Below, in pieces: positions 1-43,173 of a DNA stretch of 43,173 nucleotides. This DNA comes from Candidatus Woesearchaeota archaeon. Lineage in GTDB: Archaea; Nanobdellota; Nanobdellia; Woesearchaeales; JACPIF01. Where the stretch lies: positions 1 to 43,173 of the forward strand of contig JACPIF010000010.1 in NCBI GenBank assembly GCA_016188215.1, given 5' to 3'. A program made the translations under genes and the position numbers. The notes under the pieces were generated by a model, which did not search any database, was not told where the DNA came from, and worked only from the letters and a program-made list of their open reading frames with translations. Within the stretch, counting starts at the first letter, position 1. Each line of letters starts with the position of its first letter.

Positions 1-343
1 TCATGAGCTGGGTTCAGAACGCTGTGAGGCAGTTTGTTTAATATCTACTGGAAATGTAGGATAGCTGAGAGGAAGGACCTTCTAGTACGAGAGGAACGGA
101 GGTTCGGCGCCACTAGTCTACCTGTTGTCTTCCAAGGCAAGCAGGGCAGCCACGCGCTACGGGATAAGAGCTGAAAGCATCTAAGCTCGAAACCCCCCTC
201 GAAAAGAGCTATCCTTGGACAGGGCTATAACAGCCCTTTGATAGGAGCGGCGTGTACGCACCAAGCTTCGGCGAGGTGTTCAGCGTGCGCTTACTAACAG
301 TCCATACCTTTCTAGCTGCAGATTTCGCCTGTGCATGGTCCTC
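1..343 (+). rRNA. 23S ribosomal RNA, 3' end (partial)
   Basis: This is the last part of the large-subunit rRNA; its 5' portion lies before the window. The sarcin-ricin loop, AGTACGAGAGGAAC, is visible near position 85-98, followed by the conserved domain VI sequence. The 3' boundary is estimated from the sequence GCATGGTCC, which probably forms the terminal processing stem, and from the T-run that follows. No 5S rRNA or tRNA follows before the first protein gene. Confidence 0.95.
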
Positions 344-344
344 A

Positions 345-357
345 TTTTTTCTTTTTT
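345..357 (+). terminator. Oligo-T terminator after 23S rRNA
   Basis: Two runs of six T separated by one C follow the rRNA end directly. Archaeal RNA polymerase stops at such oligo-T tracts without needing a hairpin, so this is the likely end of the rRNA transcript. Confidence 0.6.
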
Positions 358-416
358 AAGAACACCTTTTTTTCTCTAAATATCTGATTGGTTTAGCGAA
401 AGCTCTTAGAAAAGTA

Positions 417-423
417 TTTATAA
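417..423 (+). promoter_or_regulatory. Box A (TATA) promoter of the ATPase gene
   Basis: TTTATAA is centred 27 bases before the ATG at 447. That is the usual distance from TATA box to transcription start in archaea, so the mRNA is probably leaderless. Confidence 0.6.
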
Positions 424-446
424 CTTGGATTGTTTGCAGTCTTTTA

Positions 447-1697
447 ATGAAAGTTTCAGAAGTTTTTGTTGCAGGAGGATTACCAACTATCACGTACAAC
501 CCGCGAGATAATTTGAATTTAGAACATCAGTTAAAAGATTATATCTCAACAGGTTATAAATTATTATCACTCACGGGACCGACAAAAAGCGGGAAAACTG
601 TCTTGTGTCAGAAAGGTATTCCAGAATCACAAAGGATATGGGTAACAGGCGGAGCAATAAAACGAGAGGATGATTTTTGGGATACTGTTGCATACGAATT
701 AGGTAATGTCTATGATGAAATACACACATCAACTATTACTGGAAGTTCAACTTCTGGAAATATGAGTGCTGATGGCACGATCAATTTTGGTGTTATCCAA
801 GTTGGAATCAAAAAGGGGGATGAACAATCCAAATCAAAGGAGAAGTCCACTACAGTAATGCAGTCAAGACAGAAACGTAGTATAGTTATAGATCAATTAT
901 TGAAATCCAATACCGTCTTGGTAATAGATGATTTTCATTATATAGATAAAGACTTGCAAACGAGACTCATCAGGACTTTAAAGGATCCAATATTTAAAGG
1001 TCTAAGGGTTATTGTGATTGCAGTTCCTCATAGATCTTATGATGCTGTACGAGCTGAGGTTGAAATGACTGGCCGGGTACAACAGTTAAAAATTCAGCTC
1101 TGGAATCCCCTAGAACTTAAGCAGATTGGAAAACAAGGTTTTACTTCATTAAATTTAGATTTTTCAGATGAATTACTTGAGAAATTATCGGTTGAAAGTT
1201 ACGGAAGCCCATATCTTATGCAAGAATTTTGTCAGAGACTTTGTAAAAGAAAGGGAATTCTTGAGACTCAAACAAATAAAGTTGCGGTGACAATTGATGA
1301 ATATTCTCCTTTCTATAAAGAATTAGTTAACGAGATAGCTTCTAAAGTGGCTTTTGAGCGATTAGCGAGAGGCCCTACTCAAAGGACGGACAGAATCAAA
1401 AGGACATTAAAAACAGGAAAGGAGGTTGATATTTATACAGCGATTTTACATGCAATTGCATACACAGGTCCACTACCTGAAATTACATATGAGCAATTAA
1501 GAAGTGCTTTGAAAGCCGTCATGCAAAGTGAACCTCCTCAAGCTCACGAGGTCACACAGGTTATTACCAGAATGGTTGATATCGCTAAAGAAATAGAGGG
1601 GGAACCAGTTCTTGACTGGGATAAAGATACCAGAATCTTATACGTGTCAGATCCTTTCTTTTCATTTTATTTAAAATGGGCTGTTAAGGAAAATTAA
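447..1697 (+). CDS. P-loop (STAND/AAA-like) ATPase of unknown role
   Basis: A 416-residue P-loop NTPase. Walker A is GPTKSGKT at residues 44-51 and Walker B is VLVIDDFH ending near residue 164. The C-terminus reads VSDPFFSFYLKW, which resembles the closing motif of archaeal AAA/STAND ATPases of the DUF234-associated kind. Between the Walker motifs is a low-complexity Gly/Ser/Thr stretch (about 95-120) that may be a surface loop. The start is fixed by a box A 27 bases upstream. It is more AT-rich than the genes further along and sits alone behind the rRNA operon, which fits an acquired gene. No partner gene reveals its job; such ATPases occur in signalling, defence and DNA transactions, and I do not choose among these. 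Confidence 0.75.
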   Translation: MKVSEVFVAGGLPTITYNPRDNLNLEHQLKDYISTGYKLLSLTGPTKSGKTVLCQKGIPESQRIWVTGGAIKREDDFWDTVAYELGNVYDEIHTSTITGSSTSGNMSADGTINFGVIQVGIKKGDEQSKSKEKSTTVMQSRQKRSIVIDQLLKSNTVLVIDDFHYIDKDLQTRLIRTLKDPIFKGLRVIVIAVPHRSYDAVRAEVEMTGRVQQLKIQLWNPLELKQIGKQGFTSLNLDFSDELLEKLSVESYGSPYLMQEFCQRLCKRKGILETQTNKVAVTIDEYSPFYKELVNEIASKVAFERLARGPTQRTDRIKRTLKTGKEVDIYTAILHAIAYTGPLPEITYEQLRSALKAVMQSEPPQAHEVTQVITRMVDIAKEIEGEPVLDWDKDTRILYVSDPFFSFYLKWAVKEN

Positions 1698-1738
1698 TTA
1701 AACTCTATTTGCCAATTTTATCACCTTTTGTCATAAGC

Positions 1739-1746
1739 TTTAAATA
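1739..1746 (+). promoter_or_regulatory. Box A promoter of the 1769 gene
   Basis: TTTAAATA is centred about 26 bases before the ATG at 1769. It argues for that start rather than the in-frame ATG at 1709, because the box itself would lie inside the longer reading frame. Confidence 0.6.
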
Positions 1747-1768
1747 TATACTCCAAAAAATTAAACAT

Positions 1769-2200
1769 ATGACCTGGGAAAGGGAATGTATAGAGCCACA
1801 GCATGCGGTTGACACGCTATATGGCGGGCGGCAACCTACTGGTGAATACTGGGAGCTGTTTGTGAGGCCGACAAATGTTACTGGCCATGGCATACTGGTT
1901 GACAGGTTGTCAGTAGGCGTACAGGATGGCAACTCAGTTACCAGCATTGGTGTGCAGTATGCCACTGAAGATGGTGTTAGACTTGCCCAGTTCTCTTTTG
2001 ATAATAACAATCCGGCAGGCTGGTACATGGACGGAAAGAGGCAGGCAGTATGGCCTGCTAATCTAGGATTTATTGCGCAACTTGGCCTTAGGCACATATA
2101 TGAGGAGCTTAGTGCCATAAAACCAAGTGCAGCCCAAAGCATTGACGCATGCCTGGATCAGCTCGGTATGTTTGGACATGTGTTTTCAGGGCGAACATAA
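1769..2200 (+). CDS. Hypothetical protein, 143 aa
   Basis: A soluble protein that I do not recognise. It has alternating hydrophobic stretches (LSVGVQDGN, SVTSIGVQY, VRLAQFSF) that suggest a beta-rich N-terminal half. A more helical C-terminal half has a conserved-looking patch around LGFIAQLGLRHIYEEL. There is no signal peptide or membrane segment. The start at 1769 is chosen from the box A at 1739-1746; a longer version from 1709 would carry 20 extra residues. An antisense ORF over the same interval is taken as a shadow because this frame has its own promoter. Confidence 0.55.
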   Translation: MTWERECIEPQHAVDTLYGGRQPTGEYWELFVRPTNVTGHGILVDRLSVGVQDGNSVTSIGVQYATEDGVRLAQFSFDNNNPAGWYMDGKRQAVWPANLGFIAQLGLRHIYEELSAIKPSAAQSIDACLDQLGMFGHVFSGRT

Positions 2201-2224
2201 CTACCCCTCAAGAAACCTATTATC

Positions 2225-2234
2225 TTAAATATAA
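2225..2234 (+). promoter_or_regulatory. Box A promoter of the 2257 gene
   Basis: TTAAATATAA is centred about 27 bases before a GTG at 2257. It supports a leaderless GTG start, not the overlapping ATG at 2149. Confidence 0.55.
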
Positions 2235-2256
2235 GTTTCTCCAGAAATTTGGGATT

Positions 2257-2640
2257 GTGAAGCATCAGAAAAAGCTGGAATGGATTTTACGGATAGGCCT
2301 TGCCGGTGAGTTTATCGGGCATGGCGTCTTTGCGCTCCAGCTTAAGCCGAGATTTCTAGAGCTATTGGCCGCATTTACAGGCATTTCGGGACCTCCTGCA
2401 AATTATCTCATGTACACTATCGGTACAGGCGACGTCATCATTGCAATTCTGGCATTAGTCTATCCTTTCAGGCTGATGCTTGCCTGGGCAACGGTGTGGG
2501 GCTTCCTCACAGCCCTCTCCAGACCTATAGGAGGAGACCCTATCTGGGATTTCGTAGAAAGATGGGCCAACTGGGCTGTTCCACTTGCACTTCTATATGT
2601 AAGAGGCCTGCCAAAGAAAGTAAAAGATTGGTTTACCTAA
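2257..2640 (+). CDS. Small integral membrane protein, 127 aa
   Basis: It has three or four hydrophobic segments: around LRIGLAGEFIGHGVFAL, YTIGTGDVIIAILALV, LMLAWATVWGFLTAL and WAVPLALLYV. The arrangement resembles DoxX-like or small quinone-type membrane proteins, but I see no diagnostic motif. The GTG start at 2257 follows from the box A upstream. The longer frame from 2149 would overlap the previous gene and add 36 residues with no membrane or signal character. Its 3' end overlaps the end of the convergent VKOR gene by 4 bases. Confidence 0.55.
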   Translation: MKHQKKLEWILRIGLAGEFIGHGVFALQLKPRFLELLAAFTGISGPPANYLMYTIGTGDVIIAILALVYPFRLMLAWATVWGFLTALSRPIGGDPIWDFVERWANWAVPLALLYVRGLPKKVKDWFT

Positions 2641-3557
2641 CTAGTTTTAGCTAACTTATTCCGGCTTGCCTGGGCATCTTGAGTAAGCGCATCTTCACAG
2701 GCTGCAAACTCAGCCAGGGCTTCAAATGTCTGGAAGCCTGCAATACGCTTGACCTCTTCACCATTGATCTCAAGGATAAATGTTGGTGTCTTCTTGATGT
2801 CCCGCCTGAGACAGAGATTAGTCTGCGGATTCGGGCCGCGAGGATGGCATTCCACATAGTCTATGTACTGGAATGAAGACCCAAATGCCTTTTCCTGCGC
2901 TTTGCATGAGGAGCAGGTTATAGAGCCATACTCCCTGACGCCTTTCTCAGTGAGGCACTTCGCCAGATTATCATGCGTCTCATCATCACTGCTAAACAGC
3001 ACAAAGACAAAGGGGATTAGATTAATAATGATCAAAACAATAATAGCAGGCTTTGAAACCTTTAAGACAGACTTCAGTGAAGGCTTGTCAGGCTGCTTTA
3101 CATACAGGTAGATAGCAATTAGCAATGTCAGGATTATTATTACATGTACAAGTGTACATAGCAGGCATATTGCCTGCAGCATGAATTCAGCATACACCAG
3201 GTAGGCAACTGAAACAATGCCCAGCACGGACCATCCCAGGAGCCAGGTGGTTAGGAAGCCGGAATCCTTCTTGAGCATCCTCCATGCAATAATGAGCAGA
3301 ACTGCAAACCATATTGCACCGAATATGGCTATTGAAACGCCAAATATCTCAGAGTATTTGCTCGTATTGACAATTGAGCAGGATACAGTCTCGCTGACAT
3401 CGCAGAACGAGCCTGCTTTAGGAGGCACGTAGTGGCTCTTTGCAAGATATATGGACGTAACAAGCCCCAGCATCCCAAGCACTAAAATTACCCAGAGCAG
3501 TATCTTCTTTGCCCCTTGCCCTGATTTCAAAACAGGCTCCCTTTTAGCACTGACCAT
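2637..3557 (-). CDS. Vitamin K epoxide reductase (VKOR) with thioredoxin-like domain
   Basis: A membrane disulfide-forming enzyme fused to its own redox partner. VKOR part: about five membrane segments in residues 18-190, a loop cysteine pair at 52 and 60, and the active-site CLLC at 131-134. Thioredoxin-like part: CSSC at 215-218 and the cis-Pro motif TPT near 257-259, facing the outside. In this family the VKOR domain reoxidises the thioredoxin domain and passes electrons to quinone. The gene starts inside the last 31 bases of ccdA, so the two are co-transcribed and probably co-translated. The pairing of an oxidising VKOR with a reductant carrier CcdA suggests dedicated handling of extracytoplasmic cysteines. 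Confidence 0.9.
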   Translation of the reverse strand: MVSAKREPVLKSGQGAKKILLWVILVLGMLGLVTSIYLAKSHYVPPKAGSFCDVSETVSCSIVNTSKYSEIFGVSIAIFGAIWFAVLLIIAWRMLKKDSGFLTTWLLGWSVLGIVSVAYLVYAEFMLQAICLLCTLVHVIIILTLLIAIYLYVKQPDKPSLKSVLKVSKPAIIVLIIINLIPFVFVLFSSDDETHDNLAKCLTEKGVREYGSITCSSCKAQEKAFGSSFQYIDYVECHPRGPNPQTNLCLRRDIKKTPTFILEINGEEVKRIAGFQTFEALAEFAACEDALTQDAQASRNKLAKTS

Positions 3558-4249
3558 AGCATGTAACCTCCTAATGCTAACAAGAACAAACCAATACCTA
3601 AACGCATTAATCCCCTATGCTCCTTTCTCCAGGCCTCTAGTTTCTTGGATGTGTGGCCCATATAAACCAAGAAAATAATGACAAAGAGAGGCAGGATAAA
3701 GATAAGATTATATAACAGGAGCAGAGGTATTCCTGAGCTATAATCTCCTGATGAAAGCATGCCAATGATGGCTAAGTATGGGGCCCCTGTGCAGGGAAGT
3801 TCCACAAGGACAACAAAAATTCCGAGAATTACGGCAACGCCAATTGCGAGGATAGGGTGCTTAACCTCCATTCGCTTCATAATCTCTGAGAGGCGCTTTA
3901 TCCGCTGTGAAGCCCCTGGAATCATCTGCAATGAAAAACCCTTGCCATACCAAAAATAATCCTTAATCTCAAACAAGCCTGCAATTATTGCGACAAATGC
4001 GGCGAAAAAGTAAAACGGTTGGGCAAGCCCTGAAGTATAGGCAAGGGTGAAGATGCCGAGGCCTAAAAGAAGATAGGTTACATAGACCGAAGCTACATAA
4101 ACAAAACCTGCAAGTAGCATACGTGCCTTGCTCTTAAAGACAGCAGTCATGTACGCAAGAAGGAATATAAGAACTCCAAATACGCATGGGTTTATGCTGT
4201 CAGCCAAAGCTGCTGCAACAACAAGCCCAAGAGTTAGTTGCTCTACCAT
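3527..4249 (-). CDS. ccdA: CcdA/DsbD-type thiol-disulfide membrane transporter
   Basis: A six-helix membrane protein of 240 residues that passes electrons from cytoplasmic thioredoxin across the membrane. Both redox motifs are present: SINPC in the first helix and ELPCTGAPY in the fourth, each carrying one of the reactive cysteines. The length fits stand-alone CcdA. A box A (CTTTAAATAG on the minus strand, near 4320-4329) and a GAGAGG ribosome-binding site precede the ATG, so this gene has a short leader. It is the first gene of the two-gene ccdA-VKOR operon, with a 31-base overlap. Confidence 0.88.
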   Translation of the reverse strand: MVEQLTLGLVVAAALADSINPCVFGVLIFLLAYMTAVFKSKARMLLAGFVYVASVYVTYLLLGLGIFTLAYTSGLAQPFYFFAAFVAIIAGLFEIKDYFWYGKGFSLQMIPGASQRIKRLSEIMKRMEVKHPILAIGVAVILGIFVVLVELPCTGAPYLAIIGMLSSGDYSSGIPLLLLYNLIFILPLFVIIFLVYMGHTSKKLEAWRKEHRGLMRLGIGLFLLALGGYMLWSVLKGSLF

Positions 4250-4376
4250 GCCTGACAGAACCTCTCATAGGCAAGGATAAGTACACCTCTATTCATTCAT
4301 ATTTGCCTGATTGACACACTATTTAAAGCTGTCGATAACGGTGCTGTCACAATAATATTTTGTAAAATAGTAGAAT

Positions 4377-4646
4377 TCACTTGGCAGGGATCTCGTGCCG
4401 CATCAGGTGAATCATGATGCCGGTCCAGACCATCATGAAGCTCACTATCAGGACTATGGTTGAGAAAAATGCAGTTGAGGACATCTCTGCAGATTCCACA
4501 ACTGCTGCACCGGTCACTGAAGGCTTTATCACCAGTGCAATGGTTATCCCGGCAAGCCCTGCGACAAGGAAGCCTTTGGCCAGCCTGCTGCTGTGCATGA
4601 TATCCACTATCTTGGGGTGCAGTATTCCCCTTTGCTTTTTTGCCAT
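4377..4646 (-). CDS. Small membrane protein, 89 aa
   Basis: Two hydrophobic segments (about residues 24-42 and 60-80) separated by a short loop, with a basic N-terminus, so both ends are probably cytoplasmic. Unrecognised. A box A (TTTTTATATT on the minus strand near 4670) lies about 26 bases before the ATG, giving a leaderless monocistronic gene. It sits between ribA and the redox operon but I see no functional link. Confidence 0.6.
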   Translation of the reverse strand: MAKKQRGILHPKIVDIMHSSRLAKGFLVAGLAGITIALVIKPSVTGAAVVESAEMSSTAFFSTIVLIVSFMMVWTGIMIHLMRHEIPAK

Positions 4647-4697
4647 ACCTAAAATATTAAACGGGGGAATATAAAAATGTTTGTATACTTAGAAATT

Positions 4698-5321
4698 TCA
4701 TTTGATAAAACCTTTATCCTCCAGGTAATGGCCCATCTTCTCTTTCTTTGTCTTGAGATACTTGTAATCGTAATGATTTGCCTTGACTTGTATCGGGATG
4801 CGCTTAACTATTGTAAGCCCGTATTTCTCAAGGCCCTCAATCTTTTTAGGGTTATTTGTCAGCAGTGCAATCTTGCATACACCCAATTTTGCAAGGATCT
4901 GCGCGCCGATTGTATAGTCGCGAGCATCAACCTTGAAGCCCAGCTTTGTGTTGGCTGTTATGGTATCATAGCCCTTGTCCTGCAATGCATACGCCCTTAT
5001 CTTGTTGAGCAGGCCGATGCCCCTGCCTTCCTGCCTTAGGTAGAGCAGGACACCCCCTTTCCTGCCGATAATTTGCAATGATTTGTCCAGCTGCTTCCCG
5101 CAGTCGCATTTTAAGGAGTGGAATGTGTCACCAGTTATGCACTCAGAATGCACCCTGACCAAGGTAGGTTTTGTCTTTGAAATCTTGCCTTTAACCAGGG
5201 CAATGTTGAACATGTGGTGCGGTGTCTTGCCATTCAGCGTCTCAAAGACGTGTATCCTAAATTTCCCGTATCTTGTGGGGAGATTTGCAGAGACTTCTTT
5301 CTGAATGGCGTTTAACTTCAT
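4698..5321 (-). CDS. ribA: GTP cyclohydrolase II
   Basis: Converts GTP to 2,5-diamino-6-ribosylamino-4(3H)-pyrimidinone 5'-phosphate, the first riboflavin step in bacteria. The zinc site is complete (C61, C72, C74 in the C-x10-C-x-C pattern), and the catalytic loop RQEGRGIGL is at 96-104. It is 207 residues, the single-domain form without a RibB fusion. I start it at the ATG before KLNAIQKEV, because the extra 27 residues of the longer frame have no family counterpart and a box A (TTTAATAATA) lies about 30 bases upstream of this ATG. Most euryarchaea use the unrelated GTP cyclohydrolase III, so this is a bacterial-type enzyme. No other riboflavin gene is in the window. Confidence 0.9.
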
Positions 5322-5370
5322 AGGATGTGGATAAGAAAGTGTATTATTAAATCTATGCCCAATACAATTA

Positions 5371-5571
5371 TTACCATCCTGTACTTTCGTGATACCAGTC
5401 ACTTATTGTTCTGTAAGTGCCAGCAATATAAGAATCAAAAGCAACTTTGGCGATGGCTGCTACATCTGATTTCCTTAGTATTCTTTCTTTCTCCAATCCT
5501 CTTCTGAATGTATCTCTGCTCCAAGTTTCTTTAAGAGCTGATACTAGATTATCAATTACATCATTTCCCAT
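5371..5571 (-). CDS. Hypothetical small helical protein, 66 aa
   Basis: A short charged protein, mostly helical in appearance, ending in WYHESTGW. Unrecognised. The start MGNDVIDN is chosen because a box A (CTTTAAAAGG, plus positions 5594-5603) is centred 27 bases upstream; a longer frame from 5619 would include the promoter. It lies immediately upstream of ribA on the same strand, but ribA seems to have its own promoter, so an operon is uncertain. Confidence 0.45.
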
Positions 5572-5621
5572 AACCAGGAGTATTACATGGAACCCTTTTA
5601 AAGCTTGTGCAAAATTCAATG

Positions 5622-5828
5622 TCAGAACTTGTCAGGAAATTTCTGGTAATCCAGCAGCTCATCATCTATTACCGGATTGTCAAGCTTGGTCTGCTTGTTG
5701 CATGCCTTGCAGTTAAGCACGAGCTTGTCCTTCCGCTCCTCTTCCATCTTGCCGTGGCAGTAATAGCAGTAGAATGAGGTTTTCAGCGCCACGCCGCCCG
5801 GATAATAGCTTGCAAGATTTATGCCCAT
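5622..5828 (-). CDS. Zinc-ribbon protein, 68 aa
   Basis: A small protein with two CxxC knuckles, YCYYCHGK and LNCKACNK, about 20 residues apart: a treble-clef or zinc-ribbon fold likely to bind one zinc. The rest is acidic at the C-terminus. The start MGINLASYY is preferred because GTTTAATAAC (plus positions 5850-5859) is centred 27 bases upstream. The alternative ATG at 5867 adds 13 residues. Function unknown; such ribbons bind nucleic acid or bridge protein complexes. Confidence 0.6.
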   Translation of the reverse strand: MGINLASYYPGGVALKTSFYCYYCHGKMEEERKDKLVLNCKACNKQTKLDNPVIDDELLDYQKFPDKF

Positions 5829-5897
5829 GGCGTTTTTACGCGGCAAGAAGTTATTAAACTTTATCATTTGCCTATATTGGCGAGGGGCAAGTTTCCG

Positions 5898-6182
5898 TTA
5901 TTCTACTTCTATCTTGACTGTCCCTATATAGCGGGAGAGCCAATTGTAGAGCAATGCCCCTATAAGGCCAACCAGGAAACCGCCAATAATGCCATACAGC
6001 GTAGTAGCTACAATGAATACCGCTTGATTGGTTGGCAGCTGGAACAATGGATAGAAGCGCGATACTGCTACGATGATGATGCCGCTGAGGCAATAAAGTA
6101 TTCCTGCGATTACAGAAAGCACTTTAGCCAAAGCAAGCGGCTCTATACGGCTGATTGACCTGGTGTTTTGCGGCTGTTTCAT
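5898..6182 (-). CDS. Two-helix membrane protein (DUF3566-like)
   Basis: 94 residues. A short polar N-terminus leads to the motif SISRIEPLALAKVL and then two long hydrophobic segments (about 25-45 and 58-82) joined by a loop. The SI-R-IEP-LALAKV start and two-helix layout recall the DUF3566 transmembrane family. I choose the ATG of MKQPQNT because a box A (TTTAAATG) begins 32 bases before it; an ATG nine codons earlier lies too close to the box. Confidence 0.6.
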   Translation of the reverse strand: MKQPQNTRSISRIEPLALAKVLSVIAGILYCLSGIIIVAVSRFYPLFQLPTNQAVFIVATTLYGIIGGFLVGLIGALLYNWLSRYIGTVKIEVE

Positions 6183-6255
6183 TTCTTGTCCTGCTAAAGC
6201 ATGGAGCATTTAAATTTAACTGTTAAATGGGCTCACTGTTAAATTATGTACACTG

Positions 6256-7293
6256 CTACAGCATCTCATGAGCCATCTTCAGCATGGGGAATCTTCTGGC
6301 ATATCTTCCCATGGTATCCAGGTATTTAAAAATGCCTTTCCATGCAGCAGCAATGCTTTCATCGCGGTAAGGGACATTATGCTGGATGCAATACTCCTTC
6401 ACAATGCTGCGTATCCTGAGCAGGTTCTTGCGCGAGGCCTGCGGAAAAAGGTGGTGCTCTATCTGGCAGTCCAGGCCGCCGAAGATGTAGTTTAGCAAGA
6501 TGCCACTCTTTATATTCCGCGAAGTGCGGACCTGTTTCTCCAGGAATGAGAGGTCATCCGCGCCCTCAAGAATCGGCATGCCGACATGATTGGGCGTGAA
6601 AGTAAAGCCGAGGTATATGCCTATAAGCATTGAGAGCACTGCATATATCAGCAGTGACATCCAAATGCCAATAAAATAAGGCAGTATGCCAAAGAATAGC
6701 AGCACATGGCCGAGCAGGAGCAGCCAGTCGATGCGAATTTTCTTTTCCCTGTATAAATATCGCAATGCATCTCCCCTCATAAGGAAAGCCAATATAAGGA
6801 AAACTGATGGAAACAGCCATGCCTGGAATCTTGTCGCGAGCCTTTTCAGCCCCTTCTTCTCCAGGGCACGCTGCACTGTGAGTGAGAATGGGGAAACATC
6901 TATATCTGGATCAGAACCTTCTATATTTGGATGCGCATGGTGCTGGTTATGCTTGAATTTCCAGTAAGAGAAGCTTCCGCCCAGGATAAGGCCATAGCTT
7001 ACGTGCCCAAATAATTCATTAATCCAATTCCTCTTTGATACAGCACGGTGTCCAGCTTCATGACCTAGATAGCCGAAGTGTGTCGTGACAAACGCGAGAG
7101 GGACTATAAGGGGGAGGGCAGCATACCCCCTGTTGAGATACACTATCAAGCCCAGCAGGATTGCAAACAAAATAATTGTTACAAGGAAATGCACAAGATA
7201 GTACCATTCTGTGTGGGCAAGGAGGCCTTTTTCCTCTATCTTTTTCCGCAACTCAATATAATCTGCTTTCTGCAATAATGAAATAAGATACAC
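6256..7293 (-). CDS. Fatty acid desaturase family membrane di-iron enzyme
   Basis: 345 residues with all three histidine boxes of the membrane desaturases: HEAGH (78-82), HNQHH (115-119) and QIEHH (277-281). The glutamine opening the third box is typical of front-end (delta-5/6 type) acyl desaturases. There are about four to six membrane segments, and there is no fused cytochrome b5, so an external electron donor is needed. The start is a GTG, with a box A-like TTTTTATA about 35-40 bases upstream. In an archaeon the substrate is unclear, because membrane lipids are isoprenoid; it could act on scavenged or host-derived acyl chains or on another hydrocarbon. The family call is secure, the substrate is not. 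Confidence 0.88.
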   Translation of the reverse strand: MYLISLLQKADYIELRKKIEEKGLLAHTEWYYLVHFLVTIILFAILLGLIVYLNRGYAALPLIVPLAFVTTHFGYLGHEAGHRAVSKRNWINELFGHVSYGLILGGSFSYWKFKHNQHHAHPNIEGSDPDIDVSPFSLTVQRALEKKGLKRLATRFQAWLFPSVFLILAFLMRGDALRYLYREKKIRIDWLLLLGHVLLFFGILPYFIGIWMSLLIYAVLSMLIGIYLGFTFTPNHVGMPILEGADDLSFLEKQVRTSRNIKSGILLNYIFGGLDCQIEHHLFPQASRKNLLRIRSIVKEYCIQHNVPYRDESIAAAWKGIFKYLDTMGRYARRFPMLKMAHEML

Positions 7294-7357
7294 CTCTTAA
7301 GAATAAAACTCTGGAAACGCAGGTATAAAAAGGTTTGCAGTATCGGGGCGCAGAACC

Positions 7358-9421
<2,064 letters not shown>

Positions 9422-9574
9422 TTATAGGGGCTATAAATGAGTTATAATGGGTTTATAGAGCACCATGACCCAATTTTTGCCTTCAAAGAACATCCAATTG
9501 AAATATGCCTAAAATTAAAAAATATATACACTAAATATATATATACACATATCCTTTTGTGCATATTTGGCAGG

Positions 9575-10525
9575 GTGATTTACATCAAAAGAAAAGTTGT
9601 CTTACATGGCCCATCAACGCTTATTATATCACTTCCAAGCAAATGGGCCAAAAAATATAATATAGAAAAAGGAGCTGAGCTGGAAGTACTTGAAGAAGAC
9701 AAGAATCTGATTATTACTTCTGACTCTGTCTGGAAGCCGCTTGAGGTGGATATCGACATATCAAACCTTGATAGAAGTTCTATAATGTATGTAATTAGAA
9801 GCTTATATCGCTTAGGTTACGACGTAGTCCGTGTTCAGTTTCAAAATTCTACTGCTCTTTACCAAAGAACAGGAAAAGAAATCAGTGTGATCTCCATTAT
9901 ACACACAGAGATTAACCGTCTCATTGGATATGAAATTATTCAAGAAAAGGGGAATTCGTGCATTATTAAAGACATACAGGAGACCTCTACAAAGGATTTT
10001 GATCAGATACTCAGAAGAATATTCCTAATGATTATTGATACATTTGGTGCCCTTCTTGAAGGCGCTAAGGTAAACAGTATGCAACTTCTTGAGACAATTG
10101 AGGGTAAACACGATACCATTACAAAATTTGTGAGTTATTGCATGAGAATGCTAAACAAGAAAGGATATCCTACACCAAGGAAAACTGCATATTATTATCA
10201 CATTATAGCATACTTAGACAGGGTCACTGATATCCTGAAATATGCAGCCAGGGATTTGATATCCTACAATAAGAAATTAAATCCTCAGGCAATTCCTTTA
10301 CTTGAGCTGGTCAATGCGAATATCCGATTATATTACGATCTCTTCTATAAATATGAGAATAAGAAAATAGTGGATATGGATAATAATAGGTATAAGGCAG
10401 AAAAGATTGTAAAAGCATTGCCTTCCTCATTAAAGCCTACGGAAATGGTTATTGTTGTCAGTATATACCATATCATGGAGATGCTTCTTGATCTCATTGA
10501 GGCGCGGACTGCTTTGCAGTTTTAA
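9575..10525 (+). CDS. AbrB-PhoU family regulator, paralogue 1
   Basis: 316 residues. N-terminal SpoVT/AbrB DNA-binding domain (IKRKVVLHGPSTLIISLPSKW) followed by a helical PhoU-like region. The family is annotated as a phosphate uptake regulator. I place the start at a GTG: the next residues VIYIKRKVV align with the starts of the two paralogues at 14050 and 15456, and a box A-like TAAATATATATATA lies near 9532-9545. An ATG at 9437 would add 46 residues with no counterpart in the paralogues, although it has its own TATA-like sequence near 9391. No phosphate transporter genes are in the window, so a link to phosphate is not shown here. Confidence 0.8.
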   Translation: MIYIKRKVVLHGPSTLIISLPSKWAKKYNIEKGAELEVLEEDKNLIITSDSVWKPLEVDIDISNLDRSSIMYVIRSLYRLGYDVVRVQFQNSTALYQRTGKEISVISIIHTEINRLIGYEIIQEKGNSCIIKDIQETSTKDFDQILRRIFLMIIDTFGALLEGAKVNSMQLLETIEGKHDTITKFVSYCMRMLNKKGYPTPRKTAYYYHIIAYLDRVTDILKYAARDLISYNKKLNPQAIPLLELVNANIRLYYDLFYKYENKKIVDMDNNRYKAEKIVKALPSSLKPTEMVIVVSIYHIMEMLLDLIEARTALQF

Positions 10526-10539
10526 TAGTGCCATAGTGC

Positions 10540-12024
10540 CTACCGTATTGTTACCCTACCGAGAGTCTGATAAGGATAAATATTTTTGAGTCCCCATAGA
10601 ATATACCTTATCATATGCATCACGTTATTATCAAGTACCTGGGCATCCCTACCTGTAATCTCATCAGGCACTTTTCTATGATGTTCAATAGGATTAAAAA
10701 GATAGAGGTCATAGGGATACTTAAGAAAGTCCGCAAGCTGCCTATCTGCTTCTTCAAGAGAAAGCCCTCTACCCTCCCGTGTTTCAGCTGCTCGGACTAA
10801 TTGCTCTGCTGCTGCAACCATGAGCACTGATTTGATGGGAATTCCTTTTGATTCATAGTACCCCTTAAATATTTCCAATGATTTTGGGTTTCCTATTGTT
10901 AGGATACCATCATGTCCCTCCTTTATCCTCCGCTCAACAAGGCCGGATTCTATTCCAACGCGATAAACCCTTCGTTCAGTCCTGTGCGTGAAATATGGAC
11001 CCATCCTTCCCTCTGCAATGATCTGATCAAACTTTGCCTCGTCAACAAAAAGATGATCATCACCCTGTATTTCAAAGGGACCCGGCTCTCTAGTTGTGTA
11101 TCTTATTATTTTGTCAACTGTTGGAATTGAGAGCTTAATTCTATCTATCAATGTCGTTTTTCCTGTTCCCTGTGCACCAGCCATAAAGATCAAATTAGCA
11201 TTCCCTTTTTCTAGAATATACCTGATGGCCTGGATCCTAGTCTCATATTGACGCTTAATGCCATCAAAAAGATCCTCTGATGAAGTTATCAAATGCACTT
11301 TTTGCCCATATTCACCAGCTGCCAAAGCTGGATCCCAGGTACTGTCCGCAAAGACTGCGATCTTGAGCAGAGGGTAGAGTCTTTTTAGTTCATCAATATA
11401 AGGCATAACATCTTCCGGGTTCTCGCCTGGTTTTTGTGGAAGCCTGGATTCAAGGACCAAGACCCCTATTTGCCTAGTCCTTAGCAACCGCCTCACACCT
11501 TCAAATGTATCAGCAACAGATAGCTCTGTTGGCGACACTTGATCTGCAGTTAACCCCATTCTCTGTTGGTAGACTTCAGACATTTGACCTTGAATTTGAA
11601 ACATAGTCCTGTTGCCCACATTTGCCGCGAAAAGAATACTGGGAACCTCGCCAACTTTAAGCCTGCTCTTTGCTTCAAAAAGACGGGTGACCAGCTCGTC
11701 AAGATCCGTGCCGTTGCTAAAAGAATCAATGCGGCATTTCCTCATAGCCTGCACGGCATCAGGGACTGAATCAGTCACCAGCACTACCTTAGTTTGGGAG
11801 AGGTTTGCCTCTATTCTGGCATTCTCAATGTGCTTGACATCATCGGTAATGATTACTGGATTGATATCTGTCTGACCAAGTTTGTCTGCAATATGTTCTC
11901 CAGAATCTTCAAGGACGAAATAATTCTTTGGATTGAGGTGCCGCTCAACTGCGCTCCTAAATGAAGGCCTGCCGGCTAGTATAACTGCATTTTCAAGATC
12001 TCTTTGCCTCGTTCGTTCTTCCAT
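10540..12024 (-). CDS. Receiver-like domains fused to guanylate-kinase-like P-loop domain
   Basis: 494 residues in three parts. Residues about 14-115 and 130-265 look like two alpha/beta receiver-type domains (strand-ending motifs VIITDD, KVVLVTD, IGVLVLESR, KIAVFAD), without a clean phospho-acceptor Asp triad. The C-terminal part has Walker A GAQGTGKTT (283-291), then the GMP-binding-like RYTTREPG (308-315) and GDDHLF, in the order found in guanylate kinase. The usual YGT site reads YRV, so kinase activity is doubtful. The ATG at 12024 is chosen because an upstream box A (TTTAAATA) falls inside the longer frame; a weak AAGGT lies before this ATG. Its location between AbrB-PhoU regulators suggests nucleotide sensing or signalling (inference). 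Confidence 0.65.
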   Translation of the reverse strand: MEERTRQRDLENAVILAGRPSFRSAVERHLNPKNYFVLEDSGEHIADKLGQTDINPVIITDDVKHIENARIEANLSQTKVVLVTDSVPDAVQAMRKCRIDSFSNGTDLDELVTRLFEAKSRLKVGEVPSILFAANVGNRTMFQIQGQMSEVYQQRMGLTADQVSPTELSVADTFEGVRRLLRTRQIGVLVLESRLPQKPGENPEDVMPYIDELKRLYPLLKIAVFADSTWDPALAAGEYGQKVHLITSSEDLFDGIKRQYETRIQAIRYILEKGNANLIFMAGAQGTGKTTLIDRIKLSIPTVDKIIRYTTREPGPFEIQGDDHLFVDEAKFDQIIAEGRMGPYFTHRTERRVYRVGIESGLVERRIKEGHDGILTIGNPKSLEIFKGYYESKGIPIKSVLMVAAAEQLVRAAETREGRGLSLEEADRQLADFLKYPYDLYLFNPIEHHRKVPDEITGRDAQVLDNNVMHMIRYILWGLKNIYPYQTLGRVTIR

Positions 12025-12227
12025 GTGTAATGACCTTAGATATAGCTTAGACGAAAGAACAACGTTATTTAAATATAGCGACGAATAGCGATAAGCTGGA
12101 GCATTACACCCTTGTAATATGATTATTCCCATAAAATAGCTACACTACAGAAATATATGCCCCCAATTTGTAATTATCCCATATATGTTCTAAAAGATTT
12201 ATAACGTATAGTCTTTTACGATTGTCA

Positions 12228-12674
12228 ATGGCAGAACGATACGTGCACCAGCTATCATGGCAGGAAGCCCATGCTTTTAAGGAACCAACAGTTTTAGAGG
12301 GGCGGATTAAGTACTTTAGGGCATTGCCCCCTCAACAATCCTTGGAAATCGTACAGGAGGCAATACTGCACGGAACTGATGTGCTGGTTATCCTATTTAT
12401 GCTCTACAATAGGCGATACCCTCCAAGGCTCATTGCGCGGGCTGTAGGCCATGTTATGGCTGGTCACTACCGCTCGCATGAGATTCGCGATAAAAATTCT
12501 GTTTGGAGGGAAGAAACTTGGCTGCTTCCCTTTTCAGGACAACAATCATTATCTGCTGAAGCCTACCATGAATTTGTTTCTCTATTGACGCCACTTATCA
12601 AAAAGGAGTATCCGAATGTTGAGGACATTGTTATTGATTTTCCGCCTCAAGCCAACACAAAAAACGGCTCATAA
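12228..12674 (+). CDS. Hypothetical protein, 148 aa
   Basis: A soluble protein that I do not recognise. It contains a helical block (SLEIVQEAILHGTDVLVILFMLYNRRYPP), a His-rich middle (VGHVMAGHYRSHEI) and an acidic C-terminal half. A box A (TTTATAA, near 12199-12205) is centred about 26 bases before the ATG at 12228, implying a leaderless start; a TTG two codons earlier is possible. It is transcribed divergently from the receiver/guanylate-kinase-like gene and ends at a bidirectional terminator. Confidence 0.6.
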   Translation: MAERYVHQLSWQEAHAFKEPTVLEGRIKYFRALPPQQSLEIVQEAILHGTDVLVILFMLYNRRYPPRLIARAVGHVMAGHYRSHEIRDKNSVWREETWLLPFSGQQSLSAEAYHEFVSLLTPLIKKEYPNVEDIVIDFPPQANTKNGS

Positions 12675-12696
12675 CGCGAAAGCCTGAAGAAACCAG

Positions 12697-12718
12697 TCCA
12701 AAAAAGAATATTTTTGGA
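12697..12718. terminator. Bidirectional hairpin terminator
   Basis: A perfect 8-bp inverted repeat, TCCAAAAA and TTTTTGGA around a 6-base loop, lies between two convergent genes. It ends in A/T tracts on both strands, so it can serve both transcripts. Confidence 0.6.
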
Positions 12719-12723
12719 GTTGC

Positions 12724-13539
12724 TTAAGAATCTAGGGCATTAACACCTTCTTCAGCCTTTAGAAAATTATTGAGCATATATCCAATCCAGATATCACGGG
12801 GATGGACCATAAGAGTCCTTCCATCCAGGACAGGGCTTGGCTGTGCAATCTTCAAGATCTGATTAAGCTTCATAAGGGCGTATCCGTCACCCTCTTCGCT
12901 TATCAAAGGGTCATACTGCAGTTGTGTGTAACGCGCTGCAACAACAAAACACTCATTAAGCCACTGCTTTCCGACCACTTTCTTCCGTCCGCTTAATTCG
13001 TGATCCTCTTGAAGGGCTTTCTCCTTGGGTGCATACGGATTCAAATATATCTCAAAGCCCTCAGTATCGCCCTGCAATCCTGCAGCCATAAGCTTTTCCA
13101 GATCCTTCCTGCTTTCGCCGCTTGGCAATGCACTTTCGGTCAATACTGAGGTGATGACTCCCAGCGGCCTGTACGCCCTTCCTGGCTCATACGGGACAAA
13201 ACCTCCGCGCAGTAACCCCCCTCTGTTGAGTTCTTCTCTTCCTTCCCTGTCCATTGCCTGCAAAGGAGTTTCGCCACTGCTTAATTTCACACCGCCTCCA
13301 AAAAAGGTGGCTACTTCGCCCCACCTGCTGATGCTGCTTCTTAACTGAATAAGGCAACGAAAATCGTTAATTGAATATGCTGCCATTGAAACAATAGTTC
13401 GCAGTGGCAAAGAAAACGTTTTATCCAAGTTTGGATTCTCAGATTTGAGACCTCCTTCCAGAATATAAGGGGAATCAATCCTTATAATACGCTCGTCAAG
13501 GACAAAAGGATATTTTGCCTGCTCCATAATCTGCTCCAT
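12724..13539 (-). CDS. Nudix hydrolase-like protein
   Basis: 271 residues. Near residue 90-120 a Nudix box is visible: GGGVKLSSGETPLQAM followed by DREGREEL. It keeps the REx2EE helix that binds the metal. The spacing from the box glycine to the first Glu is one residue longer than the consensus Gx5Ex7REUxEE. The flanking regions are longer than in simple Nudix enzymes, so substrate cannot be guessed. A box A (TTTATAAA) starts about 30 bases before the ATG, so a leaderless start at 13539 fits. It lies within the AbrB-PhoU island, among P-loop proteins that may also handle nucleotides. Confidence 0.75.
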   Translation of the reverse strand: MEQIMEQAKYPFVLDERIIRIDSPYILEGGLKSENPNLDKTFSLPLRTIVSMAAYSINDFRCLIQLRSSISRWGEVATFFGGGVKLSSGETPLQAMDREGREELNRGGLLRGGFVPYEPGRAYRPLGVITSVLTESALPSGESRKDLEKLMAAGLQGDTEGFEIYLNPYAPKEKALQEDHELSGRKKVVGKQWLNECFVVAARYTQLQYDPLISEEGDGYALMKLNQILKIAQPSPVLDGRTLMVHPRDIWIGYMLNNFLKAEEGVNALDS

Positions 13540-13648
13540 TATTTTCTTAAAAGAAACTTATTTTATAAAAGTTTACTCCAATGTATATACTCTTGTATAC
13601 TTAATATGCTCTCCATTTTCCACCTCAGAAAAGAGAAAAAATGAAGCC

Positions 13649-13801
13649 CTATATAGCCTCATCCCATCCCATCATTATCGCCTCTTCCCAATCCGCTATC
13701 TCGTCGTTTTCCAATGCCTCCTCCCTATTCCCCTTGTTATAGATGCTCATGTCATCGTCCCTGTCAAACTCCTCGTCTTCTTCCCAATAGTTCAAATCCA
13801 T
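13649..13801 (-). CDS. Small acidic Trp-rich peptide 1, 50 aa
   Basis: A short gene read directly from the minus strand. It begins MDLNYWEEDEEF and ends DWEEAIMMGWDEAI, with about 40 percent Asp plus Glu and three Trp. A strong ribosome-binding leader, GGGGGTGGTTTTAG, lies immediately before the ATG, and a TTAAATAAA box A lies further upstream, which together argue for real translation. It shares its C-terminal pattern and leader with the 42-residue gene at 15042-15170. Both are minus-strand and flank the AbrB-PhoU gene at 14050. A role as an acidic partner or DNA mimic for a DNA-binding AbrB protein is only a guess. Confidence 0.6.
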   Translation of the reverse strand: MDLNYWEEDEEFDRDDDMSIYNKGNREEALENDEIADWEEAIMMGWDEAI

Positions 13802-14049
13802 CTAAAACCACCCCCAAAGGTTTATTTAATCTATAATTTCATAGACTATATTGGGTTCCAAGTCACTGCCTCGCTTTGAGGAAGATAGCAACACCTGAAA
13901 CCCTCTTTTCCAGACACACACCCCAAAAAGAATTAAACTAGAGCTTCCCGCATAGTATTTGTATTTAATCCATATATGATAGATATGCATAAGCTTTTCT
14001 TCTAAAAATATGCATATAAACTTTATTAACTGATATGCTCTTTTAGCGT

Positions 14050-15033
14050 ATGGTGATTCTTATTAAACGCAAAGTCGTGCAGCATGGTCCATCAACGCTT
14101 ATCATATCCTTGCCTTTTAAATGGATAAGGCGGCACAATATACGCAAAGGGGATGAGCTGCAGGTGGACGAGCTTGAAGACAAGATTATGATTGCAGCAA
14201 AGAATGCTGACGTGCAAGAGAAGATAACGCTGGATATCATGCCATTTGGCAAAATGGTTACCCAAATTATCCGAGCCCTTTATAAAAGGGGCGTGGATGA
14301 AATCAAGCTGCTTTATGATTACCCCGACATGTTTGATACTATTGAGAAGTCCCTGGGAAATGAATCTGTCAGCTTTGAGGTGCTGGAAACAGGCAACAAT
14401 TTCTGCATCATCAAGAATGTATCTGAAGGGAGCAGGGAGTTTGAGCATGTGTTAAGGCAGACCTTCATCCTGCTGCTCTCCATGTCCGAGGAAGGATGCG
14501 AGGCGCTGAAGCAGGGCAACCTGAGCCAGCTCAATAACCTAAAATCCCTTGAGGAGGTTAACAACAGGTTCACTGCCTTCTGCAGGAGATATCTTAATAC
14601 TAAAGGACCTGATCGCTTTGATAAGGTAGGGCCTATTTATTACATTGTTGAGCATCTTGAAAGGATAGCAGATGTCTATAAGTACCTTTACTCCTATCTT
14701 GGCTCGCTCCATGAGCCAAAAATTGAATTTAAAAAAGAGCTGCTTGCCAAATTCAGCGAGATGAATGCCATGTTCCGCAAGTTCTACAACCAGTTCTACA
14801 AGTTCAACCCGCGCGGCATATCAGAGATAAAGGAAGACAGGGACAGGATCATAAAAGACCTGCTCGCCTTGGTGCCTTCCCTCAAGAAGCCGCATGATAT
14901 CATGCTCTTCCATCATCTGTTGATGCTTACCAATGATATCTTCTCGCTCCTTGACCCATATCTTCTGCTCTCTATAAAGGAGTACGGCCAGAAAACCCAG
15001 AACATAAAGCCATTAATATCTAAAGAAATATAA
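14050..15033 (+). CDS. AbrB-PhoU family regulator, paralogue 2
   Basis: 327 residues with an N-terminal AbrB DNA-binding domain (KRKVVQHGPSTLIISLP) and PhoU-like helices (FEHVLRQTFILLLSMSEEG, YYIVEHLERIADVYKYL). It is the most divergent of the three copies in the PhoU part. The ATG at 14050 matches the paralogue starts. CTTTATTAAC lies about 25 bases upstream as box A. The upstream region contains two TATGCAT motifs that could be operators. It is bracketed by two minus-strand acidic peptide genes. Confidence 0.82.
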   Translation: MVILIKRKVVQHGPSTLIISLPFKWIRRHNIRKGDELQVDELEDKIMIAAKNADVQEKITLDIMPFGKMVTQIIRALYKRGVDEIKLLYDYPDMFDTIEKSLGNESVSFEVLETGNNFCIIKNVSEGSREFEHVLRQTFILLLSMSEEGCEALKQGNLSQLNNLKSLEEVNNRFTAFCRRYLNTKGPDRFDKVGPIYYIVEHLERIADVYKYLYSYLGSLHEPKIEFKKELLAKFSEMNAMFRKFYNQFYKFNPRGISEIKEDRDRIIKDLLALVPSLKKPHDIMLFHHLLMLTNDIFSLLDPYLLLSIKEYGQKTQNIKPLISKEI

Positions 15034-15041
15034 AAGAAAGA

Positions 15042-15170
15042 CTAAAAGGCCTGGTCCCATTCTTCAATCCAGTCGTCCTCCTCGTCAAGCCATTGCCCCG
15101 AGCTGTGCATCCCTTCCTCACCCTGATACTCCTCAATGAGGGCCTGAATCCTTGACTTCGTATTGCTCAT
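15042..15170 (-). CDS. Small acidic Trp-rich peptide 2, 42 aa
   Basis: A second tiny minus-strand gene. It begins MSNTKSRIQALIEEY and ends DEEDDWIEEWDQAF. Its C-terminus matches peptide 1 (13649-13801) in the pattern DW-x-E ... W-D-x-A followed by a hydrophobic residue and stop. Its leader GGGGTGGTGGCAG before ATG is nearly identical to that of peptide 1 (shared GGGGTGGTnnnAGATG). It ends 8 bases after the convergent AbrB-PhoU paralogue 2. Conservation of both leader and C-terminus between two otherwise different peptides is the main support for coding. Confidence 0.6.
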   Translation of the reverse strand: MSNTKSRIQALIEEYQGEEGMHSSGQWLDEEDDWIEEWDQAF

Positions 15171-15229
15171 CTGCCACCACCCCGTTGATACTTGGTGACA
15201 CCTTTTACGCTAGCTTAGTTCTTGCTTCT

Positions 15230-15455
15230 TATATAATCTCTGCTTATATTTTATATTGTATTTAAAAGATATAGGGCAGCATTATTCTTTAAGTTATCTA
15301 TAGCATATGGCGTATGAATTAATAAATCTTAAAGAACCAAACGGGCTTTCAGTATAGCTTATAGTATACTTAAAGTTATATAACCTCTTATATAAACCTT
15401 AAAATAAAGAAAAATTTAAATAAAAGGCGATATTTATATAAAGAACGGGGGAAGC
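15230..15455 (+). promoter_or_regulatory. AT-rich regulatory region of AbrB-PhoU paralogue 3
   Basis: A very AT-rich stretch with several possible box A sequences (TTTAAATAA near 15415-15423, TATTTATATAAAG near 15430-15442) and a partly palindromic AGTATA...TAGTATACT near 15352-15371. The gene that follows has a GGGGGAAG ribosome-binding site, so its mRNA has a short leader. The abundance of repeated TATA-like motifs fits binding by several copies of a regulator, possibly the AbrB proteins encoded alongside (inference). Confidence 0.4.
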
Positions 15456-16400
15456 ATGAAACGCAAAATCATACAGATCGCTGACTCAACCCAGCTTGTA
15501 TCGCTGCCCAGGAAATGGAGCATAAAGTATAACCTGAAGAAAGGGGACGAGGTAGAGGTTGAAGAGCAGGGGAACAAGATACTTGTCAGCACGGAGAAGG
15601 GTGTTGAACTAAAAAGCATAGAAATTGATGTTACTGGGCTAGACAGAACCACCATTCTTTATTATCTGCAATCTCTCTATAGAGCTGGATATGATGAAAT
15701 CAGGGTAGTCTTTAATAACCCTATCACAATGCATTTCAGGGCAAATAAAACAATGAATGTCATAACTGTTATTCATACCGAGGTTAACAGGCTAATAGGG
15801 TACGAGATAATACAGCAAAAAGAGAACTTTTGTGTCATAAAAGATCTTTCTACCAGCTCAATTAAAGAGTTCGACAATGTCTTCAGGAGAATCTTTTTAC
15901 TGATTAAGGATGCAAGTTCAGACTTATTAAAAGGGGCTGCTAATATGAATGTAAGGCTTATAGAGACTCTTGAGGAGAAGCATGACTCAATTACAAAGTT
16001 CATTAGCTACTGTGCCAGATTGCTGAATAAATATGGGTATACTGACCATAGAAAAACCACAGTTCTTTACCATGTTCTCATAAGCTTAGACCGTCTAACA
16101 GACGTAATAAAAAATGCAGGCAGGGATTTATTGAAATTCAAGCAGAAAAAATTAGATAATAAGACTATCCATTTACTATCATTAATTGATTCAACAATCA
16201 ATATTTACTCAGAATACTTTTTTAATTTTGACTTAAAAAAAGCCGTTGAAATCTATAAAAACAGAAATGAAGTGCTTAATTTGCTCTATCAATATAAAAA
16301 TAAGCTGTCCTCTGATGAATTGATTTTAATGGGCAAAATGAGTCATTCTGTAGAATTATTAGCTGATGTTGAGGTAGCAAGGATGGGGATTGAATATTAA
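15456..16400 (+). CDS. AbrB-PhoU family regulator, paralogue 3
   Basis: 314 residues, closest to paralogue 1: both contain YEIIQ, a KDxxxTSxKxFDxxxRRIFL stretch and the block ETxExKHDxITKFxSYC. The AbrB domain (MKRKIIQIADSTQLVSLPRKW) has lost the HGPST motif of the other two, so its DNA specificity may differ. A GGGGGAAG ribosome-binding site sits directly before the ATG. Its stop codon overlaps the end of the convergent P-loop gene by 4 bases. Confidence 0.82.
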   Translation: MKRKIIQIADSTQLVSLPRKWSIKYNLKKGDEVEVEEQGNKILVSTEKGVELKSIEIDVTGLDRTTILYYLQSLYRAGYDEIRVVFNNPITMHFRANKTMNVITVIHTEVNRLIGYEIIQQKENFCVIKDLSTSSIKEFDNVFRRIFLLIKDASSDLLKGAANMNVRLIETLEEKHDSITKFISYCARLLNKYGYTDHRKTTVLYHVLISLDRLTDVIKNAGRDLLKFKQKKLDNKTIHLLSLIDSTINIYSEYFFNFDLKKAVEIYKNRNEVLNLLYQYKNKLSSDELILMGKMSHSVELLADVEVARMGIEY

Positions 16401-17785
16401 TAAGGCCGGATTTGCTCCCCGCCCACTGATAACCCGAATCTTTGCAGATCAGCCATTGAGTATCCAGTAACAGCAATACGACTCGATTGCTTTCCCCTCT
16501 GATATAAGAATCCGATAGTAAGTGAAACATGTGTATTATTTACCATAGGATCCCCCATGGAATATACTAAACCATCTTTTACATGACGCTGCTGCCCACC
16601 ATTTCCAACATGGAATAACCCGAAATCAGAGCGCGTTAGATATGATTGGCCTCTAACAGCCCTTCTTTCTGTTGGTTCCCCTAACTTCATTTTAATTAAA
16701 TCCAATAATACATCCTCTGGACTAAATTGTAGTTCTGCACCATCTGGGACAAGACCCTTAAATAATATAGTGTGTCTGCCATTTGCATCTTCTGCCTTGA
16801 CATATTTTACAATCTCAACTTCTTTTAATCTTTGTAAAGCCTCCTGCGGAATATGACGTTGTTTCCGATATTCTTCTATTAAACCTGCGAACTGAAGTTT
16901 TATTGGACTATCAATTAGTCTGCTATCTAAATTCGCTAAACTATAACCAGTTAATTTTTGGACTTGCTCTTCAATAAATGCTTGATGTGCTCTTCCATAA
17001 CTAACCCCCTGTTTGAAATATTTATCCACCTGCTCAATTAATGAAACAACTCTTTCTGCTGTAGCTCTAATTTCTTTTATTCTTTTTTCATGAGCAGCAG
17101 GATCTAAAGGAATATTTCTATCAATAGATGGTGTAAATATTGGTATAAGATAGTCTGCAGAGTGATCTCTAAACAGTCCGAATTCTCCTTCAAAAGCCTG
17201 CAATCTTTTTATTCTTTGTTCTTCAGGTATTTTTGCCCTTATTAGTCTATCTTCAATAGTTTTAGTTGTAGTATAAAATAAGAATGTTATTGCATCTCTA
17301 AAGTGGTTCCTAAAGGCCATAGCTCCATTATGAGAATCTGAAATGTATACAATACGTTTATCTACTCTTTCTGCATCGTCTCGCCCAACTAAATTAATCG
17401 TATCAACGCCGTTATCATATTCAAAAGCAATTTTACCGCTTTTTCTTAATTGCTCTAGTTCCCTTTCAGTACGAACAATTAAACTATCTTTTTTTTGGTT
17501 GTCATCGGGCCATGGTCCGCCTAAATGCCTATACTTATGTTTTCCGCCTCGTTCAAAAACAGTCGGGTATCTCTCTTCAAGAGCATCAAGAGTGCTGCTT
17601 TTGCCTACTCGATGAGGCCCAGCTATTAAGAGTTTAGGGTATTCTACCTGTGTTCCATTTTGTTCCATAGCAGCTGAATTTTGTTGTGCATGATCTCCTG
17701 GGATAACCTCAGCTCTTAAAGCTGCTCCAAGTGCAGCAATAGTCGCTTCGATTCCCAGATCCTTTCTGATACCTTTCCAATTCAT
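16397..17785 (-). CDS. P-loop nucleotide kinase-like protein with C-terminal extension
   Basis: 462 residues. Walker A is GPHRVGKSS at 56-64, and the following region (FLFYTTTKTIEDRLIRA) resembles the lid of guanylate-kinase-like folds. Residues about 250-460 form a separate region of unknown type, ending in a small beta-rich domain. A long unstructured N-terminus precedes the P-loop, and an internal Met at residue 40 is an alternative start. Together with the 10540-12024 protein it is the second large P-loop protein associated with AbrB-PhoU genes here. It is AT-rich compared with the purine genes next to it. Confidence 0.55.
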   Translation of the reverse strand: MNWKGIRKDLGIEATIAALGAALRAEVIPGDHAQQNSAAMEQNGTQVEYPKLLIAGPHRVGKSSTLDALEERYPTVFERGGKHKYRHLGGPWPDDNQKKDSLIVRTERELEQLRKSGKIAFEYDNGVDTINLVGRDDAERVDKRIVYISDSHNGAMAFRNHFRDAITFLFYTTTKTIEDRLIRAKIPEEQRIKRLQAFEGEFGLFRDHSADYLIPIFTPSIDRNIPLDPAAHEKRIKEIRATAERVVSLIEQVDKYFKQGVSYGRAHQAFIEEQVQKLTGYSLANLDSRLIDSPIKLQFAGLIEEYRKQRHIPQEALQRLKEVEIVKYVKAEDANGRHTILFKGLVPDGAELQFSPEDVLLDLIKMKLGEPTERRAVRGQSYLTRSDFGLFHVGNGGQQRHVKDGLVYSMGDPMVNNTHVSLTIGFLYQRGKQSSRIAVTGYSMADLQRFGLSVGGEQIRPY

Positions 17786-17996
17786 GTTGCATATAAGTAC
17801 TTTCTAATTTCATTGTTAGTCTACTAAACACTATCTCAACCAGGAGTAGAACTAAAATAGGTCTGAACTCCCGTAGCCTCTGGAATCCTCCTCTTTTTAT
17901 AAATATATCGTTATTTCTAGAGCAAATAAACTATTATCCTATAGGGGTATAGTCTGCTTTGAGATTTATATACTTGATTGTGGTGGAGTATAGTGG

Positions 17997-19367
17997 TCAA
18001 GATGGACTTAATACTCCCAGCTCAGCCAAATAGCGCTGAAAACCTGGCTGAAGGATGAACTGTCCCCGTTTATCTCCAATGCAAACCCCAACTATTGGAA
18101 CCCCCATTGACTTCTCCAAGAACTGCAGGTATTCCTTTCTTTGAGGGTTGGCCCTAACGGAAAAAAGATCATCCCATGTTTTGCATAATCCGGAGTCTTC
18201 CCTCCATCCCTGCTTGGATGTATATCCCAGTCCTTTTGAATTCCTTTCAATTCCAACTTGTATCACTTCTAGTTCATCAAGTATGTCAAGTTTTGTTATG
18301 ATTGCACCAGTCATACCATTCCACCGCACGGCCTCTATTGCCTCTGGAATATTGAACCACCCAGGTCTCCTTGGCCTTGCTGTAGTAGCCCCGTATTCGT
18401 TGCCACGCTTCCGGATATATTCAGATAGCTCTCCTTGCAGCTCTGTTTCAAGTAGTCCGCCTCCCACACGTGTCACATAAGCCTTAAAAACTCCAAGAAT
18501 GTCTGTTATTTTATTTGGTCCAATGCCTGCAAGGCATGCTCCATATGATAAAGTTGGCGTTGATGTTGTGTATGGCTTCTTGCCTTTTATTGTATCTAGC
18601 TCAGTGCCCTGGGCACCTTCAAACAACACTGCCCTGTTATGGGGGCTATTTACAATTAGGGATGTATCATGAAACAGATACGGCTCAAGAATCCTCATAT
18701 TTTCATGGATTAGCAATGCGACCTCGGCAGCATAGTTCCTCAATTCCAGCTCAAGAGGACTGCCTTTTTGCGCCTCCAAGATAAATTCAAATGAATGGCT
18801 CTGAAATTGTCTAAATCTTGGATGGTAGGCAACCAGCTTTAGGAGAAGCTCGGGATCTGTTATATGCATGTATATCTTTTCTTTAATCTGTTGCTCAGTT
18901 CCGAGCAGGTCTGCCAGTTCAAAAGCAGTGACCCTGTCCGCCCTGCTTTCTGCTGCAGGGCCCACGCCGCTTCCGGTAGTCCCTATTTTTCTTCCGTTCT
19001 TTGATGCCCTGTATTCCTCCTTACCCCTGTCAATGAGGGTATGCCATGGCATTATTACCTGCGAATGTACATCCCAAGACAGCTTTGGAGCTATGCCCTG
19101 CGCGAGAATCTGCTCAAGCTCTTTTGGAGCCTGCTCAATATTTGTCAGAAATCCGGGACCATTTATATTGGTGCAGTGAGCATGCAATACGCCGCTGGGA
19201 AGACTATGGAACACATATTTCCTGCCGTTTACAACAACAGTATGGCCTGCATTATTTGCACCTGAGAATCTGACGATTACATCAACGTACGGCGCCAAAT
19301 CGTCTATAATCCTGCCTTTACCTTCGTCACCGTACTGGCCACCCACAACCACTATGTATTTTGTCAA
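17997..19367 (-). CDS. purA: Adenylosuccinate synthetase
   Basis: Joins IMP and aspartate, using GTP, to make adenylosuccinate, the first committed step to AMP. The N-terminus VVVGGQYGDEGKGR is the family GTP-binding signature, followed by GANNAGHT and the IMP-binding GTTGSGVGPA. At 456 residues it is somewhat longer than the usual 430. The start is a TTG, supported by a box A (TTTAAAGG) 32 bases upstream. The neighbours guaB and purC-purE are on the same strand and give a purine cluster serving both AMP and GMP branches. Confidence 0.95.
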   Translation of the reverse strand: MTKYIVVVGGQYGDEGKGRIIDDLAPYVDVIVRFSGANNAGHTVVVNGRKYVFHSLPSGVLHAHCTNINGPGFLTNIEQAPKELEQILAQGIAPKLSWDVHSQVIMPWHTLIDRGKEEYRASKNGRKIGTTGSGVGPAAESRADRVTAFELADLLGTEQQIKEKIYMHITDPELLLKLVAYHPRFRQFQSHSFEFILEAQKGSPLELELRNYAAEVALLIHENMRILEPYLFHDTSLIVNSPHNRAVLFEGAQGTELDTIKGKKPYTTSTPTLSYGACLAGIGPNKITDILGVFKAYVTRVGGGLLETELQGELSEYIRKRGNEYGATTARPRRPGWFNIPEAIEAVRWNGMTGAIITKLDILDELEVIQVGIERNSKGLGYTSKQGWREDSGLCKTWDDLFSVRANPQRKEYLQFLEKSMGVPIVGVCIGDKRGQFILQPGFQRYLAELGVLSPS

Positions 19368-19430
19368 GCCGTAAAGAGACTCAATAGTTCTCCTTTAAAT
19401 GTTTTTTGTGTCTCAAGTTCTTAAAAGAAT

Positions 19431-21008
19431 TTATCGCCTGACTTCAATGCCCGTGGCGCCATGCTCCCTCAGCGCTATCTCAGATTGCCTTTTTAAGACA
19501 GCATTTGCATGGAATTCGTCAATGTTCTTGCACCCAGAATGCATAAATGAAGTCTTTATCATCTCAACCGTTAATGCCAGTGCCCCCTCATCATGAATAG
19601 AGCCCACATGAGGCACCCACCCATCTTCACCCTCTGCGAATTGCGCTACAAGAGTCTGGTATCTTTGGGCATTCTTAACTCGGGGAGAAGCTTCATAAAA
19701 CATCTCCTTTTGCCCTGTTTTTGGATGTATATCCCCTGCACTTTCTGTAAACCTGCCGAAGAATTTACCCATCATTATCGTATCGGCCATGGTAAGCGCT
19801 ACGGAAATTTGCGGAGCTGTGAAAATCCCTCCATCATGAATCAATGGAACGTATATAGAATGGTCATCGGCAAATTTATTTCGCGCCTGATATGGCTCAT
19901 ACGTTCCACTGAAGCTTGCAGCACCAGTTCCATGAACTTCAGTTGAGGTGCAGCCCGCACCAACACCCATCTGTGTCTTTATTGCAGCAAACCCATGCCC
20001 GTCCACACGCAATCCTTCTTCAAGAATATATGTGGTGCCTTCCTGATTAATTAAATTACCCGCTATAACCGGAATCTTTTCATTTATCTTTCTGATAAAT
20101 TCAAGTGTGCGAGCTTGAAAGACAGATTGCCCATGTGAAGCATCCAATATTATCACATCTAAATCAAGCTCGGGGCTTAACAGTGCACGTATTCTCGGAT
20201 GATCGTCCTTATGGGTTGAGACAGCCGCAGCAACCCTATATTTCTTGCTGACTTGGTCTATGGTTTCATGGGGAAGATAAATGACATGCATGTCCCTATC
20301 TTTCTTGAAGGTACTGCCCCATAATTTAGCGTCATCATCAAGTACGAGCAAGAACCCGTTAGCATACCGAGTCATTATTTTTCCTGCTTCTTGCAGGCTA
20401 ATGCCCTTCTTTACTGCTAGGGGAACATACCCCTCTGTTTTTAAGATATCTACACCATTCATGAGATTGCCTGTCCTATCTACAAGTGCATATCCCCTAT
20501 ATACGTCTCTAACTTGAAGCCCTTCCGCTTTATCAGGGTCAAACATATCATCTGTCAATAAACCTAGGCATTTGCCTGATTCATCAACAACAGGAAACTT
20601 TGAGTATTTTGTTTCACGCATCAGGTTTATTACAGTCTCAAGACTATCGTCTGATCTTACAGCTCGTAAAGAAGTTTGGAATCCACCCTGCGCGTCCTTT
20701 GTCTGCTTCGCAATAGTATAAGCAGGCTCTATATCAATACTTCTTGGAATTACGCCAATGCCCCCTCTTTGAGGCATAGCAACCATTAATTGGAATCTCC
20801 CTTTATAACCAACAAGGCACTGCATGGCAGCAGTCCACATGGGTAGATTGAAGTATACATATTCATTATTAGGGTCATTAGTCCTGTATGCCTTGGATCT
20901 TAGATTAATATTAGGAAGCAAATTATCGTCAGTAATCAAGCCAGTATCAAGAACAAATTCTCTAATGCTTCTCTCTACGTTATCCGATCCTTTAATGTAT
21001 TTTACCAT
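19431..21008 (-). CDS. guaB: IMP dehydrogenase (divergent) with CBS domains
   Basis: Oxidises IMP to XMP with NAD, the entry to GMP. The TIM barrel is split by a CBS pair at about residues 115-235 (SKFPVVDESGKCLGLLTDD). Later motifs include DASHGQS, IAGNLI and IHDGGI. The active-site loop reads GVGAGCTSTEV with Cys353; the common form is GxGxGSICxTxEV, so the loop is two residues shorter before the catalytic cysteine if aligned from its right side. The N-terminal segment is also unusual. Total length of 525 is above the usual 480-490. The ATG is preceded by AGAGG. GMP reductase is an alternative but the CBS pair favours IMP dehydrogenase. Confidence 0.83.
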   Translation of the reverse strand: MVKYIKGSDNVERSIREFVLDTGLITDDNLLPNINLRSKAYRTNDPNNEYVYFNLPMWTAAMQCLVGYKGRFQLMVAMPQRGGIGVIPRSIDIEPAYTIAKQTKDAQGGFQTSLRAVRSDDSLETVINLMRETKYSKFPVVDESGKCLGLLTDDMFDPDKAEGLQVRDVYRGYALVDRTGNLMNGVDILKTEGYVPLAVKKGISLQEAGKIMTRYANGFLLVLDDDAKLWGSTFKKDRDMHVIYLPHETIDQVSKKYRVAAAVSTHKDDHPRIRALLSPELDLDVIILDASHGQSVFQARTLEFIRKINEKIPVIAGNLINQEGTTYILEEGLRVDGHGFAAIKTQMGVGAGCTSTEVHGTGAASFSGTYEPYQARNKFADDHSIYVPLIHDGGIFTAPQISVALTMADTIMMGKFFGRFTESAGDIHPKTGQKEMFYEASPRVKNAQRYQTLVAQFAEGEDGWVPHVGSIHDEGALALTVEMIKTSFMHSGCKNIDEFHANAVLKRQSEIALREHGATGIEVRR

Positions 21009-21199
21009 TTAACCTCTTTATACTGATTCCAATAGGTATCCTGACATCATATATAGTAGATTTAGAAAAACAATTTGAAGCGCTTACACTTTTTGCAAGT
21101 CCCATACCCATTCATTTTACTGCCCTTTTAAATATTTTTCTATAGAAAATGTTACACCAGGCAGTGATTAAGGTTTTCCATACTATAACCCAAAACTGT

Positions 21200-22804
21200 T
21201 TATCTTTTGTGCCTCTTCAGCAATTCCTCAAACTTTCCAGTTCTAGCCAGCTCATCTGCAGCTTCCAATCCTTCAACCTTATTAGCATTTTGCTGGCTGA
21301 TTCTTTCAGCAAGCTTCGGATTTATCCAGCTGAAAGCCTGCGCAGCAAATTTGCCCACATTTTTTGGCTTGTAGATAGTTGCATTAGGGCTTCCTGCAGG
21401 ATTATTGAGACAACTTTCATTAGGCGCATCAGGCGGACAGCTGACGGTCGGATATCGCGATTCCCATGAAACTGAACCAGAGAGCGCGTCAACGCCGCCT
21501 GCAACAGTAACCCAGAGCAAGGGCTCTATGCTTTGCCTGTCATAGAATTTAACCATGGCTGAAACCATATTAGGCTGCTTATGGGCAGAGACAACCCTTA
21601 CCTGATTTGGCACTCCATACTCGTCAAGCGATTTTCTTATTTTTTCTACATGAATGGCATCAGAGTCAGAACCAGCGACTACGACAGCGCAGTATCCCTG
21701 AGCAAGGCCTGCCTTCACCAGATTGTGCATAAGCCGCTTCGCTCCGGCAAGCTCGCTCTGCACAAAATCAAATTTCCTCCCGGTAAAGCGTTCATATGTC
21801 TCTATGTACCGGAGCGCCGTTTCAATAATAACATCCGGGCTTATATCGGGAAGTACTGTATCCCCTTTCTTATAGCCAAGAGCAATAAGCTTTTCCCGTA
21901 AATATTCTTTTGATAGCTCTTTTATTTTCAGGTCCCCTCTCACCTTAAGCAGTTCAGAAACATGCCTATAGGTATTGCCATTTGTTCGCATCAATGCATC
22001 AATCTGCGACCACTTATCATGATGCTCCTGTAAATCAACCATACGGGATGAATCTGGTGTGTTTGCCTCATCTATTAGCTTTATCTGCCCATCCCTATCA
22101 ATGCCAAACTCGTACTTTGTATCAATAAAAAGAGTTCTGACTGACCGTGCATGCTCATCTACCCGCAAGTAATTTTGTATTGAAATCCGCTTAATTGAAT
22201 CTAAAATCTGCTTTCCCTTCTCAAGTCCATAGCGCTCGGCGAGGCCTGTGACCTTTCCCCATGGCGCCTTAAATCCATTCAGTATCTGATCTAGGGTAAC
22301 TGGAATATCATGATGGCCGGAGGGTGATTTTGTAGTTGGCGTAAACAGAGGCTCGGGTAATTTTTGGTAACGGAGCAAACCTTCTGGCAAGCCAATACCA
22401 CAAATGCTATGCTCTCCCTGCTCATATGCCTCTGCAAGGGAACCCCACATGTACCCTCTTACAACAAATTCAAATTCAATTTTCTCAAGTTTTTCCTGAA
22501 CTATCGCATAAGGATCTGGGGATGAGATTATGGCATTGGGTACAATATCACTAGTTAGGTCAAAGCCAAACAAAGATAGGCCATTTAAAACTGCCCCTTT
22601 GAATGGAATCTGGCGCTGGTGTACAATGTCAAAAGCAGACACCCTGTCACTCGTGAGCATAAGCAGGACATCACCCAAATCATAGATATCCCGCACTTTA
22701 CCAGAAAACGGAAATCCAAACTCTGGAATGAATGTAGAGGCTACGACATTATTGAGATTTACTGCGATGGCATCTCTGTATTGCTGCTCAACTAGTGCGT
22801 CCAC
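21200..22804 (-). CDS. SAICAR synthetase / AIR carboxylase fusion (PurC-PurE)
   Basis: One 534-residue chain with two purine enzymes. PurC part (1-345): SGKVRDIYD at 34-42, DTKYEFG at 228-234 and DEANTPDSSR at 245-254. PurE part (about 370-534): GSDSD at 378-382 and SAHK at 406-409. The SAHK (instead of SAHR) and the later SCPPD motif resemble class II PurE, which carboxylates AIR directly with CO2, as in animal PAICS. The order PurC then PurE also matches PAICS. The start is a GTG with a box A (AAAATATATAAATC) about 28 bases upstream. Bacteria normally encode the two as separate proteins. Confidence 0.9.
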   Translation of the reverse strand: MDALVEQQYRDAIAVNLNNVVASTFIPEFGFPFSGKVRDIYDLGDVLLMLTSDRVSAFDIVHQRQIPFKGAVLNGLSLFGFDLTSDIVPNAIISSPDPYAIVQEKLEKIEFEFVVRGYMWGSLAEAYEQGEHSICGIGLPEGLLRYQKLPEPLFTPTTKSPSGHHDIPVTLDQILNGFKAPWGKVTGLAERYGLEKGKQILDSIKRISIQNYLRVDEHARSVRTLFIDTKYEFGIDRDGQIKLIDEANTPDSSRMVDLQEHHDKWSQIDALMRTNGNTYRHVSELLKVRGDLKIKELSKEYLREKLIALGYKKGDTVLPDISPDVIIETALRYIETYERFTGRKFDFVQSELAGAKRLMHNLVKAGLAQGYCAVVVAGSDSDAIHVEKIRKSLDEYGVPNQVRVVSAHKQPNMVSAMVKFYDRQSIEPLLWVTVAGGVDALSGSVSWESRYPTVSCPPDAPNESCLNNPAGSPNATIYKPKNVGKFAAQAFSWINPKLAERISQQNANKVEGLEAADELARTGKFEELLKRHKR

Positions 22805-22871
22805 GAATTAGAAAACAAAATGCTGATTTATATATTTTTTTGTAGTGGAATCATACCATCTTAGTGACAAC

Positions 22872-24542
22872 TTAATGAATCTGCTCCAGCAATCTCACAA
22901 CCCTGTCTTTCCCTATAGCAAGTATAAAGCTTGCCAGCTTCGGCCCCCGCTCCTTGTTGATCAGGAGCTGGTATGCCTTTTTGAAGAATTCCTTTGCATC
23001 ATATCCAAACTCCTGGCACAGATTATAGAATTCAGTGTGCAACTCTTCCTCGGTAAAGCTGCCGTGCCTAAGCAGCTCCTTCAATTCCCTGAAGAGCTCT
23101 TTCTCCTTGTCAGCCAGGTGCATATGCACCTTATCCTGCAGCTGGAACTTATATTGCTCGGGAGCAAAGCTGTCCAGCCATTTCCTTGCAAAGCTAAGCC
23201 TGTCGTGCAGATATCTCTTGTCCTCCTCGTCAAGCTTCTCAGGAATCTTGCCCTGCTCCTTCAGTATCTCAATAGCCTTCTCTTCGCTTCCTGCGGACTG
23301 CAATACAAGGGCTGCATGCGTGAATGAGACTTGCGGCGGCAGCTTACCAGGAATCTCTCCGATGTGGCTCAGCTCATAGATGCGGCTGTGCTTCTGCACC
23401 TCATGGGGATTCCCCTCTTCAGCGCCAAAATATATCCGCTCAGTCTTGTCATACCGCTCGTATAGCAAAATTAAATCATTTCGATTAATGGGATCAAAGT
23501 CAATCACTGCCCTCGGCCTGGTTGCAATGAGCAGGTACCTCAGGATATTCCCCGGAGCGAATTCAGTTGCATTTGCAAAGCCAATGCCCTCGCCTTTACT
23601 GGTGGACATCTTCCTGCCCTGGATAGTGAAGAATTCATAGCCATCACCCACTTCATTCCTTGAAGAAGGGTATGGGGGCGGGAAATCAAACACTTCATTT
23701 GAGATTGCCACAGAGATTGCACGGGAGCCGCCAGGCAGCGTGAAATGATCCTTGCCTGCGGTCTCGCACACTACCCCAACAGTTGGCCATTTTGCAGCCC
23801 ATTCAACTTTCCATGGCAGCTTGCCGCCTCCGTTGTAGGGGCTTTTCTCGCCTTCATGACAGCATCCTTTTGCCCACTTCACCAGAGTTTCTGAGCACCT
23901 GTATTTCACAATTTCCCTTTTTGCATCCCACTGATATGCTACTGTCGTCCCTATCTTGCCGCATTTGTCGCAAATCGGGTTGAACGGCAGCTTCTCGGGA
24001 GCCTTGCCGTAAAACCTTTCGTAAATCGCATTAATCTTTTCTGCGTTATCCAAGGCGCTCTTTATCGTGCGGTTGAAATCTCCCCTGATGTAGCGCTCCC
24101 CGGTGCTTTCCAGCTCTGCATTGATGCCAAACTCTGGAAATTTTTCAGTTGCTGACTTGAAATAGTATTCTGCAAAGCTCTTGTAGCCCGGAACCGGGCT
24201 GGGAATGTTCATGAATGGCAGGCCAAGATACTTTTCATATTCTTTTGGCAGCTCTGCATTCATCCGGTCAAATGGATCAATGTCATCAGAAGAGAGGATG
24301 AACCTTGCATTCAACCCAAGGTCGCGCATTGCCTTTGCAATCGCATCATGGATAATCCAGCCTCTGCCTGAGCCGATATGGATCTTTCCAGATGGCGTCT
24401 TCTCATCATAGATGATATAGCCGCGCTCCTTCACAATCGCCTGGAGCACTTCATCTGCTTCAACACGCCGCTGGACTTCTTTTGCTATAGTATCGGCCCA
24501 GTGCTGGGATTCCTGCTCTTCGGTTTCTTCTCTCTCTGCCAT
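22872..24542 (-). CDS. lysS: Lysyl-tRNA synthetase, class I
   Basis: The archaeal-type (class I, Rossmann) LysRS. HIGH-type motif HIGS at 55-58 and KMSTSKG at 311-317 are both clear. An internal zinc site has C191, C194, C216 and a CC pair at 227-228. The C-terminal half is helical, as in the alpha-helix-cage anticodon domain. 556 residues is the family length. A GTTTATATATC box A precedes the ATG. A tRNA-Lys gene lies about 1 kb upstream on the same strand, separated by a methyltransferase on the other strand. Confidence 0.95.
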   Translation of the reverse strand: MAEREETEEQESQHWADTIAKEVQRRVEADEVLQAIVKERGYIIYDEKTPSGKIHIGSGRGWIIHDAIAKAMRDLGLNARFILSSDDIDPFDRMNAELPKEYEKYLGLPFMNIPSPVPGYKSFAEYYFKSATEKFPEFGINAELESTGERYIRGDFNRTIKSALDNAEKINAIYERFYGKAPEKLPFNPICDKCGKIGTTVAYQWDAKREIVKYRCSETLVKWAKGCCHEGEKSPYNGGGKLPWKVEWAAKWPTVGVVCETAGKDHFTLPGGSRAISVAISNEVFDFPPPYPSSRNEVGDGYEFFTIQGRKMSTSKGEGIGFANATEFAPGNILRYLLIATRPRAVIDFDPINRNDLILLYERYDKTERIYFGAEEGNPHEVQKHSRIYELSHIGEIPGKLPPQVSFTHAALVLQSAGSEEKAIEILKEQGKIPEKLDEEDKRYLHDRLSFARKWLDSFAPEQYKFQLQDKVHMHLADKEKELFRELKELLRHGSFTEEELHTEFYNLCQEFGYDAKEFFKKAYQLLINKERGPKLASFILAIGKDRVVRLLEQIH

Positions 24543-24629
24543 GTGATAAACTGATTTCTGGATGATATATAAACGTTGTTCTTTTTTAAAGAGAAAGGTT
24601 TATAATGAAACTATCTAAATTAGAATTGC

Positions 24630-25505
24630 ATGTACGAGCAGGATTTCAAATATTTTAAAGAATATTACGATAAAAGCATGCAAGAGATGTTTGCTGCTGT
24701 AAGCGACCTCTATGCAGAATACTGGCACGATTTCTTTCATTTTGCATTATTTGAGGATGAAAAGGAAAGTTGGGAAGCTGCTTTTGCCAAAACCCATAAG
24801 CAATATATGAAAGATGTCAAGATAGTGCAGGCACGAAAAGTGCTGGATTTAGCGTGCGGTCGCGGACCACTAACAAATGTCCTTGCTCAAAACACTAGAG
24901 GAGATGTACTCGGAATAGATATCTCTGCATCCCAGCTTTCTCACACTAGCCGATTTAAAAGAAAAAATCTAAGGTTTAAGCAGCACGATATAATGAAGAT
25001 CGATAAGTTGCACGAGTCTTTTGATGCAGTCATATACCTAGATGCAGCATGTTACCTGCCTGATAAGGCAGAGGCAATAAGCAATATTTCTAAAATTATG
25101 AATAAAGGCGCCAGATTACTCTTAGTAGATTGGTGCAAGCAAGAAGGATTGAATAATCTCCAGGAAGAATTAGTCCTACACCCATTCATGAAATACTGGG
25201 CAATCCCAAACCTTGAAACTCAGCGAAGCTATATAGGATACTTTAAGAAAAACAACCTTAAAATTGTCAAAGCTATTGATTTAAACAGTAAAGTAAGGAG
25301 AAACTGGGATTTTGGGTATTGGAGCGCGATTAATGGAGTAAAACAAATCTCATATGCAGATTTACCAAAAATGCTTTGGAAGCGTATGAAACTCGGGGCA
25401 AAAGGCATCCAGCTCATTAAGGAGCAATTCCCTTCAGCACTCTATATTAAGGCTGCCTTTGATGCTGGATTCTTGAGATACAGTTATTTCTTAGTAGAAA
25501 AATAA
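24630..25505 (+). CDS. Class I SAM-dependent methyltransferase
   Basis: 291 residues. The SAM-binding motif I is VLDLACGRGPLT (near 84-95), motif II region GDVLGIDIS follows, and a post-II YLDAACYL appears later. The helical N-terminal cap and a long C-terminal part resemble small-molecule (sterol/cyclopropane-like or ubiquinone-type) methyltransferases; the substrate cannot be named. GGTTTATAATG lies about 28 bases before the ATG, so a leaderless start fits. It ends 6 bases before the tRNA gene on the opposite strand. Confidence 0.8.
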   Translation: MYEQDFKYFKEYYDKSMQEMFAAVSDLYAEYWHDFFHFALFEDEKESWEAAFAKTHKQYMKDVKIVQARKVLDLACGRGPLTNVLAQNTRGDVLGIDISASQLSHTSRFKRKNLRFKQHDIMKIDKLHESFDAVIYLDAACYLPDKAEAISNISKIMNKGARLLLVDWCKQEGLNNLQEELVLHPFMKYWAIPNLETQRSYIGYFKKNNLKIVKAIDLNSKVRRNWDFGYWSAINGVKQISYADLPKMLWKRMKLGAKGIQLIKEQFPSALYIKAAFDAGFLRYSYFLVEK

Positions 25506-25525
25506 AAAAAGCGGGCTCAGAGGGA

Positions 25526-25551
25526 CTTTCGCCAGATGATTTGTCACCTGT
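25526..25551 (-). other. tRNA-Lys intron 3 (T-loop 59/60, 26 bases)
   Basis: Outer helix GGG/CCC of the T stem, central helix TTCG/CGAA (perfect), bulges AAA and AGT, and an inner hairpin CAGGTGA/TCATCTG. Cutting at AA|A and AG|T rejoins the T loop as TTCGAAT, the standard archaeal sequence. Confidence 0.8.
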
Positions 25552-25573
25552 TTCGAACCCTCGACCCTCTGAT

Positions 25574-25601
25574 AACCATTGGCTACCAGATACACAGCCA
25601 T
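25574..25601 (-). other. tRNA-Lys intron 2 (canonical 37/38, 28 bases)
   Basis: The intron contains a 5-bp inner hairpin TGGCT/AGCCA. Bulges TAA and TTA flank a central 4-base helix CTCT/ATGG, which is imperfect (one C-T mismatch, one G-T wobble). Cuts at TA|A and TT|A place the intron exactly between positions 37 and 38. Confidence 0.72.
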
Positions 25602-25608
25602 TAAGAGT

Positions 25609-25622
25609 TTCATCCTTTGAGT
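25609..25622 (-). other. tRNA-Lys intron 1 (position 30/31, 14 bases)
   Basis: Exon AGAG-CATC pairs with intron GATG and downstream exon CTCT, giving an outer helix AGAG/CTCT, a central 4-bp helix CATC/GATG and 3-base bulges TGA and AAA. The cuts after the second base of each bulge excise ACTCAAAGGATGAA and restore the anticodon stem TCTGA. This is a noncanonical site and close to the smallest size known for archaeal tRNA introns. Confidence 0.75.
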
Positions 25623-25709
25623 CAGATGCTCTACCAGGCTGAGCTATGAGCCCACACTGCCAAGAAGAAAAGCAGTAGTATTTAAAGCTAATCACTAGAA
25701 ATCAATGGA

Positions 25710-26057
25710 CTAAACCATCTTCAGGTTTCCCGTAACCTTATCAATAATACTTTCATCATCCGGGCCGATGCCCAGGCAGGTAACTGTTCCGGGAGCCAGG
25801 ACTGTCTTCCCCGCATCAGTGATGAGCGCTGTAACAAGGCCTTTCTGCTCGGCAAGCTGCCTGTATCTCCGCAGCTCAGCCTCGTCCTTTACCTTGAGCA
25901 CGATCTTCCCCATGCCTTCTGCACGCCAAGCGTCAATGATCTTCTTTGGAGTCTTCAGCATGGCATCAACGCTTGCGTGCGCAACCTGGGCAGAAAGCTT
26001 GCCTTTCGGAAGCTTCAGATCTTCCCGCACCAGTATAACTTGCTTGTAATTGACCAT
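25710..26057 (-). CDS. pth2: Peptidyl-tRNA hydrolase, Pth2 type
   Basis: Releases peptidyl groups from prematurely dropped tRNAs. 115 residues, the archaeal/eukaryotic Pth2 length. Family motifs seen: VREDLKLPKGKLSAQVAHA at the N-terminus (with the catalytic-region Lys and His) and DAGKTVLAPGTVTCLGIGP near the C-terminus. TTTTTATAC lies about 30 bases upstream of the ATG as box A. The upstream intergenic region holds one of the four structured hairpin elements. Confidence 0.95.
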   Translation of the reverse strand: MVNYKQVILVREDLKLPKGKLSAQVAHASVDAMLKTPKKIIDAWRAEGMGKIVLKVKDEAELRRYRQLAEQKGLVTALITDAGKTVLAPGTVTCLGIGPDDESIIDKVTGNLKMV

Positions 26058-26139
26058 AGCGATGCTTTACGGCAGTTAGTATAAAAAGATTGCTTCTTGT
26101 CATGAGAAAAAATAAAATAAATAATTGGAACTGGTCAAA

Positions 26140-26222
26140 TTGTGTAAACATGTCCCCTGTTATCGAAGTAATTTGTAGCACAGGGGACTACTCGCACAGG
26201 AGACATCTCGTCTCAAGTCTCC
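26140..26222. repeat. Structured hairpin element, copy 1
   Basis: A GC-richer island in AT-rich intergenic DNA. Central hairpin: GTCCCCTGT (26152-26160) pairs perfectly with ACAGGGGAC (26180-26188). Then comes CTCGCACAG and a further hairpin GGAGAC/GTCTCC (26199-26204, 26217-26222). The same central hairpin, with compensating changes, recurs at 30615, 31815 and 33409. It lies between two minus-strand genes. The transcribed strand is not certain. This copy lacks a clear first hairpin. Confidence 0.6.
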
Positions 26223-26257
26223 AAGTTAAAGTAAAGAAAAGCTAGTAAATGAGTAAA

Positions 26258-26878
26258 TTACCTTTTCTGGGCCAGTATGCACCAGTGGCCTTCCCCTTCT
26301 TCCTTGCCGTTATCTTTTGTTTCGTACAGCTTTACGATGGTGAACTGGCCGAAAAGCTTCATCAGCTCCTGCTCGGTGAAGAAGTGCTGCAGCACCGGCC
26401 TGTCCCTGATATCCCTGATGAAGGTGCCTGGCTCCAGCTCAATGCCTTTCTGGTGGCTCAACGAGGAAGATGACACGGTCGCCGCGATCCAGCCATAAGG
26501 CTTCAGGGCCTGGTATATCTCGCGGATTGCGCTTCGTATGCCTGCAATATTGTTATAGTGAAGTGAATTTGTAGCGATGACAGCATCAAAGAGCTCGCGC
26601 CTGAAGCTCAGGGCAGCTACATCATTCTCCACAAAGAAAATCCTGCTCCGCTCCCGCTTTACCTTGTTCCTGCAGTGCAGCAGCGCGTCAGGAGAAATGT
26701 CTGTGCCGATAATCATGCAGCCCTGGTTGCTCAGGTATGAGAGATGCCTGCCCCTGCCGCATCCTATATCAAGAACCAATGACGGCTTGTGGAGGTAATT
26801 TGTCAGCTCAACCACAATCTCTTTCGGTGCAAGCGTATCAAAGCGGAATTTCTTGATCACCTGGTTCCAAAAGTCCAT
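26258..26878 (-). CDS. Class I SAM-dependent methyltransferase (UbiE/TehB-like)
   Basis: 206 residues from the chosen start. Motif I VLDIGCGRGRHLSYL, motif II-like MIIGTDIS and post-II DAVIATNSLHY with IYQALKPYGWIAATV are typical of the methyltransf_11 group. The start MDFWNQV is favoured by a box A (TTTAAA within plus 26902-26910) about 28 bases upstream; the frame extends 32 codons further but across that promoter. Substrate unknown. Confidence 0.78.
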   Translation of the reverse strand: MDFWNQVIKKFRFDTLAPKEIVVELTNYLHKPSLVLDIGCGRGRHLSYLSNQGCMIIGTDISPDALLHCRNKVKRERSRIFFVENDVAALSFRRELFDAVIATNSLHYNNIAGIRSAIREIYQALKPYGWIAATVSSSSLSHQKGIELEPGTFIRDIRDRPVLQHFFTEQELMKLFGQFTIVKLYETKDNGKEEGEGHWCILAQKR

Positions 26879-27102
26879 CTTGTGCGGAAAAACTTGCAGT
26901 GCTTTAAATATTTTATCGTTTACTACGCAGTGATATATCCCGCAAAAAATCCCCTCCACAGATTTTTCATGCATCTAAATTGAAAATTTTGTGGAAAATT
27001 CCCGGGGAACTGCAAATATGGGGCATCTAAATCCTCGTCGGAGAATTTGGTTCAATGAAATAAAAATTCAACAAATAAAAAGGTTTAAATACTAGTTATC
27101 CT

Positions 27103-27369
27103 ATGATTCATTATAGTCAAAGTAGTCAAAGCACAAAATTCCAAAGGAATTTTTGCCCCTGGATTTCCAAGGAAAAAACAAAGATGATTGCAGCAGTTCA
27201 TCATTCATCAGCAAAAAAATCTTCAGCAGAGCCACTTTCTGCGGTGCAATGCAGCACTTCTGAAATCCCAATCCTAACTAGAAAAATTTCTAAAGAAAAA
27301 ATCAAAATAAAGAAAATGAATGCATTTTCTGATTTTGAAACAAGTAAAATAAAAAGATTTAAATATTAA
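27103..27369 (+). CDS. Doubtful ORF, 88 aa
   Basis: A Lys/Ser-rich reading frame with internal repeats (ISKEKTKM and ISKEKIKIKKM). It may be a leader region of the arginine decarboxylase gene rather than a protein gene. TTTAAATA lies about 20 bases upstream, which is a little short for a leaderless start. A nearly identical AT-rich block (AATAAAAAG-TTTAAATA type) stands at both ends, near 27075-27096 and 27346-27366. From 26879 to 27102 I see only this promoter-like block and a direct repeat of GCATCTAAAT (near 26970 and 27023). Confidence 0.25.
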   Translation: MIHYSQSSQSTKFQRNFCPWISKEKTKMIAAVHHSSAKKSSAEPLSAVQCSTSEIPILTRKISKEKIKIKKMNAFSDFETSKIKRFKY

Positions 27370-27399
27370 ACTTATTATTAAATAAAAAGAAAAACAAAA

Positions 27400-28074
27400 A
27401 TGACTCAACAAGGGTTTAAAGTAAAAGCAAGAAATCAATATCCAAAAGCGGCACAGCAAACAATAATAGCAAATGAGGCTTCATTACAGGAAGCTTTGCT
27501 TTCTAAAAGCTATAATATTAGCATAAAGAGGCAAAAGCAGCTGATTGTGGGATGCAGGATTCCAAGAAAATTCTTCTGGACCTCAGGCATTGGAGAGAGC
27601 GATATAACCATACATGCAGGCTCTTATCACCTTGCCTTAAAGGAGGCAGGCATTGAGCGTTATAATATAATGGTATATTCTTCCATCATGCCTTCTATTG
27701 CGGAAGAAAGCACTAAACCTGCTTCTGACGAAATCCCGCACGGCTCAGTAATGGAGACTATCATGGCCGTGTCAAGCGGCGAGAAGGGCAAGAGGCTGAC
27801 TGCAGGAATTATCTACGGCTGGCTCTATCACAAGATAACTGGCAAGAGGCATGGAGGCCTGGTATGCGAGTACAGCGGAAATGAGACTGAGGAAAATGCC
27901 CAAAAGGGCCTTCGTGCAAGCCTTAAAGAGCTGTACACAAACGGCTTTTCCGAGGAATTTGATATAAAAGATATTAGGATGGAGAGCAGAAGCTTTGTCC
28001 CAAAGAAAAAGTTCGGGACAGCCATGGTCGTAATTGGTTTTAAGGATTATGTGTATCCTATAATCCAGGAATAG
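27400..28074 (+). CDS. pdaD: Pyruvoyl-dependent arginine decarboxylase
   Basis: Converts arginine to agmatine; the active pyruvoyl group arises by self-cleavage between two serines. The cleavage motif is seen as YSSIMP with Ser94-Ser95, and the later MVVIGFKDY region fits the C-terminal core. It is longer than the 165-residue Methanocaldococcus enzyme because of about 40 extra basic residues at the N-terminus. Agmatinase follows 75 bases downstream, so the two probably supply putrescine. A TTTAAATATTAAAC box A lies about 40 bases before the ATG. Confidence 0.9.
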   Translation: MTQQGFKVKARNQYPKAAQQTIIANEASLQEALLSKSYNISIKRQKQLIVGCRIPRKFFWTSGIGESDITIHAGSYHLALKEAGIERYNIMVYSSIMPSIAEESTKPASDEIPHGSVMETIMAVSSGEKGKRLTAGIIYGWLYHKITGKRHGGLVCEYSGNETEENAQKGLRASLKELYTNGFSEEFDIKDIRMESRSFVPKKKFGTAMVVIGFKDYVYPIIQE

Positions 28075-28083
28075 GAGACCAAT

Positions 28084-28113
28084 TCTAAAGTTTTAACATC
28101 TAAAGTTTTAACA
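28084..28113 (+). repeat. Perfect tandem repeat, 2 x 15 bases
   Basis: The unit TCTAAAGTTTTAACA occurs twice without a mismatch, just upstream of the agmatinase box A (TTTATATAA near 28122-28130). Placement before a promoter suggests an operator for the agmatinase gene, but it could be a simple duplication. Confidence 0.55.
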
Positions 28114-28149
28114 AATAGATTTTTATATAATCCTTCACTTTTTTGCTCC

Positions 28150-29109
28150 ATGGAAGACAATTTTGAAATTTATGGCGGCTCTAAAAAATCAAAGATTGTT
28201 GGAGCCATGAAAATGCATAGCATTTTCCTAGGACTTGATAATGAGTTTTCTGACTACAAGAAGGCTAAGGTCGCAGTCCTGCAAGTCCCTTATGAAGGAA
28301 CTGTGTCTTATGGCAAAGGAGCTTCCAAAGGCCCTGCTGCCATCATTGAAGCCTCAAAGAATATGGAGCTTTATGACGAGGAGCTTGATGAGAACTTCTC
28401 TACAATAGGGATTGCGACAATGCCTGCTACAAAAATAGGTGAAGACTCAAGGAAAACAGCTGAAAACGTGCATGCTGATACAGGAAAAGCGCTTGCTGAT
28501 GGAAAATTTCCTGTAATACTTGGAGGAGAGCATTCATTCAGCTGGGGAGCAGTAAAGGCATGCAAGGAGAAATATACTGATTTAAGCGTCCTTTACCTTG
28601 ATGCGCACGGAGATTTAAGGGAACGGTATGACGACAACAAGTACAGCCATGCCTGTGCCCTTAAGCGGATAGCTGATATTGTCGGCTACAAGTTTGTGCA
28701 TGTTGGCACTAGAAGCATGAGCGATGAGGAGGCTGAGCTTATCAAGGGAAACAGATTGCTAAAACAATTCCTCTTTGCAAAGGATATCGTGCCTGCCAAG
28801 GATGAGAAATGGATTGACAAGGCTGTTGCGCAGCTTTCCAGGAACGTGTACATATCAATAGATATTGACTGCATGGACTCAGGCATCATGCCGACTACAG
28901 GAACGCCTGAGCCTGGCGGGCTGAACTGGTATCACATTATACACCTTATGAGGAAGGCCTGCCAGAAGCGGAACGTGGTTGGCTTTGACATTGTTGAGTT
29001 GGCGCCCCGCGATGGCCATCATGCAACAGATTTCCTTGTGGCTAAGCTGGCTTATAAGATTATAGGGTATAAGTTCTTTGATAAGAAAAAGAGAAACGAT
29101 AGGCTTTAG
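28150..29109 (+). CDS. speB: Agmatinase (ureohydrolase family)
   Basis: Hydrolyses agmatine to putrescine and urea with a binuclear manganese centre. Metal motifs are complete: GGEHS (125-129), DAHGD (151-155) and SIDIDCMD (236-243), followed by TGTPEPGG. The Pro that usually follows the last metal Asp (DxDP) is Ser here (DCMDSG). 319 residues, typical length. The neighbouring arginine decarboxylase supports agmatinase over arginase. TATA box about 24 bases before the ATG. Confidence 0.93.
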   Translation: MEDNFEIYGGSKKSKIVGAMKMHSIFLGLDNEFSDYKKAKVAVLQVPYEGTVSYGKGASKGPAAIIEASKNMELYDEELDENFSTIGIATMPATKIGEDSRKTAENVHADTGKALADGKFPVILGGEHSFSWGAVKACKEKYTDLSVLYLDAHGDLRERYDDNKYSHACALKRIADIVGYKFVHVGTRSMSDEEAELIKGNRLLKQFLFAKDIVPAKDEKWIDKAVAQLSRNVYISIDIDCMDSGIMPTTGTPEPGGLNWYHIIHLMRKACQKRNVVGFDIVELAPRDGHHATDFLVAKLAYKIIGYKFFDKKKRNDRL

Positions 29110-29117
29110 GAGTCTAA

Positions 29118-29399
29118 ATGAAAACTGAATTTATTGATGTTTTCCATAATAGGATATTATTAACCAATAAGCGTTGGAAGCACATAATTAAAGAACATCC
29201 AGAAGTTGAGCCATATAGAAAGCTGATATCTGTAGTATTGAAACAGCCTGACTTAATTAAGATGAGCAAAAGACGTAAGAATACATTTTTATATTATCGC
29301 TACTACAATACTATCTATAACGGCAAATACATCTTGGCAGTAGCAAGAGTAAAAGAAAAACCAAGCTTATTAACCTGTTATTATAACAGATCGGATTAA
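29118..29399 (+). CDS. PBECR-like putative toxin nuclease
   Basis: 93 residues. The block NRILLTNKRWKHIIKEHPEVEPY followed by LKQPDLI and a late YYN is the pattern of small Barnase/EndoU/RelE-like (PBECR-type) domains seen in toxin-antitoxin pairs and phage proteins. A TAGGAG ribosome-binding site sits just before the ATG, 8 bases after speB ends, so it is cotranscribed with speB. The next gene, DUF2283, is a frequent partner. Catalysis is not proven from sequence. Confidence 0.65.
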   Translation: MKTEFIDVFHNRILLTNKRWKHIIKEHPEVEPYRKLISVVLKQPDLIKMSKRRKNTFLYYRYYNTIYNGKYILAVARVKEKPSLLTCYYNRSD

Positions 29400-29414
29400 G
29401 GAAGGAGAGACAAT

Positions 29415-29645
29415 ATGGAAAAAGGACTAAGATTTTCATTTGACAAGGAAGCAGATATACTAGACATATCTATAGGAAAACCAAAGAAAGCTATCTCAAG
29501 AGAAGTGAAAGATGACTTTTTTGTAAGAATTGATCCAAAAACTAGGAAAGTAGTAGGCTTCTCTATATTAAATTTTGAAAAATGGTTCAAAAGCGAAAAA
29601 GATGAGAAATTAGTGCCTATAAGGGCTGAATTTCTGTTAGGATGA
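29415..29645 (+). CDS. DUF2283 family protein, putative antitoxin
   Basis: 76 residues with the DUF2283 pattern FSFDKEADILDISIGKPKKAISREVKDDFFVRIDPKTRKVVGFSILNF compressed here to its key blocks: DKEADILDI, IDPKTRKVVGFSIL. A GGAAGGAGA site precedes the ATG. It follows the PBECR-like gene by 15 bases and ends 7 bases before the convergent DUF58 gene. Toxin first, antitoxin second is the reverse of the commonest order but not rare. Confidence 0.7.
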   Translation: MEKGLRFSFDKEADILDISIGKPKKAISREVKDDFFVRIDPKTRKVVGFSILNFEKWFKSEKDEKLVPIRAEFLLG

Positions 29646-29652
29646 GTTCTTC

Positions 29653-30507
29653 TCATTCAGCCAAAATCGTATAGAAAGCGTCAAACAAAGGCGTGTCGGT
29701 AGTCACCTGGTGATAGCTGATGCCCAGCTTTATGCAGGCCTCCTGGAGCTTCCGCGAGTGCTCGTCCAGCTTCTGGATGTACCCCTGCCGCAGCCTCTGG
29801 CTGATATACACTCTGAGGTTGTCCTTTGTCTCAGAATCCCTGAGCGTGTAATCACCTTCAAACTTCAGCTCTTTCTCAAGAGGATCAAGCACATGGATGA
29901 CCTTAATCTCGTGGTCTCCAAGATAGTTTAATGTCTCAATGGCGTCCTCTGTCTTGAACAGGAAGTCAGAGATGAGCACTATCAATGCCCGGCTGCCTAT
30001 CAGCTTCTTGTACTGGAACACTGAATCCTTGATGTTGGAAGGTCCTTTCGGCTTGGTATTGTTGAGCATATACACCATGTTCATGACCTGCGACACTCCC
30101 CTTTGGGCAGGCAATATCTCAATCTTCTCAGAAAATGTTGCATACTGCACCTTTTCGTTTTCCCGGGCTGCAAGATACGCAAAACCGATGCCGAGCATGG
30201 CAGCATAGTCAAACTTCTTGACCTTGTCGCCGAAATTCATGCTGTCAGAACTGTCTATAAGGACATGTACTGTAAGATTCTTCTCCTCCTCGTAGTTCTT
30301 TATGTAGAGGTCATCGGTCCTGGCATAGACTTTCCAGTCAATATTCCTTATATCATCGCCAGGGGAGTAAATCCGGTGGTCTGCGAACGCAAGCCCTTTC
30401 CCCAGCCTGGTGGACTTCTTAGGGCCCGACAGCGTGGAAGTCACCCGTTTCCTTACAATTAAGCTGAACTTGTTCAGCTGGTTCAGGAAATCTGTTTCAA
30501 TAGCCAT
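29653..30507 (-). CDS. DUF58 domain protein with vWA fold
   Basis: 284 residues. The DUF58 signature (YSPGDDIRNIDWKVYAR) is followed by a vWA metal site, LIDSSDSM. Proteins of this type act with MoxR AAA ATPases as a chaperone-like unit that assembles or activates surface and metal-containing proteins. It is the last gene of the minus-strand operon, preceded in that direction by moxR and structured element copy 2. No membrane helix is seen, so it works in the cytoplasm. Confidence 0.9.
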   Translation of the reverse strand: MAIETDFLNQLNKFSLIVRKRVTSTLSGPKKSTRLGKGLAFADHRIYSPGDDIRNIDWKVYARTDDLYIKNYEEEKNLTVHVLIDSSDSMNFGDKVKKFDYAAMLGIGFAYLAARENEKVQYATFSEKIEILPAQRGVSQVMNMVYMLNNTKPKGPSNIKDSVFQYKKLIGSRALIVLISDFLFKTEDAIETLNYLGDHEIKVIHVLDPLEKELKFEGDYTLRDSETKDNLRVYISQRLRQGYIQKLDEHSRKLQEACIKLGISYHQVTTDTPLFDAFYTILAE

Positions 30508-30561
30508 TTTGTGTGTTTGTTATTGCTGCTTCGTTCTTCTGCTTGATTTACTTTACTTAAC

Positions 30562-30700
30562 CTGCACTCGCCTGCTGCGCGGTTTGCGTTGGGAAACCCA
30601 ACGCACTGTGCAATGTCCCCGATTCTAGCTGTAGCCTTGTGGTTCGGGGACTGACGTCACCCTGGAGCCGAGATTTATCTCGCCGACGACCCATGCTCAG
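30562..30700. repeat. Structured hairpin element, copy 2 (three hairpins)
   Basis: Between moxR and the DUF58 gene. Order on the plus strand: CTGCACTCGCCTGCTGCGCGG; hairpin I TGCGTTGGG/CCCAACGCA (30585-30593, 30597-30605); hairpin II GTCCCCGA/TCGGGGAC (30615-30622, 30644-30651) enclosing 21 bases; hairpin III CGAGA/TCTCG (30669-30682). TGCAC/GTGCA may close hairpin I. It aligns over most of its length with copy 3 at 31760. A T-rich tract follows on the plus strand (near 30701-30760). The whole gap 30508-30747 contains no ORF I can support. Confidence 0.68.
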
Positions 30701-30747
30701 TTTTAGTTAGTTTATCATCTTTTTTCCTTTTTCTTTTTACTTTCTCT

Positions 30748-31683
30748 TTACTTGTTCTTGGCAATCAAATCCTTGACAGCATCATCAGTGCTAAGTCCTT
30801 TCCTTTCCGCTTCAAATGTCAGTATTATTCTATGCCGAAGTACCGGATATGCCATGGCTTCAATGTCTTCCATCGCAACATGGTTCCTGCCTTTGATCAA
30901 TGCCCGTGCCTTGGCCGCCATTATCAATCCGATAGATGCCCTGGGGGATGCTCCGTATTGTATCAGTTCCTTATGCGCCCTGGTCGCAGTAACCAATTTG
31001 AGCGCCCGCTGCTTGATGTCATTTGCAATGGGGACTTCGCGTGTTATCTCCTGCATGGAGAGCACGTGATTCTTGTTCAATAATGCCTTGAGCCGGATTT
31101 CCTTCTGGTCAACTGCATACCGCTCAACAATCTCTTTCTCCTCTTCAACTGTTGGATAGCTCACCTTAATCTTAAGCAAAAAACGGTCTGACTGCGCTTC
31201 AGGGAGCGGATAGGTGCCTTCCTGCTCTATAGGATTCTGTGTAGCCAGGACAAAGAACGGCTGGTCAAGCTTGAAGGTCTGGGTGCCAACAGTAACCTGC
31301 TTCTCCTGCATTGCCTCAAGAAGAGCTGATTGCGTCTTGGGCGTTGCCCTGTTGATCTCGTCTGCAAGCACTATGTTCGCAAATACAGGGCCCTGCTGGA
31401 ACTTGAACTGACGTTTCCCGCCGGACTCTTCAATGATATACGTCCCGATGATATCCGAGGGCATTAAATCAGGCGTGTTCTGGATTCTGCTGAACTTGAG
31501 GTCCAGCAACTCGGCAATAGTCCTAACTGTCAAGGTCTTGGCAAGGCCAGGATAACCTTCCAGCAGCGCATTGCCATTGCAGAGAATCGCTATAAGCACC
31601 TGCTCTATAACCTCATTCTGGCCAACTACTACCTTGCCAACCTCCTTCATCAGAGCATCAAACGTCGGCTTGTAATTCTTCAT
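30748..31683 (-). CDS. MoxR family AAA+ ATPase
   Basis: 311 residues. Walker A is the MoxR form EGYPGLAKT near residue 38-46. Other AAA motifs are ADEINRATPKTQSALLEAMQE (Walker B region and sensor) and QNPIEQEGTYPLPEAQ. The C-terminal lid has GASPRASIGL. It works with vWA proteins: two membrane vWA genes and the DUF58 gene are in the same operon. A GGAGGTG ribosome-binding site stands 4 bases before the ATG, so this gene is translated from a leadered mRNA. Confidence 0.95.
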   Translation of the reverse strand: MKNYKPTFDALMKEVGKVVVGQNEVIEQVLIAILCNGNALLEGYPGLAKTLTVRTIAELLDLKFSRIQNTPDLMPSDIIGTYIIEESGGKRQFKFQQGPVFANIVLADEINRATPKTQSALLEAMQEKQVTVGTQTFKLDQPFFVLATQNPIEQEGTYPLPEAQSDRFLLKIKVSYPTVEEEKEIVERYAVDQKEIRLKALLNKNHVLSMQEITREVPIANDIKQRALKLVTATRAHKELIQYGASPRASIGLIMAAKARALIKGRNHVAMEDIEAMAYPVLRHRIILTFEAERKGLSTDDAVKDLIAKNK

Positions 31684-31759
31684 GTGACACCTCCTGTCCT
31701 TATTGTTTAATTGTTTTTGTTTGGTTAATTCCTATTTTACTACTCTTTGTTATAAAACT

Positions 31760-31890
31760 CTGCACTCGCCTGTTGCGCGGAAAGCGTTTGGTTCACCAAA
31801 CGCACTGTGCCAAAGTCCCCGTTTTTCGCTGTAAGCCATCTGTACGGGGACCACTCGCCCAGTCCAGCTCAGCTTGCTGAGCTGGTTCCC
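31760..31890. repeat. Structured hairpin element, copy 3 (three hairpins)
   Basis: Between the 31931 membrane gene and moxR. Plus-strand order: CTGCACTCGCCTGTTGCGCGG (differs from copy 2 by one base over this block); hairpin I GCGTTTGG/CCAAACGC (31784-31791, 31796-31803), where both arms change relative to copy 2; hairpin II GTCCCCGT/ACGGGGAC (31815-31822, 31844-31851); CACTCGCCCAG; hairpin III CCAGCTCA/TGAGCTGG (31864-31871, 31878-31885). A T-rich tract follows on the plus strand. Confidence 0.7.
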
Positions 31891-31930
31891 TCCTTATTAT
31901 TATTTTTTTAGCCATCTTTTTTAGCCATCT

Positions 31931-32740
31931 TTATTTTGCCTGCGCCAAATTCTTGAAATACTTCTTGATTAAATCTGTATTCTCTTTCGGGATATTCTCG
32001 TTGAATGACTCTGCTGCCTCGCAGCCTTCGGCGGTCTGGTAGCATAGCTCGCTGGGGAATGTGTCAATATCCTCCTCGCGGTCCTGGACATCCTGTAAAT
32101 TAAGCTCATATCCAGGGGTGTCAATGAGCACTTCAAGGGCATCAGAGCCTTTCCTGATGATGTTTGCATCCCCGCCCATTATTTCAGATGCCTCGCCAAA
32201 GCCTTCAATGCGTATAGGGCCGCGATTCACTTCCCGGTTTGCCTCCTGGTTCTTCTTGATATAATCAATGAGGGGATTCTCAAACAGCACCTTCTTGAAG
32301 TCAAGGTCAACCTGATACTGGGCAGCAACCACCAGGCTCATGCTCAGCAGGAGCGCAATCATGATTTTGTATGAAAAGGCAGCCATGTTGATGAAGGAAG
32401 ATGCTTCCACGTTCCGCAGCTCGCTTACGATATCCTCATGGAGCTCATTCACCACAGGATTCTCTTCTGTGATGTTGTCGGCAGCTGTCCGCAGCTTTTC
32501 CTTGAGCACTGGATATTTCTGCTCAACTGCCAGCAATTTGTTCCGGCTCATGCGGTGATGCAGAAGCACGACCAATGCAAAACTTGCGGGAATGAAGGCA
32601 AACAGCACACTTACACCTACGAATGTGAATACGGCGAAGAAAAGCAGGAATACAAGCAGCACGTCAAGCAGCGTCTCAAATAGGGCAAGCGCGTTCAGGA
32701 CGCTACGTATCTCCTGTATAACCCTTGTAAAGTATTTCAT
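31931..32740 (-). CDS. Membrane protein of the vWA/MoxR operon
   Basis: 269 residues. Two adjacent membrane helices near residues 25-60 and a third near 125-145. A charged cytoplasmic segment lies between the second and third helices, and an acidic tail of about 100 residues follows the third. I do not recognise a family. Its place between the coiled-coil gene and moxR suggests it is a membrane component of the same complex. Confidence 0.7.
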   Translation of the reverse strand: MKYFTRVIQEIRSVLNALALFETLLDVLLVFLLFFAVFTFVGVSVLFAFIPASFALVVLLHHRMSRNKLLAVEQKYPVLKEKLRTAADNITEENPVVNELHEDIVSELRNVEASSFINMAAFSYKIMIALLLSMSLVVAAQYQVDLDFKKVLFENPLIDYIKKNQEANREVNRGPIRIEGFGEASEIMGGDANIIRKGSDALEVLIDTPGYELNLQDVQDREEDIDTFPSELCYQTAEGCEAAESFNENIPKENTDLIKKYFKNLAQAK

Positions 32741-32771
32741 TGTAAATTCATAGCTTAATAGCTTTCATAGC

Positions 32772-33290
32772 TTAACAGCTCTTGCCTGCCTCCTCAGCAT
32801 CAACCAGTTTTGACCTGTCTTCCCAGCATTTTGCCTTGTCTTTCCACTCTTTCACAACCTTGTTCAGGCTGCTTATCTCGCTGTTGGCATCGTCCAATTG
32901 CGTCTTTACGTTGATTACATCAACCTCAAGCTTGCTCACTTCATTGCTCAATTCCAATATCTTCTGGTTCTTCTGCGAAACATCAGCCTGCAGCTTTACC
33001 TTGTCCACTTCAAGCTGATCCCTCTGGCCTTTGAGAACAGTATATTTTGTGCCAAGGTCCTGCTCCCGCTCCTCCTTTATCTGCAGCTGGAGGCTGGTCT
33101 GGTTGAGCGTGGAGCGCTCCAGGTTAAGCGCCTTGCTTACATCACCCAGCTCGGCAACCTTTGCCTTGTAATCCTTGGAGAGCTTGAGGTAGGTAGTCTG
33201 GTAATAGATGCTAAACCCTGTAAAGCCAACTAGCAGGGCAATTACAATAAGCATCAAGCCGAAATTAATGTTCTTTTTCATGAACGCCAT
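32772..33290 (-). CDS. Single-pass coiled-coil protein
   Basis: 172 residues: one N-terminal membrane helix (about 10-30) followed by a long coiled coil to the end. The ATG of MAFMKK is chosen because a near-perfect GAGGTTGAT ribosome-binding site lies 5 bases upstream; a TTG three codons earlier is possible. A TATATATAAA box A lies further upstream. The C-terminus has two cysteines (CWEDRS and SC). It may hold the vWA proteins and ATPase together at the membrane (inference). Confidence 0.7.
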   Translation of the reverse strand: MAFMKKNINFGLMLIVIALLVGFTGFSIYYQTTYLKLSKDYKAKVAELGDVSKALNLERSTLNQTSLQLQIKEEREQDLGTKYTVLKGQRDQLEVDKVKLQADVSQKNQKILELSNEVSKLEVDVINVKTQLDDANSEISSLNKVVKEWKDKAKCWEDRSKLVDAEEAGKSC

Positions 33291-33379
33291 TTCTATCAAC
33301 CTCTTTCCTGATGGTACTGGTTTATATATATTTTACTTAGCTTTGTGCTCGTTTTAAGGTATTAAACTTTCTAAATTGG

Positions 33380-33482
33380 ACTGCTGCTGCGAACTGCGCA
33401 GCGTATAAGTCCCCGATTCCAGCTTCCAAGCTTGCTGTTCGGGGACAGTTCACAGTCCAGCTCAGCTTTAGCTGGGCTGGTT
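33380..33482. repeat. Structured hairpin element, copy 4 (three hairpins)
   Basis: Between the vWA gene at 33535 and the coiled-coil gene. Hairpin I is short, GCTGC/GCAGC (33386-33402). Hairpin II is GTCCCCGA/TCGGGGAC (33409-33416, 33439-33446), enclosing 22 bases. Hairpin III is CCAGCTCAGC/GCTGGGCTGG (33457-33466, 33471-33480) with one G-T pair. CAGTCCAGCTCAGCTT is shared exactly with copy 3. The gap 33291-33534 has no supported ORF. Confidence 0.68.
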
Positions 33483-33534
33483 TCCTGCTCATTTCTAGTT
33501 TTTTAACTGTTTTAGTCATCTCCATATCGCATTC

Positions 33535-35934
33535 TCATTTCTCAAACAATTTCCTGACGCCTATCTCCATGATGAACAGGAAAAGGGCCGCAAACAGTAA
33601 TGGCCAGCGGAAATACTGCACCTCATTCTTCTCCCTTCGCGAGGCTTCCCTTACAAAATTTGCTATCTTATCCTCCTCATTTGGCTTGAATATCCTGCCG
33701 CCAGTCACTGCCGTCAGGAACGCAAGTTCAGGATTCATGCCCATCTTGCTGTACTCTTTGTCATCATTGACAGCCATGGTTGCCCCGAAAAAGCTCATGA
33801 AGCCAGTTGTATTGGTCCTGAATGTAGCCCTATAGATGTTCTCGCCGATCTTGTAGAACGGCAGCTCTTCAGATACAAAGGGCTTCTTTGATATGACAAT
33901 GACCTCTGCTTCTTTATTGATATTGGAATCCTTTACCTTGACCTCAAAGTCCTTGTTCCTGTTTGGGTCGCCGACTGCCCAATTGACAGTCCTGGTGAGC
34001 AGCTGGTAATTCTCACTGTTCGTCAGGTCACCAGCCCATTTCTGGCCGTCATCAGTGGATATGGTGGCAACCCTGCCTAATCCATATCGCCAGACTGTAA
34101 GGATAGGATAGCCATGCTCAGTTGAGACCAGCATGCGCGCATTCGGCTTTGGATAAACCTCATTGCTGCCTGAGACTGCTGCCTTGATACTTATTGGCTT
34201 TGTGATGAAATGCTCCTTGTCTGTTATCATCAGCTGCACGATGTCACCGGGCGGCTTTTCCGGCCTGTTAAAGACAAGGTTAAGTGTCTGGAACGTGTCT
34301 GGTGTCATAGGCTGCCCGTTGCCTGCAAGAGCCAGCTTCCTCATGAACGGCAGGCCTGCAGGGCTCTTGCCAACTGCAATTGTATGGATGAAAATGCCTT
34401 TCTTGCCCATGGATTCAGCCAGTTTCAATGAGTTTTCCTCCTGCACGCTTCCTCCCGAGCCTTCACCGTCTGAAATGAAAATAACATGGCGAACTCCGCT
34501 TATATTGCCAAGAACCTGGTCTGCACCCCACAGGCCTACATACATGTAGGAATTTCCGCCGCCGCTCAAGCCCCTAAGCTGGAAAGGCAGTTCCGGCTTA
34601 TCGCGCAATGGTGTCAGCGGGGAAACAAGGTACGGCTTGCCACCCGGCGCGCCAAACGCAACTACTGCAACATTGTCGTCCTGCCGCAGGCTTTTGAGGA
34701 CTTCTATGGCAAACTGCTTCTGGGCATCCCCCCTGCTGATGCCGCTCGTCACGTTGAACATTGAGCTTCCGGAGACATCCACCACTACAACAATGTGTAT
34801 GTTACTGGTGGCTTTCTGTGTTTCAGGCTTGCCGACCTGCACTGGAAGCAGGGTCTCAAAGACAGAATTCTTGTAATTGCCTTTGTCAAATGCCGATTCC
34901 CCGCCTATCACGATAAGCCCGTTGCCGTCGGCTATATAATCAGTGAACTGCTCAGAATAGCTGTTGAGCGAGCTGGCCGGATAGTTATCAACCACAACTG
35001 TATGGAAATTTCCCAGCTCATTCGGGATTGTTGTGGAGCGCTCAACATCATAGATGCCGCTTAAGGTTGATTCAATTGGAGAACTGGCAGTTGAGACAAA
35101 AAGCAGCTTTGGCTTTGGCAATACCCTATGCGTCTTGTAATATGCATTGTTCTCCTTGAAATTATCAGCGGCTGTGAGCTTTGCCTCAATACGGTGATAG
35201 CCTTCAGGCAGCTTCTTCCTGAGTGTATAACTGGCGCTGCCCTTTCCCCTGGTGCTTATCTCTGTTGAGCCGTCAACCGTGACCACAAGATCATAATCCA
35301 GAGGTTCGCCTGCATGCTTTACATCAACATAAAATGTGCTCTCTGTGCCAAGGATTGACTCAGAGGGGCCGGAGATTGTTACAACCAGGTCATTCTTGAT
35401 GGGACTCATGTCAAGCACGCTTACGGTCGTGTTGATGGATGCGGCAAAATACATCATATCAGCAAGAGCCTTGCCTTCATTGCTGTTGCCGTCAGTTATC
35501 AGAAGCAGGTTGTCATTGCCCTGCATATTGTTGAGAAGCGCATCCCCTAAAGCGGAGTCTGTTCCCTGTACTAAATCGCGCTTTATTATTGGGAACCTGT
35601 TATCCAGGCTTGCTTTCAGCTTGTCACCCATCCCTTTCTCAAAGATGTCAAATGAATAGGATTTGTCCTCCAGAATAGTGAGTGATGGATTTCCTGGAAC
35701 AGTAATCCTGTTAAAAGTATATGGGCTTGCAAGCGCAGCGGCAAGCAGCAGGAATATGATAATGCGGGAGACAAGGATGTATATCCTCAACCGCTTCTTT
35801 GATTTCCTATAAGATGCCTGCTCCTCCTTGCTCTTGAATTTAATGAAATCCTGCATTATAAGAATAGCTAGTATGGCAGCTATACCCAGGAATATAATGA
35901 ATACAAAGGGATATTGGAAATAATAGAGGGTCAT
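33535..35934 (-). CDS. Membrane-anchored vWA domain protein (BatB-like)
   Basis: 799 residues. Two membrane helices at the N-terminus (about 8-28 and 51-72) and one at the C-terminus (about 780-797) frame a large extracytoplasmic or cytoplasmic body. The vWA domain near 378-560 has the metal motif DVSGS at 386-390 and later DGEGSGG. A glutamine-amidotransferase-like fold without catalytic residues may lie around 270-370. Its ATG overlaps the upstream stop (ATGA), so it is translationally coupled to the next vWA gene. Confidence 0.85.
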   Translation of the reverse strand: MTLYYFQYPFVFIIFLGIAAILAILIMQDFIKFKSKEEQASYRKSKKRLRIYILVSRIIIFLLLAAALASPYTFNRITVPGNPSLTILEDKSYSFDIFEKGMGDKLKASLDNRFPIIKRDLVQGTDSALGDALLNNMQGNDNLLLITDGNSNEGKALADMMYFAASINTTVSVLDMSPIKNDLVVTISGPSESILGTESTFYVDVKHAGEPLDYDLVVTVDGSTEISTRGKGSASYTLRKKLPEGYHRIEAKLTAADNFKENNAYYKTHRVLPKPKLLFVSTASSPIESTLSGIYDVERSTTIPNELGNFHTVVVDNYPASSLNSYSEQFTDYIADGNGLIVIGGESAFDKGNYKNSVFETLLPVQVGKPETQKATSNIHIVVVVDVSGSSMFNVTSGISRGDAQKQFAIEVLKSLRQDDNVAVVAFGAPGGKPYLVSPLTPLRDKPELPFQLRGLSGGGNSYMYVGLWGADQVLGNISGVRHVIFISDGEGSGGSVQEENSLKLAESMGKKGIFIHTIAVGKSPAGLPFMRKLALAGNGQPMTPDTFQTLNLVFNRPEKPPGDIVQLMITDKEHFITKPISIKAAVSGSNEVYPKPNARMLVSTEHGYPILTVWRYGLGRVATISTDDGQKWAGDLTNSENYQLLTRTVNWAVGDPNRNKDFEVKVKDSNINKEAEVIVISKKPFVSEELPFYKIGENIYRATFRTNTTGFMSFFGATMAVNDDKEYSKMGMNPELAFLTAVTGGRIFKPNEEDKIANFVREASRREKNEVQYFRWPLLFAALFLFIMEIGVRKLFEK

Positions 35935-37715
35935 AGGTCACCCCTGCGCTTTACATATAGCAATTCAAGCAGGAGCAGCAGCATGCCTGCGGCTATGATA
36001 TAATTAGTTATGGTGACATTGGTTGCGGCCTCCCCCTTTTCCAGCACGAACCTGTCATCAGCTTCACCCAGCTTGTCATCAGCCGAGACAGCTGATTCCT
36101 TCTCGTCAAGCAGGTTGAGCGCAACATTTCTATTCTGCACTTCGTAGATGCCCACTTCGCCGTACTTTACAAATTCAATGTCAGTCGTGCGCTTGTTGTA
36201 ATCATTGATGTCTTCGGACTGTGCTAATGATTTCACCAGATTGTTCCAGAATACAGGATATGATACAGATGTGGGGAACTCAGCTGCTGCGTCAATGAAG
36301 CCGTAATAGAATATCTTTCCCTTGTCTTTTGCGGCATAGACCAGCATAGGGTTGCCATCCTGTGCAGCCGCGATTATCTGGGTGCTGTTTGGAGCGCCTG
36401 CCTTCCAGTATTTGCTGACTTTTCCAAGCTCAACATCCTTAGTATATGCATTGACAACTTTCAGCTGGACTCCAGTAGATTCTGATTTAAGCTCTTCCAG
36501 AGTCACTGGCAGCAGGTTCGCAAAGCGCAGCTGGCTCATGTCTTCCTGTGCAACGAGCACAAGCGCATGGCCCTTGCTCACATAACTGGATAAGGTGACA
36601 AAATCCGCAGGGACATACAATGAACGGTCAATGCTGCTCACAACGATAACATCATGGTCAACCTTATCAGGATTGATGATTGGCGGCTCGCGCACTTCAA
36701 GCTCAATCTCGTCAGATGCCCTCAGCGCGCTTTCCACAGGGCTGTTCTCAGCATTGGTTATCAGCAGGACTTTAGTCTTCAGCCTTTTCGGTGAGCTTAT
36801 GAAGACCTTGTCATCAAGGTCAAAATCATCCTTGTTGGTAAGCTCAAGGGTGCTGGTTCCAGGAACAATAGTAAACTCAGCTGTTTCTATGGATTTAGGC
36901 AGGATGGTAAGCTGCTGCTGGATGATTGTCTTCTTGTCCTGTACATGGGATATTGCAACAACTTCCTTCTCATTGTTATAGTTCTTTACAGAAACCTTGG
37001 CAGTGAGCTTATTGAGATCCAGGCTGACCATGCCTACATTTCTTGCGGGCGTGCCAATCTCTACGAATGTCACTTTATTTCCCTGCGAGCTCAGCATGCG
37101 CTTTGCCTGCAAAGGCTGGTCATTCTCGTCAGTGGCGATGAAATCGCTCAGCACATATATATTGGCTTTTTCCTTACCAAGGACAGTCTGCGAGAGCAGC
37201 ATGCCTCCCTTGATATCTGAAGTTGTATCCTTTGCCTTGAGCGCGTTCAAGATAGTCAATGCCTCTGCCTTATTGCCATGGTCAAGCTCAATTGATGGGG
37301 AGCGGGTAGCCAAGATTATGGTGATCCTGCCTTCCATCCTGTTTTTTGCCTCTTCAATCGCCTTGTCAAACCGTGTCGCAGAGGTTCCCGGGAGCTTTGC
37401 CTTCATGCTTGCCGAGCCGTCAATCACTAAAACAGTCTGGCCGCTTGACTCTTCGCGGGGCAGCACCAGATATGGCTCTGCGGCAGCAATGGACATGAGC
37501 AGGATGATGAGCAGCTGAAGGAAGAAGAGCAGGTTTCTAATAAGCTTCTCAAGCCACCCATAGCTTTTCTGGCTTTTCAGCTCTTCCATAAAGAACATGA
37601 GGCTCGGAAAGACTTTTTCTAATGGCCTGGGCCTTCTTAAGTAGAGGATTATGAAGGGGATCAGCGACAGGAACGCATACAGGCCGAGTTGGTTCAAAAT
37701 GCCGTACAATACCAT
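35931..37715 (-). CDS. Membrane-anchored vWA domain protein (BatA-like)
   Basis: 594 residues. The N-terminus (two helices, about 8-27 and 60-78, joined by FLRRPRPLEKVFPSLMFF-type sequence) is characteristic of BatA. The vWA motif is DGSAS at 99-103. A C-terminal helix follows near 570-587, ending KRRGDL. In MoxR systems the pair of membrane vWA proteins recruits the ATPase. Stop overlaps the next ATG by 4 bases. Confidence 0.85.
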   Translation of the reverse strand: MVLYGILNQLGLYAFLSLIPFIILYLRRPRPLEKVFPSLMFFMEELKSQKSYGWLEKLIRNLLFFLQLLIILLMSIAAAEPYLVLPREESSGQTVLVIDGSASMKAKLPGTSATRFDKAIEEAKNRMEGRITIILATRSPSIELDHGNKAEALTILNALKAKDTTSDIKGGMLLSQTVLGKEKANIYVLSDFIATDENDQPLQAKRMLSSQGNKVTFVEIGTPARNVGMVSLDLNKLTAKVSVKNYNNEKEVVAISHVQDKKTIIQQQLTILPKSIETAEFTIVPGTSTLELTNKDDFDLDDKVFISSPKRLKTKVLLITNAENSPVESALRASDEIELEVREPPIINPDKVDHDVIVVSSIDRSLYVPADFVTLSSYVSKGHALVLVAQEDMSQLRFANLLPVTLEELKSESTGVQLKVVNAYTKDVELGKVSKYWKAGAPNSTQIIAAAQDGNPMLVYAAKDKGKIFYYGFIDAAAEFPTSVSYPVFWNNLVKSLAQSEDINDYNKRTTDIEFVKYGEVGIYEVQNRNVALNLLDEKESAVSADDKLGEADDRFVLEKGEAATNVTITNYIIAAGMLLLLLELLYVKRRGDL

Positions 37716-37767
37716 GGTATCATCTCATATTCCTTATTTCATAGTTTTCTTTCACAACACACTAACA

Positions 37768-37986
37768 TTACTTCTTGCGCTTCATAATAAGGCTCATCAA
37801 GTCCTTTGGATTGACTATCTCCTTTACCACGACAAGCGTGTCATTTATCTTATACCAGTATAGCTCAGACTCAGGCGGAAGCTCAAGCTCCTTCCTGCCT
37901 TCAAGCGGCACAGTGGCCTGGCCCTGCTTTGTCAGCCGCGCCTTACCGATGAATTTTGGCTCACCGCTGTTGTCCTTTTCTGCCAT
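37768..37986 (-). CDS. AbrB/SpoVT domain DNA-binding protein, 72 aa
   Basis: The swapped-hairpin motif GKARLTKQGQATVPLEGRKELELPP followed by ELYWYKINDTLVVV is a stand-alone AbrB domain. It is the first gene of the leftward vWA operon and may regulate it. An inverted repeat just upstream (38054-38083) is a possible operator. AAAATATAAG precedes the ATG at close range. Confidence 0.85.
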   Translation of the reverse strand: MAEKDNSGEPKFIGKARLTKQGQATVPLEGRKELELPPESELYWYKINDTLVVVKEIVNPKDLMSLIMKRKK

Positions 37987-38053
37987 CTTAATTGGTGTTC
38001 TTATATTTTACTTGGTTTTTATTATTATCTTTAATAATTTTAATAAAAGTATC

Positions 38054-38083
38054 ACTAATATTATAAATATCTTTAGTATTAGT
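38054..38083. promoter_or_regulatory. Inverted repeat between divergent genes
   Basis: ACTAATA (38054-38060) and TATTAGT (38077-38083) form a perfect 7-bp inverted repeat with a 16-base AT spacer. AGTAT (38049 area) and ATACT extend the symmetry imperfectly. It lies between the AbrB gene and thrS, in a position to act on either promoter. Confidence 0.4.
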
Positions 38084-38206
38084 TATAATACTCCATCCTA
38101 TATAAATATTTCGGTAGAAAAGTGGAAAGGTGAAGAACTGAGCTGTGCGCGAACCAAAAAGAACGGAAAGCTTCCAGAACAAAATATATATACCAAGCCA
38201 TAACCC

Positions 38207-40162
38207 ATGATTCCCATGTCAAACCCCCATAAACAGCATGCATCCGCGGCTGAAGCCAAAATCACTATTGAATTCCCGGACAGCACAAAAAAGGGATATC
38301 CAAGCGGGGTATCTGTGCAGTACATTATTGATAATGACCTGAAGCGGTTTAAATCAGATGCCCTAGTTGCCAAACTTGATGACAAGCTGGTGGATGTCTT
38401 TGTGCCGCTCAGGAAGGGGGGCAAGCTTAAGATCCTTACATTTAATGATAAGGAAGGAAAGGCAGTATTCTGGCACAGCAGCTCGCATCTGCTGGCACAG
38501 GCTGTAGTTGAGCTGTTTCCCGGGGCCAAGCTTACTATTGGGCCTGCTGTGGAGGATGGTTTCTACTATGATATAGACCATGAGCCGTTCACGCAGGAAG
38601 ACATGGAGAAGATAGAGAAGCGGATGCGGGAGATTGCTGCAAAGGATTACATGGTTGAGCGCCTTGAGCTTTCCAAAAAAGAGGCGATGAGGCTCTTTGG
38701 AACAAATGAGTACAAGCTTGAGCTGATTGACGAGATGCAGGATGGCGAGATATCTGCCTATCAGCAGGGTAATTTCATTGACCTGTGCAGGGGTCCGCAT
38801 ATAGCCTCTACTGGACTGATCAAAGCTGTAAAGCTGACAAAGATAGCAGGGGCTTACTGGAGAGGCAATGTAAAAAACAAGCAGCTGCAGCGCATCTATG
38901 GCATCTCATTTCCAGGCCAGAAGATGATGGATGAGCATCTCAAGATGCTCGCAGAAGCTGAGCGCAGGGACCATAGGAAGCTTGGCAAGGAACTGGAATG
39001 GTTCACCTTTATGGAGGAATCTCCAGGAGCGCCTTTCTTTTTCCCGAAAGGAACCGTGATTTATAACCAATTGCTTGCATTTATCCGTGAGGAGTACAAG
39101 AAACGAGGCTACCAGGAAGTCATAACTCCTTTAATGTACGATAAATCTATATGGATCACATCTGGCCACTGGGAGCATTATAGAGAAAATATGTTTACCT
39201 TAAAGGTAGAGGGGAAGGATTTTGGATTGAAATCCATGAACTGCCCATCCCATTTACTAATTTATAAATCTAAATCAAGAAGTTACAAGGACCTTCCTCT
39301 CAGGATAGCTGATTTTGCAGTTCTCCACAGGAACGAGCTTTCCGGCGTTTTAGGGGGACTGACCAGGGTTAGGAAGTTTATTCAGGATGATGCTCATATA
39401 TTTTTGGCTGCGGAGATGATTGATGACGAGATGAATAAGGTCTTTGATTTCCTTAATTTCATCTATAAGGATACTTTTAATTTTGAATTATCAGTGGAAC
39501 TCAGCACAAGGCCAGAAAACTTTATGGGCAAGATAGATACGTGGAATGCTGCAGAAGATACTCTGAAGAAAGCTCTTGAAAATAAGGCAATTAAGTTTAA
39601 CATTAATCCTGGCGAAGGCGCATTTTATGGCCCTAAAATTGATATTCATGTCAAAGACGCGCTAGGCAGGAACTGGCAGCTTGGGACGATCCAGCTTGAT
39701 TTCCAGCAGCCTGAGCGCTTTGATGCAACATATATTGGTCAAGACGGCCAGAAGCATAGGGTTGTGATGATCCACAGGGCTTTGTTGGGCAGCCTGGAGC
39801 GGTTCATTGGCATCCTTGTTGAGCACTACGCGGGAAAATTGCCCTTGTGGCTAAACCCAGTGCAGGTAAAGATACTTACAGTTGCAGACAGGTTCAATGA
39901 GTTTGCACAGAAAGTAAAGGAGCAGTATGAGGCTGCAGGCATCAGGGCAGAGCTTGACGATAAATCAGAATCAATCAGCTATAAAGTCCGGCAGGCTGAG
40001 CTTGAGAAAGTGAATTATGTATTGGTAATCGGGGAAAAGGAAGTAAACAGCAATACTGTTACTGTCAGGTGGCGGGATTCTGCCAATCCGCGGGAAACAA
40101 GCGTAATGAGCCCGGATGAGTTTATGGGGAAAGCGCTGGATGAGATTAAGGCCAGGAAATAA
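38207..40162 (+). CDS. thrS: Threonyl-tRNA synthetase, bacterial type
   Basis: 651 residues in the bacterial order: N-terminal TGS domain (about 10-80), the editing domain with HSSSHLLAQAV (about 94-104), then a class II catalytic core. The core has MYDKSIWITSGHWEHY, MNCPSH (zinc Cys), RIADFAVLHRNELSG and VRKFIQDDAHIF. The C-terminal anticodon domain is intact (VKILTVADRFNEFA). Many archaea use a form with a D-aminoacyl-tRNA deacylase-like editing domain instead, so this gene is of bacterial type. AAAATATATATACC lies about 25-30 bases before the ATG; a second ATG three codons on is possible. Confidence 0.95.
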   Translation: MIPMSNPHKQHASAAEAKITIEFPDSTKKGYPSGVSVQYIIDNDLKRFKSDALVAKLDDKLVDVFVPLRKGGKLKILTFNDKEGKAVFWHSSSHLLAQAVVELFPGAKLTIGPAVEDGFYYDIDHEPFTQEDMEKIEKRMREIAAKDYMVERLELSKKEAMRLFGTNEYKLELIDEMQDGEISAYQQGNFIDLCRGPHIASTGLIKAVKLTKIAGAYWRGNVKNKQLQRIYGISFPGQKMMDEHLKMLAEAERRDHRKLGKELEWFTFMEESPGAPFFFPKGTVIYNQLLAFIREEYKKRGYQEVITPLMYDKSIWITSGHWEHYRENMFTLKVEGKDFGLKSMNCPSHLLIYKSKSRSYKDLPLRIADFAVLHRNELSGVLGGLTRVRKFIQDDAHIFLAAEMIDDEMNKVFDFLNFIYKDTFNFELSVELSTRPENFMGKIDTWNAAEDTLKKALENKAIKFNINPGEGAFYGPKIDIHVKDALGRNWQLGTIQLDFQQPERFDATYIGQDGQKHRVVMIHRALLGSLERFIGILVEHYAGKLPLWLNPVQVKILTVADRFNEFAQKVKEQYEAAGIRAELDDKSESISYKVRQAELEKVNYVLVIGEKEVNSNTVTVRWRDSANPRETSVMSPDEFMGKALDEIKARK

Positions 40163-40474
40163 TTAATGTGAGTGCCCATCTTCCGGATAATAAGTAGCGA
40201 ATGATACAGCATCAGAATAGACCAGCTCCAGTCTCTTGAGGTCCATCTCAACCTTTGGCTTCATCTCTAAAGGGACTAATGCAAGGGCTTTCTCGCTCTT
40301 CCGCAGGCCAATGCCGTCTGCCACCGCTATCAATGTATCCCCCGCCATTATCTTGATGTACTGCGGCTCCTCATGCTCCTTGTTCTCTTTATCTATAAAG
40401 CTGTACACTAATGTAACAGCGTGAAATGTCAATCGGTTCAGTTTGTCCAGCTGCTGCTCTTTTAATGGATCCAT
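40163..40474 (-). CDS. Hypothetical protein, 103 aa
   Basis: A soluble protein with alternating strands (HAVTLVYSFID, YIKIMAGDTLIAVADG) and a His-ending C-terminus (YYPEDGHSH). Unrecognised. Its start overlaps the stop of the upstream 40474-40746 gene by one base (TAATG), which indicates translational coupling. It abuts the end of thrS, with no space between convergent stops. Confidence 0.6.
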   Translation of the reverse strand: MDPLKEQQLDKLNRLTFHAVTLVYSFIDKENKEHEEPQYIKIMAGDTLIAVADGIGLRKSEKALALVPLEMKPKVEMDLKRLELVYSDAVSFATYYPEDGHSH

Positions 40475-40746
40475 TAATTACCTTCAATTTCGCCTATGTC
40501 TTTTAATTTAGCAGTGTTTAAACTGCAGTGTAACTCTCCAGTAGACTGCTTGTTTATCAGAATCTGCCTATCAAATAAGTCCTTAATTGCAGCTTCGACT
40601 AGTTTTGACCCTCGCAAATGTTTTGGCACACAATTCCGTAAGTGAATAGTTTCTGTGTGGGCGCCGCCAAATTTCTTTTTATTCTTAAGCATTCTTATCA
40701 TCTTCTTCTGTATAGCAATGTGTTCCTCTTTATCAAACTGGGCCAT
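40474..40746 (-). CDS. Hypothetical basic protein, 90 aa
   Basis: A Lys-rich first half (KKMIRMLKNKKKFGGAHTETIHLRNCV) and a C-terminal part with KLVEAAIKDLFDRQILINK, possibly a winged-helix-like wing. Start MAQFDKEEH is chosen because TTTAAATATT lies 31 bases upstream and AAAAGG stands just before the ATG. Function unknown; the coupled downstream gene probably works with it. It is divergent from the wHTH gene, with an operator-like inverted repeat between them. Confidence 0.6.
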   Translation of the reverse strand: MAQFDKEEHIAIQKKMIRMLKNKKKFGGAHTETIHLRNCVPKHLRGSKLVEAAIKDLFDRQILINKQSTGELHCSLNTAKLKDIGEIEGN

Positions 40747-40800
40747 CCTTTTATGAAAAAAATAGCTCAATATTTAAACCTTCTGAGATATATAACATCT

Positions 40801-40820
40801 TTGTAATATTAGTGTTACAA
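40801..40820. promoter_or_regulatory. Operator-like inverted repeat
   Basis: TTGTAA and TTACAA, perfect 6-bp arms with an 8-base spacer, lie between divergent genes. The repeat sits just before the TTTATATA box A (near 40830) of the wHTH gene and upstream of the other gene's box A. It suits binding by a dimeric winged-helix repressor, most simply the adjacent regulator. Confidence 0.55.
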
Positions 40821-40860
40821 AATAGAAACATTTATATAGGTTATTGCATCACTTAATGCT

Positions 40861-41190
40861 ATGAAATTCCAGGATGAGCCAACGATATTCAGGGAACTAT
40901 TCGGTGACACACCTAATGTGAGAGTTCTTGAATATTTATTAGAGGGCAGAGAGCTTGATCATTCCATCGGGGACATTGCAGAGGGGGCTGGTATCAACAG
41001 GGTGACATTATTCAGATTATGGCCTAAAATTGAGAAGTCAAAATTGGTGATGCATACAAGAAAAATCGGGAATGCCAAGCTGTTTATGTTGAACATGAAA
41101 AACCCTTATGCCAGGAATCTGGCTGAGATGTTTGATAAATTATTGCAAGAATCATTTGCAAAGTCAAAACTGGAAAAGATAAGGCATTAA
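40861..41190 (+). CDS. Winged helix-turn-helix transcriptional regulator
   Basis: 109 residues. The helix-turn-helix is SIGDIAEGAGINRVTLFRLWPKIEKSKLV, followed by a wing with TRKIGNAKLFMLN. This is the archaeal single-domain wHTH type that binds DNA as a dimer. TTTATATAGG is 31 bases before the ATG (leaderless). A palindrome upstream suggests autoregulation. It overlaps the end of the convergent MBL gene by 4 bases. Confidence 0.82.
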   Translation: MKFQDEPTIFRELFGDTPNVRVLEYLLEGRELDHSIGDIAEGAGINRVTLFRLWPKIEKSKLVMHTRKIGNAKLFMLNMKNPYARNLAEMFDKLLQESFAKSKLEKIRH

Positions 41191-41831
41191 AACTCAGCAC
41201 TCTCTCCTTTTGCGAGAACTTTCACTTTCGTCTTTGTCTGCTCTTCAACCAGCCTCTTGAACTCATAAGCATCCGCTTCACTGCCTACAATCTCGCCAAA
41301 ATGCATAGGGATAGCGTGCTTTGGCTTCATCATCCTGACAGCTTCCACTGCCTCTTCAGCAGTCATTACATAAATGCCGCTTACTGGAACAAGTGCGATG
41401 TCAACAGGATGATCTTTTAGTTCTGGTACAGCATCAGAATCTCCTGCATGGTAGAGCTTCCTGCCTTCTGCCTCAATCACAAAACCCAGCCCCTCACCTT
41501 TCGGATGGAATGGCTTTCCCGGCTCCCTGAACTTATTTAGGTTATATGCATAAACTCCGGTAATCTTAATGCCGTCAAGCTCCTGTGTTTCTCCAGGCTT
41601 TAACGAGAAGCATTTCAATGCTTTGGCGCCCTCTTCAGAGGTAATTATCTTAGTTTCCTGCTTGAGCACCTTCTTTATATCGTCCTTACTCATGTGGTCA
41701 AAATGCCCGTGAGAGACAGTTATAATATCAGCTTTCTGCTCCTGCACATCTATCTTGAAAGGGTCCGTGTAGATTATCTTTCCTGCTGCCTCAATCCTGA
41801 AGCAGTCATGGCTGAGCCAGGTTATTTTCAT
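41187..41831 (-). CDS. Metallo-beta-lactamase fold hydrolase (UPF0173)
   Basis: 214 residues. Metal ligands: SHGHFDH (HxHxDH), HAGDSD and MHFG. The first residues MKITWLSHDCFRIEAAGKIIYTDP are the UPF0173 start. The family holds metal-dependent hydrolases of unknown substrate. The mRNA leader is short; no clear ribosome-binding site is seen. Confidence 0.9.
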   Translation of the reverse strand: MKITWLSHDCFRIEAAGKIIYTDPFKIDVQEQKADIITVSHGHFDHMSKDDIKKVLKQETKIITSEEGAKALKCFSLKPGETQELDGIKITGVYAYNLNKFREPGKPFHPKGEGLGFVIEAEGRKLYHAGDSDAVPELKDHPVDIALVPVSGIYVMTAEEAVEAVRMMKPKHAIPMHFGEIVGSEADAYEFKRLVEEQTKTKVKVLAKGESAEF

Positions 41832-41872
41832 GGAGATATGAAAGAATACTGTATTTAAAAATGTTATTGATA

Positions 41873-42208
41873 TTATGCAGCGCGCGGGTATTGCTGTTGT
41901 GCATCCTCGCTCTCATACTGTGATGGTGTAGAATCTGCTATCCGTTCCAGGAGAGGTTTACCTGCAGATATCTTTGCATTTCCGCTGTAATTAGAGCTGA
42001 CAGAGTGCAGTATTATATCAACTGAATCAGAACCAGCTCTCCTGTTCTCCCAGCGCCTTACACCGTCTTCCATGACAAGGCGGCCGTGCGGCCTGTTGAG
42101 AAGGACTAGTTTTGCGGATGCTGATGGCCTGACCTGGATTGGTGCAGAATATACTGTGGGTACTATTGTAAGGTATGCAGTACCCTTGTAAAGATTCTTG
42201 CGTTCCAC
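41873..42208 (-). CDS. Hypothetical protein, 111 aa
   Basis: I do not recognise this protein. It begins VERKNLYKG and is probably beta-rich (YLTIVPTVYSAPIQVRP, KLVLLNRPHGRLVM). It ends in a Gln-rich acidic tail. The GTG start is favoured by a GAGGTGAT ribosome-binding site 3 bases upstream; a longer ATG frame from 42277 would add 23 residues with no such site. Confidence 0.55.
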   Translation of the reverse strand: MERKNLYKGTAYLTIVPTVYSAPIQVRPSASAKLVLLNRPHGRLVMEDGVRRWENRRAGSDSVDIILHSVSSNYSGNAKISAGKPLLERIADSTPSQYESEDAQQQYPRAA

Positions 42209-42285
42209 ACCATCACCTCTGGGGATTAAGCCGAAGAACTGGTTTATTAACCTTATGGAGCAAGAAAATATAGACAAAAATAAGA

Positions 42286-43173
42286 TTATAGCCGCGCAAC
42301 CCCTGTCTTCCGTGCAGCCCTTACCACAGCTTCAGAAATCTTTGGGAGGATGTCCTTGTCAAAAGGGCCTGGAATTATCATGTCTGCAGCCGGTTTTTTG
42401 ACAATGGAGGCTAGTGCGTACGCAGCCTCAAGCTTCATCTCGTCATTTATCTCCCTTGCCCTGCAATCCAACGCGCCCCTGAATACTCCCGGAAATGCCA
42501 GAGAGTTATTCACCTGATTCGGGAAGTCGCTTCTTCCGGTTGCGATAATCTTTGCCCCGCCTTTTCGTGATTCGTCCGGCATAATCTCCGGAACAGGATT
42601 CGCCATTGCGATAATAACTGCATTTTCCATCTTTTTTATGTCATTCGCATCAAGCAGATTCCCGGAAGATAAGCCAATAAATACATTTCTTCCCTCAAGG
42701 ACTTCTTTTAAGCTTCCCTTCACTTTTTCCTTGTTTGTGATATGTGCAATCCCTTCCTTTACCTGATTCATGTGCTCCTTCCTGCCTTCATAAATAGCGC
42801 CTCTTGTATCTGTCATTATTATGTCTTTAGCGCCTGCTTTCAGTAGCAGTCTTGCGGTTGCAACGCCTGCTGCGCCTACGCCAGAGATTGCGAATTTTGC
42901 TTCTTCAAGTCTTATGCCCACAACCTTAAGCGCATTGAAGACAGCTGCAAGAACCACAATCGCAGTGCCATGCTGATCGTCATGCATTACCGGAATATCA
43001 AGCTCTTTCTTGAGCACTTCCTCAATTTCAAAGCATTTGGGAGCAGCGATATCCTCAAGGTTTATGCCGCCGAATACGGGAGCAATATTTTTTACGACTT
43101 CAATTATATCCCTAGGCTCCTGCGATTTTATGCATATGGGCCATGCATCAATTCCTGAGAACCTCTTGAACAG
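42286..43173 (-). CDS. Malic enzyme (NAD(P)-dependent), 5' part outside window
   Basis: Oxidative decarboxylation of malate to pyruvate. The reading frame stays open to the right edge of the window (first codons encode LFKRFSGIDAWP), so the N-terminus is missing. Seen: MHDDQHGTAIV (substrate/metal region), the dinucleotide fold GVGAAGVATARLL, MANPVPEI and TGRSDFPNQVNNSLAFPG. These are the malic enzyme signatures. It lies 77 bases upstream, in transcription order, of nothing it clearly works with. Confidence 0.93.
   Translation of the reverse strand: MFKRFSGIDAWPICIKSQEPRDIIEVVKNIAPVFGGINLEDIAAPKCFEIEEVLKKELDIPVMHDDQHGTAIVVLAAVFNALKVVGIRLEEAKFAISGVGAAGVATARLLLKAGAKDIIMTDTRGAIYEGRKEHMNQVKEGIAHITNKEKVKGSLKEVLEGRNVFIGLSSGNLLDANDIKKMENAVIIAMANPVPEIMPDESRKGGAKIIATGRSDFPNQVNNSLAFPGVFRGALDCRAREINDEMKLEAAYALASIVKKPAADMIIPGPFDKDILPKISEAVVRAARKTGVARL

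Follow-up and report, generated by a model that had tools for sequence, protein, structure and literature searches.

The minus-strand frame of 50 residues at 13649–13801 of the window (the whole stretch of 43 173 nucleotides that was analysed) is a real gene, divergently paired across 246 nt with the gene for an AbrB-PhoU regulator, and the protein family of its acidic product is under strong purifying selection. In the best-supported reading this microprotein acts on its AbrB-PhoU neighbour, whilst a 42 aa gene close by does likewise for a second AbrB-PhoU protein; we give this reading a probability of about 45 %. Its main rival is a gyrase-directed role, and the microprotein is probably a partner of AbrB-PhoU or of gyrase. 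The features concerned are as follows.

7358–9286, minus strand: gyrB (PF00204, E 8.2e-62), a conserved downstream neighbour in many relatives
9437–10525, plus strand: AbrB-PhoU regulator 3, divergent from gyrB (profile match from 9575)
13649–13801, minus strand: gene for the 50 aa acidic microprotein, a short-form member of the module family (single-sequence homologues, profile match, purifying selection)
13807–13814, minus strand: GGGGTGGT, SD-like leader of the 50 aa gene (genome leader search and shuffles)
13802–14049, no strand: divergent control region 1, with ATATGCATA at 13983–13991 and 14008–14016 as a candidate operator
14050–15033, plus strand: AbrB-PhoU regulator 1, divergent from the 50 aa gene (MazE/AbrB, E 1.8e-6; PhoU, E 0.002; PDB matches)
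15042–15170, minus strand: 42 aa acidic Trp-rich frame, very probably a gene, with no detectable family membership (leader, shuffles, divergent slot)
15176–15183, minus strand: GGGGTGGT, SD-like leader of the 42 aa frame (genome leader search and shuffles)
15171–15455, no strand: divergent control region 2, rich in AT; palindromes at ∼15353–15380 are a putative operator
15456–16400, plus strand: AbrB-PhoU regulator 2, divergent from the 42 aa frame (MazE/AbrB, E 7.7e-7; whole-length profile match; sister of the regulator at locus L112)

Two tiny genes with a rare leader

The two minus-strand frames, with the positions and lengths given above, and a leader common to both had been proposed in an initial annotation of this DNA, and both proposals held: the 16-base pattern GGGGTGGTnnnAGATG occurred exactly twice in the 1.11 Mb genome, each time at one of these genes. 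Dinucleotide shuffling of the intergenic region of the 50 aa gene gave a GGGGTG-led ATG frame of at least the same length in one of 5000 shuffles, and the result for the 42 aa region was likewise 1/5000. Genome-wide, GGGGTG followed by a spacer and ATG was found 38 times, compared with 10 for the reversed control. Use of the leader as a marker of more tiny acidic genes in the genome was rejected, most of the other GGGGTG–ATG sites tested preceding large genes or very short frames. An SD-like leader was present at the first start of just five of the 34 large ORFs in the window, in agreement with the earlier statement that most genes here are leaderless; 16S rRNA, sought in order to read the anti-SD, was absent from the assembly.

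Searching with the 50 aa sequence alone recovered relatives in 43 of 99 genomes, its own genome included, where a paralogue was found. Against the family profile the peptide, which is itself part of that profile, scored 62.4 bits, a value reached by none of 500 shuffles. In the closest family pairs pS (∼0.6–1.1) was far above pN (∼0.05–0.15), the four closest giving 0.63–1.07 and 0.05–0.10, respectively, so the family of the 50 aa gene shows the bias towards synonymous changes among homologues by which the initial annotation had proposed to judge it. Library searches gave no family match for either peptide, and no zinc-motif or YacG-type match was found in the libraries for these two sequences, from which cysteine is absent.

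The 42 aa frame is very probably a gene, because it carries the same rare leader and stands head-to-head with regulator 2, whose nearest relative in the AbrB-PhoU tree, the L112 regulator, is linked to a true family gene in the slot that the 42 aa frame fills in the window. That it is instead a chance frame, the 50 aa gene alone being real, we consider very unlikely. No 42 aa homologue was found among the 98 relatives searched, and the peptide was rejected as a member of the module family after scoring −0.1 bits against the profile (465 of 500 shuffles scored as high), both of which would suit a chance origin; but such leader-led frames are as rare in shuffled sequence as stated above, the leader is identical to that of the 50 aa gene and has no third copy in the genome, a true family gene fills the same slot beside the sister regulator, and acidic peptides that are likewise unalignable and have such leaders occur at other loci (e.g. 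L086, with GGGGTGGTTGCTATG). The shared C-terminus described previously is visible by eye, although the two peptides gave no significant alignment (E 0.21); this value and the profile score of the 42 aa peptide mean that the sequences cannot show a common ancestry of the two. When the 42 aa peptide was aligned with further acidic peptides from operons of this kind, no column was conserved.

Distribution of the module family

The core of the family is a module of ∼28 residues, Y-x4-RExLxENDExSxxEEAFMxGYDEA, corresponding to residues ∼21–50 of the 50 aa peptide, and Tyr, Arg, Glu and Gly were invariant in its alignment. The profile matched 163 of the 180 genomes of the order that were at least 90 % complete (the order being Woesearchaeales by the names on related records), with one to six copies in each and four in the genome studied here, and the profile search showed that further families of the same class also carry the module. 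No match to the module was found in Pfam, NCBIfam, PHROGs or PDB, the sole notable match being to a zinc finger that one member carries as a fusion, and no viral relatives were present in the viral contigs searched. Contigs labelled Methanomassiliicoccales and Nitrososphaerota/Thaumarchaeota also bore the module, either with a conserved C-terminal extension (L134, L135, L164 and L159) or with a zinc finger (L170); AbrB-PhoU and gyrB were not found beside it at these loci.

Short forms (∼40–60 aa) end at the module, and long forms possess acidic or Lys-rich tails, histone-H1-like tails or zinc fingers of the zf-FCS/TRASH type. The module also forms the C-terminus of ScpB-like proteins and the N-terminus of one SecF-like membrane protein, the names ScpB, SecF and H1 being taken from reading of the sequences and not from a family scan. 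The loci with fusions (ScpB-like proteins, histone-H1-like Lys-rich tails, zinc fingers and one SecF-like protein) formed the groups L070–L072; L073–L076 and L079; L064, L077, L078, L080 and L087; and L069. About 18 long-form loci (L151, L160, L068 and others) were situated near a gene read from its sequence as threonyl-tRNA synthetase, a conserved neighbourhood unlike that of the short forms. In G006, a zinc-finger-fused copy of the module lay tail-to-tail with gyrB (L247:2472–4660).

Divergent pairing with AbrB-PhoU regulators

Three of the four AbrB-PhoU genes detected in the genome lie in the window, together with its gyrB, and between regulator 3 and gyrB no tiny gene was detected. Regulators 1 and 2 combine an AbrB-type N-terminal domain with a C-terminal PhoU bundle, the architecture of the archaeal SpoVT/AbrB-PhoU regulators, of which TK2245 is chromatin-associated in Thermococcus kodakarensis (listed in PMC7325993); a paired microprotein is not described for these regulators in the literature found. 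The MazE/AbrB match was above the cut-off for both; for regulator 1 the PhoU match was below it, and PhoU structures in PDB were matched by both profile and fold; its predicted structure comprised an AbrB end of low confidence, a small α/β part and a PhoU bundle. The AbrB-PhoU region is flanked by two large predicted P-loop proteins with weak family matches (10540–12132, which is guanylate-kinase-like, and 16397–17785).

The suggested association of the tiny genes with AbrB-PhoU proved to be real and conserved. A divergent AbrB-PhoU neighbour was present in 44 of the 57 short forms at loci with enough flank, compared with four of the 52 long forms (p 5.5e-14, a value that overstates independence because the loci share ancestry). 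The initial annotation had placed the two tiny genes as a pair around a single AbrB-PhoU gene; both do adjoin AbrB-PhoU, but two divergent pairs, each of one tiny gene and one AbrB-PhoU gene, describe the arrangement better. Linked genes were distributed across two deep clades of the AbrB-PhoU tree, with 15 label changes compared with 19.4 in shuffles, indicating that the linkage is old and has undergone repeated gain or loss. Many AbrB-PhoU genes had no tiny neighbour.

The divergent region itself was conserved: across 12 related loci (158 columns) it was 70.5 % identical, whereas third codon positions in the gene next to it reached 49.6 % and composition would give 32 %, and it contained palindromic AT-rich blocks. 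In the window, the two copies of ATATGCATA before regulator 1 are 25 bp apart. To judge from their sequence, these repeats and palindromes would fit binding by a dimeric AbrB-type regulator.

Linkage to gyrB

The gyrB gene of the window is on the same strand as the 50 aa gene and ∼4.4 kb downstream of it. Here it is directly divergent from regulator 3 (7358–10525), and in relatives it is commonly downstream of divergent pairs of AbrB-PhoU and microprotein. Many lineages have the order AbrB-PhoU, divergent microprotein, gyrB, which was seen again at nine more loci near gyrB (L242–L246 and L248–L251); one of these (L251, in G053) resembles the window in having two successive AbrB-PhoU/microprotein pairs before gyrB.

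Many loci were micro-operons in which the acidic module peptide is followed by a zinc-ribbon peptide of ∼40–48 aa, each with an SD-like leader, and some had a third gene, also with an SD-like leader, for an acidic peptide of 33–35 aa. The zinc-ribbon family (CxxCG...DPYxCRDCE...YLD) followed the acidic peptide at L089, L090, L092, L109, L119, L127, L140, L143 and L150, and preceded it at the C10 locus of the genome studied here (L066:3881–4012); its profile matched seven places in six of 61 genomes, and at five of these places AbrB-PhoU was adjacent. The third peptide (xxPSEExxxDDFFxRF...TDxMxxFxDK) ended the micro-operons at L089, L090, L116, L127 and L140. The zinc-ribbon genes of these loci resemble Brz, a very small archaeal protein encoded beside the gene that it regulates (PMC2253796), and the haloarchaeal C(P)XCG zinc-finger micro-proteins; the module family differs in being acidic and lacking a zinc motif, and the pairs in the window lack a zinc-ribbon gene.

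This arrangement raises the alternative that gyrase is the target: the acidic peptide, together with the zinc-ribbon peptide found after it at many loci, would bind the enzyme and modulate it as YacG does in bacteria, and AbrB-PhoU would be the transcriptional switch only. YacG, a GyrB-binding zinc-finger protein of 65 aa and an inhibitor of gyrase (PMC10886550), offers a precedent for a very small protein tied to gyrase, and the micro-operons often contain both a zinc-ribbon peptide and gyrB. Of the 34 short-form loci that had AbrB-PhoU and sufficient flanking sequence, 21 had gyrB downstream on the same strand; conversely, 14 of 57 gyrB-bearing genomes (from 14 family-level lineages, and 12 of them by profile) had a family gene within ∼6 kb upstream of gyrB on the same strand, where ∼0.3 would be expected by chance placing. 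We nevertheless regard the alternative as unlikely. In the other 13 of the 34 loci gyrB was not nearby; the link to AbrB-PhoU is the stricter one, and gyrB may simply belong to the regulon of the regulator or reflect conserved synteny. Furthermore, the 50 aa family lacks a cysteine motif, the libraries searched revealed no resemblance to YacG or to another known gyrase inhibitor, and the tie of the family to gyrB is one of genomic linkage.

Predicted structure and possible action of the microprotein

The structural model of the 50 aa peptide had helices at residues 23–31 and 37–44, with block pLDDT values of 83–89 for residues 21–40 and a poorly defined acidic N-terminus. The module is thus predicted to be a pair of short helices with a D-E-(I/L)-S-P-like turn between them. 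Foldseek gave no fold match to this model and PDB no sequence match to the module; likeness to a solved anti-repressor of the AbbA type was therefore not detected in sequence or fold. AbbA of Bacillus subtilis is a small DNA-mimic anti-repressor that binds and sequesters AbrB (PMC4238804), and by analogy a similar action of a small protein on an AbrB-type regulator is proposed here; the regulator in the present case is an AbrB-PhoU fusion, the two genes are divergent neighbours, and the system is known from its genomic context. The idea of an inhibitor or DNA mimic put forward in the initial annotation is compatible with the acidity of the peptide, and DNA mimicry is possible, yet what is conserved in the family is a pair of helices with a Tyr and a Gly that do not vary. 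Two further findings stand beside this idea: zinc-finger, histone-H1-like and ScpB-like proteins carry the same module as a fusion, and the linkage to gyrB, itself conserved, provides a second possible target.

In the mechanism that we propose, the 50 aa gene would be the first gene of a divergent operon or micro-operon sharing its control region with AbrB-PhoU. Both genes would be under the control of the regulator, bound at the AT-rich palindromes that lie between them, and the microprotein may dock on the DNA-binding face or on the PhoU bundle of AbrB-PhoU, thereby relieving or tuning its binding to DNA. In this way the operon, which extends into gyrB in many lineages, would be subject to feedback. 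The 42 aa gene would play the same part for regulator 2, with a peptide that has diverged or been replaced. This reading is favoured by the divergent pairing, the linkage in two deep clades, the purifying selection, the near-universal spread (163/180), the conserved control region, the tiny, leader-bearing gene divergent from each of regulators 1 and 2, and the precedent of AbbA. Conserved neighbourhood is a measure of linkage and not of contact, so the partner proposed here is deduced from context.

AbrB-PhoU cannot be the only partner of the module, since 48 of the 52 long forms had no AbrB-PhoU gene nearby and the module was present in G018, a genome in which no AbrB-PhoU was detected. The 28 residues might accordingly be a general docking module that binds one common partner, for example in the transcription or chromosome machinery, and tags many proteins, the short form being one carrier that happens to be regulated by AbrB-PhoU. 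Such a role would account for the fusions to zf-FCS/TRASH-type zinc fingers, histone-H1-like tails and ScpB-like proteins and for the near-universal spread of the module in the order, which takes in a lack of any detected AbrB-PhoU; on the other hand, long and short forms differ in their neighbours and may therefore differ in their partners, and the names ScpB and SecF come from sequence only. We judge this explanation improbable to about the same degree as action on gyrase. A more specific version is quite unlikely: an undescribed docking tag with one common partner, carried by the microproteins of gyrase operons and by ScpB-like, histone-H1-like and zinc-finger proteins of nanoarchaea. If true, it would tie AbrB-PhoU regulation to chromosome topology.

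Action of the microprotein on AbrB-PhoU remains the reading that we prefer. The family is nearly universal in an order of uncultured archaea but absent from the protein-family libraries searched, and its conserved partner gene (AbrB-PhoU) and operon context (gyrB) make this piece of archaeal dark matter a testable system of regulator plus peptide.
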